Assembly (NCBI GenBank): GCA_902634515.1
Contig: CACPKH010000008.1
Span: forward strand, 1-47,262
DNA length: 47,262 nucleotides
Reading direction: 5' to 3'
From: an uncultured Prochlorococcus sp.
Lineage (GTDB): Bacteria > Cyanobacteriota > Cyanobacteriia > PCC-6307 > Cyanobiaceae
Shown here one piece after another: positions 1 to 47,262 of this stretch. The position numbers and the translations under genes were made by a program. Each line of letters opens with the position of its first letter. Positions within the stretch are counted from its first letter, which is position 1. Under the pieces are notes generated by a model. That model made no database searches. It saw only the letters and a program-made list of their open reading frames with translations, and had not been told where the DNA came from.

Positions 1-1
1 A

Positions 2-265
2 ATCTTTGATTTTGAAACTGCTGAGGTTTGTTCAGGAAATAGAGTTAGACAAAGTATAAATTTACGCAGAGGTTTATCACAGGAAACAGCTAAGAAATTA
101 AGTAAATCTATTAGAGATGAAATTAAGAAAATAACAGTTTCGATTCAAGGCGAAAGTTTACGAGTTACTGGCAAGAGTAAAGATGAATTGCAGTTCGCAA
201 TTGAACTTCTTAGAAACAAGGAAGAAGAGTTTGGTGTTCCATTACAGTTTGAGAACTTTAGGTAG
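2..265 (+). CDS. yajQ: YajQ/DUF520 nucleotide-binding protein, C-terminal part (partial at left edge)
   Basis: The reading frame is open from the left edge to a TAG at 263-265, so only the last 87 residues are visible. The tail matches the YajQ (UPF0234/DUF520) family: an 'INLRRGLSQETAKKLSK' segment, then an 'ITVSIQGESLRVTGKSKDEL' strand-helix, ending in 'PLQFENFR', which corresponds to the family terminus 'PLQFxNFR'. YajQ proteins are small cytoplasmic proteins of two ferredoxin-like folds that bind nucleotides (cyclic di-GMP in some bacteria) or RNA; their role in cyanobacteria is not established. The start lies outside the window. A 68-residue gene follows after 19 bases on the same strand and may be cotranscribed. 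Confidence 0.88.
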   Translation: MFDFETAEVCSGNRVRQSINLRRGLSQETAKKLSKSIRDEIKKITVSIQGESLRVTGKSKDELQFAIELLRNKEEEFGVPLQFENFR

Positions 266-284
266 AAACTAATTCTAATTATCA

Positions 285-491
285 ATGAGTTCTCAAAGTA
301 AGAAAATAATAGATGACTTGGCTTCTAGGGTTATAGATAATTTTGGTAGTTCGAAGATTGAGGTTGAAAAGAAATGTTGGATGATTGTTCATGAACATCA
401 TCATGGGGTTATGCCGACTGAATATGACATTAGAGAGGTCGACGAAGAGCTTTACCTTGCTGTGCTAGAAAAAGTGAAGGCTAATACTTAG
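285..491 (+). CDS. Small conserved-type hypothetical protein (68 aa)
   Basis: This 68-residue ORF starts with ATG 19 bases after yajQ and is in the same orientation. I do not recognise a named family. It looks soluble and mostly helical, without a signal peptide or membrane segment. It is notable for a histidine cluster, 'VHEHHHGVMPTEYDIREVD', around residues 35-53, and one cysteine (Cys32) just before it. The codon use looks like the neighbours, and the compact spacing between yajQ and the prohibitin gene supports a real gene. The His cluster could bind a metal, but that is speculation. Confidence 0.6.
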   Translation: MSSQSKKIIDDLASRVIDNFGSSKIEVEKKCWMIVHEHHHGVMPTEYDIREVDEELYLAVLEKVKANT

Positions 492-579
492 CTCTATTTA
501 TATTGGAAATGCCAAATAAAGTTGAAAAAATGACCAAATGTTTCAGATAAAGATATCATCTAAATAGATCAATAAATTT

Positions 580-1386
580 ATGACTACTCCTATTCGAAAT
601 GTAACGCCTGGAGGCCCAGGAGCATCTACGACTCTAGCTCTTATCCTTTCTTTGACAGGCTTTTTACTCCTTTTCCAGGCTTTGTACATTATTCCAGCGG
701 GTAAAGTGGGTGTTGTAACTACCTTAGGGAAAGTTAGTGGTGGATCTAGATCCCCAGGCTTAAATATCAAGATTCCTTTTATTCAGAATGTTTCTTTTTT
801 TGATATTAGGACTCAGGTTCAAGATGAGAAGTTTAGCTCTCTTACTAAAGACCTACAGGTAATTGATGCTAATGCGACAATAAAATATGCTTTAAGAGCA
901 AGTGAAGCTGGAAGAGTTTTTAGAACTATCACATATAACGATAGGGAAGTTTATCCTAAAATTATTAAGCCATCTTTGCTCAAAGCTCTTAAATCAGTTT
1001 TTTCTCAATATGAATTAGTTACGATTGCTAGTCAATGGAGTGATATTTCTGAATTGGTTGAAAAGACTATTTCTGAAGAACTTAGTAAGTTTGATTATGT
1101 TGATGTGCAAGCACTTGATCTTACTAACTTAAAAATAGCAGATGAATATAAGGCTGCTATTGAACAAAAGCAGATTGCAGAACAACAATTGTTAAAGGCC
1201 CAAACAGAGGTCAAAATAGCTGAACAGGAAGCAAGGAGATACGAAACACTTACAAGAAGCTTGGATGACCAGGTTTTATATAAATTGTTCCTTGATAAAT
1301 GGGATGGCAAAACTCAAGTTGTACCATCTTTGCCTGGCAATTCAGGAGGTAATACTCCAGTAATTGTTGGAGGGAGGAGGAATTAA
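580..1386 (+). CDS. SPFH/band 7 (prohibitin-type) membrane protein
   Basis: The 268-residue protein has a short N-terminal tail, one hydrophobic membrane anchor at about residues 17-38, then an SPFH/prohibitin domain ('IIPAGKVGVVTTLGKV', 'PGLNIKIPFIQNV', 'VQALDLTNLKIADEYKAAI'). After this comes an Ala/Glu/Gln-rich coiled coil (about 195-225) ending in a 'VPSLPGNSGG' tail. Prohibitins form large ring or scaffold oligomers in membranes and modulate FtsH-type proteases; in cyanobacteria they sit in thylakoid or plasma membrane. The ATG at 580 places the membrane helix near the N-terminus, as expected. It converges with hemL, with 20 bases between the stops. The exact paralogue (PHB1, Phb2, etc.) cannot be decided here. 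Confidence 0.9.
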   Translation: MTTPIRNVTPGGPGASTTLALILSLTGFLLLFQALYIIPAGKVGVVTTLGKVSGGSRSPGLNIKIPFIQNVSFFDIRTQVQDEKFSSLTKDLQVIDANATIKYALRASEAGRVFRTITYNDREVYPKIIKPSLLKALKSVFSQYELVTIASQWSDISELVEKTISEELSKFDYVDVQALDLTNLKIADEYKAAIEQKQIAEQQLLKAQTEVKIAEQEARRYETLTRSLDDQVLYKLFLDKWDGKTQVVPSLPGNSGGNTPVIVGGRRN

Positions 1387-1406
1387 TTTTTTTAGTTAAT
1401 AATTAA

Positions 1407-2705
1407 TTAATTGATCTCAGAGAAACTTGCTTTAAAAGCTTTAATTGTAGTTTCGATATCATCATCGGAATGAGCCAAGGAAGTAAATCCTGCTTCAAAT
1501 GCACTTGGTGCTAAGTAGATTCCCTTTTCTAGCATTGCTCTATGCAGCTTGCTGAAAAGATCTGAATTAGTTTGCTTTGCTTCTTGGAAGTTCCTTACTG
1601 GGCCTTCGCACAAATAAAAGCCGAACATGCCTCCAATGCAGCTTGCTGTAATCGGCAGCCCTGCTTGTTTAGCAGCTTCGCAGATTCCATTGATAAGCTT
1701 TTGAGAGAGGTTTTCAAGTCTTTCATAGCTTCCTTCTTGCTTAAGGAGTTCTAATGTTTTTATGCCGGCTGTCATCGCAAGAGGGTTGCCACTTAATGTT
1801 CCTGCTTGGTACATAGGCCCTGCTGGAGCCACCATTGCCATAATTTCTTTTCTGCCTCCATAGGCTCCAACTGGGAGCCCTCCTCCAATCACTTTGCCCA
1901 TAGTTGTAAGGTCAGGTGTTACGCCAAATCGATCTTGAGCACCCCCATAGCTGATTCTGAAGCCAGTCATAACCTCATCGAAGACTAGTAAGGCCCCGTT
2001 CTCTTTAGTAAGTTCGCGAAGTCCTTCTAGAAAGCCTGGCTCAGGAGGTATGAAGCCTGCATTGCCAACTACAGGCTCAAGAATTACTCCAGAGATAGCA
2101 TCAGGATTTTCAGCAAAAAGCTCTTTTACAGCTTCAAGGTCGTTATATGGAGCGGTAAGAGTATTTGCAGTTGTACTCCTAGGGACCCCAGGGGAGTCAG
2201 GCAATCCAAGAGTTGCGACACCCGAGCCTGCTTTAACCAAGAACATATCTGCATGTCCGTGGTAACAGCCTTCAAATTTGATAACTTTATCTCTTCCTGT
2301 AAAAGCTCGAATTAGCCTCAGAACAGCCATGCAAGCTTCTGTGCCGCTATTAACAAAGCGAACCATCTCTACGCTTGGTACAGCCTCTATAACCATTTCT
2401 GCAAGTTTGTTCTCTAGCTCGCATGGAGCTCCAAAACTCGTTCCTTTTTCAAGAGCTTCTTGAAGGGCTGCAATAACTTCTGGATGAGAATGACCGCAAA
2501 TAGCAGGACCCCAGCTTCCGACAAAGTCAATGAAGCGATTGCCATCTACATCCCATGCATAAGGACCTTTTACTCGATCAAAAACGATTGGATCGCCTTG
2601 AACTGATTTAAAAGCTCTTACCGGTGAACTCACTCCACCAGGCATAAGCTTTTGAGCAGCATTAAATACTGCTTGTGAATGATTTGTGTTTATCGTGTTT
2701 GTCAC
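1407..2705 (-). CDS. hemL: Glutamate-1-semialdehyde 2,1-aminomutase
   Basis: HemL converts glutamate-1-semialdehyde to 5-aminolevulinate with a PLP/PMP cofactor, the last step of the C5 route feeding heme, chlorophyll and cobalamin. The 432-residue length is normal. Visible signatures include '[15 protein letters not shown]' at the N-terminus, '[19 protein letters not shown]', '[20 protein letters not shown]', 'VIFEPVVGN'-like text (here '[12 protein letters not shown]'), '[12 protein letters not shown]' and the PLP lysine region '[18 protein letters not shown]'. The start codon is GTG. Together with hemC and hemH in this window it covers three tetrapyrrole steps, though the genes are not adjacent. 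The gene stands alone, with 299 bp upstream. Confidence 0.97.
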
Positions 2706-3004
2706 GGCATCTAAGCAGATTTGCTGCTAGGACAGTTCGCCATAATGGCTCAAAACAGACCGATTCGTCTCATATTGCTTTGTTTGTTCTATACCTATTA
2801 GTAAAATTTGTCTAATTTGCAAAAAAAATACCAGGCAATTTTCTTGCAAGAATCCTTGTAAATACTTGCTTTTCAGAGTAATGACTCAAAGTAACAATGC
2901 TCTCCAAAACGTTAAGTTGGATTTATCAAATAGTGTGATGATTTGAAAATAGTTCATCTTAATAATCAGAAGTTCGAGTCTTTGTATGAATTTGGATAAA
3001 TTTT
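2706..3004. other. Intergenic region upstream of hemL, with candidate hemL promoter
   Basis: This gap of 299 bases separates hemL from the end of xthA, both on the minus strand, so it must hold the hemL control region. On the minus strand a TATAGA element (2788-2793) lies 16 bases downstream of TTAGAC (2810-2815), a plausible but weak sigma-70-type promoter. Reading frames in the gap are under about 22 codons and have no supporting context. I see no tRNA, no strong terminator and no repeat beyond a five-base stem (AGCAG/CTGCT) near 2713. Confidence 0.3.
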
Positions 3005-3838
3005 CTAAAGATAGAAATCCTGATCTTCCAAGCTTTCCTCTAAAGGCCAATTTATCTCTACTAAGACAGGTGCATGATCACTTGGTTGAATATTGCCTCT
3101 AAATTGCTTGTATATTGTTGATCCTGTTGCACAGCCTAGAAGATCACTAGAAAGGTATATATGATCTATTCTCCAGCCTTTATCTCTTTCCCACCCTCCA
3201 CTGCGATAATCCCACCAACTCCAATGGTCATGACCTTGCTCGAAGACTCTAAAAATATCAACTAGCCTATCTGACAAAAGACTTTGCAGTAATTCTCTTT
3301 CTTCTAAGCTTGCCATAATTCCGCCAGAAAGTTTCTTTGGATTATGAATATCCTTATCTTCTAACGCTATATTAAAGTCTCCAACAAGGCATAAAGGCTC
3401 ATTCCTTTTGGACAGTGAATGTAAATACGCTTTTAAGCAATTAAGCCACTTGATTTTATAATTATATTTTTCTGAGTTAATAGAAGAACCATTAGGAACA
3501 TATACATTTACTATTCTAATGCCATCTAATAGTGCGCTGATAACCCTTTTTTGTTGATCTAATTGCTTGATATTAAGATAATCTGGAATTTCTTCCCCAA
3601 AACCTAGTCTTACATCTTCTAATTTACTCCGACTAATTAATGCAACTCCATTGTAAGACTTTTGGCCATAGAAATTGACCTGATAACCCTTTTTCTCTAA
3701 TGCTTCAACAGGAAACAAGCTGTCTTCAACTTTTGTTTCTTGAAGGCAAAGTAGGTCTGGATTTAATTCATCAATTAGTCTTTCAATTTGCTTTATTCTT
3801 ATTCGAACTGAATTTACGTTCCAAGTTGCTATTAACAC
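3005..3838 (-). CDS. xthA: Exodeoxyribonuclease III (AP endonuclease, ExoIII/APE1 family)
   Basis: This Mg-dependent endonuclease/exonuclease/phosphatase-fold enzyme cuts DNA at abasic sites in base-excision repair. The 277 residues start 'MLIATWNVNSVRIRIKQ' (GTG start), with the catalytic Glu in 'LLCLQETKVED', the active-site Tyr region 'VNVYVPNGSSINSEKYNYK', 'LVGDFNIALEDKDIHNPKK' (the D-x-N motif), 'WSWWDYRSGGWERDKGWRIDHIYLS' split across the two conserved blocks, and the terminal catalytic 'PSDHAPVLVE'. All catalytic motifs are present. The gene is divergent from the small unknown gene at 3906, with about 67 bases between the starts. Confidence 0.95.
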   Translation of the reverse strand: MLIATWNVNSVRIRIKQIERLIDELNPDLLCLQETKVEDSLFPVEALEKKGYQVNFYGQKSYNGVALISRSKLEDVRLGFGEEIPDYLNIKQLDQQKRVISALLDGIRIVNVYVPNGSSINSEKYNYKIKWLNCLKAYLHSLSKRNEPLCLVGDFNIALEDKDIHNPKKLSGGIMASLEERELLQSLLSDRLVDIFRVFEQGHDHWSWWDYRSGGWERDKGWRIDHIYLSSDLLGCATGSTIYKQFRGNIQPSDHAPVLVEINWPLEESLEDQDFYL

Positions 3839-3905
3839 GATCTAAGAATTCTTTTGCAGTTTTACCAAATTATATTGGTATGATTTAGAAGGAATTGTCT
3901 TTTTG

Positions 3906-4229
3906 ATGAAGAATCAGCAACAGAAATTCTTAAAATATTTTTCCGCTCTTGTTTTTAGTTCATTATTATTTGCTGGGGCAGAAGAAATGCTCTTACATGG
4001 AGGAAACTTTTATATATCTGAATTGGCGCCAGATAAACAATACAAAGATCTCTACTCTGGATTTGAAGAATCTGAGGAGAATCCACTATTTAATTCAAAC
4101 CCTATGGAGATTCTTGATATTTGGAGGAGAACAACTGCTATGGAAGACGCTACTGCACCATCAGATGCTCTAGATGAAGCAATTAAGGCCTTTGAAGGGA
4201 AAGAGTTAGTAAATTACTCAGATGATTAA
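3906..4229 (+). CDS. Hypothetical protein with N-terminal hydrophobic segment
   Basis: The 107-residue protein starts at ATG 3906; a TTG three bases earlier would add one residue. I recognise no named family. Residues 10-24 are hydrophobic ('YFSALVFSSLLFAGAEE') and could be an uncleaved anchor or a signal peptide with an A-x-A-like end. The remainder is acidic, with 'NPMEILDIWRRTTAMEDATAP' (a conserved-looking block with Trp-Arg-Arg) followed by an amphipathic helix. It probably is a lineage-specific picocyanobacterial gene. It lies between xthA (divergent) and an unknown gene 60 bases downstream. Confidence 0.6.
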   Translation: MKNQQQKFLKYFSALVFSSLLFAGAEEMLLHGGNFYISELAPDKQYKDLYSGFEESEENPLFNSNPMEILDIWRRTTAMEDATAPSDALDEAIKAFEGKELVNYSDD

Positions 4230-4289
4230 CAAACATTCTTTTCTTCTTTGGCTAAATTTTGGATTCGTGTTAAATAACGATTCTTTTTA

Positions 4290-4934
4290 ATGAGAGACCA
4301 TCCAATCCCTCCAGTTACAGAAGCACTGCAATATCGAGCTATTGGCCTGGTTAGAGGTATTTATAGGCCAGCAGGCCCTGAAGTTTTTAGTAGAGGCTTT
4401 TTGAGAATTGATCAAGAAGAAGGTATGGATATTGAAGCCGTTGTTCTTGGCAAAGTTATTTCATTGATGAAACGTCATTTATCCCTTGATGATTCTCATT
4501 TGTGGGTTGTATACCCTAGAAGTAGAGACTCTGAGCATCTTCATTTACAAATTAGCGGTGTCTGGGAGCCAAGTATTTTAAATAATCCTAGTAAAAGCAA
4601 AAAAACTTCAAATCACAATGAAAAATTAAATCAATTGGATCAAGGCGATAATTATTTTTCTATTAGAGGAGAATTAATATATACTAAGCCAGAAGAAGAA
4701 GATTTAGTTATCAAGATTAGGCAAGAATTAAGGCCAGGGAGAAAGAAACCTTTGCCATTTAAATTGAAACTAAGAGGAAATATACCTTTTGATTTCTTAA
4801 GACACTTTGTAAGTTTAGAAGTAATAAGATTAGGTCAGGAGCTTCATGTGAAGGAATATAATATTATATCTCCTATGAAGAATAGAAATCTAATTAAAAG
4901 TAATCCTAGAAACTCTTTGAAAGATAAGAATTAA
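4290..4934 (+). CDS. Conserved-type hypothetical protein, soluble (214 aa)
   Basis: I do not recognise a characterised family. The N-terminal 110 residues look conserved-type and folded: 'EALQYRAIGLVRGIYRPAG', 'FSRGFLRIDQEEGMDIEAVV' and 'LWVVYPRSRDSEHLHLQISG'. A low-complexity linker (Asn/Ser/Lys, about 100-125) joins a second part, 'YFSIRGELIYTKPEEEDLVI', that looks like a beta-rich domain with a basic segment 'RPGRKKPLPFKLKLRGNIPF'. No membrane segment or signal is seen. The architecture of two beta segments with a basic C-terminal half suggests an OB-like or nucleic-acid-binding protein, but this is weak inference. It precedes larC by 55 bases on the same strand. Confidence 0.65.
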   Translation: MRDHPIPPVTEALQYRAIGLVRGIYRPAGPEVFSRGFLRIDQEEGMDIEAVVLGKVISLMKRHLSLDDSHLWVVYPRSRDSEHLHLQISGVWEPSILNNPSKSKKTSNHNEKLNQLDQGDNYFSIRGELIYTKPEEEDLVIKIRQELRPGRKKPLPFKLKLRGNIPFDFLRHFVSLEVIRLGQELHVKEYNIISPMKNRNLIKSNPRNSLKDKN

Positions 4935-4989
4935 TCTCTATGAGAACTTACATATTTAAGTAAATTACTTAACTTCTTTTTTTATAGAA

Positions 4990-6222
4990 ATGGATAATCT
5001 TTTTATTGATTGCTCTTCTGGTGTCTCTGGAGATATGCTTTTGGCGGCCTTGCTAGACATTGGAGTTCCTCTTAAGATTGTTAAAGAGGCTTTGGATCAG
5101 TCAGGAATATCTAATAAGTGCTTAATTAGTATTAAAGATTCTGAGAGTAATGGCTTTAGAGGTAAAAGATTTTTAGCAAAATCATTAGGCAATGATTCAA
5201 TAAAACCATCTTGGATAGGCATTAAACAATTAATAACTGAATCTAATTTAAAAGAAGAAGTGAAAACTAATGCTCTAAATGTATTTAACATTCTTGCTAA
5301 TGCTGAAGCCTCAGTTCATGGAACTAATATTGAAGATGTTCATTTTCATGAAATAGGTTCAATTGATACTATTGTTGATATTATTGGTGTTTGTTCAGCT
5401 TTAGAATATTTAAAGCCAAATAATATTTTTTCCACATACCCTCCTTCTGGCTCTGGAAGTGTCAAAACTGCTCATGGTGAATTACAGGTCCCAGTTCCTG
5501 TTGTATTAGAGTTAGCAAAAGATCATCAAATAAGTTTATCTGGAACAACAGATAGCAATGTCGGTGAACTAACTACGCCTTCAGGCCTTGCTTTGATAAT
5601 TGTATTTTCAGATTATTTTTTTCAGCCAGAATCTTTCCTTATTAAATCAATTGGCGTTGGCCTTGGTTCGCGTTCATTAAATAAGCCAAATTTCTTAAGA
5701 GTATGTTTGCTCGAAGATAATAAGAAGTTGATTTTGGATAAAAGCTCAAAAGGAATTATTAGATCTAGTGTGATATCTCAAGAAGCATGGATTGATGACT
5801 CTTCTGCTGAGGATTTGGCTTTTTTAATGGATCAATTGCGAAATAATGGAGCCATTGAAGTCGTTTCTGAGCCTATACAAATGAAAAAAGGACGAAATGG
5901 AACGTCTATAAAAGCTCTTGTTTTACCAGAAATTGCAGATAAACTGAGATTTGTTTGGTTGTCTAATGGTTCAACAATTGGCATTAGAGAGCGTGTGGAA
6001 GAAAGATGGATTTTAGAGAGAAGAAGAGGGACTTGTGAAACTTCATTCGGGAAGGTTCTGGCAAAGCAAGTTAAAAGACCTGATGGTAGGTATACATTAA
6101 AACCAGAATTTGAAGATGTCTCTCGATTAAGTACTGAAACAGGCCTTTCTGTAGAACAGATTAGAAATGAGATTTCAAGTAAATCCAATACATTTACTTC
6201 CGATGAGGATTGGAGATGTTAA
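4990..6222 (+). CDS. larC: Nickel pincer cofactor biosynthesis protein LarC
   Basis: LarC inserts nickel into the pyridinium bis-thiocarboxylate precursor in a CTP-dependent reaction, making the nickel-pincer nucleotide of lactate racemase and related enzymes. The 410 residues cover the whole family length in one frame: N-terminal 'FIDCSSGVSGDMLLAALLD', 'VHGTNIEDVHFHEIGSIDT' with the metal-like His/Glu block, 'GELTTPSGLALI', and the C-terminal 'ERWILERRRGTCETSFGKV' and 'PEFEDVSRLSTETGLSV'. In Lactobacillus the gene is split by a programmed frameshift; here it is continuous. Its end overlaps the start of the next gene (ATG at 6216, stop at 6220-6222). LarB and LarE are not in the window. Confidence 0.88.
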   Translation: MDNLFIDCSSGVSGDMLLAALLDIGVPLKIVKEALDQSGISNKCLISIKDSESNGFRGKRFLAKSLGNDSIKPSWIGIKQLITESNLKEEVKTNALNVFNILANAEASVHGTNIEDVHFHEIGSIDTIVDIIGVCSALEYLKPNNIFSTYPPSGSGSVKTAHGELQVPVPVVLELAKDHQISLSGTTDSNVGELTTPSGLALIIVFSDYFFQPESFLIKSIGVGLGSRSLNKPNFLRVCLLEDNKKLILDKSSKGIIRSSVISQEAWIDDSSAEDLAFLMDQLRNNGAIEVVSEPIQMKKGRNGTSIKALVLPEIADKLRFVWLSNGSTIGIRERVEERWILERRRGTCETSFGKVLAKQVKRPDGRYTLKPEFEDVSRLSTETGLSVEQIRNEISSKSNTFTSDEDWRC

Positions 6223-7202
6223 GTAAGTATCTTTATAATATGTTTGAAGCAGTTACAAAATTTTTAAGAAGACTAAATATACCAGGAGGATTGAAACTTT
6301 GGGTTACTCTTTTCTGCATTATTTTCCTTGGCAATTCTATTTTTAATAACTATGGAAAGATATCAGAACAAACAATAGATATTGGAACTTTTTTCATCCT
6401 ATTTGCCGGTTTACTTGTTAGTTTACTAAGTCTAGTAGTTAATGCGATTGCATGGAAAAGTATTATTCAATGGTTAGGCTATAAAAATGAAAATCTTGAT
6501 TTAATTATTTTATTCTTAACATCAAATCTTTTGAAATATTTACCTGGTGGTGTTTGGCATTTTGTTGAAAGAATCCGTCTACTAAAAAAGAATGTCGATC
6601 CAGAGAAGGCTTTTATTTCTGTATTAATTGAACCTTTCTTTATGATTGTTGGTGCTTTATTCTGGGTAGCTTTAGGGCGTTTTCACGTATGGATTAGCAT
6701 AGCTTGCTTGCTTCCATTTCTTGCTTTCATGCGCGGAGGGAGAAAGAGTTTAATTATACAATTAAATAGAATTAAGTTTTCCCTTATACAGAGAACTAAG
6801 AATAAAGGCCTTTTAGAAGACTATGAAATGAATATAAATAGTTTTAGTCATGAATATCCATTCTTTCCATTATCAATGGAAATCTTTTTTATTGCATTAA
6901 GGTTTGGAGCTTTTTGGCTTTGCTTGAGTGCTTTCTCTTTGGAGAATATTTTTGATATTTTTTATTGGTGTGGTCTTTTCTCGGTCGCATGGATTATAGG
7001 CCTAGTTGTTCCTTCAGCCCCTGGCGGTGTAGGTATATTTGAGGCTTTCTTATTACTTATTATTGGGTCTGAAGTCTCAGAGTCAGGATTGATCTCAGCA
7101 TTACTTTTTTATAGATTTATAGTAAGTGCAGCTGATTTGATAGCTGCATTATTGGCACAATACTTTAAAAGTAATTCAGGACTCTCTTTGAATTCGGATT
7201 GA
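6216..7202 (+). CDS. UPF0104 / LPG-synthase-TM-like integral membrane protein
   Basis: This polytopic membrane protein of about 328 residues has some eight hydrophobic segments. The family hallmark is near the C-terminus, 'VPSAPGGVGIFEAFLLLII', matching the 'P-G-G-x-G-x-x-E' motif of the UPF0104/AglD/MprF-flippase-like group. 'SNLLKYLPGGVWHFVERI' gives the second conserved block. Members are lipid flippases or of unknown function. The ATG at 6216 overlaps the larC stop by seven bases; a TTG at 6210 and an ATG at 6240 are alternatives. The overlap implies translational coupling with larC, although no functional link is obvious. Confidence 0.8.
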   Translation: MLSKYLYNMFEAVTKFLRRLNIPGGLKLWVTLFCIIFLGNSIFNNYGKISEQTIDIGTFFILFAGLLVSLLSLVVNAIAWKSIIQWLGYKNENLDLIILFLTSNLLKYLPGGVWHFVERIRLLKKNVDPEKAFISVLIEPFFMIVGALFWVALGRFHVWISIACLLPFLAFMRGGRKSLIIQLNRIKFSLIQRTKNKGLLEDYEMNINSFSHEYPFFPLSMEIFFIALRFGAFWLCLSAFSLENIFDIFYWCGLFSVAWIIGLVVPSAPGGVGIFEAFLLLIIGSEVSESGLISALLFYRFIVSAADLIAALLAQYFKSNSGLSLNSD

Positions 7203-7216
7203 TCATTTGATATTAC

Positions 7217-8773
7217 TTATTTATTATCAAGACTTGGAATTAATGCTATTGAGGCGATTAAACCCAATAGAATAACTACAATTGAAGGTATAATTGCTCT
7301 GCCAATATTACCATCTCCTGCGTATTGAAATATTCTGACAGATAGAGTTTCGAAGTTATCAGGCCTTATAGTAAATGTCAATGGTAATTCTTTGATTGTA
7401 TCTACAAAAACTAATAAGAATACAACGACTATTGGCCCTTTAAGTAAAGGTAAATGTATCTTTTGAAATATACCTTGCCATCGATAACTAAGGTTAGATG
7501 CTGCCTCATCAATATTGGGATTAATTCTCTCAAAAGCTGAATCAATTCCACCCTTGCCAACAGCAAGAAATCTTGTTGAATAACCCCATATCAGTAATAC
7601 TAAGTATGGAATATTTGAATAACCACGAAGAGACATTAAACCAAGAGCTAAAACTGTCCCAGGTATGGCATAGCCAATTCCAGAAATAAAACTAATGCTT
7701 TTGATCCAATTATTGGGTTTCCATCTTGTGGCTAGAGCTAATAAAATAGCAATTAAAATTACCAATATGGCTGTAATTATTCCAAGAATTATGCTCCTTC
7801 CAGTTATCTCAAAGATATCTTCTTCAAGACCTTGTTTGATTTGATCTGCATTAAGCAAAGTCCAAAGGAGAGGGATCCCAAGTGTAAATAATGGGGGTAA
7901 AAGAGTAATTATTTGACTTGCGAATGCTCTTGCTCCTTTTAATTCCCATTTAGGAGCTTGACCACCTGCTACTCCTTCTGTCCATGTACGACTTCTTTCT
8001 CTTAGATTTTTTTCATAAAAGACAAGTACTAATACAATTGCTAAAGCTATGAGCGCTAGAGCAATTGCTCCTGAAGGGTTGCCAGCCAAATTCCAGTTTT
8101 CATAAATGCCGTAGGAAATACTTTGGATATTTAGTAACTTGACTGCACCAAGTTCATTGATAACTTCCATTTCCATTAGGGTTACTCCTGCTCCTATTGC
8201 AGGGGCAGCAATAGGAAGTGCAATCCTTAAGAAACTCCTCCAGGGATCTATGCCAAGACTCCTACAAGCTTCTAACTGAATTTTTCCACATTTCTCAAAG
8301 CTTTCTGTACTTAATAGGAATACATATGGATATGTGGTAAATGACATTATTAAAATTCCCCAATAAATCCCTTCTATGCTGTAAATACCGTAGATGCTTC
8401 CAATATCTCTTAATGTTGCTGAAAGAAGGTATGCAGGAGTCGCTAAAGGCAATAATTGAGCAAGCCTTAACCACTTTCTTCCTTTAAACCTACAATTAGC
8501 CAATAACCATCCATTAATTGTTCCAAGACTGCCACCAATTAATGAAGTAAATATAACTAGAGTTAAAGTACCTTTAATTTGTTTAAAACCATCTATTCCT
8601 AGATTCGCAGAACCTTTTATTAATCCATTAAGGCCTTCAAATGTAATTGCCAGAATTGGTAATATTACAAATATTGATGCTAATAATCCAGTCAACAATA
8701 ATATCAATTTCCCTTCAAAAATTTTTTGCCTGTCATTGACTATTCTTAGTCGCTCTAATGGTATTTTCTTCAT
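7217..8773 (-). CDS. futB: ABC-type iron(III) transporter, two-domain permease
   Basis: The 518-residue inner-membrane protein has about 12 hydrophobic helices and two fused binding-protein-dependent permease domains. Each has an EAA-type loop: 'EACRSLGIDPWRSFLRIALP' in the first half and 'EAASNLSYRWQGIFQKIHLP' in the second. This duplicated layout is typical of the Fe3+ importers FutB/SfuB/FbpB. The periplasmic iron-binding protein (FutA) and the ATPase (FutC) are not in the window, as is usual for scattered fut genes. It follows cobW by 24 bases, so the iron permease and a metal-chaperone-type GTPase are probably cotranscribed. A thiamine or other substrate cannot be excluded from sequence alone. 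Confidence 0.85.
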   Translation of the reverse strand: MKKIPLERLRIVNDRQKIFEGKLILLLTGLLASIFVILPILAITFEGLNGLIKGSANLGIDGFKQIKGTLTLVIFTSLIGGSLGTINGWLLANCRFKGRKWLRLAQLLPLATPAYLLSATLRDIGSIYGIYSIEGIYWGILIMSFTTYPYVFLLSTESFEKCGKIQLEACRSLGIDPWRSFLRIALPIAAPAIGAGVTLMEMEVINELGAVKLLNIQSISYGIYENWNLAGNPSGAIALALIALAIVLVLVFYEKNLRERSRTWTEGVAGGQAPKWELKGARAFASQIITLLPPLFTLGIPLLWTLLNADQIKQGLEEDIFEITGRSIILGIITAILVILIAILLALATRWKPNNWIKSISFISGIGYAIPGTVLALGLMSLRGYSNIPYLVLLIWGYSTRFLAVGKGGIDSAFERINPNIDEAASNLSYRWQGIFQKIHLPLLKGPIVVVFLLVFVDTIKELPLTFTIRPDNFETLSVRIFQYAGDGNIGRAIIPSIVVILLGLIASIALIPSLDNK

Positions 8774-8797
8774 ATATTTTTGATTAAAGCCATAAAC

Positions 8798-9853
8798 TCA
8801 AACACATCCTTTCTCTTCATTACCACCAACACATGATTTAAGTTGAAGCTTTAACTTCTGATGGTTTAGATTCTTGCCAATCAAAACAATTTTATTCTTA
8901 CGTTCTCCATTCCAATCACTATCATCAATTGAGAATCTCTTTCCTGCTAAATGAAAAATATGCCTTCTTTCACTCTCGTTAAACCAAAGAATACCTTTCG
9001 CTCTAAAAACTTCTGCAGGTAGCTGATTGTCTAAAAAGTTTTGAAACTTTCTAAGTGAAAATGGATGATCAGATGTAAATGATACTGATGTAAAACCTTC
9101 AATATCATTCTCTTGATGATTGTGTTGATGACCTTTAGAATGTTGAGTATTTTTATGTTCGTTTTCATATTCTCCGTGAGCATGATCACAATTCGAATGA
9201 TTTTCAATCATATTCTCTGATTCTTTGTTGAGCTTATCTGATTCAAAAAGGCCAACACTTAAAAGCATGCCTAATGGTACTTCGCCTTTAGTACTTGTTA
9301 AAATCCTTGCATCTTTTTTTATCAATGATAATTTACTTTTTAAGTAATTTGTTCTTTCATTAGAGACAAGATCACATTTATTTATTAATAATATGTCACC
9401 ATATATTATTTGAGACTTTCCTATCTCACTTTCTAAAATATCTTCATTAAAATTCTCGGCATCAACAAGTGTAATTATAGAATCTAAACGTATCCGATCT
9501 CTTAGCTCACTTGCTAAAAATGTCATGGCTATAGGAAGTGGATCTGCTAGACCTGTTGTTTCAACAATTATATATTCAAGTGACTTCTCTTTACTTAGGA
9601 GTTTCTCGATTGCGGTTACAAGTTCTCCATTAATTGAGCAACAAATACAACCATTATTTAACTCAATCATATCTTCTTCATTGCTGATAATTAAGTCATT
9701 GTCAATGCCTATCTCTCCAAATTCATTTACAAGAACGGCTGTTTTAAGGTTATCTTGCTTCGTAAGTATGTAATTTAAAAGAGTTGTCTTTCCTGCACCT
9801 AGGTGTCCCGTTAATATAGTGACTGGTATATTAATTGAGGTTTTAATAATCAT
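8798..9853 (-). CDS. CobW/COG0523-family metal-chaperone GTPase with His-rich insert
   Basis: This G3E-class GTPase shows the P-loop '[10 protein letters not shown]' (residues 16-25), the metal-binding C-x-C-C in '[13 protein letters not shown]' (about 66-78), the Walker B region '[16 protein letters not shown]' and the G4 'NKCD' (158-161). A linker at about residues 219-246 contains eight histidines with acidic residues, consistent with zinc or another transition metal. The C-terminal CobW_C domain is present ('[20 protein letters not shown]'). COG0523 members deliver Zn, Co, Fe or other metals; the subgroup cannot be fixed here. Its position between phhB and futB suggests metal homeostasis. 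CobW involvement in B12 is possible, but this is not the long cobaltochelatase-associated type. Confidence 0.88.
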
Positions 9854-9910
9854 TTTAATTGCCTAATCCTGATTGGTAAAATAAATCATTAGAAATTTTT
9901 TTAGCAGTTT

Positions 9911-10204
9911 TCATATACTATTCTCAAGCTCATTTATTTTTTTAGCAAGCTTAATATCGAACTGACTTATTCCACCTAAATCATGAGATGATAGCTTAAT
10001 CTTAATAAAAGAATAACTATTGCTCCAATCAGGATGGTGTCCAATTGATTCAGAAAGAATAGCAACTTTAGTCATAAAACCAAATGCCTCTATGAAACTG
10101 CTGAAGGTGAAGGTTCTTTCTAGTTTAGAATCAATTAAGTCCCATTTAGGCAAAGTTCGATTCAGATTGGATAACTCTTTATCTGTTAAAAGTTGATTTT
10201 CCAT
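9911..10204 (-). CDS. phhB: Pterin-4-alpha-carbinolamine dehydratase
   Basis: The 97-residue, single-domain protein is of the usual PCD/DCoH size. The signature is 'KVAILSESIGHHPDWSNSY', containing the [ED]-x-x-x-H-H-P-x-x motif with both catalytic histidines, followed by 'IKLSSHDLGGISQFDIKLAK', where the Asp of the active site lies. PCD dehydrates 4a-hydroxytetrahydropterin; since cyanobacteria generally lack aromatic hydroxylases, members here may serve pterin or molybdopterin-related recycling. The gene sits between yjbQ (25 bases upstream) and cobW (57 bases downstream), in the same direction. Confidence 0.93.
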   Translation of the reverse strand: MENQLLTDKELSNLNRTLPKWDLIDSKLERTFTFSSFIEAFGFMTKVAILSESIGHHPDWSNSYSFIKIKLSSHDLGGISQFDIKLAKKINELENSI

Positions 10205-10229
10205 TTCAGGTCATTAAATAAAATATATT

Positions 10230-10868
10230 TTAATCTACTTGACTACTTAAGTCATGAATTCGATCTATTAATAAGTCAATGTCTGTATCTTTATCTTCTT
10301 CTTGAGAAGATGAATGTTGGTCTTTCTCTCTGTCAACAACCTGATTGATTTTTTCGGCATTAGTTCTGCTTAATAATGAATTCATATTTTCTTTAATTTG
10401 TGACTTTTTTGAGACGCTTAATTCTCCTATGGCATGCAAGCTTATTTTTCGTATTTTTGATGAATATCTATGTTCCCATAAATAAACTGCTTGCCATGTC
10501 CCTAAGTTAATTTTTGATTGGTTGATGCTAAGACTTAAGCTTGAGCATGTTAATGCAGTTTTTATGTGAGCTGGCATATCATCTACTCCTTCTTCGGAAT
10601 GTAGGTACTTCTGATTCTCTCCAATGCCAGTTAGTGACTTAAACCCATCTTCGGGGACAAGAGCCTTCATATAGGCAGAGAGATCTCTTAGCACATTTGG
10701 ATCTGCATTTTCATTAATTGCAAGACTACAACTTGTATGTTTAGTTGAAATTGCTACTATCCCTTGTTCGATATTATTTTCCTTTATCCAAAGATTTAAA
10801 TGTGGCGTTATATCAGTAAAACCTTCTCCGTTCGTTTTACAAATAAGCTCTTCAAGAATTTGTTCCAC
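10230..10868 (-). CDS. YjbQ/UPF0047 family protein with acidic C-terminal extension
   Basis: Residues 1-150 form a complete UPF0047 (YjbQ, 'secondary thiamine-phosphate synthase-like') domain: 'KHTSCSLAINENADPNVLRD', 'HSEEGVDDMPAHIKTAL' and the PROSITE-type signature 'INLGTWQAVYLWEHR'. The family is usually 130-145 residues; here about 60 more follow, rich in Asp, Glu, Ser and Gln (e.g. 'SSSQEEDKDTDIDLLIDRIH') and probably disordered apart from a terminal amphipathic helix. The start is GTG. It heads the presumed yjbQ-phhB-cobW-futB transcription unit and is divergent from the M32 peptidase with only 44 bases between starts. The true physiological substrate of the family is unknown. Confidence 0.88.
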   Translation of the reverse strand: MEQILEELICKTNGEGFTDITPHLNLWIKENNIEQGIVAISTKHTSCSLAINENADPNVLRDLSAYMKALVPEDGFKSLTGIGENQKYLHSEEGVDDMPAHIKTALTCSSLSLSINQSKINLGTWQAVYLWEHRYSSKIRKISLHAIGELSVSKKSQIKENMNSLLSRTNAEKINQVVDREKDQHSSSQEEDKDTDIDLLIDRIHDLSSQVD

Positions 10869-10912
10869 TTAAATTGAATGCCTTTTGTCTTATGTTGACA
10901 TTAGGATAACTA

Positions 10913-12457
10913 ATGAGGATCAAAAAAACATTGCCTAATTCTGCTTGGGGAAGACTGGGGGATTATCTTCGAGAAACTCAGTTACTAGCATCAATACATA
11001 ACACCCTTTATTGGGATCAAAATACAATAATGCCTTATGCAGGATCTGCCTGGAGAGGCGAGCAGTTGAGCTTTATGGCTAAAAAATTGCACTCTCGTCA
11101 AAGCAGTAAAGAATTTGAAGAACTTATAAATGCTGCTAAACAGGAATTTATTACTAATGATTTAGATGAGGATAACGCCAAAGATCTCAATTTAGAAAAA
11201 CAAAAGAACATTGAACTTTTAGAACAGGATTTTAATAGGCAAAAGAGATTAGACCCTGAGTTGGTTGTTCAATTGGCTTCAGCTCAAGCTAAAGGCTATA
11301 ACCTTTGGCAGCAAGCAAAAGCTAAAAATGACTTCTCTTGTTTTGCTCCAGCACTTAAGAAATTAATCTCTCTGAGGCAAGAGCAGGCAATGCAACTTAA
11401 TGAAGATCGGAGTTGTTGGGAGACTTTGGCTCAACCATTTGAGCCAGATTTAACTATATCCCGCATGAAAGAATTGTTTGCTCCTTTAAAAAAACGTTTA
11501 CCAGAAATTCTTGAGAAAGTAAGAGGAATCAACAAATCATTTGAAGCTAAATGGGACCTTCAAGAACATTCACAACAATTGTTATGTGACAGATTGCTCA
11601 ATGCTTGGGGGATAGATACAAAAAACTCAGCAATTGCAAGATCTCCTCACCCATTTTCAATAACTTTAGGTCCGAATGACTTTAGGATTACCACCCGAGT
11701 TGTTTCTGGACACCCACTATCTTGTTTCTTGGCAACAGCTCATGAATGGGGACACTCTCTTTATGAACAAGGGCTGCCTTCTGAATGCCACAAATGGTTT
11801 GCTTGGCCTTCGGCTCAAGCTACATCAATGGGTGTTCATGAAAGTCAATCATTATTCTGGGAAAATAGAGTTGCTAGAAGTAGATCTTTTTCGGAATACT
11901 TTTGGCGTCATTTTGTTGAAGCTGGTGCGCCCCTAAAATCAGGTCTGGATCTTTGGAAAGCAATGAATCCCCTCTCTCCAGGTCCAAATCGCGTTGAGGC
12001 TGATGAAGTAAGTTATGGATTACATATCCTTATACGAACAGAACTTGAAATTGCATTACTCGAAGATGGATTAAGTGTTGAAGAATTGCCATATGAATGG
12101 AATAAAAGATATAAAGATTTGTTAGGCGTAATACCTAAGAATGACGCTGAAGGCTGTTTGCAAGATGTTCATTGGAGTGAAGGATCTTTTGGATATTTCC
12201 CTTCTTATTTACTTGGTCACATTATAAGTGCACAATTAACCAGAAGTATGGAGCAGAAATTGGGATCAATTGATGAAAGAATTTCTTTAGGAGATGTAAG
12301 TTCTTTGCTCACTTGGCTTAGAGAAAATGTACATCATTTTGGACGAAAATTAAATGGAGAACAACTAGTAAAAGAAGTTACTGGTGAAGATTTAAATGCT
12401 AAACTTTTCCTTCATTACCTTGAAAGTAAAGTGGATGAATTATCTTCATTAACGTGA
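10913..12457 (+). CDS. Carboxypeptidase Taq (M32 family metallopeptidase)
   Basis: M32 peptidases are zinc carboxypeptidases of the cytoplasm with broad specificity. The 514 residues are full length. The zinc motif H-E-x-x-H is 'HEWGH' at residues 277-281, followed by the third ligand Glu in 'GVHESQSLFWEN' (about 308-319), and the M32-specific 'ITTRVVSGHPLSCFLATAHE' and 'HILIRTELEIALLEDGLSVE' blocks are seen. The protein is mainly helical, without a signal. It starts divergently to yjbQ and is followed by a pyrophosphatase gene 57 bases downstream. Confidence 0.94.
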   Translation: MRIKKTLPNSAWGRLGDYLRETQLLASIHNTLYWDQNTIMPYAGSAWRGEQLSFMAKKLHSRQSSKEFEELINAAKQEFITNDLDEDNAKDLNLEKQKNIELLEQDFNRQKRLDPELVVQLASAQAKGYNLWQQAKAKNDFSCFAPALKKLISLRQEQAMQLNEDRSCWETLAQPFEPDLTISRMKELFAPLKKRLPEILEKVRGINKSFEAKWDLQEHSQQLLCDRLLNAWGIDTKNSAIARSPHPFSITLGPNDFRITTRVVSGHPLSCFLATAHEWGHSLYEQGLPSECHKWFAWPSAQATSMGVHESQSLFWENRVARSRSFSEYFWRHFVEAGAPLKSGLDLWKAMNPLSPGPNRVEADEVSYGLHILIRTELEIALLEDGLSVEELPYEWNKRYKDLLGVIPKNDAEGCLQDVHWSEGSFGYFPSYLLGHIISAQLTRSMEQKLGSIDERISLGDVSSLLTWLRENVHHFGRKLNGEQLVKEVTGEDLNAKLFLHYLESKVDELSSLT

Positions 12458-12514
12458 AATATTTTTTTTCTTAGTCCATTACCATTTAATATATCAATTC
12501 GAAATTATTTATTT

Positions 12515-13102
12515 ATGGCCAACATAGATCAAGCTCCTAGTCGCATCATGCCAAATTTATTGCATGTTTTGCCTGCTTTCGCGGATGAATCAGGCGCAAG
12601 AGTTAATACAATTATTGAGCTCAATTCCAATACGATTAATAAATATGAGCTAATTACTGAGACTGGTCATTTGAAACTTGATCGCGTTGGATACTCTTCA
12701 TTGGCATATCCATTTGCATATGGATGCATCCCTCGTACCTGGGATGAAGATGGGGATCCATTAGATATTGAAATAGTTGGGGTTACTGAACCTTTAGTGC
12801 CAGGTTCAATTGTTGAAGCAAGAATTATTGGAATAATGACCTTTGATGATGGTGGTGAAGTTGATGACAAGGTTATAGGAGTAGTGGCTGATGATAAACG
12901 CTTAGACCATGTCAAAAGCTTTGAACAATTAGGTCAGCATTGGATTAAAGAAACTACATATTATTGGGAGCATTATAAAGACCTTAAAAAACCAGGAACT
13001 TGTAGTGTTAATGGATTCTTTGGTATTGATAAGGCAATAGAAATAATTAAAACTTGTGAGAGAAGGTACCTTTCTGAAATTGAACCAAAACTAATTAATT
13101 AG
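12515..13102 (+). CDS. ppa: Inorganic pyrophosphatase, family I (divergent copy with intact active site)
   Basis: The 195-residue family I pyrophosphatase hydrolyses PPi to two phosphates, pulling biosynthetic reactions forward. All residues expected from the E. coli site can be placed: Glu35, 'NKYE' (Lys43/Glu45), Arg57 in 'LDRVG', Tyr65/Tyr69 in 'YPFAYG', the signature D79-G-D81-P-L-D84, the Asp cluster '[10 protein letters not shown]' and 'HYKDLKKPG'. The sequence differs from the usual cyanobacterial Ppa (about 170 residues), which is encoded at 28275. Its TAG overlaps the convergent hemC stop by four bases. I infer that this copy is the working enzyme (see findings). Confidence 0.95.
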
Positions 13103-14058
13103 TTTTGGTCTTCAGATCTCATTTCTTTGAATATTTCTTGAAGAATTTCCATTGCACCTTGGTTTTTTAGTGCATTTGCGAGTTCTATGCCAAGTGTTTC
13201 TGGATTATTAATATCTCCAGATTTGGTGTCTCTAATTAATCTCTTGCCATCAAGACTAGCGACCATACCTGTAAGAATTAAATTTTGATTCTCAACCTTA
13301 CTACTTACACCAATAGGCACTTGGCATCCTCCCTCTAGTTCTCTTAGCAATGCTCTTTCTGCTAGACATCTTTTGGATGTTTGAACATGTTCTAGTGCTT
13401 TTATGATTTCTAATATTTCTGGCTTCCCATATACGCACTCAATTCCAAGTGCTCCTTGCCCAACAGCATGAAGCGAAATTTCATTTGGAATTAATTGATG
13501 TATACGCTCTGCAAAACCTAACCTTGTTAGTCCGGCTGCAGCAAGTATGAGACAGTCATAATCTCCAGCGTCAAGTTTTTCCAATCTTGTAATTACATTC
13601 CCACGAACATCTTTGAAAATTAGATGCGGATAATGATGACGCAGTTGTGCCAGCCTTCGAAGGGAACTTGTTCCTACTATTGACCCTAAAGGAAGTGTTT
13701 CCAGCTTTTTATCTTTAAATTTTTCGTTAACGACAAGTGCATCTGCTGGATCTTCGCGTTCAGTGATGCATCCAAGCATCAATCCTTCGGGAAGATTAGT
13801 CGGAAGATCTTTCAGAGAATGTACCGCTATATCTGCACGATCTATAAGCATTTGAGCTTCCAGCTCTTTGGTAAAGAGGCCTTTATCCCCAATTTTCGCT
13901 AGTGCTACATCAAGTATCTTGTCGCCTTGTGTTGCCATAGCTTCTACAGAAATATCTATATTTGGATGTGCTTCCTCAAGCTCCTTTTTTACCCAGTTTG
14001 TCTGCACCATGGCTAGCTGGCTTCGGCGCGTGGCGATGCGCAGTTTTTTTATAGCCAT
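13099..14058 (-). CDS. hemC: Hydroxymethylbilane synthase (porphobilinogen deaminase)
   Basis: HemC joins four porphobilinogens into hydroxymethylbilane using a dipyrromethane cofactor bound to a Cys. The enzyme is 319 residues from ATG 14058; a TTG at 14064 would add two. It shows '[19 protein letters not shown]', '[20 protein letters not shown]', '[16 protein letters not shown]', '[16 protein letters not shown]', '[19 protein letters not shown]' and the cofactor Cys in '[12 protein letters not shown]'. The catalytic Asp lies in the 'DIAVHSLKD' region. It converges with ppa, with overlapping stops, and is not in an operon with hemL or hemH. Confidence 0.97.
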
Positions 14059-14227
14059 TGGCAATTCTTGTTACATACTTACCTTAAACACCTGAGTGAA
14101 CAGTATTGACTTGTAATTTAAATTCTTTATTAGTTTGATGTTTGTTGAGTTTTAAAGAAACAAGTATTCAAAAGGGCTTTCCAATCATGAGATGTAAAAT
14201 AAATTCTTGAAAATTCTTAAAAGAGAG

Positions 14228-15529
14228 TTATTTGATGTACTCCTTTAAAACTCCATTGCGATTTGGATGACGTAATTTTCGTAAGGCTTTGGCTTCAATT
14301 TGCCTTATCCGTTCACGAGTGACATCAAAAATTTGGCCAATTTCTTCAAGAGTTTTCATCCTGCCATCATCTAGACCGTAACGCAGTCTGAGGACATCTC
14401 TTTCTCTAGGGCTAAGAGTAGCTAGGACTCCTTCTAAATCTTCTCTCAATAAGGTTTTTGCGACATCTAATTCAGGGTTTTCGGAATCTGATTCTATAAA
14501 GTCACCTAAACGAGAGTCTTCCTCTTTCCCTATCGGAGTTTCTAGAGAAATTGGTAATTGTGCGCTCTTTGCAATAAATCGCAATTTCTCAATTGTCATT
14601 TCCATGCTTTCAGCAATTTCTTCTTCAGAAGGCTTTCGTCCAAATTCTTGGCTAAGAACTTTTGTCGTTTTTTTGATCCTTGAGATTGTTTCGTAAAGAT
14701 GAACTGGGAGTCTTATCGTTCGGCTTTGATCTGCAATCGCTCTAGTAATTGCTTGACGAATCCACCAAGTTGCATAAGTTGAGAACTTATAACCCTTCTC
14801 ATGATCAAATTTCTCTGCAGCACGAATTAAACCAAGACTTCCTTCTTGAATCAAATCCTGGAAAGAAAGCCCTCTATTCATATATTTCTTTGCAATTGAA
14901 ACCACTAGACGAAGATTTGACTGAACCATCTTTTCTTTGGCTCGTCTACCAAGCATTAGCCTGCGACGAAATCTAATCATTGGCATATCTACTAAGGCAG
15001 CCCATTCTTTCCTAGTGGGATAATGCCCATTTTCGCTTTCAAATTGAATTGCAAGCTCTTCTAGATGAAGGAGATCAGCTATTTTTCTTGCAAGTTCAAT
15101 TTCCTCGTCAGGTCTTAGGAGCCTGATTCGACCAATTTCTTGTAAATAAACTCTTATTGAATCTTCTGTATAAATTCCTTTCGGACCAATCTTTATACTT
15201 GCTAGTGCTTTTTCTCTTGCCTCTATATCGCTAGCTTCACTGAGAGGGTTTGTACTTAGATCTGTATCTGAGTTGATTGAATCATTGCTTGATTCCGCCA
15301 ATAAACGATCAGCTTCAATATCTAAGTTGTTTTTGTTTAGATCTATATCGTCAAGAGATGTACTTTTTATTGCCTTTGTAGTAGTTCCTTTCTTGGGTTT
15401 TGATTTGCTAGCTCCACTTTTAACAGAACTATTTTTTGAAAGCTTTGCCTTTAAAGCTTTACCGTTGGTTTTCTTAGTTGCTTTAGACTTTGTTTTGGCA
15501 ACGGTGTTTGTGTTGGCTACTGAACTCAT
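14228..15529 (-). CDS. rpoD: Principal (group 1) RNA polymerase sigma factor with Lys/Ser-rich N-terminal tail
   Basis: The 433-residue sigma-70 factor has sigma 1.2 ('[21 protein letters not shown]'), region 2 ('[20 protein letters not shown]', '[20 protein letters not shown]', then '[20 protein letters not shown]'), region 3 and region 4 with the HTH '[20 protein letters not shown]'. It has the group 1 type '[17 protein letters not shown]'. Before this, residues 8-55 are almost entirely Lys, Ser, Thr, Ala and Gly, then an acidic stretch follows. Such a tail resembles a histone H1-like basic arm and takes the place of a region 1.1. Group 1 rather than group 2 is inferred from region 2 and 4 similarity and the long N-terminus. 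Confidence 0.93.
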
Positions 15530-15886
15530 TTTAGTTAATTCAAGAAAGGATAAGAATCTGATAAATTAAAATTATTGACATTCATTTAATAGAGACCTTT
15601 AACCACGAAGCTGATTAACATCACCTATAAAAAGATAATGTTAATTCTTTTGAGAAGTTTAAAAGTCTGTTTTTACTCTTGATTGAATTGGCACATGGTA
15701 TTTGTAATCATTACAGCGTTGTTAGGGGCTTTCTCAGGACGGCTGGCTTAGCAGGAAAAACTTCCTTTCTAGCACTGGCTTCATTCCTTCCCTCTGAACG
15801 GAACTCTGAATGATCGCTTGATCAGCTTTAAACTGTCAATAATTTAATTTTAAGAAAAACTCTCGAACTTAGCAACTATTAATTCC
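15530..15886. other. Divergent rpoD/priA intergenic region with a GC-richer, possibly structured block
   Basis: This gap of 357 bases holds the control regions of rpoD (left) and priA (right). From about 15715 to 15840 the base composition rises to near 50% GC by eye, against about a third in the surroundings, and the stretch contains a hairpin AGGAA-AAAC-TTCCT near 15749-15762. It could be a priA leader or a small RNA gene. An 8-bp inverted repeat lies at 15614-15645. A TTGACA at 15575-15580 is followed at 17 bases only by TTTAAC, a weak promoter. The longest ORF in the block is 18 codons. No tRNA fold found. Confidence 0.35.
15614..15645. repeat. 8-bp inverted repeat in the rpoD/priA gap
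   Basis: ATTAACAT (15614-15621) and ATGTTAAT (15638-15645) are perfect reverse complements with a 16-base spacer that is A/T rich. The arrangement could be an operator for a dimeric regulator acting on rpoD or priA, or chance in AT-rich DNA. It is 85-116 bases upstream of the rpoD start. Confidence 0.35.
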
Positions 15887-18145
15887 ATGGGGCTTCAGAA
15901 AGTAGATGTATGGCTTGATATTGGTCGTGAAGGACGTTTCTTCACTTATGCCGATGGAAAAAGTTTGGGACTAGAGATTGGAGACATAGTTTTAGTGAAA
16001 TTGCGTGGGAGATTTTTGCATGGCCTAGTGGCTAAAAAACATTATCCTTCCGATGCAAGTGAAAAATTAAATACTTTTAAGTCAGAGAAATTATCTTTGA
16101 GCAATGTTGAATCCATTGTTCAGAGAGCAGCAGTTGATTGTTCTTGGTGGGAATGGTTGTCAGATGCAGCTGTTCGTTGCCATACAAGCCCTTTTCAAAT
16201 GCTAAAGACTGCATTGCCTTCCGGATGGTTGAATTATCGCAAAGCTAAATCTTTAGAACCTAGAAAATATTGGTGGATTGAGTTAACTAAAGAAATGGTT
16301 AATGAAAAAGGGCTGACAAAGAAACAAAAGAACTTTAAAGCAGAATTATTGAGAATTGGAGGAGGAGCCTGGCAAAAGGACCTCTTAGAGAAAGGATATG
16401 CTCTTGATTTCTTAAAAAGAGGTTTGAAGAATAATTTGATTTCTCGTAAAAAGTGCTATTCCTTTAATAAAGAGTTGTCTACAGATGCCGAGAATACCAG
16501 ATTTTTATTGCCTTTAGAATCTCCTAGGGATCTTACAAAAGATCAACAATCTGCTTTAAATGCATTCGAATCTCTACCTGGTGGAAGCATATTTTTATTG
16601 TGGGGGGTTACAGGATCAGGAAAAACAGAAGTATATCTACAAATGGTCTCACGTGAATTCTCAAAGGGTAGACATTGTTTAATCCTGGCACCAGAAATTG
16701 GTTTAATTCCTCAACTTGTTGACCGGTGTAGAAAAAGGTTTGGAACTCAGGTTTTGGAATATCATAGTGGGTGCTCAGAGAGAGAAAAAATTTCTGTATG
16801 GAAAAAAGCTTTAGAGTCTAATTCTCCAATAGTAGTAGTAGGCACTCGTTCCTCTATCTTCCTTCCGCTGTCACCTTTAGGCCTAATTGTATTGGATGAG
16901 GAACATGACTCTTCTTACAAGCAAGAACAACCGATGCCTTGTTATCATGCTAGGGATTTAGCGATTGATCGCGTAAAGGGTTTATGTGCAAAGGTTGTTC
17001 TAGGTAGTGCCACGCCTTCACTTGCAACTTGGAGAAAATTAAGCCCTAAAGGTAATATTTCACTAGCTAGACTTCCTAGACGTATAGCAGATAGACCTTT
17101 ACCTAATATTTATGTAATAGATATGCGTCAAGAATTAGCGGCGGGTAATAGGCGTCTTATTAGCCGAGCATTGATAGAGAGGCTTGCCTTATTGCCTAAA
17201 AAAAATGAGCAGGCCATTATTTTAGTTCCAAGACGTGGTTATAGCAGCTTCTTAAGTTGTCGAAGCTGTGGAGAAGTTGTTCAATGTCCTAATTGCGATG
17301 TTTCGTTAACCGTTCATCAGAATAGTCATGAAAATAAATGGTTGAGATGTCATTGGTGTGATTATCAATCAAAGATTGGAGATGCTTGTCATAATTGTGG
17401 GTCAATGGCCTTTAAGCCTTTTGGAGCAGGGACACAACGTGTGATTGAGCATCTGTCTAATGAGTTGCAGGAGTTGAGATTCATACGATTTGATCGAGAT
17501 TCTACAAGTGGTAGGGATGGACATCGTCAATTGCTAGAGAAGTTTGCGTCTGGAAACGCTGATGTCCTTATTGGCACTCAAATGCTTTCTAAAGGAATAG
17601 ATTTACCTTGTGTAACCACTGCAATAATTCTTGCTGCTGATGGGCTGCTACATAGACCTGACTTGTTGTCTGGGGAACAGTCATTACAGCTTTTTATGCA
17701 GTTAGCAGGTCGTGCAGGAAGAGGTGAAAAACCAGGGAAAGTTTTTGTGCAAACTTACTCTCCTGAACATCCAGTTATTCGTTATTTGGTTGAAGGGGCG
17801 TATGAGAAGTTTTTGATAGAGGAATCTAAGATAAGAGAAGAAGCTGAGCTAATCCCATATAGCCGTGCTTGTTTGATTAGATTATCTGCTGAATCCACTT
17901 CGTTGACAGCCACAGCAGCGAGCTCTTTATCAGAATTTATAAGACCATTGTGTAATACTCATGGATGGCAGTTAATTGGACCTGCCCCAGCCTTGATTGA
18001 AAGAATAGCTGGTAAAAGTAGATGGCAAATTTTGTTGCATGGACCAGATGAGAGCCCTTTGCCATTGCCTAAATTAGAGGAATTATGGAAATGTCTACCT
18101 CAAGGTGTCAGCCTTGCTATTAACCCCGACCCTATTAACCTTTAG
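15887..18145 (+). CDS. priA: Primosomal protein N' (replication restart helicase PriA)
   Basis: PriA is a superfamily 2 DNA helicase that recognises stalled forks and reloads the replisome. The 752 residues contain the N-terminal 3'-end-binding domain ('VDVWLDIGREGRFFTYADG'), Walker A 'GVTGSGKTEVY' (from residue 240), 'DEEHDSSYKQEQ' (DEAH-box equivalent), 'VVLGSATPSLATW', the zinc module 'CRSCGEVVQCPNCDVSL' and 'CHWCDYQ...CHNCGS' with eight cysteines, and helicase motifs 'IGTQMLSKGIDLP' and 'QLAGRAGRGEKPGKVFVQTY'. All motifs are intact. It ends 23 bases from the convergent gene at 18169. Confidence 0.96.
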   Translation: MGLQKVDVWLDIGREGRFFTYADGKSLGLEIGDIVLVKLRGRFLHGLVAKKHYPSDASEKLNTFKSEKLSLSNVESIVQRAAVDCSWWEWLSDAAVRCHTSPFQMLKTALPSGWLNYRKAKSLEPRKYWWIELTKEMVNEKGLTKKQKNFKAELLRIGGGAWQKDLLEKGYALDFLKRGLKNNLISRKKCYSFNKELSTDAENTRFLLPLESPRDLTKDQQSALNAFESLPGGSIFLLWGVTGSGKTEVYLQMVSREFSKGRHCLILAPEIGLIPQLVDRCRKRFGTQVLEYHSGCSEREKISVWKKALESNSPIVVVGTRSSIFLPLSPLGLIVLDEEHDSSYKQEQPMPCYHARDLAIDRVKGLCAKVVLGSATPSLATWRKLSPKGNISLARLPRRIADRPLPNIYVIDMRQELAAGNRRLISRALIERLALLPKKNEQAIILVPRRGYSSFLSCRSCGEVVQCPNCDVSLTVHQNSHENKWLRCHWCDYQSKIGDACHNCGSMAFKPFGAGTQRVIEHLSNELQELRFIRFDRDSTSGRDGHRQLLEKFASGNADVLIGTQMLSKGIDLPCVTTAIILAADGLLHRPDLLSGEQSLQLFMQLAGRAGRGEKPGKVFVQTYSPEHPVIRYLVEGAYEKFLIEESKIREEAELIPYSRACLIRLSAESTSLTATAASSLSEFIRPLCNTHGWQLIGPAPALIERIAGKSRWQILLHGPDESPLPLPKLEELWKCLPQGVSLAINPDPINL

Positions 18146-18168
18146 AAAAATAAGATTTTTTTGTTTTC

Positions 18169-19281
18169 TTAAGGAGGTAGTTCTGGAAATCCAAAACCAA
18201 GTTTGATTTTGAGATTTTGTATGATAATAGTCAGAGCGGTAATTACAATAACAATGATTACTCCTAACCCAAGAGGGTTCCATTGCCATGCATGTAGTTC
18301 TAATTTATTTGTTAGTCCTTGTGCTAATTCCCAATTTACTTGAGAGTGATTAATTTTTGCTGGAAGGGGCTCTCCCCTTAAGAATCTTCGATTAGAAGCT
18401 GGATTGACAACGACTAAAAGCCTTAACCCAGGTATTTCTGGAAGTTCTTTTAAGTCTACAGAGACATTTAGATCCTGCTCTACGCCTATTAAAAGATTTT
18501 TTTCTTTGAGAGTCAACTCAGGAGATGGAAGATTAAAAGCCGCAGCTTTTGTTGCAGATGAAACTATGTTTTTTAGGAATAGATTGGCTTCTTTCGAAGT
18601 AAGTTGTGAGGAAGTTATTAATTGCTTGCCTTCAGATGTGTTTTGAACATTAATCTTAGGAGTTATATCTATTAATGAATCTTTGAACTGTTCTTGCCAA
18701 GGTAGTAATTGACTGGAATTACTTTGGGTTTCTAATGCAACCTTGAGTCGATCGGGACCTATTAGCTCTATATTGCTAGTAAGTTGAACACAACCACTCA
18801 AAAGAATAGTTAATAGAAGGAGTATTAATGCGACTAGAATTGTAAACCCTTTCTGAAATGGTTGAGTTGGTCCTGTAGGAGGTAACTGCTGAATATTTTT
18901 AGCTAGTATCTTTTTACGCTTTTTATTTTTATTTAGTGAAGGCTCTAAATTTAAAGGGGGTATTTTTAATGACCAATTTTCTGGTTTAGATAAAATAGGT
19001 GCATCTAGAATGGGGATTAGCTCCTTTGCCTGTTGCCTATATATATAGTCTTGATGCTTAGCCAGTTCCTTGCAGAGGCCTATAGCTTTTTTATTCTCAC
19101 CTTCTCCCATCCATGCTGTGATCATAAGGAACTTGATTTTTGCTCCTTCTTTGCTAGATGCATCGCATTCTGTAGCAAGTTGTTGAAGGTAATTAAGAGA
19201 TTGTTTGTAATCACCCCTTTCAAGAGCCTTTTCAGCTGCCTTTAGCTTGTTTGATAGTGTCAACTCATCCCCTGCCGACAA
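18169..19281 (-). CDS. Cyanobacterial membrane protein with helical-repeat N-terminus (DUF3153-like)
   Basis: The 370-residue protein has an N-terminal helical-repeat (TPR-like) region, about residues 8-100 ('[20 protein letters not shown]', '[20 protein letters not shown]'), a basic linker, then a hydrophobic helix ending '[20 protein letters not shown]', which resembles DUF3153 proteins, and a C-terminal membrane helix (about 334-355). It appears to be a double-anchored membrane protein with an external beta domain. The assignment to DUF3153 is from memory of the family pattern and is not certain. The start is unclear: TTG 19281 overlaps the argB stop (19265-19267) by 17 bases, and TTG 19263 is an alternative. 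Function unknown. Confidence 0.65.
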
Positions 19282-20152
19282 TCATTGTTCCAATGCCTTC
19301 ATCCGTGAATACTTCTAGAAGTAAGGCATGTGGAATTCGACCATCAACAATGTGAGCTGTAGTTACACCTTGTGCTAAAGCTCTAATACAGCATTCGGTT
19401 TTAGGTCTCATCCCTCCTTTAACCACTGATGTTTCTATAAGTTTTCTCGCTTCAGAAAGAGGTATGTGCTTTATAAGCGTAGATGCATCATCTTTTTCTC
19501 TTAGGATTCCTAAAGTATCTGTCAAAAGGATAAGTTTCTCTGCATTTAAAGCGGCTGCAACCTCCCCAGCAACTGTGTCAGCATTGATATTCAATGAATT
19601 TCCATCGTTAGAAGCTGCTACGCCAGAGATTACAGGGATATAACCTTTTTCAATAAGGGGCTCAATTACGTCAATATTTACCTTTGTAACTTCACCTACA
19701 AGACCATGGCTTCCATCCCCTAATTGTCTTGTTTCTATTAGACCTCCATCAATCCCGCACAATCCTATTGATGTTGCTCCCAGTTGATTTATGCCACTAA
19801 CAATTTGCTTGTTTACCCTTCCGACAAGCACCATTTGAACAATATCCATTGTTTGCTTATCAGTAACTCGTAAGCCATCAAGGAATTCACTTGTGATGTT
19901 TAGACGTTTTAACCATTGATTTATTTCTGGCCCTCCTCCATGAACTACAACAGGCTTTACACCTACGCTTGAAAGTAAAGCAATATCTCTAAAAACAGCT
20001 TTTTGGAGATTATTTTTAGACATTGCTGCACCACCATATTTAATGACAATCCGACGCCCAGCAAACTTCTGGATATAGGGAAGTGCCTCACTTAATACGG
20101 AAACTCTTATGGCATCATTTTCAAAATGATCTTGCTGAGATTTCTTTTCCAA
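19265..20152 (-). CDS. argB: Acetylglutamate kinase
   Basis: ArgB phosphorylates N-acetylglutamate, the regulated second step of arginine synthesis, and in cyanobacteria it is controlled by arginine and by the PII protein. The 295-residue amino-acid-kinase-fold enzyme shows '[19 protein letters not shown]', '[20 protein letters not shown]', '[20 protein letters not shown]', '[20 protein letters not shown]' and '[20 protein letters not shown]'. An N-terminal helix for hexamer formation ('[20 protein letters not shown]') is present, as in arginine-sensitive NAGKs. The start appears to be TTG; no in-frame ATG lies upstream of the conserved part. It follows the DUF2854 gene by 24 bases. Confidence 0.96.
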
Positions 20153-20176
20153 AGTATTGATTTTTCAATTGGATAA

Positions 20177-20746
20177 TTAGATATTATCTTTACTGGATAT
20201 TTCTGTAACCTGTTTATTTGGAATTAAGGTAAGTTCAATCAGTTCAGAGTTCTTAGAAACAATTTTTGCAGTTAAGTTTTTTGCAAAAAATCTTCCTAGC
20301 CTCTCCTCTTTGCTTTTCCAGCTTTTTAATGGGACGCCATTTGATTTGAACTTCATACAAATACCATAATCTTTCTCAATCTCTAAGAGCTCTATCTCAA
20401 GTAATTGAGGAGGTTTCTCCTCATCCCAAAGTTTTAGAACTTTAAGTGATGATTCAATGTGCGCTCTTTGGCCGTAACGAAATCTAGTGACATCTCCAAT
20501 AAGGTTGTGAAACTCTTCTGGACCTTTTTGCTTAAGATTATTCAATTGTGAAGGGGTGATTTTAGATTTCGCAGGATCTAATTCAGAGTTTTTCAATGCC
20601 AATCCAATCAATAAAATGGGAACACCGTAGAAGAAAGTAGGTACACTTAAGTTTGCTGCATTGCTGAAATAAGAAATTAGCCCTATAACTGCTAGGACTC
20701 CCCCTGCGATAGAAATTAGGCTTGCTGGAGAAAGTTTTTTATTCAT
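20177..20746 (-). CDS. Cyanobacterial/plastid DUF2854 membrane protein
   Basis: The 189-residue protein (ATG 20746; TTG 20773 would extend it by nine residues) has two N-terminal hydrophobic helices, 'ISIAGGVLAVIGLISYF' and 'TFFYGVPILLIGLALKNSEL', matching the DUF2854 pattern of a helical hairpin followed by a soluble domain. The soluble part includes 'FRYGQRAHIESSLKVLKLWD' and 'LLEIELLEIEKDYGICMKFK'. DUF2854 occurs in cyanobacteria and plastids; its function is not established. It is the first gene of a presumed unit DUF2854-argB-DUF3153-like and starts divergently, 47 bases from the small gene at 20794. Confidence 0.78.
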   Translation of the reverse strand: MNKKLSPASLISIAGGVLAVIGLISYFSNAANLSVPTFFYGVPILLIGLALKNSELDPAKSKITPSQLNNLKQKGPEEFHNLIGDVTRFRYGQRAHIESSLKVLKLWDEEKPPQLLEIELLEIEKDYGICMKFKSNGVPLKSWKSKEERLGRFFAKNLTAKIVSKNSELIELTLIPNKQVTEISSKDNI

Positions 20747-20793
20747 GAGAGTAAGTTTGACATTGGCTGCCAAATGTTTTGGAAAATTGTTCT

Positions 20794-20982
20794 ATGACTT
20801 CATCTGAAAATAAATCTAGTGACATTTCTGAGTTAATAGCACTTCTCAATGAAGATAGGGCTCTCATTTTAGAACAAATTGACCAAGGAGAATGGCCTCA
20901 AGTTAGAAAAGAGTTAGCAGCTTTAGAAAGAGAATTAAGTCATCTTCTTACTATGGCTGCAGAAAAATATGATTCAAATTGA
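20794..20982 (+). CDS. Small helical hypothetical protein (62 aa)
   Basis: From ATG 20794 the protein is 62 residues; a TTG at 20779 would add five. It is predicted to be a helical hairpin or coiled coil: 'ISELIALLNEDRALILEQID' then 'WPQVRKELAALERELSHLLT'. There is no membrane segment. Proteins of this type are widespread in marine picocyanobacteria as unknowns. It stands between a divergent DUF2854 gene and convergent ssb (13 bases between stops), so it is a single-gene transcription unit. No function can be given. Confidence 0.62.
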   Translation: MTSSENKSSDISELIALLNEDRALILEQIDQGEWPQVRKELAALERELSHLLTMAAEKYDSN

Positions 20983-20995
20983 TATAAGATTACTT

Positions 20996-21469
20996 TTAAA
21001 ATGGTATTTCATCTGTATCAGGAATTAGAGGAGAACTGTCCCAGCTAACAGCATCATTAGGGGGATTCTTTGTTTGCCCCCCCTCCTTGGCGCCTGGATT
21101 TGATTCCAAAGCTTTTTTGTTTGAGGTTTGTGCCTCTCCTAATGAAGATGCCTTCTCACTTGTTTCTTTAGCAATAGAATGAAATTTTGATAGCGTAAAC
21201 TCTGCTTTCTTTTCTTTGGTGCCATCTTGTCTTGGGACTGTATTCATTCTGAGACGACCTTCTAAAACAAGCCGTTCTCCAATTTGAATATTATTTTGGA
21301 GGTCTTGCGCTAAATTCCCCCATCCAACAACTTTTATAAAGCATTCCGGATCATCAGGCCTAAGCCCGGAAAACACTACCTCCATTTCTGCAACAGCAGT
21401 TTGATTGTCTTGCGTATAGCGAATGGTTGGAGCTTTTTTGACTTTGACTTCTAGTAAGCAGTGATTCAT
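20996..21469 (-). CDS. ssb: Single-stranded DNA-binding protein, cyanobacterial type
   Basis: The 157-residue OB-fold protein matches cyanobacterial Ssb: 'MNHCLLEVKVKKAPTIRYTQ', 'AVAEMEVVFSGLRPDDPECF', 'IKVVGWGNLAQDLQNNI' and 'LVLEGRLRMNTVPRQDGTKE'. The tail is a flexible Ser/Asn/Pro-rich linker ending in 'DTDEIPF', the acidic tip that recruits partner proteins such as PriA and RecO. The ATG at 21469 fits the family start; a TTG at 21484 would add five residues. It faces cobK with only 14 bases between the start codons. Confidence 0.92.
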   Translation of the reverse strand: MNHCLLEVKVKKAPTIRYTQDNQTAVAEMEVVFSGLRPDDPECFIKVVGWGNLAQDLQNNIQIGERLVLEGRLRMNTVPRQDGTKEKKAEFTLSKFHSIAKETSEKASSLGEAQTSNKKALESNPGAKEGGQTKNPPNDAVSWDSSPLIPDTDEIPF

Positions 21470-21483
21470 TTGTGTTTCAGCCA

Positions 21484-22308
21484 ATGAAAGCTATCTTGAT
21501 GCAGACTCGTAAAAAATGCCAGCTAAATGTTTGGTTGTTATCTGGGACAGGAGATGGACCTTGTCTCGCAAAGGTTTTTTTGGAAAGAGGCTGGAAAGTT
21601 AGTGTAAGCGTAGTCTCATATCAGGCTTCCTTGGCATATTCAGGATTAAATTTGGATGAAGTTTTTATTGGTCCTTTAAATGGAGTTGGAGGGGTATTTG
21701 CTGTACTTAATAACGCTAAGAAAAATAATAGAAGGTTTGATTATGTAATTGATGCCACGCATCCTTTCGCAGAAGTTATTAGCTCTAATTTAAAAATTGC
21801 TTGTGAAAAACTAAATCAAAGCTTTATTCGTTATGAAAGGCCTCTTGAAGAAACACATCAAGCAAAATTGATTAAAGAATTAAAGGAATTACAAAATTTA
21901 GATTTGAGAGGTCAAAAGCTTCTTTTGGCTATTGGTTCCAGATTTTTGCCAGAAGCTTTTTCATATGCGCAGGCCGCTGGGGCTGAAGCATTCGCAAGAG
22001 TTTTACCTACAGTTGAAGGACTTCTGCAATCACTTGTTGTAGATATCCCTCAAGAGAATCTTGCAGTTTTAAAACCTTTGCAAGGAAAACCTATAGGTTC
22101 TATAGAAGCAGCTCTTTGTAGAAAGTGGAACATATCTGCTGTGATTTGTAGAGAATCTGGAGGTTTGAATCAAAAAATATGGAGCTCTATCTCTAAAAGT
22201 GAAAAAGTTGATTTATGGCTTATATCAAGACCTCCTTCTCCTTTAGGGATTGAAAAAGCTTATACAATTAATGAGCTGATTGAGAAAATGGCTCTTAGCT
22301 ATAGTTAA
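21484..22308 (+). CDS. cobK: Precorrin-6A reductase
   Basis: CobK/CbiJ reduces precorrin-6A with NAD(P)H in cobalamin ring synthesis. The protein has 'LLSGTGDGPCLAKVFLERG' near the start (dinucleotide-binding loop), 'YVIDATHPFAEVISSNLKIA' (the conserved DATHP[FY]A block), 'FIRYERP' and 'LLLAIGSRFLPEAF', followed by the second half with 'ISAVICRESGG'. Length is about 274 residues from ATG 21484; GTG 21472 and ATG 21499 are alternatives. It is followed by cutA 16 bases downstream. Together with cobO it shows that this cell makes a corrinoid, probably pseudocobalamin in this lineage (established knowledge of picocyanobacteria). Confidence 0.9.
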   Translation: MKAILMQTRKKCQLNVWLLSGTGDGPCLAKVFLERGWKVSVSVVSYQASLAYSGLNLDEVFIGPLNGVGGVFAVLNNAKKNNRRFDYVIDATHPFAEVISSNLKIACEKLNQSFIRYERPLEETHQAKLIKELKELQNLDLRGQKLLLAIGSRFLPEAFSYAQAAGAEAFARVLPTVEGLLQSLVVDIPQENLAVLKPLQGKPIGSIEAALCRKWNISAVICRESGGLNQKIWSSISKSEKVDLWLISRPPSPLGIEKAYTINELIEKMALSYS

Positions 22309-22324
22309 ATATATTTTTTGTTTG

Positions 22325-22654
22325 ATGTCCGAAAAGTTAAAACACCCCAACTTGTTAATAGTACTTACTACTGAAAAGGATTATAAACATGCAAAAGATC
22401 TCGCAAAATCTTTATTGAAAAAGAAATATGCTGCTTGTGTAAACTTGAGAGAATTACAATCATTATTTTGGTGGGAAGGTGAAATACAAGAAAGTAGAGA
22501 AGTTCAGTTAATTATTAAAACATCCCAAATTAATTTTGAGAGACTTATTTTAGAGATTAAGAGATTGCATACTTACAATCTCCCTGAGTTGATTTTCTGG
22601 TCTGTTTCATCTGAGGAAAATTATGAAAACTGGATTAAAGAAGTATTAGATTAA
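22325..22654 (+). CDS. cutA: CutA family divalent-cation tolerance protein
   Basis: The 109-residue protein has the CutA pattern: 'LLIVLTTEKDYKHAKDLAKS', 'KKYAACVNLRELQSLFWWEG' with the conserved A-A-C-V-N and W-x-G block, 'EIQESREVQLIIKTSQ' and 'LPELIFWSVSSEENYENWI'. CutA proteins are very stable trimers with a ferredoxin-like fold; a role in copper tolerance has been proposed but not shown in cyanobacteria. ATG 22325 gives the normal start; an in-frame TTG at 22280 would overlap cobK. The gene ends six bases from the convergent PfkB kinase. Confidence 0.92.
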   Translation: MSEKLKHPNLLIVLTTEKDYKHAKDLAKSLLKKKYAACVNLRELQSLFWWEGEIQESREVQLIIKTSQINFERLILEIKRLHTYNLPELIFWSVSSEENYENWIKEVLD

Positions 22655-22660
22655 AACTAA

Positions 22661-23677
22661 TTATTTATTTTTCAAATGTTCCTTAACTAATGAAGTCAAG
22701 GACACTTTAGCTCTTGGCCCTAAGACTGAGACAATATGGCCAGAACAAATTGAAGCAATCTTCCCACATGAAACCAAGTCCTGATTAGAAGTATATCCAT
22801 AAAGGAAGCCACTTGCGTATAAATCTCCAGCACCTGTAGTGTCAACTACATCGCCTAAATTATAAGCCTTTATTTTGTATTCATCATCTTTCGTTATTAT
22901 CAAGGATCCTTTCTCCCCTCTTGTTATAATTGTCAAATTGCATATTCTTTTGATTTTATTTTTTGCTATTTCCAAATTTGAATCTTTATATAAAGCCATT
23001 ATTTCACTTTCATTTGCGAAGGTTATATCTATATAATTTTCTATTAGAGGTATGAAACTATCTCTATGTCTTTCGATACAAAGAAAATCAGATAATGAAA
23101 GAGCGACTCTCCCACCATATTTCTTACATTCTTTTGCAGCAATTATAAAAGCATTCTTTGCATTTTCATCGTCCCATAGATAGCCCTCTAGGTATAGAAT
23201 TTTAGCTTTCCTAATTAAAGATAGATCTAAGTCTTTTGGCTCTAAAGAAACAGAAGCACCTAGGAAAGTGCACATAGTTCTTTCAGCATCTGGAGTTACA
23301 TAAATAAAACACCTTGCGGTGGAAGTACCGTTTTTTATTGGCGGAACATTAAATTTTGCACCACTAGAGCGAATATCTTGAGTAAAAATTTCTCCAAGGC
23401 TGTCATTTCTGACCCTTCCTATAAAAGCTGCGTTCCCTCCTAATTGTGCAATTCCAGAGATTGTATTAGCAGCTGAACCTCCCGATGTCTCAAGGTTAGG
23501 GGTATTATCTTGATACAATTTTGCTGCATAATCTTCGTTAATAAGCTTCATGCTTCCTTTTATTAATGAATGATTTTCTAGAAATTTGTCTGAAACATTT
23601 ACCAAGATATCTACAATTGCATTGCCTACTCCTACTACATCTACATCTTTTTGATTAATAGGCATTTGTGAATACAT
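22661..23677 (-). CDS. PfkB-family carbohydrate/nucleoside kinase
   Basis: The 338-residue ribokinase-fold protein has both PfkB signatures: 'ETSGGSAANTISGIAQLGG' in the first half and 'DVVDTTGAGDLYASGFLYG' near the C-terminus, with the catalytic Asp in 'GAGD'. 'VVGVGNAIVDILVNVSDKF' and 'ITFANESEIMALY' (N-x-x-E Mg-binding motif) are also present. This subgroup resembles adenosine kinase/ribokinase-type proteins found in alpha-proteobacteria and cyanobacteria. The substrate is uncertain: adenosine, ribose or another sugar. It lies 45 bases downstream of purA, which would fit a purine-salvage role. Confidence 0.87.
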   Translation of the reverse strand: MYSQMPINQKDVDVVGVGNAIVDILVNVSDKFLENHSLIKGSMKLINEDYAAKLYQDNTPNLETSGGSAANTISGIAQLGGNAAFIGRVRNDSLGEIFTQDIRSSGAKFNVPPIKNGTSTARCFIYVTPDAERTMCTFLGASVSLEPKDLDLSLIRKAKILYLEGYLWDDENAKNAFIIAAKECKKYGGRVALSLSDFLCIERHRDSFIPLIENYIDITFANESEIMALYKDSNLEIAKNKIKRICNLTIITRGEKGSLIITKDDEYKIKAYNLGDVVDTTGAGDLYASGFLYGYTSNQDLVSCGKIASICSGHIVSVLGPRAKVSLTSLVKEHLKNK

Positions 23678-23722
23678 AAAAAAGTTTGATATAGATTCTT
23701 TTGATTATATTTTTAATTTATT

Positions 23723-25042
23723 TTATGAACTTAATAGTGCTCTCTTTGGACCATGAATTGGGTCTTCTACAACAATTGTTTGATCTCTATTTGCCCCTAG
23801 AGAAACAATAGCAATTGGCACTTCCATGAGTTCAGCAAGAAATCTTAAATATGCCATTGCAGCTTCTGGCAAATCTTCAAGTTTGCGACAATCAGCTGTT
23901 GAAGATTTCCATCCTGACAATGACTTAAATATTGGCTTGCATCGACTAAAATCATCAGAACTGCTAGGAAAATATTCTATTTCTATGCCATCTAATTGAT
24001 AAGCAACGCAGACTTTAATCTCATTAAGTTCATCAAGAACATCAAGCTTTGTAATAGCGAGGCAATCAAGACCATTTACTTGAACTGCATATTTGCCAAT
24101 TACTCCATCAAACCATCCACATCGCCTTTTCCTACCAGTTGTTGTTCCATATTCACCTCCTCTATCGCAAAGTTGATCATTAATGCTTCCTTCTAATTCA
24201 GTAGGAAATGGCCCTTCTCCAACCCTCGTTGTATATGCCTTAGCCACTCCAATAACTCGATCTATAAGGGTTGGCCCTACTCCTGCTCCAATGCATGCCC
24301 CTCCAGAGACAGGGTTAGAAGAGGTCACATAAGGATAAGTTCCATGATCTAAATCCAAAAGAGTCCCTTGAGCACCCTCAAAGAGAATATTCTTTTTATT
24401 TCTTGCTGCTTGGTGAATAGTTCTAGTGCAATCAACTATATGGGGTCTTAAGCGTTTCCCGTATTCTAAATATTCTGAAAGAATTTCTGTTTCTTCGAGA
24501 GGAGTCTTTCCAAAAATCTTTTGAAGGACATCATTTTTTTCTGCAAGAGGGATTTTGATTCGATCTCTAAGTTTTTGTTCATCAAGTAGATCTATGACCC
24601 TAATCCCATTACGTTGGGCTTTGTCAGAATAAGTTGGGCCAATTCCTCTGCCAGTTGTTCCTATCTTTTTATCCCCTCTTTTTTCTTCCATTGCTTGATC
24701 TAATAACCTGTGATATGGCATGGTCACATGGGCAGTAGAGGATAATTGAAGCCCAGAGATGTCAATATCATTCTCTAAAAGCATATCTATTTCTTTAAGC
24801 ATCACTTTTGGATCAACAACGGTCCCAGAACCAATTAGACAAATTGTCTCAGGGTATAAGATTCCAGAAGGGATCAAATGCAGCTTAAGTATTTTATTCT
24901 CTACAACTATTGTATGACCAGCATTTACTCCTCCTTGATAGCGCACAACTACATCTGCAGATCTGCTTAGCAAATCAGTGATTTTACCTTTGCCTTCATC
25001 GCCCCATTGAGCACCTATAACGACTACATTTGCCAATGACAC
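23723..25042 (-). CDS. purA: Adenylosuccinate synthetase
   Basis: PurA joins IMP and aspartate with GTP, the first committed step to AMP. The 439-residue enzyme has '[20 protein letters not shown]', '[13 protein letters not shown]', '[20 protein letters not shown]', '[20 protein letters not shown]', '[12 protein letters not shown]' and '[20 protein letters not shown]'. The start is GTG at 25042. It is followed by the PfkB kinase and preceded by psb27 at 65 bases, all on the minus strand. Confidence 0.98.
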
Positions 25043-25107
25043 TGCGGCACGAAACCGCCATACTTCACAATCTATAAGAATCTCAGATTTTCTTCTTTAA
25101 GTCAAAA

Positions 25108-25542
25108 CTATATTTCTTTTACTACAACCTTCTCTGCTCTTGAAAGCTCTTTATTTAGTCTTTCTTTGAGCTTCTCAGGCAATGGCCTGTTCTTGAAGGT
25201 TTTATAATGACCTGCCATCGCATTTAAAGCTGTCTGCATTGTTGTAAAAGAAGTTGTGCCATTAAATTGAGGCCGATTTCTATATCGAGAAATATAACCA
25301 GTAATAAGCTCTAAGGCTTCTGCCTCTGCTTCTACTCTGTTCTCTGAATCATCAGGTATAGCAACTGTTTCTTTTAACGTTTGAGCCACTGAAACAGTAT
25401 CTTTTACGAAATCACCAGACATTAATGATTTACTGGCGTGAGCAGTTTCTCCAAAAGGTAAAACTAGAAGTAAGAGGCCAAGGCAGGTAGCCAAAGCAAC
25501 TCTCATCAACCTCTTAACAAGCTGATGAAAGGCACAAGTCAT
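25108..25542 (-). CDS. psb27: Photosystem II assembly protein Psb27 (apparently without lipobox)
   Basis: Psb27 binds CP43 on the lumenal side of PSII assembly and repair intermediates. The mature part shows 'VAQTLKETVAIPDDSENR', 'ALELITGYISRYRNRPQFNG', 'TSFTTMQTALNAMAGHYKTF' and 'RPLPEKLKERLNKELSRAEK', which fit Psb27 well. Residues 1-36 are a signal peptide with a basic start and a long hydrophobic core ending 'PFGETAHA|S', a type I signal peptidase site. No L-x-x-C lipobox is found at the end of the core, whereas many freshwater cyanobacterial Psb27 are lipoproteins. ATG at codon 13 is an alternative start. Confidence 0.88.
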   Translation of the reverse strand: MTCAFHQLVKRLMRVALATCLGLLLLVLPFGETAHASKSLMSGDFVKDTVSVAQTLKETVAIPDDSENRVEAEAEALELITGYISRYRNRPQFNGTTSFTTMQTALNAMAGHYKTFKNRPLPEKLKERLNKELSRAEKVVVKEI

Positions 25543-25587
25543 TTTGAAAAAGCAGATACCATAACTTTATAAGCATTCCTGCATTAT

Positions 25588-27378
25588 TCATCTTTTCTTG
25601 CTACATATCTCTGTGAGCAACTTCTTAATAAGTTGATCAATACTAAGTAAATCTGTGATTCCATTTGATCTTTGTACAAGTTCTACTTTGCCTGATATTG
25701 AGTCTCTTCCTACAACTATCCTCCAAGGAATGCCTATTAGGTCAGCATCTTTAAATTTGACCCCAGCCCTTTCATTCCTATCATCTATAAGAACATCAAT
25801 ACCCTTACTTTTTAGTGAAATATATAAGTCATTCCCTAATTTTTCTTGAATTTTATCTTGCATATTAGCGATAACTATAATCACTTCGAATGGTGCTATA
25901 GAAATTGGCCAGACTATCCCAGATTGGTCGTAACTTTGTTCGACTGCAGCTTGGGCAAGTCTTGAAATACCTATTCCATAGCAGCCCATCCAGAAAGGTT
26001 GTTGCTCCCCTGACTCATTTGTAAAGTTGGATTCGAGAGCCAAAGAATACTTTTGGCCTAATTGGAAAATATGCCCTACTTCTATACCTCTTCTTTCTGC
26101 TAGTTTTTGATTTTTGTCATGTATGCAAATGTCTCCGGCCTTGGCATTTCTAATATCAACAATTTCTTTTGAAGAGTTTAGTAATTCCCAGTTATAGAAA
26201 GCCCTATGTTGATTTAACTTATTTGCTCCACAAATAAAACAATTTAGATTCGATGCAGTTTTATCTATGTACCTTAAGAATTTTTTTTCCCAAGTTAAAG
26301 CTTCTTTTAAGACTGCATCATCTAAGTCAGGGCCTAGATAACCTAAAGGCAAATCTTTTAAACCTTGAGAATTAAAATCCTCTTTAGTAATTCTCTTTAA
26401 TTGAATAACATTTTTACCAAGACTTTTACTGATACAATTAGTTAGCTTAGTTTCATTTAACTCCTGATCTGCTCTTATACTTATTAGTAAAGGGAACTCT
26501 TTTTTATCTTCAACTATGGCTAATAAAAGAATTACTTTAATGACTTGTGATGAATGAAAACCTTGTTTTTCGCATAGATCTTCAATCTTTGATTGACCTA
26601 TTGTTTCTATTAGACAAGGTTCATTCTGCTCAAGACTAATTGGCTCTTGAGGGGAAGAAATCGCTTTTTCTTGATTTGCTGCATATTTATTATCTGGACT
26701 AATCAGTATCAAATCTTCTCCTGCATTTGCTGTAACCATAAATTCTTGGGAAGCTGCACCTCCTATTGCTCCGCTATCTGCATCAACAGCAACAGTTTTT
26801 ATTCCACATCTTGAGAAGATTCTTTTATAAGCATCATTCATATCCTTATATGTAGCCTTTAAATCTTCTTTTGAAGAATGAAAAGAATATCCATCCTTCA
26901 TAATAAATTCTCTTCCTCTCATCAGCCCAAATCTTGGTCTTATTTCATCTCTAAACTTTGTTTGAATTTGATAAATATTGATGGGAAGTTGTTTGTAAGA
27001 CTGTATACATTCTCCTGCAATCCTTGTAATTACTTCTTCATGAGTTGGACCTAGTCCTAGTTCCCTGCCTTGTCTGTCTTTTAGGTGGAACATTATTCCT
27101 TCTCCTGCTGTATAGCCTTCCCATCTTCCGCTTTGCTTCCATAAATCTGCAGGATGCAATTGAGGTAGAAGTGTTTCTAAGCCGCTTTTACTATCAATTT
27201 CATCTCGAACAATAGAAGTTATTTTTTTTAGGACTCTCCACATCAATGGCATATATGCATATATGCCTGACGTAACTCTCTTGATATAACCTCCCCTTAG
27301 CAATAATTGGTGGGAGATTATTTCGGCGTCTGCTGGGGCATCCCGCAGCGTCACCAGCATTAGGCGGGAGACGCGCAT
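25588..27378 (-). CDS. proS: Proline-tRNA ligase (bacterial type with editing domain)
   Basis: This class II synthetase charges tRNA-Pro. The 596 residues contain 'LLLRGGYIKRVTSGIYAYMP', 'GLGPTHEEVITRIAGECIQS' (motif 2 region follows: 'FRDEIRPRFGLMRGREFIMK'), the inserted editing domain at about residues 220-385, which deacylates Ala-tRNA-Pro, and the motif 3 region 'FWMGCYGIGISRLAQAAVEQ'. The C-terminal anticodon-binding domain includes 'IDDRNERAGVKFKDADLIGI'. It is 45 bases upstream of psb27, so the two may be cotranscribed. Confidence 0.97.
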   Translation of the reverse strand: MRVSRLMLVTLRDAPADAEIISHQLLLRGGYIKRVTSGIYAYMPLMWRVLKKITSIVRDEIDSKSGLETLLPQLHPADLWKQSGRWEGYTAGEGIMFHLKDRQGRELGLGPTHEEVITRIAGECIQSYKQLPINIYQIQTKFRDEIRPRFGLMRGREFIMKDGYSFHSSKEDLKATYKDMNDAYKRIFSRCGIKTVAVDADSGAIGGAASQEFMVTANAGEDLILISPDNKYAANQEKAISSPQEPISLEQNEPCLIETIGQSKIEDLCEKQGFHSSQVIKVILLLAIVEDKKEFPLLISIRADQELNETKLTNCISKSLGKNVIQLKRITKEDFNSQGLKDLPLGYLGPDLDDAVLKEALTWEKKFLRYIDKTASNLNCFICGANKLNQHRAFYNWELLNSSKEIVDIRNAKAGDICIHDKNQKLAERRGIEVGHIFQLGQKYSLALESNFTNESGEQQPFWMGCYGIGISRLAQAAVEQSYDQSGIVWPISIAPFEVIIVIANMQDKIQEKLGNDLYISLKSKGIDVLIDDRNERAGVKFKDADLIGIPWRIVVGRDSISGKVELVQRSNGITDLLSIDQLIKKLLTEICSKKR

Positions 27379-27526
27379 AAAATAAGTCCTATTAGGTTAA
27401 ACAACGATACTATCTCCAATCCAAAAATGTTCGATTGCGAAAGTGTCCTTGCCAACAAAAACTATGTAGATCTCTTGAGTCTCATCTGCTAGTTTCTTTC
27501 AAGATTTTCCCTCCAAGCTTTAAAAA

Positions 27527-27994
27527 ATGCTTGATGGGTCGGGATTAAACCCTATTCTCTATACTTCTTTAAAGGACTTGGGAGTAAATATTCATATGCA
27601 TTCAGCTCTCCCAGACCCAGAAGCTTTGGTTGGCATAGATGAGGTTCAAAAAGCCTTGAACCGTTCAAGAGCATCGGTTTATAGGTATACCAATACAGAT
27701 ACTAGAAACCTTAACCCTCCTTTTAATCCAAGAAAATTAAACCCAGAATATAGAAGCGATCTCAAGGATCCTCTTCTGTTTCACCCTAATGAAATTGCAA
27801 GATTTGCAAAGGATGTTTTACGAATAAAAGAGGTTACTGTTGAGGTCTTAAATTCACCTTCAACAGCGACTCAAAATGTTTTGGCATCAATTTTAGAAGA
27901 ATTGAAAGCGATTAGATCATATTTAGAATCCAAGGATAATTCTTCTGAGGGCTTAAGAACTCATTCGGATAGGCATGGCAGACCAGCCGCATAG
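27527..27994 (+). CDS. Putative helix-turn-helix protein (155 aa)
   Basis: Residues about 35-58 ('VGIDEVQKALNRSRASVYRY') read as a compact helix-turn-helix of the resolvase/MerR kind: 'S-R-A-S-V-Y-R-Y' is the recognition helix. It is followed by a Pro/Asn-rich stretch with 'FNPRKLNPEYRSDLKDPLLF', where a second short helix begins ('HPNEIARFAKDVLR'). The C-terminal 'TQNVLASILEELKAIRSYLE' is an amphipathic helix, good for dimerisation. This looks like a small DNA-binding regulator. No catalytic resolvase Ser is present. It has its own 148-base upstream gap, divergent from proS. The target is unknown. Confidence 0.65.
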   Translation: MLDGSGLNPILYTSLKDLGVNIHMHSALPDPEALVGIDEVQKALNRSRASVYRYTNTDTRNLNPPFNPRKLNPEYRSDLKDPLLFHPNEIARFAKDVLRIKEVTVEVLNSPSTATQNVLASILEELKAIRSYLESKDNSSEGLRTHSDRHGRPAA

Positions 27995-28043
27995 AAATCT
28001 TACTTTCATTGGATTAAAAAGAGCTTCATTTTTTAAAATCTTA

Positions 28044-28064
28044 AATTTGGAAACAATCCAAATT
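28044..28064 (+). terminator. Hairpin downstream of the HTH gene
   Basis: AATTTGGA and TCCAAATT form a perfect 8-bp stem with a five-base loop, 50 bases after the stop of the HTH gene. No clear T-tract follows ('AGGTTTAG'), so it may be a weak terminator or an RNA end-stabilising hairpin rather than a classical intrinsic terminator. The remaining gap before the pyrophosphatase gene has no other feature I can support. Confidence 0.3.
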
Positions 28065-28274
28065 AGGTTTAGATTAACTAGGGCATATCTTCAAAAGAAT
28101 CTTTTAATTCTCAGTAGAAAATACGATTAAGCGACGATGAGCCTTATAGTTTTATTAGGAATACAAACTTACTGGTCTGCTTTCCTATAGCTATCCTATT
28201 GGGATTTCCATTGTTTCAGTGTTAATTGCAGAATCACTTTTTGAGAAGAAACTATTTCTTTTTCTTAGAGCCTT

Positions 28275-28796
28275 ATGGATCTAAGTACTCTCGCTCCTTC
28301 TCCTTCACCAGGATTAGTCAACATAGTTGTTGAGATTCCTGCAGGAAGCAGAAACAAATACGAATATTTTTCAGACGCAGGAATTATGGCCCTCGATAGG
28401 GTTTTGCATTCATCTGTGCGCTATCCATTTGACTATGGATTTGTGCCAAACACTCTTGCTGAAGATGGAGCGCCTTTAGATGCGATGGTAATAATGGAGG
28501 AACCAACATTTGCAGGATGCTTGATTAAAGCTCGTCCAATAGGTGTTTTAGATATGCACGACTCAGGTGCATATGATGGGAAGTTATTATGTATACCTAA
28601 CGCAGACCCTCGTAAAAAAAACATTAATAGTATTCGTCAAATTGCACCAAATCAGCTTGAAGAAGTCTCCGAATTTTTTAGGACTTACAAAAGCTTAGAA
28701 GGAAGAGTAGTTGTTATAGATGGCTGGCAAGATGCAGAGGCTGTTGATGGATTGCTTCAGGATTGCATAGAAGCAATGAACAATATAGAAGACTAG
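28275..28796 (+). CDS. ppa: Inorganic pyrophosphatase, family I, cyanobacterial type, with catalytic Asp replaced
   Basis: The 173-residue protein follows the standard cyanobacterial Ppa closely: 'VEIPAGSRNKYEYFSDAGIM', 'LDRVLHSSVRYPFDYGFVPN', 'ARPIGVLDMHDSGAYDGKLL' and 'EFFRTYKSLEGRV'. The PROSITE signature D-x-D-P-x-D reads D64-G-A66-P-L-D69: the middle Asp (E. coli Asp67, a metal/water ligand and part of the catalytic centre) is Ala, from codon GCG at 28470-28472. The other expected residues (Glu20, Lys28, Glu30, Arg42, Tyr50, Tyr54, Asp64, Asp69, the D-x4-D-x-K cluster and YK) are present. It may be inactive or weakly active; a second full copy lies at 12515. Confidence 0.93.
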   Translation: MDLSTLAPSPSPGLVNIVVEIPAGSRNKYEYFSDAGIMALDRVLHSSVRYPFDYGFVPNTLAEDGAPLDAMVIMEEPTFAGCLIKARPIGVLDMHDSGAYDGKLLCIPNADPRKKNINSIRQIAPNQLEEVSEFFRTYKSLEGRVVVIDGWQDAEAVDGLLQDCIEAMNNIED

Positions 28797-28860
28797 TTAT
28801 AATAAAGGATCATGTAAGCATGCATTGTAAACAACCTAGTAATTGGAACAACTTTCTATT

Positions 28861-29223
28861 ATGACTTTTAAAGTGCAAATTTATAGTTATTCAGCTTGCA
28901 GTACCTGTAGAAAAGCTATAAACTGGCTTCAAAAAAATAGAATTGAATATGAAGTAATAGATATAGTAAATAATCCTCCTGACAAGAAAACTATACGCAA
29001 ATTAATTAATAATCTTACTGATAAAAAGAAGCTTTTTAATACTAGAGGTAAAAGCTATAGAAGTTTAGGAGCTGATTTTATTAAATCAATTGATAATGAG
29101 CAGGCAATACAAGAACTTTCTAATGATGGGAAGTTGATCAAGAGGCCACTTTTAATTGATTCATCTGGAGAGATTTTGCTAGGATTTAATGAAGTAACTT
29201 GGACTGAATTTTTTCAAGTTTAA
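28861..29223 (+). CDS. Spx/ArsC-family thioredoxin-fold protein
   Basis: The 120-residue protein (ATG 28861) has 'IYSYSACSTCRKAINWLQKN' with a C-x-x-C at residues 12-15, followed by the ArsC-family core 'YEVIDIVNNPPDKKTIRKLI', 'LFNTRGKSYRSLGAD' and the cis-Pro-like 'KLIKRPLLIDSSGEILLGF'. C-x-x-C rather than a lone arsenate-reductase Cys with R-x-x motif points to the Spx/MgsR/YffB group, where it can be a redox-sensitive transcription regulator or a glutathione-dependent reductase. The role here is undetermined. It starts 64 bases after ppa and is followed by lepB 57 bases on. Confidence 0.85.
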   Translation: MTFKVQIYSYSACSTCRKAINWLQKNRIEYEVIDIVNNPPDKKTIRKLINNLTDKKKLFNTRGKSYRSLGADFIKSIDNEQAIQELSNDGKLIKRPLLIDSSGEILLGFNEVTWTEFFQV

Positions 29224-29280
29224 AATCATTACTTCCATTATACTTAAATACTAAATCTATCTTTTTATCGCTTTAGAAAA

Positions 29281-29994
29281 TTGTTAAAACATAAATTATA
29301 TTCTTCCATTAAAAACTTGACTAAGAAGAAGCCTGAATCCTCTTTTTCAAAAATATGGGATTTTTGGAGTCCTGTTATCGCGACGTTGTTGCTTTATTTA
29401 GGAGTACGTAACTTTATTGCTGAAGCAAGATACATTCCATCAGGATCGATGCTTCCAAGTTTGCAGATTAATGACAAGCTTATAATTGAGAAACTTACTT
29501 TTAGAAAGAGGTCTCCAAAACGTGGAGAAATAGTCGTTTTTAACTCTCCTCATTCATTTGATAAAGAGCTTTTATCTAGAAGGGACAAGCCATTACCTTC
29601 GTCAACAACGTGTGGCTTTTTGAGTTTGCCAATGATTAATTTGCTCCCAGGTATTGGCGATCGAGCTTGTGATGCCTATATAAAACGCGTCGTTGCTGTT
29701 GAGGGGGATTGGGTTTTTGTTAATTCACGTGGAGAAGTTTATGTTGACGATGCATTTGTAGATGAAGCTTATATTGAAAGATTTTGTAGTTATGGAGTTA
29801 ATAACTTGGATCACTGTTCAAGCTTGAAGGCATATGTCCCCAAAGGACATGTATTTGTGCTTGGAGATAATCGTCCTAATAGTTGGGATGGACGTTTTTG
29901 GCCTGGTGGAAAATTTTTACCTGAGGAACAAATTATTGGAAGAGCTGTATGGAGATTTTGGCCGATCAACCGTATAGGTTCAATTACTGAATGA
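29281..29994 (+). CDS. lepB: Signal peptidase I
   Basis: LepB cleaves signal peptides of exported proteins, including thylakoid lumenal ones. The 237-residue protein has one N-terminal membrane anchor at about residues 29-44 ('WSPVIATLLLYLGVRNFIAE'), the catalytic Ser56 in 'IPSGSMLPSL', the Lys general base at about 135 in 'AYIKRVVAVEGD', and box E 'VFVLGDNRPNSWDGRFW'. It begins with TTG; no ATG is available upstream of the conserved Ser region. It overlaps the convergent dihydroorotase-like gene by 11 bases. Confidence 0.95.
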   Translation: MLKHKLYSSIKNLTKKKPESSFSKIWDFWSPVIATLLLYLGVRNFIAEARYIPSGSMLPSLQINDKLIIEKLTFRKRSPKRGEIVVFNSPHSFDKELLSRRDKPLPSSTTCGFLSLPMINLLPGIGDRACDAYIKRVVAVEGDWVFVNSRGEVYVDDAFVDEAYIERFCSYGVNNLDHCSSLKAYVPKGHVFVLGDNRPNSWDGRFWPGGKFLPEEQIIGRAVWRFWPINRIGSITE

Positions 29995-31267
29995 GTCCAC
30001 AATCTTCAACCATTCCAGTCATTTCTCTGCCAGACCAAGGTTGATTAGAAGATGAAATTGAATATTTGGAATCTATTTTTTGAATCCATTTCTTATCAGG
30101 ATTAAATAATACCCATCTATTACTACCTTCTTTTAATCTTTCAGGAGGTTGATTTAGCATTTTTGATGGGCCAAAACTAATAGCCTTCCACAAGTTCTCT
30201 ACACTCCATTTTCGTTGAACTATTAAGGCTTCCCATAATGCAGGAAGGACAAGTTGATGTCCACTTACACCCGGTAATCTTTGGCTAATAGGCTTAATTG
30301 TTTCAGCTTGATCTAAAGGTATTGAATGAACAGCTACTGCAGTAATTAGGCCTTCTCTTAACCCATTGATCAATGCTTCCCTATCTCTATAATTGCCAAG
30401 AGACGGTGTAACGTATAAACCTATCTCAGAAGGATTTATTGAAGAGCTATCTGCAACAAGATGCCACCAGGATGCAGATGTAAGAATTTTCTTGTCACTT
30501 TTAGCAAGCATAGTTACGCCCTCAGCAGTTGAGATGTTCATTAGGCGCATATTTATTTCAGGGTGTTGATTCTGTAAAGCTATTAATACGCTGAGCGGCA
30601 ACACTTCACTGGCTAATGGATCAGGTGGACAACCGGCTCGTAACACTTCAACAGATTCTCGGACGATTCCAGTGCCTTGTATTGTTTTGTCTTTTGGTGC
30701 AATCAAAATAGGTGCATTCCCCATCTCGCCAAGCGTAAAACCTTTTTTTAATAATTCTGTAGAAGGAATTGAATCGTCTTCAGCCAGTCCAATGGCTCCA
30801 GAATGAATTAAATCATTATGCGGTGCAAGCTCTTCCCCTTTGCCTTCAATGCTGAAACTACCCCATAAATGAATAATCATATTGTCCTTTGGATTGGAAA
30901 GAGCAAAGAGATGCTCAGGCTTGTCTCTCCATGATGAACTTTTAGGAAGGATTGCTATTTGTCCATATCCAGCCATGGCGGCTTCTTTCTTTAAACTAAC
31001 AAGAGTTTGACAAGAACTATTGAATGGATCTTCAAGTGTTGAATGAGGATCAACTAAGCATGGTGCAATAATCTTGTTTTTAGCATTAATTGCTTTTATG
31101 CCAAGTTCTTTTGCTAAATGGCGAGCTTTCTCACCAAATGCTTTTATATACCTTCCTTTGATTAATACACATCCTTCTGAAACAGAATGCTCTGGACCTA
31201 AAAGAATTTGAACAGGGCTTAAAAATAATGTCATAGATTCAAAGTGCACCATGTGCTGTTTGATCAA
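29984..31267 (-). CDS. Dihydroorotase-like protein lacking metal ligands
   Basis: The 427-residue amidohydrolase-fold protein aligns over its full length with class I dihydroorotase (PyrC), e.g. 'NAKNKIIAPCLVDPHSTLED', 'MRLMNISTAEGVTMLA' and 'DREALINGLREGLITAVAVH'. The catalytic points are altered: metal-binding H-x-H is H75-S-T77; the H-I-S histidine is Asn244 ('NIST'); D-H-A-P-H is replaced by 'VHSIP', so the catalytic Asp is gone. It is therefore probably not a dihydroorotase. A strong AGGAGG (31273-31278) stands five bases before the TTG at 31267; ATG 31252 and ATG 31234 are alternatives. It overlaps the phosphatase gene by 29 bases. Confidence 0.85.
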   Translation of the reverse strand: MIKQHMVHFESMTLFLSPVQILLGPEHSVSEGCVLIKGRYIKAFGEKARHLAKELGIKAINAKNKIIAPCLVDPHSTLEDPFNSSCQTLVSLKKEAAMAGYGQIAILPKSSSWRDKPEHLFALSNPKDNMIIHLWGSFSIEGKGEELAPHNDLIHSGAIGLAEDDSIPSTELLKKGFTLGEMGNAPILIAPKDKTIQGTGIVRESVEVLRAGCPPDPLASEVLPLSVLIALQNQHPEINMRLMNISTAEGVTMLAKSDKKILTSASWWHLVADSSSINPSEIGLYVTPSLGNYRDREALINGLREGLITAVAVHSIPLDQAETIKPISQRLPGVSGHQLVLPALWEALIVQRKWSVENLWKAISFGPSKMLNQPPERLKEGSNRWVLFNPDKKWIQKIDSKYSISSSNQPWSGREMTGMVEDCGLIQ

Positions 31268-32570
31268 AAACGCCTCCTAAATGTGAGGTAATGTTCATGC
31301 AAGATATTAAATGAGGTTGATTATCTTTCATTGATATATCGATAACTGTAATCCCTCCATTTCCTTGCTTTACCATCCAAATGTTTTCAGGGGTTAGGCC
31401 TAATAAATGACAAAGTATTGTTTTATTAACTGCATCATGAGCAACAATTAATGCTGTTTCATTAGAAGAAAGTGATTTGGAGATTCTTTCCCAACATTTG
31501 ACTGCACGATCCCAAACATCTTGGACACTTTCTCCATTTGGCATTTGAACTTTTTCGGGAGATTCTTTCCATAGATCAAGTAATTCTCCCCAATTGCTCT
31601 TAACCTCTGCCTCAAGTTTACCTTCCCATTGGCCATGATTAATTTCAATTAGCTCTTTCTCTAGATTGATATTGATGCCAGGATGTTCGCTTAAAATTAT
31701 CTGCGCGGTTTCTAAAGGTCTAGTCATGGAGCTGCTATATGCTTTGTGTATAAGAACTTCTTTTAAGGCAGTTCGGGCAGCTTTTGCTTGTGCTTTCCCA
31801 TTGTCGTTTAGAGGAATATCTATTTGTCCTTGAAATCTCCCTTCTCTATTCCAATCAGTCTCACCATGCCTTACAAGAATGATTCGAGGATTTTTACCTT
31901 TTGTAGGTAATTCAGTTTTTAAATGAGCAGTCGAGTTTAGAGATTCAATTTGTACACTGTAATTTTTTTGTTCGCTGGGACTGACCTTGAGTGTTGATAT
32001 AGATGCATTGTCTAGTTTAATTCTTCGAATGCCTTGTTTTGGTTGGTTTAATAATTGCATTATTAAGCAACGAAGGATTGCATTATGCCCAACTATCAGA
32101 ATGTTTTTATTTTCACTAGGGTTATGAATTTCAAATAATTCTTTTAAAAATTTTTCTGCTTGATTAAACAAATCTTTTATAGGCTTAAAACTTGTTCCAT
32201 CTTTTCTATTTAAAATAAGTTCATTTGGATCTTTTTCCCAAATTAGATACTCAGTAGGGAATTGATCTTTTACTTCTTCTATTGTTAATCCGCTCCATTG
32301 GGGAAGATCAACTTCCATCAGATCATTTTTAAAAGCTATATCCAAAACTTCACTTCTTTCTTTTATTAATTCTTTTGCAGTGTCAGCTGCTCTTTGTAGT
32401 GGAGAGCTATAAACAGCTTCAATGCTTACTTCTTTTAATGCTTGGCCAGCCTTGCTTGCTTGCGACAAACCTTCTGCAGTAAGTGTGGATAGGTCATTAC
32501 GACCTTGTATTCGATTCTCACAGTTGTAACTGCTTAAACCATGTCGAATGAGTAGAAGGCGCAAAGTCAT
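31239..32570 (-). CDS. Tandem histidine phosphatase (phosphoglycerate-mutase-like), two domains
   Basis: The 443 residues contain two histidine-phosphatase domains: 'LLLIRHGLSSYN' (residues 5-16) with 'LIVGHNAILR' as the second His, and 'IILVRHGETDWNREGRFQGQ' (about 230-249) with 'ALIVAHDAVNKTIL'. Both retain the RHG catalytic core, though the first has L-S where E-T is usual. The tandem form is common in cyanobacteria and often annotated phosphoglycerate mutase; some cyanobacterial relatives are phosphoserine phosphatases, and CobC-type alpha-ribazole phosphatase is another option. The substrate cannot be decided from sequence. Confidence 0.9.
   Translation of the reverse strand: MTLRLLLIRHGLSSYNCENRIQGRNDLSTLTAEGLSQASKAGQALKEVSIEAVYSSPLQRAADTAKELIKERSEVLDIAFKNDLMEVDLPQWSGLTIEEVKDQFPTEYLIWEKDPNELILNRKDGTSFKPIKDLFNQAEKFLKELFEIHNPSENKNILIVGHNAILRCLIMQLLNQPKQGIRRIKLDNASISTLKVSPSEQKNYSVQIESLNSTAHLKTELPTKGKNPRIILVRHGETDWNREGRFQGQIDIPLNDNGKAQAKAARTALKEVLIHKAYSSSMTRPLETAQIILSEHPGININLEKELIEINHGQWEGKLEAEVKSNWGELLDLWKESPEKVQMPNGESVQDVWDRAVKCWERISKSLSSNETALIVAHDAVNKTILCHLLGLTPENIWMVKQGNGGITVIDISMKDNQPHLISCMNITSHLGGVFDQTAHGAL
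31273..31278 (-). promoter_or_regulatory. Shine-Dalgarno AGGAGG before the TTG start of the dihydroorotase-like gene
   Basis: On the minus strand AGGAGG ends five bases before TTG 31267, inside the 3' end of the phosphatase gene. Most genes in this window show no obvious SD, so this perfect match favours the TTG start and re-initiation after the overlapping upstream gene. A Gly-Gly codon pair in the phosphatase gene could also produce it by chance. Confidence 0.45.
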
Positions 32571-32679
32571 TGGAAGAAGTTTTTTACGAATCAGTCGTAT
32601 TGACAGTTTGTCAACGTAATGTTGATTGTGAAATGAGAATTGTTCCTTTGCTCATTTCTTCCCAATTAGTTGAATTCTT

Positions 32680-34038
32680 ATGAGTCAGATCACCCCTAGA
32701 TTAAAAGTGGTGATAGCTATTCTCTCACTTTTGCTGACATTTTTTGTTTGGCAAAGAGGACTTGAAGAAAGCTTTGATCGTCCTTCCGTTGCCCCAAAGT
32801 TAATTATTAATCAACAGGAAATTGCCTTGCTTTCTGAACCGGCTTTGCCTGAACCTTTAAAAAAAACATTGATTGGAGGCAATCCAGAATTCTTATTACA
32901 AGAAACTCTCTTTAAAATCCCATTAGATGAAATGGACATAAGGCAAAAGCTTTTGCTTGCTTCCTTTGAGGAATCCTTAGATAAGCGTGAAAAGCTCCTT
33001 CAAGAATCTATAAGTGACGACCGCCTCGGCCCTGTTAAAGATATCTTCCTAAATGGTCTTAGTGAAGAAATCAATCTTCAATCAAATTTAAAAAAACTTC
33101 AAGAAGCTAATTTAGATCCCTTGCTATATCAACGATCTTGTTTCGCTGTTGGGGGCAACAAAGATATATGCATTGATAAAAATATTTCTCAATCAATGGC
33201 CTTTAGGTTAATTGGAAGTCAATTGTTGCCTTCTTGTGCAATCTTTTTGGGAATAGGACTAATTCTTCGACAAGGGTGGCGATCCTTTCGAAAAGTAAAT
33301 ACTCCCTGGGCGGAGGTTAAATCTATACCTCTTTCACTAATTGATATGGTTTTACTTATCGCCGGAGGCTTTGTCCTTCTAGGTGAGGTAGGATCACCAT
33401 TGTTTTCTATATCTTTTGTAGAAATAATTGGATCTGGATTATCTGCACCAATTGAGGAATCTTTAAAAGTATTTGTTGGTTATATCGGAATGACTATACC
33501 TCCATTATTTATTTATCGAAGACAAATAAATAATATTAAAGAAGCTGTAGAACCCATTGGAGGTTGGGTTCAGTGGCGTTTTTTACCAATTAAAGAAGCA
33601 TTTGCTGGTGCATTTCAAGGTTGGCTAATCATTACTCCATTTGTTTTGTTGACTAGCTTAGTAATGAATTTTTTTGTAGGGGACCCTGGGGGGAGCAATC
33701 CATTGCTGGAAATGGTGCTTATGAGCAAGAGCGTTTGGGCATTAGCAATTATATTTTTTACAACTTCAATAATTGCTCCTTTATTTGAGGAATTTCTATT
33801 TAGAGGTGTTCTCTTGCCAGTGTTAGTTGATAAGCAAGGAAAGTATTTGGGCGTAATCTTTAGTGCTTTTATTTTTGCCTTGGCTCATTTGAGTGTTGGA
33901 GAATTACCGCCTTTATTTGTTTTAGGAATTGGTCTTGGCCTTTTAAGACTCAGTAGCGGCAGGCTTTTCCCCTGCATAATTATGCACTCGCTTTGGAATG
34001 GAGTGACCTTTGCGAGCCTTTTATTATTAAGTGCATAA
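32680..34038 (+). CDS. CPBP family intramembrane metalloprotease
   Basis: The 452-residue protein has an N-terminal membrane helix, a soluble helical domain of some 150 residues (about 30-170), then a multi-helix CPBP (Abi) domain. The catalytic motif E-E-x-x-x-R is 'FEEFLFRGVL' (E370, E371, R375), followed by 'FALAHLSVGELPPLF' (second motif, His) and 'MHSLWNG' (third). The family includes CAAX prenyl proteases, bacteriocin-immunity proteins and cyanobacterial/chloroplast members with photosynthesis-related roles; the substrate here is unknown. The large N-terminal extension is typical of cyanobacterial members. Confidence 0.88.
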   Translation: MSQITPRLKVVIAILSLLLTFFVWQRGLEESFDRPSVAPKLIINQQEIALLSEPALPEPLKKTLIGGNPEFLLQETLFKIPLDEMDIRQKLLLASFEESLDKREKLLQESISDDRLGPVKDIFLNGLSEEINLQSNLKKLQEANLDPLLYQRSCFAVGGNKDICIDKNISQSMAFRLIGSQLLPSCAIFLGIGLILRQGWRSFRKVNTPWAEVKSIPLSLIDMVLLIAGGFVLLGEVGSPLFSISFVEIIGSGLSAPIEESLKVFVGYIGMTIPPLFIYRRQINNIKEAVEPIGGWVQWRFLPIKEAFAGAFQGWLIITPFVLLTSLVMNFFVGDPGGSNPLLEMVLMSKSVWALAIIFFTTSIIAPLFEEFLFRGVLLPVLVDKQGKYLGVIFSAFIFALAHLSVGELPPLFVLGIGLGLLRLSSGRLFPCIIMHSLWNGVTFASLLLLSA

Positions 34039-34039
34039 T

Positions 34040-34056
34040 TGAAGTTAATAACTTCA
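34040..34056. terminator. Short perfect hairpin directly after the CPBP gene
   Basis: TGAAGTT-AAT-AACTTCA is a perfect 7-bp stem starting two bases after the TAA of the CPBP protease gene. The following bases (TTACCC) give no T-tract. It may mark the transcript end or separate this gene from the FtsL-like/ftsI pair; its weakness means chance is possible. Confidence 0.3.
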
Positions 34057-34102
34057 TTACCCTTGCAGTGCTTGGTAGAGAGTGTTTGACTGAGTTAATT
34101 GT

Positions 34103-34585
34103 TTGTGTGCAGTGATTGTTGCTGGGGAGACGAGCTCTGACAAGAGAGAACGGCAGACAGTAGGTAACCGTTTGCCAAGATCCCTCCCCCTAGGGAAAAG
34201 GAATTTTTCTGCAAAAAAGATTTTTCGAACCCATCCAATCCTTGCTGGTTTTCATAGAGGAATAGATGGTGCACTGATAGGAGCTATATTTTGTGCTGCC
34301 TTGATGTCAGCATTGGCTTTGCATTCTCAATATTTGTGGACAAGATCTTTTGCAAGATTAGAGATGACACGTAATTTGAATCAGCGACTTGAGGAGTCAA
34401 TTACAAATTTAGAGCGGTATCTCTTGGCAAGTACTACATTCTCTAGACCGATGGTTGTAACTAAAGCCACAGACCTCCTTTACATAGATTCTCCTAGTAA
34501 GCGAAAAGCATCTGTTAATTTTATGTCTAATATTTTTAGGCAACTTAATGGGCTTTCCTCCCATCCTATTAAGCAAGGCTACTAA
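34103..34585 (+). CDS. FtsL-like bitopic membrane protein preceding ftsI
   Basis: The protein is up to 160 residues with a basic cytoplasmic N-terminus (about 1-54), one membrane helix at about 55-75 ('GALIGAIFCAALMSALAL'), then a heptad-like segment 'ARLEMTRNLNQRLEESITNL' (84-103) and 'TKATDLLYIDSPSKR', which resembles the end of FtsL. Gene order (directly before ftsI: its TAA abuts the ftsI ATG) and topology match FtsL of the dcw cluster, which links FtsB/FtsQ to FtsI at the division site. The start is TTG 34103 or GTG 34112. Sequence similarity is low, as is usual for FtsL, so the call is inference from context and shape. Confidence 0.65.
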   Translation: MCAVIVAGETSSDKRERQTVGNRLPRSLPLGKRNFSAKKIFRTHPILAGFHRGIDGALIGAIFCAALMSALALHSQYLWTRSFARLEMTRNLNQRLEESITNLERYLLASTTFSRPMVVTKATDLLYIDSPSKRKASVNFMSNIFRQLNGLSSHPIKQGY

Positions 34586-36397
34586 ATGCCGTTCTTTAAG
34601 TCACCAGGATCAAGACCTTTAAAGCGTAAGAAATTACGCTTTGCACCTTTGCAACCAATCCCTGCATATAGATTAAGGTTGACCTTTTCGGTCATTTGCA
34701 TTGCATTGGTTGCATTGTTAGGAAGAATGGCGCGGCTTCAATTATATGAAGGATCATTTTTAGAAGCTCAGGCTCGCGCTAATCAAACAAAAAAGATAAA
34801 ACCTTTAGGGAGTAGACGGTCCATAGTCGATAGGAGAGGTAGGTTGGTTGCAGTTGATGAAACAAGGTTCAGATTATATGCACATCCTTTGTTGTTTCAA
34901 TTTCCTGGTGATTTGAAAGGCCAAGTTCGTAAGCCTATTGAAGTAGCAAAGCCTCTTTCAAGTTTGTTATCTATTCCTTCGAATGAGTTGGTTAGACTTT
35001 TACATGGCAAACAAACAGGAGTTAAGTTGACTGAAGGCTTGTCTGCTGAGACTGCAAGCAAGATTCAAAGACTTGGCATTAGTGGATTGGACCTTCAACC
35101 TTATTCTCAGAGGGTTTATCCTCAAGAGGACTTATTTGCAAATGTTGTTGGATTTTTAGATTATGACAGAACTGCACAAGCAGGCCTTGAATTAAGTTTA
35201 AATAAACTCCTGTCTAGAAAGGAAAGAGCCAGACATATTAGGTATGGGAAAGATGGTACTGCTCTCCCTAATGACATACAACCTAATGCTTTTATTGAAG
35301 ATAACCAGCGTCTTGATTTAACCCTAGATGCACGCCTACAAGAAGTAGCAGTAGAAGCACTTAGAGAGCAGATAAATAAATGGGATGCAAAAAAAGGTGT
35401 AGCTATTGCTATGAATGTTCATAATGGTGAGATTTTAGCTCTTGCTTCTACACCTACTTACAATCCCAATAAGTATTGGGAATATTCACCTAATCTATAT
35501 AAAGAATGGTCGGTTCAAGAATTATTTGAACCTGGCTCGACATTTAAACCTATTAATCTTGCATTGGCTCTTCAAGAACAAGTAATTAGTTCAGATGGAA
35601 AAATTTATGATACAGGTCAGATAAATGTTGGAGGTTGGTCTTTAGGCAACTGGGATAATAAGCCAAATGGCTTGATTGATTTCCCAAGAGTTTTGCAGGT
35701 ATCAAGCAACGTGGGAATGGTAAAGACTATGCGAAAACTCCCTCCTTCAAAACATTGGGATTGGTTAAAGCGTTTAGAAATTGATCAAAGTCCTGATACA
35801 GATTTGCCGGGTTCAATTGGAGGGCAGATGAAGGACAAAGAGTTATTTATCGAACAACCGATCCATCAAGCAGTCGCTTCATATGGCCAAGGCTTTTCAA
35901 TAACTCCTTTGAAGTTGGCTCAGTTGCATGCATTAATTGCTAATGGTGGCAAATTAATAAGTCCTCATATAACTAAAGGTTTCCAAGATAAATACTCTTT
36001 AGATTCAAGTAGTGATAATCAATTGTTAGATCCAAAGGTATCTGAAACTGTTTTGGCTTGGATGGAATCGGTTGTAGAAAATTACGGAGAAGGAAGTGTA
36101 AAAACAGAGAACTATCGCATAGGAGGCAAAACAGGAACTGCAGATCAAACCCAAGACGGAATCAATTACAACTCAAAGGTTTGTAGCTTCGTCGCAATTT
36201 TGCCTATTGAGTCTCCTCGTTTTGTCGTTTTGGTTGCAATTGATAATCCTAAAAAGCCAGGGGCTTATGGTTCTACTGTCGCAATGCCTGTTGCCAAGAA
36301 GATTATTGATAGCTTAATTGTCATAGAAAAAATCCCTCCAGCCTCAAGGACTCCAGTCTTATTGCTTTCTAAACAAGAAGATTTACAAAATAGTTAA
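34586..36397 (+). CDS. ftsI: Septal peptidoglycan transpeptidase (class B PBP, FtsI/PBP3)
   Basis: FtsI cross-links septal peptidoglycan in the periplasm. The 603 residues have a cytoplasmic tail, one membrane helix at about 31-47, a pedestal domain ('RRSIVDRRGRLVAVDETRFR') and a transpeptidase domain with S-T-F-K (S318-K321, in 'FEPGSTFKPINLAL'), S-S-N (373-375) and K-T-G-T (515-518). All three catalytic motifs are intact. The gene is contiguous with the FtsL-like gene without a gap, implying coupled translation, and transaldolase follows 64 bases later. Confidence 0.93.
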   Translation: MPFFKSPGSRPLKRKKLRFAPLQPIPAYRLRLTFSVICIALVALLGRMARLQLYEGSFLEAQARANQTKKIKPLGSRRSIVDRRGRLVAVDETRFRLYAHPLLFQFPGDLKGQVRKPIEVAKPLSSLLSIPSNELVRLLHGKQTGVKLTEGLSAETASKIQRLGISGLDLQPYSQRVYPQEDLFANVVGFLDYDRTAQAGLELSLNKLLSRKERARHIRYGKDGTALPNDIQPNAFIEDNQRLDLTLDARLQEVAVEALREQINKWDAKKGVAIAMNVHNGEILALASTPTYNPNKYWEYSPNLYKEWSVQELFEPGSTFKPINLALALQEQVISSDGKIYDTGQINVGGWSLGNWDNKPNGLIDFPRVLQVSSNVGMVKTMRKLPPSKHWDWLKRLEIDQSPDTDLPGSIGGQMKDKELFIEQPIHQAVASYGQGFSITPLKLAQLHALIANGGKLISPHITKGFQDKYSLDSSSDNQLLDPKVSETVLAWMESVVENYGEGSVKTENYRIGGKTGTADQTQDGINYNSKVCSFVAILPIESPRFVVLVAIDNPKKPGAYGSTVAMPVAKKIIDSLIVIEKIPPASRTPVLLLSKQEDLQNS

Positions 36398-36461
36398 TAA
36401 ATATAGGGGTGAAATTAAAGAGAAAACTGGCTAACTTGTATATAAATATCTGCTCTATAGC

Positions 36462-37469
36462 ATGACCTCTACACTTTTAGAACAACTTTCTTCAATGACT
36501 GTAGTGGTTGCAGATACTGGAGACTTAGAAGCAATTCGGACTTTTCAGCCACGAGATGCGACTACTAACCCTTCCTTAATCCTTGCAGCAGCAAAGATAC
36601 CTGCGTATCAAAATTTAATTGACCACTCTTTACGATCTTCTAGAAAAAGAATAGGCAATAATGCTTCCCCAAAAGAAGTTGTAAATGAGGCCCTTGATCA
36701 GATCTGCATAGTTTTTGGTAATGAAATACTTAAGCTTATCCCTGGAAGAGTTTCTACTGAAGTTGATGCCCGATTAAGCTTTGATAAAGAGGGAACAATT
36801 GAAAAGGCTAGAAAGTTAATTGCTCTTTATAGCGAATTGGGAGTATCTAAAGATCGTATTTTGATAAAAATAGCTTCTACTTGGCAAGGTATAAAAGCTG
36901 CCGAAACCCTTGAGAAAGAAGGCATTCACTGCAATCTCACTTTATTGTTTAATTTCTGCCAGGCAGCTACATGTGCCGAAGCTGGAGTGACGTTAATATC
37001 TCCTTTCGTAGGCAGGATATTAGATTGGTATAAAGCAAATACAGGAAGAGAATCTTATTCAGGGGAAGAAGATCCAGGAGTTATTTCAGTTACTAGTATT
37101 TTTAATTATTTTAAGTTCAACAATTATAAGACAGAAGTTATGGGAGCAAGCTTTAGGAATATTGAAGAAATTAAAGAGTTGGCAGGTTGTGATTTACTTA
37201 CAATTTCCCCTAAGTTACTTAGTCAATTGAATGAAGATGTTACACCTCTTCCTATGAAGCTAGACGCTAAAAAACCCAACTTTGTTCAACCAAAAGTTCA
37301 GATTGATCAAGCTATGTTTAAAAAAATGATGAATGATGACCCTATGGCTTCTGAGAAGCTAGATGAAGGAATAAAGAACTTTAGTAATGCTATTGAAGAA
37401 TTGGAATTAATGCTTTTTGATCGTCTAAATATTCTTGAGAACGATAAGGCAGTCGCATTGAGCGTATAA
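36462..37469 (+). CDS. tal: Transaldolase
   Basis: Transaldolase moves a three-carbon dihydroxyacetone unit between sugar phosphates in the pentose phosphate pathway. The 335-residue enzyme is of the TalB type: '[20 protein letters not shown]', '[16 protein letters not shown]', '[14 protein letters not shown]', the Schiff-base Lys in '[20 protein letters not shown]' and '[20 protein letters not shown]'. The active-site Asp, Lys and Glu are present. In marine picocyanobacteria this gene supports night-time pentose phosphate flow, and phages carry a shorter homologue; this copy is the host-like long form. Confidence 0.96.
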
Positions 37470-37592
37470 TTTTAGAAATTTTTTTATTCAGAGAAAAGAA
37501 TATTTGAGTTGGTAGAAGTATAATTAAAGTTTACTAAGGCTAAATTTATTACCTGTTTTGCTAATTAATTGTGATTGTTCCATTTTTAGATC

Positions 37593-37620
37593 AGTCAATT
37601 AGACGAAAGCCTAATTGATT
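37593..37620. terminator. Hairpin between convergent tal and reductase genes
   Basis: TCAATTAG (37595-37602) pairs with CTAATTGA (37611-37618), with a mismatch, a C-G closing pair and a GAAA tetraloop inside; G-T and A-T pairs extend the outer end. It lies between two convergent genes, 16 bases from the end of the minus-strand gene, so it may act as a two-way terminator. T-tracts are weak on both strands. The rest of the 166-base gap shows nothing further. Confidence 0.4.
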
Positions 37621-37635
37621 TGAAAATATTGAATA

Positions 37636-38763
37636 CTATTTTTTTAAAATTAATCTTTTAATGACACGTTGTGCGATATCTGCATAACTCATTTCTCCGG
37701 AAAGTATTTGAGCAATTCTTTCTGGTGCTGTAGGCCTTTTAATACCTAATTGATATCCAATTTTTGGGAATCTATAGAAAACTTGAGAGATTCTTCTTCC
37801 CCATGCCATTGAATCTCCCCATTTTAACTTCATTGTATTTGTATATGAATTTAAATTATTAGCCTTTCCTTCTAGCAATAAGTTTAAGCATTTTGCAGCT
37901 TCTTTCCCGCTCATTAATGCTGGTCTTAATCCTTCTGCTAAAAAAGGGTCGCATAATGAAGCAGCGTCCCCAACTACCAAGATCCCATCATTATGGAGAT
38001 TACTGTGACCATTCCATACCCTTAAAGAAGATTTTTTTCGAATGCCTTCGCTTGCCTTAAATCCAAGATTTGGCAAAAGCTGTTCAAGAATTCTTTCAGT
38101 ATTGTCTTTGCTTTTCCCTATAAATGTACCAACTCCAATATTCACATTATTTTTAAGAGGGAACGCCCAAGCAAATCCATGATGAACCAATCCAAATTCA
38201 AATCTTGAAGTTCCTTCTTTTAAAAGGCCTCTTCCTTCTAATTTGACTGAAGTTGTAGATGCATAATGAAGGTGTTTGGGACCAATGCCAAAATGTCTAG
38301 GCCAAGGCGATTGTGACCCATCGGCAATAATTATTGCTTTTGCTATTACACGTTGACCACTTTCTGATGAAATAATCCAATTATCATATTGTTTTTTTAT
38401 ACTTGAAACATTAAAAGGCTTTAATATTTCCGCTCCTTTATTGATTGCATTTTCAATTATAAAGCTATCAAGCTTTGTTCTATTTACTATCCAAAAAGGT
38501 GATGAGCCAGGAAGTTCGGCAACAACATGATCAGATAAGCACCAGGAAAATTCAACAGTTTTAATAACTTGTTCAATAGTTTGATTTAAATTAAATGGGA
38601 ACAAATCTTGTACAGAAGCTGCCATACCTCCTCCACACGACTTAGGGATACTCTCTTCATTTTTCTCTAGAAGAATCACATCCTTATTTGAATTTGCTAA
38701 GTGAAAAGCTGCTGAAGCTCCAGATGCCCCCCCACCAATTATCGCAACATCTTTTATATTCAA
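37636..38763 (-). CDS. Geranylgeranyl-reductase-family FAD-dependent oxidoreductase
   Basis: The 375-residue protein has the FAD-binding start '[20 protein letters not shown]', '[20 protein letters not shown]' (the C-G-G loop seen in GGR-family proteins), and '[20 protein letters not shown]' (second flavin contact, GD motif). It is similar to, but shorter than, ChlP geranylgeranyl reductase, and the substrate is unknown; ChlP itself would be elsewhere. It starts with TTG overlapping the frr stop in a TTGA arrangement, so it is translationally coupled to frr. The C-terminus carries helices rich in Arg/Lys. Confidence 0.85.
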
Positions 38764-39317
38764 ACTCTTAGTATTTCTTGCTCTTTTTCTGAGAGATTTT
38801 TTTCTATTTCATTAATGAACTTATTGGTAAGCTTCTGAACATTATCTTGTTGATCTCTGCTTTCATCTTCTGAAACGTCACTCTCTTTTTCGGATTTTTT
38901 TATTCTTTCGATTGCATCTCTTCTAATATTCCTTAATGCAACTTTTCCTTCTTCAGCATATTTAGCTGCGAGCTTGCAAAATTCTTTACGCCTTTCTTCT
39001 GTAAGAGGGGGGATATTTATGCGAACAATTTTTCCATCATTATTTGGAGTGAAACCTAGATCGCTAACTGAAATTGCTTTTTCTATTAATGGCAAAGTAG
39101 TTAAGTCAAATGGTTGTATTGCAATGGTTTGAGAATCTGGTGTGGAAATAGTTGCTAGAGATTTCAGAGGAGTCTCAGTACCATAATATTCAACTGTTAA
39201 TCGATCTAGAAGAGATGTATTGGCTCTTCCTGTTCGAATAGTATTAAAGTTGCGGTTTGCAGCTTCAACTGATTTTGCCATGTTCTTTTCGAGGCCTTGA
39301 TTAATCATTTGACTCAT
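38760..39317 (-). CDS. frr: Ribosome recycling factor
   Basis: RRF releases ribosomes from mRNA after termination, with EF-G. The 185-residue protein has '[20 protein letters not shown]', '[20 protein letters not shown]', '[20 protein letters not shown]' and '[20 protein letters not shown]', as expected. The pyrH-frr order is the classical bacterial one, with 38 bases between them. Its TGA overlaps the TTG of the following reductase gene. Confidence 0.97.
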
Positions 39318-39355
39318 GAGGAATTAAGTGGGATGGATTTAAAGGAAATTAATAA

Positions 39356-40069
39356 TTAACTCTCATTAGTAATAAGTGATCCAATAGATTTACCAGAAAC
39401 AGCCTTATTGATATTGCCAGATTCAAAAATATTGAAAACTATTATAGGTATATTGTTATCTTTGCAGAGAGCTATTGCAGTGCTGTCCATAACAGCAATT
39501 TCCTTCGTTAGTACTTCTTGATAAGTTAAATTCTTATATTTAATTGCATCAGGGAAATTCTTTGGGTCACGATTGTATACGCCATCAACCTTAGTTGCTT
39601 TGAAGATTACTTCGGCATTAATTTCTGCAGCTCTTAGAGCAGCCGTTGTATCTGTTGTAAAAAAAGGATTACCGCAACCTCCACCAAAAACAACAACTCG
39701 ACCTTTCTCTAGGTGTCGAATTGCTCTACGCCTTATATATGGCTCTGCAATTTGTTGCATTTCAATAGCAGTTTGAACTCTCGTCTCTACGCCTGCTCTT
39801 TCTAAACCATCTTGGAGGGTAATAGCATTCATTACCGTAGCGAGCATCCCTACATAATCAGCTGTAGCTCTATCCATCCCAGCCGCAGATCCTTTAAGTC
39901 CTCGAAAAATATTTCCACCGCCTACAACAATCGCTAGTTCAGTTCCGCTTTTAACAACTTTAGAAACATCCTCAGCTATAGATTTAACAATCTCAGGATC
40001 AATACCATATGGTTTTTCTCCCATTAGTGCTTCACCACTGAGTTTTATAAGAGCGCGAGAATAAGCCAT
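39356..40069 (-). CDS. pyrH: UMP kinase
   Basis: PyrH phosphorylates UMP to UDP as a hexamer of amino-acid-kinase fold. The 237 residues contain '[20 protein letters not shown]', '[20 protein letters not shown]', '[20 protein letters not shown]', '[20 protein letters not shown]' and '[20 protein letters not shown]', all typical. It heads the pyrH-frr-reductase unit. A perfect 24-bp inverted repeat lies 28 bases upstream of its ATG and would be in its leader if transcription begins further up. Confidence 0.97.
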
Positions 40070-40377
40070 TTTTAAACCTTATATAAACGACAGTAGCAAG
40101 TTCTTCTTAGCTCTTTTGAGATCTGTATGGATTTGCTGGCGAGAAAGTGCTCTTTGCTTTTAAATCAATCAATTTCTCAAAAGAGCTAAGAAGAACTTTA
40201 GGTAATAATTAAAGCTAGGTATATCTTCTAAGGCCTTCAATAGAAAAAATTGGTTTCGAGTCATATTATTGGAAAAAACTTTGCTGCATAAAGCAATCAT
40301 TTTTGTTTGGCTATTAATCTTTTTTCATTTCTTAGACTTATAAATGAAAAAATATCGATTAATTACTTTAACTATTT
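40070..40377. other. Intergenic region between cobO and pyrH
   Basis: This 308-base AT-rich gap holds the pyrH control region and the cobO 3' end. The only outstanding structure is the perfect inverted repeat at 40098-40198. Frames within the gap are short. I see no tRNA, no transposase remnant and no direct repeat. The section 40200-40377 is very AT-rich and featureless to my reading. Confidence 0.6.
40098..40198. repeat. Perfect 24-bp inverted repeat with 53-bp spacer, upstream of pyrH
   Basis: The left arm is 40098-40121 and the right arm 40175-40198, identical as reverse complements over all 24 positions (the arm includes TCTTCTTAGCTCTTTTGAGA). The spacer at 40122-40174 is 53 bases. Flanking bases do not pair. 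An RNA read through it would fold into a very stable stem ending 28 bases before the pyrH ATG. It could be a transcript-processing or attenuation element, a small RNA, a recombination site for the nearby tyrosine recombinase, or a small mobile-element relic. Confidence 0.9.
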
Positions 40378-41070
40378 TTAGTATTCAATTCCTCGTTGAG
40401 CTTTGATACCTTGTTCCTTAAAAGGATGCCTTAACAAGTTCATTTCTGTCACTAGATCTGCATTTTCAATAAGTTCTTTCTTTGCCTCACGACCGGTTAA
40501 TACAACGTGAGTTAACCTAGGCCTTTCTTTAATGCCTTTTAAAACATAATCTAAAGGAATATATTTAAGTTTAATTGCAATATTTATCTCATCAAGAATT
40601 ACTAACTTGTATGATTTATCTTTTAAAAAAGATGTTGCCTTATCCCAGGCTTTTAAGGCAAGCTCTTTGTCTCTGGAGCGATTTTGAGTTTCCCATGTAA
40701 ACCCCTCACCAAGAGCATGCCATTTTAGTTTGTCCCCAAAACTTCTTAAGGCTTTTGCTTCACCTGGCTCCCAACCTCCTTTGATAAATTGAATTATCGC
40801 TACATTGTCTCCATGTCCTAAGGTTCTGATAGCCATTCCTAAAGATGCTGTAGTTTTCCCTTTGCCATGACCTGTAAAGACAATGATTAATCCTTTTTCG
40901 TTATTTCTTTGACTAAGCCTTAGCTGTTGAACTTCCTTCCTTTTTTTCATTCTTTCTTTATATTTTTCATCATCATTGCTTCCATCTTTCATATAGCCAC
41001 CCATACCAATATCTTTTGACTCCTTGTCTAACCGTTTAAGTGTTTCTGAATTAATCTCTTGAGTATTCAT
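40378..41070 (-). CDS. cobO: Cob(I)yrinic acid a,c-diamide adenosyltransferase
   Basis: CobO/BtuR adds the 5'-deoxyadenosyl group from ATP to the reduced corrinoid. The 230-residue protein has the P-loop 'VFTGHGKGKTTASLGMAIR', 'VAIIQFIKGGWEPGEAKALR' and 'KLVILDEINIAIKLKYIPL' (Walker B), then 'RPRLTHVVLTGREAKKELIE', all standard. About 55 N-terminal residues precede the P-loop and are charged (Lys/Glu-rich), as in other picocyanobacterial versions. It is downstream of the recombinase gene by 61 bases. Confidence 0.94.
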   Translation of the reverse strand: MNTQEINSETLKRLDKESKDIGMGGYMKDGSNDDEKYKERMKKRKEVQQLRLSQRNNEKGLIIVFTGHGKGKTTASLGMAIRTLGHGDNVAIIQFIKGGWEPGEAKALRSFGDKLKWHALGEGFTWETQNRSRDKELALKAWDKATSFLKDKSYKLVILDEINIAIKLKYIPLDYVLKGIKERPRLTHVVLTGREAKKELIENADLVTEMNLLRHPFKEQGIKAQRGIEY

Positions 41071-41131
41071 TTTATTTTATTAATCAGTTTATATTCTATC
41101 TGTCTTACTTATTAAACCGTTTGAATTTAAA

Positions 41132-42304
41132 TTATTTATATAAAGTTTTTGAGAGAGCATCATCAACAGCCTTTTGCTGATCTCTTTTAGTTATCCAATG
41201 ATGATAAGTACGAGTATGAATTGCTACTGAGTGTCCCATCATTCTTGCTGAAACTGTATCTGGCAGCCCCATGTGAATTGTGCGAATTGCCCAAGCATGT
41301 CTCAAGTCATATGGAGTAAAAGGGATTTTGTATCTATGGAATTGTTCAGAAACTCTTCTGCCTACTTTTTGTAGAGTTGTGGTATCTAGACTTCGATTGA
41401 CATTTGGTAAAGAATTTTCATCTTCTCCAAGCTTAAAAAGATCAAATTTTTCGACCCAGTCAGGATGAAATGGCCAGGATTGATGCTCTCCTGTTTTCGT
41501 ATTAGGAAGAACTCTTAAAACTTTATCTCGTTTTTTAGTAAGAGATGAAAAATCACAAAAGAACACTTCATGATTTCTAAGACCATAAGTAGCCATTAAA
41601 CCAAAAACTAATTTCCATTTAGCATTCGGTATTTTATTGAAAGTTTGAATAATTAGATTGTCATTTGGTAAATCTCTAAATTGAGCTTTATGCAAACCAT
41701 AACCACATGCTTTTTCCTTCCAATCTTCAGGAAGGCTTATATTTAAGTATTTCGCAAATGATTGAAGAACAGTTCCACATTGAAGTCTGCTTCTAGTATT
41801 TTCTGAGTAACTTAATAAGGTTTCTATGAATAAGTCTTTCTTATGATTGTAATCCTTTTTTTTTGCTTGTTTCTCAAGCCTTCTTAAGTAGGGCTTATAA
41901 GCAGAATTCCAATTTGTATTAGCACTTGCGAGTGATTTCCCTTTTTTAGAAGGTTTAAAAAAATGTAATTCAAATTTTTTTATTCCTTCTTTAATCATTA
42001 TATTATTTTCTTTTGTATTATTTCGCGGTTTTTTAGATAACCAAGCATCCCAATTAAATTGCTGATGCTCAAGTTGTAAAGAAATTAACTGAACAGATTT
42101 TTCGGCTTGTGCAAGTCCTTCTGCATTAAAAGGTAAGCCAAGACTAATTCTTTGGGACTTTGATTTTTCTGGAGAACCATTGCAAGGTAATGGACCTCGT
42201 AGTCCAAGCCTGTTCCCTCGCGGTTCGATTCTTAGCTTGATACCTTTTGAAGCGAAGTGAGTATTTAAAGCTTTAAGTTGTTTATTGAAATCCATTAGTG
42301 ACAT
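41132..42304 (-). CDS. Tyrosine recombinase / phage-integrase family protein
   Basis: The 390-residue protein has an N-terminal SAM-like/AP2-like DNA-binding portion with many Lys residues and a C-terminal catalytic domain. Catalytic residues found are R243 ('ATYGLRNHEVF'), the box II 'PYDLRHAWAIRT' (R335, with Tyr332 where His is most common), H358 ('MMGHS') and the nucleophile Tyr367 ('TRTYHHW'). This suggests an intact enzyme. It sits between hemH (divergent, 62 bases) and cobO with no phage genes, att repeats or tRNA nearby, so it looks like a resident chromosomal recombinase rather than part of a prophage. Confidence 0.85.
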   Translation of the reverse strand: MSLMDFNKQLKALNTHFASKGIKLRIEPRGNRLGLRGPLPCNGSPEKSKSQRISLGLPFNAEGLAQAEKSVQLISLQLEHQQFNWDAWLSKKPRNNTKENNIMIKEGIKKFELHFFKPSKKGKSLASANTNWNSAYKPYLRRLEKQAKKKDYNHKKDLFIETLLSYSENTRSRLQCGTVLQSFAKYLNISLPEDWKEKACGYGLHKAQFRDLPNDNLIIQTFNKIPNAKWKLVFGLMATYGLRNHEVFFCDFSSLTKKRDKVLRVLPNTKTGEHQSWPFHPDWVEKFDLFKLGEDENSLPNVNRSLDTTTLQKVGRRVSEQFHRYKIPFTPYDLRHAWAIRTIHMGLPDTVSARMMGHSVAIHTRTYHHWITKRDQQKAVDDALSKTLYK

Positions 42305-42366
42305 TAGTTACTGTTAGCTTTACGTCATATCGGGTTAGGCTCAACCCCTTAGCAAAACTTTTTTGA

Positions 42367-43542
42367 ATGACTCGCGTCGGTGTTCTCTTAATGAATCTCG
42401 GAGGACCGGAACGAATTAAAGATGTAGGGCCTTTTTTATACAATCTTTTTTCTGACCCTGAGATAATAAGGATTCCCATACCTTTTTTTCAAAAGCCTTT
42501 GGCTTGGTTCATAAGTTCTTTAAGAAGTACTAAATCTCAAGAGGCTTACCAATCAATTGGTGGAGGTTCGCCCTTAAGGAGAATTACAGAGCAACAAGCA
42601 AGAGAATTGCAAAGCACTCTTAGAGAAAGGGGAGTTCAAGCAACTACTTATGTTGCTATGAGGTATTGGCATCCTTTTACTGAATCTGCGGTTGCTGATA
42701 TAAAGGCTGATGGGATTAATCAAGTTGTAGTTCTTCCTCTTTATCCTCAATTTTCTATCAGTACAAGTGGTTCAAGTTTTAGAGAACTTAAAAGATTAAG
42801 AGAGTCTGATTTGGAATTTCAAAAATTACCAATTAGATGTATTCGCAGTTGGTTTGATAATCCAGGTTATATTTTCGCGATGGCGAAGTTGATTGAGGAA
42901 CAGATCTTGCTATGTGAATCCCCTCAAAATGCGCACATTTGCTTTACTGCGCATGGTGTTCCCAAAAGCTATGTTGAAGATGCTGGAGATCCTTATAAAG
43001 ATGAAATTGAGGACTGCTCGATTTTAATTATTGATCAATTGGAGCAAATTCTAGGTTATGGCAATCCATATACACTTTCATATCAGAGTCGTGTTGGCCC
43101 TGAAGAATGGTTAAAACCATATACAGAGGATGTTTTAGAGGAACTTGGTGAAGCTGGAACTAAAGAATTAATAGTTGTGCCTATAAGCTTTGTTAGTGAA
43201 CATATAGAAACACTTCAAGAAATTGATATTGAATATAGGCAAATTGCTAAGGAAAACGGAATTTTTAAATTTAGACGAGTTAGAGCTCTTGATACATATC
43301 CAATTTTTATAGAGGGACTGGCTGATCTTGTAACTTCTTGCTTAGAAGGGCCAGAAATAAGTCTTGACGAAGCAGCGAAATTGCCAGAGCGTGTAAAACT
43401 TTACCCTCAGGAGAAATGGCAATGGGGTTGGAACAATAGTGCTGAAGTATGGAATGGAAGAGTTGCAATGTTTGTTTTTATAATATTTTTATTGGAATTA
43501 ATAATTGGCAATGGTCCTTTGCATTATTTAGGACTTCTTTGA
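42367..43542 (+). CDS. hemH: Ferrochelatase with C-terminal chlorophyll-binding-like helix
   Basis: HemH inserts Fe2+ into protoporphyrin IX. The 391 residues have '[20 protein letters not shown]', '[20 protein letters not shown]', '[20 protein letters not shown]' (catalytic His) and '[20 protein letters not shown]' (catalytic Glu region). After a short linker the last 35 residues form a membrane helix with the E-x-x-N-x-R signature of LHC/HLIP proteins in '[15 protein letters not shown]'. This fusion is typical of oxygenic phototrophs and couples heme synthesis to chlorophyll or stress. It begins divergently from the recombinase gene and is followed by ilvB after 126 bases. Confidence 0.96.
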
Positions 43543-43688
43543 TGATTAATTCTTTAGGTTGTACAAAAATCTAATCGAAAAGTGAGAGAGCTTACAAATA
43601 AGAATTAAATTTTGCATTTGATTTTTATATTTTCTGGGCAAGGCAAGCATTAGCCATATAACATTTATTGAAAGAGCAAAGTTTAACC

Positions 43689-45458
43689 GTGACCCTGACT
43701 TCTTCACCTGTAGACCTAGGTGATTATGGGAATCAGGAATATAAGCAGATGCTTGGTGCTGATGCGCTTATGGATTCTTTGCGACGACACTCAGTAGAAA
43801 CAATCTTTGGATACCCTGGTGGAGCAATACTTCCTATATATGATGCGGTATATAAGGCTGAACAAGCGGGATGGTTAAGACATATTCTTGTTAGGCATGA
43901 GCAAGGTGGTGTGCATGCTGCAGATGGTTATGCAAGAGCTACTGGGAAAGTAGGTGTTTGCTTTGGTACGTCTGGCCCGGGAGCTACAAACCTTGTTACA
44001 GGAATTGCTACAGCTCAGATGGATTCTGTACCCTTGGTTGTCATTACAGGGCAAGTGCCTCGAGCTGCAATCGGAACAGATGCATTTCAGGAAACAGATA
44101 TTTTTGGTATCACTTTGCCAATTGTCAAGCATTCTTGGGTTGTTAGAAATCCTTCCGAGATAGCTTCAGTCGTTGCACAAGCTTTCTTTATTGCATCTTC
44201 TGGGAGACCTGGACCAGTACTTATTGACATTCCTAAAGACGTTGGACAAGAGCTATTTGATTATTTACCTATAAAACCTGGTTCTGTAATCCCACGTGGG
44301 TTTCAATTGCCAACCCCCCCTGAATTGCAATCACTTGAGGATGCTTTAGATCTTATTGAAAATTCTTATAAACCTCTTTTATATGTAGGAGGGGGACTTA
44401 TTGCTGCCGGAGCTCATCAAACTTTAGCGAAGTTAGCTCATCGTCATCAGCTACCAGTAACAACAACTTTGATGGGCAAAGGCGCATTTGATGAAAGGAA
44501 CCACCTTTCAGTTGGAATGCTTGGTATGCACGGAACTGCGTATGCAAACTTTGCAGTTACAGAATGCGATTTATTAATTGCTTTAGGAGCTAGATTTGAT
44601 GACAGGGTAACTGGCAAATTAGATACTTTTGCACCTAAGGCAAAAGTTATCCATTTTGAAGTTGATCCTGCAGAAATTAATAAAAATAGAAAAGCTGATG
44701 TTGCAGTATTAGGTGATTTAAGTATTAGCATTGTTAAGTTATTAGATTTGAGTGAGAGTAGAGAAATAAAACCTAAAACTGAAAAATGGATATCAGTAAT
44801 TGATAAGTGGAAAAAACAATATCCCCTTTCTCAGCCATCAAATAAGGGAGAAATATTTCCTCAGGAAGTGCTAATAGAAGTAAGAGATATTATGCCAGAT
44901 GCCTATATAACAACTGATGTGGGCCAGCATCAAATGTGGGCAGCACAGTATTTAAGGAATGCACCTCGTCAATGGATTAGCAGTGCAGGTTTGGGTACTA
45001 TGGGTTTTGGCGTTCCTGCAGCACTAGGTGTTCAAACTGCATTGCCTGATAAAGACGTTGTTTGTATTGCTGGCGATGCAAGTATCCTTATGAATATTCA
45101 GGAATTAGCCACTATTGCTGAGTATAAATTAAATGTAAAGATTGTAATAATTAATAATCAATGGCAAGGAATGGTTCGCCAGTGGCAAGAAAGTTTTTAT
45201 GAAGAACGTTATTCAGCAACTGATATGTCAAAAGGAGAACCTGACTTTGTTACTTTGGCAAATTCTTTTGGGATATCAGGTGTATTAATTAGTGACCGTA
45301 AAAACTTTAAAGAAAAACTCAAAAGTGCTTTATTAGATCCTGGCCCTCGATTAATTGATGTTCATGTAAGAAGGGATGAGAATTGTTATCCAATGGTCCC
45401 ACCAGGGAAGTCAAACTCTCAAATGGTTGGACTTCCTGTTCATCCAGAAACTTGCTAA
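43689..45458 (+). CDS. ilvB: Acetolactate synthase, large (catalytic) subunit
   Basis: IlvB condenses two pyruvates (or pyruvate and 2-oxobutyrate) using thiamine diphosphate and FAD, starting branched-chain amino acid synthesis; the regulatory subunit IlvN is encoded elsewhere. The enzyme of about 589 residues has 'YPGGAILPIYDAVY', 'RHEQGGVHAADGYARATGKV' (catalytic Glu), 'GPVLIDIPKDVGQE' and the ThDP motif 'AGDASILMNIQELATI' through 'VIINNQWQGMVRQWQE'. The motif reads G-D-A rather than G-D-G. The start may be GTG 43689 or TTG 43668 (596 residues). Confidence 0.95.
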   Translation: MTLTSSPVDLGDYGNQEYKQMLGADALMDSLRRHSVETIFGYPGGAILPIYDAVYKAEQAGWLRHILVRHEQGGVHAADGYARATGKVGVCFGTSGPGATNLVTGIATAQMDSVPLVVITGQVPRAAIGTDAFQETDIFGITLPIVKHSWVVRNPSEIASVVAQAFFIASSGRPGPVLIDIPKDVGQELFDYLPIKPGSVIPRGFQLPTPPELQSLEDALDLIENSYKPLLYVGGGLIAAGAHQTLAKLAHRHQLPVTTTLMGKGAFDERNHLSVGMLGMHGTAYANFAVTECDLLIALGARFDDRVTGKLDTFAPKAKVIHFEVDPAEINKNRKADVAVLGDLSISIVKLLDLSESREIKPKTEKWISVIDKWKKQYPLSQPSNKGEIFPQEVLIEVRDIMPDAYITTDVGQHQMWAAQYLRNAPRQWISSAGLGTMGFGVPAALGVQTALPDKDVVCIAGDASILMNIQELATIAEYKLNVKIVIINNQWQGMVRQWQESFYEERYSATDMSKGEPDFVTLANSFGISGVLISDRKNFKEKLKSALLDPGPRLIDVHVRRDENCYPMVPPGKSNSQMVGLPVHPETC

Positions 45459-45541
45459 AGAATCAAATTAAATATTTTTATTTTGAAGTATGATTACTTA
45501 AATGAATATAGAATTTTAATGAATGTGGTTGAGTATTTCAA

Positions 45542-45883
45542 ATGATAAGATTGTTCTTCTTGCTTTTAGCAATATTATTATTACCTTTGGCAACATTATC
45601 AGCAGAGGTCTTACAGGTTAATAGCTATAATAGATTATTAATAGGTGATAATAATAGGAGTTATAAAGTAAAAATTGCTTGCATCGAAGCTTTGCCTAAT
45701 AAAGAGAATTTGGCTTTTAATTGGTTACGAGAAGAATTGCCAAGGAAAACAAAAGTAAATATTAAACCTAAAGCTTTTATGGAAGGAGTCTTGATAGCAA
45801 GTTTGATAGATGTTAAGTCTAAGAAAGATTTAGGAAAGTCCATGGAAATAGAAGGACTTGCTCGACTTGACTGCTCTGAATGA
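45542..45883 (+). CDS. Secreted SNase-like (thermonuclease fold) small protein, probably non-catalytic
   Basis: The 113 residues begin with a signal peptide (hydrophobic 'LFFLLLAILLLPLATLSAEV', cleavage probably after LSA) and continue with an OB-like region reminiscent of staphylococcal nuclease: 'LLIGDNNRSYKVKIACIEAL', where SNases have 'R-L-x-x-I-D-A-P-E'. The D-x-D-T and the catalytic Arg/Glu set are not seen, so nuclease activity is unlikely. It follows ilvB by 83 bases. The family relationship is by pattern only and is moderate; otherwise it is a hypothetical exported protein. Confidence 0.65.
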   Translation: MIRLFFLLLAILLLPLATLSAEVLQVNSYNRLLIGDNNRSYKVKIACIEALPNKENLAFNWLREELPRKTKVNIKPKAFMEGVLIASLIDVKSKKDLGKSMEIEGLARLDCSE

Positions 45884-45907
45884 TAATTAAAAATATAGAA
45901 TAAGAAC

Positions 45908-46690
45908 TTAATTCGAGACTATTGAGCTCCACTGACGTGATCTTACTTTATCTCTTCTCCAAGAATTAAAAAGATTTTTCTCTTTAAAAGTACAAATATT
46001 ACTAATACTAATGTTTTTAGATTTAACACCTTCTTTAATAAGTTGATAATATGCTAATAATCTTATATCAAGGAGGAATTTATTTATATCTTTTCCTTTC
46101 TTTATTATTTTTAATCTTAGCATTGATTCAATCTTACTTTCTTTAATTTTAGGCAATGTATCTTTTTTTGATTGAAGGGAATTTTCTATACTGGTGATTA
46201 CTGTTGAATCCACTTCGTAATGTTTTGAAGATATGCAAGGCCCTATAGCAACGATTAGGTCATCAGACTTGCACCCATTCTTTATAAGACTTTGAGTTGT
46301 ATTTTTTATAACATTTTTTGATAGGCCTTTCCAGCCTGCATGTGTGGCAGCAACATTTCCTTGGTTTAAGTCTGCAAAGAGTATGGGTATGCAATCAGCT
46401 GAATATATCCATAAGCTTTGATTCTTAGAGTCGCTAATCATGCTATCAGCATCTATAAGATTTAAATCATAAGATTGACTAGCCTTAATTACTTTATTGC
46501 TATGAACTTGATTTAAGAGATGTATATCTGGCCTTTCATTGATTAATTGTTTAATTAATGATTCAGGGCTTTGCTTTTGACTTAACTTCGTAAAAAAGAA
46601 ATTCTTAAACCCATTCTTAGAAAGTAGTTCTGATTCAAAATAGCTTATACCTTTTTGATCTCTTAGGTGCCAAATACTTTCATTAATCAA
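45908..46690 (-). CDS. pgeF: PgeF/YfiH family purine nucleoside phosphorylase (laccase-domain)
   Basis: The 260-residue protein has the DUF152/laccase-domain blocks 'LLNQVHSNKVIKASQSY' (first His), 'YSADCIPILFADLNQGNVAA' and 'THAGWKGLSKNVIKNTTQSL' (Cys and second His that bind zinc), and 'AIGPCISSKHYEVDSTVI'. Family members phosphorolyse adenosine and related nucleosides; an older view gave polyphenol oxidase, and a cell-wall role (PgeF) exists in E. coli. The start codon is TTG at 46690; no in-frame ATG is available nearby. It is convergent with the SNase-like gene and 47 bases downstream of the Tab2 gene. Confidence 0.9.
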   Translation of the reverse strand: MINESIWHLRDQKGISYFESELLSKNGFKNFFFTKLSQKQSPESLIKQLINERPDIHLLNQVHSNKVIKASQSYDLNLIDADSMISDSKNQSLWIYSADCIPILFADLNQGNVAATHAGWKGLSKNVIKNTTQSLIKNGCKSDDLIVAIGPCISSKHYEVDSTVITSIENSLQSKKDTLPKIKESKIESMLRLKIIKKGKDINKFLLDIRLLAYYQLIKEGVKSKNISISNICTFKEKNLFNSWRRDKVRSRQWSSIVSN

Positions 46691-46737
46691 TTTGTTTAAA
46701 TATGTTTATTGATTCTTAAATTTAAACCTATTGTAAA

Positions 46738-47262
46738 TTAATCTCCCAAATCTCTTAACATCCAGAAACCAGCAAATTTCTTTTCGTCAGGATTAACTTG
46801 TATGGATATAAATTGAAGCCCTTGTGCTTTTTTAATAGAAGTTTCCATCATCTCCTGAGTGTTTTGAGCCATTTCTTCTGAGATGTCTGTTACCAGCCAT
46901 CTGTCTTCTTGGCCTGTTTCAAGGATCAATTGTCTACCTTCTATTACTAGTCTGACTGGTTCAATTCCACTCAACCAAGCCGACAAAGCTAGTGAACGAG
47001 AAACACTAAATAATCTAAGACCAGGGATAGAAATATTTTCTTTTATAGAAGATTTTATTGGTATTAATCCATTGAATTCCATTGGCCATTCTTTAGCTTC
47101 TCGAAGTGTATTTAGGTCAAGTGAAGCTAGGCTCCATGCATCTGCTCTAAGTGCCTCGGGTAAAGGTACTGGTTGGTTGAAAATTCTTTGTGGAGGAGGA
47201 GCTAGTGGGCCAGCCATATACCCTTCTTGTTTTGGATAGAATTCTTTCTCTCTGTGCTTTAA
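46738..47262 (-). CDS. Tab2/Atab2-family RNA-binding protein, C-terminal part (partial at right edge)
   Basis: The frame stays open past the ATG at 47217 to the window end (the 15 codons upstream contain no stop), so the true start lies outside. The visible part, about 174 residues, matches the C-terminal half of the DUF1092/Tab2 family: 'FYPKQEGYMAGPLAPPPQRI', 'VPLPEALRADAWSLASLDL', 'IPGLRLFSVSRSLALSAWLS', 'EGRQLILETGQEDRWLVTD' and 'AQGLQFISIQVNPDEKKFAG' then 'FWMLRDLGD'. Tab2/Atab2 proteins promote photosystem I (and II) protein synthesis. It is a genuine long gene cut by the window, not a short protein. Confidence 0.85.
   Translation of the reverse strand, partial: LKHREKEFYPKQEGYMAGPLAPPPQRIFNQPVPLPEALRADAWSLASLDLNTLREAKEWPMEFNGLIPIKSSIKENISIPGLRLFSVSRSLALSAWLSGIEPVRLVIEGRQLILETGQEDRWLVTDISEEMAQNTQEMMETSIKKAQGLQFISIQVNPDEKKFAGFWMLRDLGD

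Follow-up and report, generated by a model that had tools for sequence, protein, structure and literature searches.

Template switching during replication has been described as a source of novel perfect RNA stems (PMC8794818; Monttinen and Loytynoja 2022), the hairpins treated there lying in mammalian microRNA and insect rRNA genes. In yeast, both the homogenisation of arms and the inversion of spacers have been described, and the repeats linked to switching were reported to have spacers shorter than those of the remaining inverted repeats (PMC8604942; Abraham and Hazkani-Covo). The quasipalindrome-associated switching of E. coli takes place during replication on short inverted repeats, its described substrate being an existing imperfect palindrome (PMC7202029). 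Whole-genome amplification likewise yields inverted chimeras, which made up 406 of the 475 chimeras of multiple displacement amplification reported in PMC1855051.

Here we analyze a perfect inverted repeat in the gap between cobO and pyrH of an uncultured Prochlorococcus sp. (contig CACPKH010000008.1; the window, i.e. the whole stretch of DNA analyzed, comprises 47,262 nucleotides). Like the hairpins of PMC8794818, it consists of a perfect reverse-complement copy beside its source, is absent from the relatives examined and gives a perfect stem. Unlike them, it lies in bacterial intergenic DNA, and the ancestral states of the target site are not reconstructable here. With the E. coli system (PMC7202029) it would share replication switching on short inverted repeats, but no ancestral imperfect palindrome was detected in the 26 relatives tested. 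With the amplification chimeras of PMC1855051 it shares the inverted joining of nearby sequence.

Results

The repeat, which is known from one assembly, was confirmed there as perfect, the arms being complementary at 24 of 24 positions (Table 1). The whole of it is housed in the 308-bp cobO-pyrH gap (40070-40377), and 28 bases (40070-40097) separate it from the pyrH ATG. A sequence-only reading of the same DNA had given the coordinates, the arm length of 24, the perfection of the arms, the 53-base spacer and the 28-base distance to pyrH, all of which match the sequence. Its statement that the dyad is far beyond chance also holds, since the longest perfect inverted repeat among 300 dinucleotide shuffles of the gap was 13. 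The genomic background was scanned for perfect inverted repeats with arms of at least 14 and spacers of at most 300 in stretches of four genomes. The 445,273 bp sampled from the own genome (window included) held 10 such repeats, 3 of them with arms of at least 20, and the repeat studied here was the only one to combine arms of at least 16 with a spacer of at least 20; the two remaining perfect repeats with arms of at least 20 have 1-base loops. The corresponding three counts were 6, 2 and 0 in G040 (one contig, 400,000 bp), 8, 1 and 1 in G012 (one contig, 400,000 bp), and 10, 0 and 0 in the same-genus G002 (fragmented, 377,960 bp). The long-spacer repeat of G012 measures 18 bp with a spacer of 33, and its arms are largely palindromic themselves. 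Across these four genomes, all other repeats with arms of at least 16 have loops of at most 15, and the pyrH repeat is therefore unusual in its combination of arm length and spacer. A scan of cobO loci totalling 428,693 bp, many of them from distant cyanobacteria, gave four repeats, whose arms measure 16-18 and whose spacers measure 43-129. A scan of the whole window (arms of at least 16, distance of at most 400) returned one other pair (19 nt, 89%, 253-base spacer).

Two further structures were observed in the course of these scans. A perfect 24-bp hairpin with a 6-base loop, equal in arm length and of the short-loop type, is present at L235:4173-4226 in the one-contig relative G012. Within the window, an AT-rich, imperfect inverted repeat (19 nt, 84%) lies just past the cobO stop at 40317-40355; it may aid in ending cobO transcription, though no T-tract terminator was scored.

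Table 1. Features of the cobO-pyrH region, in coordinates of the window.
Feature	Position	Strand	Evidence and remarks
pyrH-proximal arm	40098..40121	-	Apparently the sequence at the ancestral position, next to the promoter-like motif on its upstream side; in register between two blocks that L036 and L042 share with the window
Spacer, 53 bases	40122..40174	.	pyrH-side part common to relatives, orientation unchanged
Distal arm	40175..40198	+	Perfect reverse complement of the proximal arm; counterpart in relatives not seen; probably the derived copy
TTGCTACTGTC, candidate extended -10 element (TGnTAnnnT) of a pyrH promoter	40089..40099	-	Exact in 25 of 30 gaps; promoter function putative
pyrH (UMP kinase; gene name presumed)	39356..40069	-	Gene order and identity to relatives; Pfam AA_kinase
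cobO (ATP:corrinoid adenosyltransferase)	40378..41070	-	
Tyrosine recombinase-like protein	41132..42304	-	Pfam Phage_integrase; synteny; apparently a resident gene of the locus, outside the finding

A match to pyrH was obtained in 91 of the 99 genomes searched, the own genome included. The gap was compared at 30 loci, namely the window and 29 of the 90 other pyrH-matching genomes, one of which (L049) stops short of cobO. When the last 330 bases were searched for perfect arms of at least 8 with spacers of at most 150, the repeat was not found in any of the 29 relatives' gaps, the longest perfect arms being 11 (L037 and L042). These 11-bp repeats are at the level of chance, as arms of at least 11 arose in 25 of 300 shuffled versions of the window gap, and clustered hairpin formation in the gap was rejected accordingly. 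Among the further loci, cobO and pyrH are adjacent in 39 of 83, the remaining 44 being mostly from distant cyanobacteria; the 39 gaps contain no such stem either, with a longest perfect repeat of 9. The sets of 39 and 29 overlap by at least one genome (L146 is G043). The sequence-only reading had coupled two observations as telling against it, absence from related strains and an assembly artefact, and the first of these holds for the relatives examined. Folding of the homologous segments of 26 relatives (the 83-100 bp gaps of L041, L057 and L059 being too short for inclusion) gave z values mostly between -2 and +2, with lower values for L062 (-3.4), L047 (-2.8), L050 (-2.6) and L060 (-2.1), and none of the 26, the low-z ones included, had a perfect stem longer than 11. 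Together with the 29 and the 39 further gaps, this rules out a conserved structured element. The same-genus genomes G001 and G002 gave no match to pyrH, the gap DNA or frr (the empty frr answer, obtained with no positive genome, is uninformative), and the closest lineages are thus missing from the comparison; the recombinase had a weak match of 54 residues in G001.

The cobO-pyrH gap is loosely constrained and varies strongly between lineages. By eye, about ten of the 30 gaps (L035, L036, L038, L039, L044, L045, L046, L049, L050 and L054) share a small reading frame on the opposite strand, 32-64 aa long when truncated at the gap boundaries, with a core like MARLTISAL...CW..P.VHRALLVSGLSVLLAS. 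In the remaining gaps, including that of the window (40070-40377), where the small frame was not detected, a different frame is the longest. Possibly the small frame represents an unannotated small protein that is being lost in the group.

The pyrH-side part of the spacer reads CCAGCAAATCCATACAGA on the minus strand, and the T that follows belongs to the arm as its first base. The window block CCAGCAAATCCATACAGAT is present in L036 and L042 with one change and in unchanged orientation, and the spacer block CCAGCAAAyCCATACAGAT is best shared with the same two relatives. The distance from the block to CTTGCTACTGTC is 19 in L036 and 20 in both L042 and the window. Because these shared flanking blocks keep their spacing, the proximal arm appears to sit in the old slot, i.e. 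at the ancestral position, and the comparable part of the spacer seems not to be inverted but to retain the ancestral orientation. The reverse complement of the slot was matched in the gaps of 26 relatives at 10-14 of 24 positions at best, a value equalled by at least 20 of 200 letter shuffles in each; in the window the match is 24 of 24, equalled by 0 of 200. No counterpart of the distal arm was found in the relatives, with which the distal gap could not be convincingly aligned, so that the alignment fixes neither insertion versus replacement nor the switch points. As the proximal arm appears old and no relative's slot has a reverse complement above chance, the distal arm is most likely the new copy. 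The perfection of an ancestral quasi-palindrome was rejected, there being no trace of one in the 26 relatives.

The own genome contains two matches to the arm at a tolerance of 3 mismatches, both at the pyrH locus, and the search for copies elsewhere that the sequence-only reading had proposed thus came back empty. An exact search of genome_contigs and viral_contigs, where records of the own genome or of near ones may be absent, returned no match. Among 400 family genomes, again with up to 3 mismatches, four matched: besides the own genome, three genomes in which a single arm matched at 3 mismatches; as a reversed control pattern matched 12 of the same 400, these three one-arm matches are no more than chance. 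A DNA search of the 400 genomes with 40098-40377 gave, beyond the window, short and weak matches in 16 genomes (best E 5.9e-5), and the window contains no tandem repeats. A mobile or dispersed repeat is ruled out by the single-locus arms, and the earlier idea of a small mobile-element relic goes without support.

It had also been proposed that the dyad is a binding site for a recombinase, given the tyrosine recombinase gene nearby. The distance of about 0.9 kb is correct (933 bases from the far arm), but the gene is not one gene upstream; cobO separates it from pyrH, so that it is the second gene upstream. The order frr-pyrH-cobO-recombinase-hemH was found in 17 of the 20 relative stretches fetched. 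Of the other three, L081 ends before the recombinase and L082 inside the recombinase gene, while L077, in which synteny is broken, shows neither cobO nor a recombinase gene in the roughly 4.4 kb that precede pyrH. The repeat does not travel with the recombinase gene, as it is present in 0 of these 17 stretches (16 within the 29-relative set, and L076 within the 39-gap set). Since the gene is resident at the locus in 17 genomes, none of which has the repeat, its nearness is uninformative. As far as the data go, the recombinase is a resident of the locus unrelated to the repeat, and a binding site for it is unsupported. The protein scores just above the cut-off for Pfam Phage_integrase (29.9 bits; cut-off 27.1) and reaches the cut-off of no NCBIfam model. 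The stable keeping of a tyrosine recombinase-like gene between cobO and hemH in the 17 stretches is a separate observation.

In 29 of the 30 gaps the promoter-like motif TTGCTACTGTC, variants allowed, starts 30 bases upstream of the ATG; in L042 the distance is 37. Of the 39 further gaps, 16 carry its core TTGCTAC close to the gene. The other 23, in which it was not found, measure 115-128 bp, and those with a name are mostly titled Prochlorococcus; the motif has apparently been lost or changed in these short-gap lineages. We take the motif to fit an extended -10 element, which makes it a candidate promoter of pyrH. If this reading holds, transcription would start about 14 bases ahead of the ATG, leaving the repeat entirely upstream of the start. 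The end of the proximal arm overlaps the motif by two bases (TT). Because the motif sits between stem and gene, the stem is probably outside the pyrH leader.

Folded as RNA, the 101 bases of the repeat have predicted energies of -46.4 kcal/mol on the plus strand (z -9.15) and -41.5 kcal/mol on the minus strand (z -7.28). The stem would form strongly if transcribed, and its earlier description as a very stable RNA stem is right as geometry. No known structured RNA family matched the window above the Rfam gathering score. An intrinsic terminator is ruled out by the 53-base loop, the missing T-tract and the fact that no terminator-like site was found in 39900-40500.

Discussion

We consider it probable, though well short of certain, that the repeat is the scar of a short template-switch mutation during replication. 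For 24 bases next to the pyrH promoter, on its upstream side, the strand under synthesis would briefly have taken the opposite (or nascent) strand as template before returning to its original one. The result would be a reverse-complement copy at a distance of 53 bp, farther from pyrH than its source, and hence, in one step, a perfect potential hairpin. As expected of such an event, the second arm reads as a native segment close by, copied in reverse complement, and the flanks are collinear at the gene level. A template switch is favoured because a short native segment is copied in reverse nearby, the flanking genes are in order and there is no trace of a precursor. It is mildly weakened by the 53-base spacer, which is long compared with the shorter spacers of the switch-linked yeast repeats. 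The perfect pairing could instead come from selection. We infer a replication mechanism for the repeat, and a stem with little or no function, since the stem would lie upstream of the candidate pyrH start in a strongly varying gap. Among the genomes examined the repeat is private to its own genome, and it is ordinary.

An amplification or assembly artefact is possible but unlikely. The own genome (G000; 1.19 Mb, 41 contigs, 66% complete) looks like a single-cell assembly, and many of the named relatives at the locus carry AG- names, which we take to denote single-cell genomes. Inverted chimeras are thus to be reckoned with in such material. A simple chimera of the kind reported in PMC1855051 is, however, a single junction without return, whereas here the genes on both sides are in the order of the relatives, and the sequences continuing beyond the distal and the proximal arm are not reverse complements of each other. 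An artefact would therefore need two switches within about 100 bases. Moreover, no second such repeat was found in the 445 kb of the own assembly or in the 378 kb of G002.

Somewhat less probable still is a functional RNA stem, for instance one that serves RNase III or RNA stability on read-through transcripts of cobO, or one that acts in the pyrH leader. The perfect pairing and the low fold z values on both strands speak for such a role. Against it stand the absence of the stem from the relatives' gaps examined, the lack of Rfam matches and of a terminator-like site, and the position of the promoter-like motif, which places the stem outside the proposed leader. That the derived hairpin provides a new, lineage-specific control of pyrH, via a DNA cruciform or folded cobO read-through RNA, seems to us very doubtful; if true, one replication slip would have made a regulatory structure in one step. 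A recombinase target or mobile-element relic, for which the nearby recombinase gene speaks, is highly improbable in the face of the 17 recombinase-bearing relatives with no repeat, the single-locus arms with no exact match in the contig collections, the apparently ancestral orientation of the comparable spacer part and the absence of tandem repeats.

If the repeat is indeed the scar of a template switch, it provides a fairly clean example of a long perfect stem that arose in one lineage without conserved function, and it cautions against calling a strong hairpin near a recombinase gene a switch. Since the source arm can be told from the copy by its conserved neighbours, the locus, though unsurprising, would be useful for the study of template switching in bacteria.
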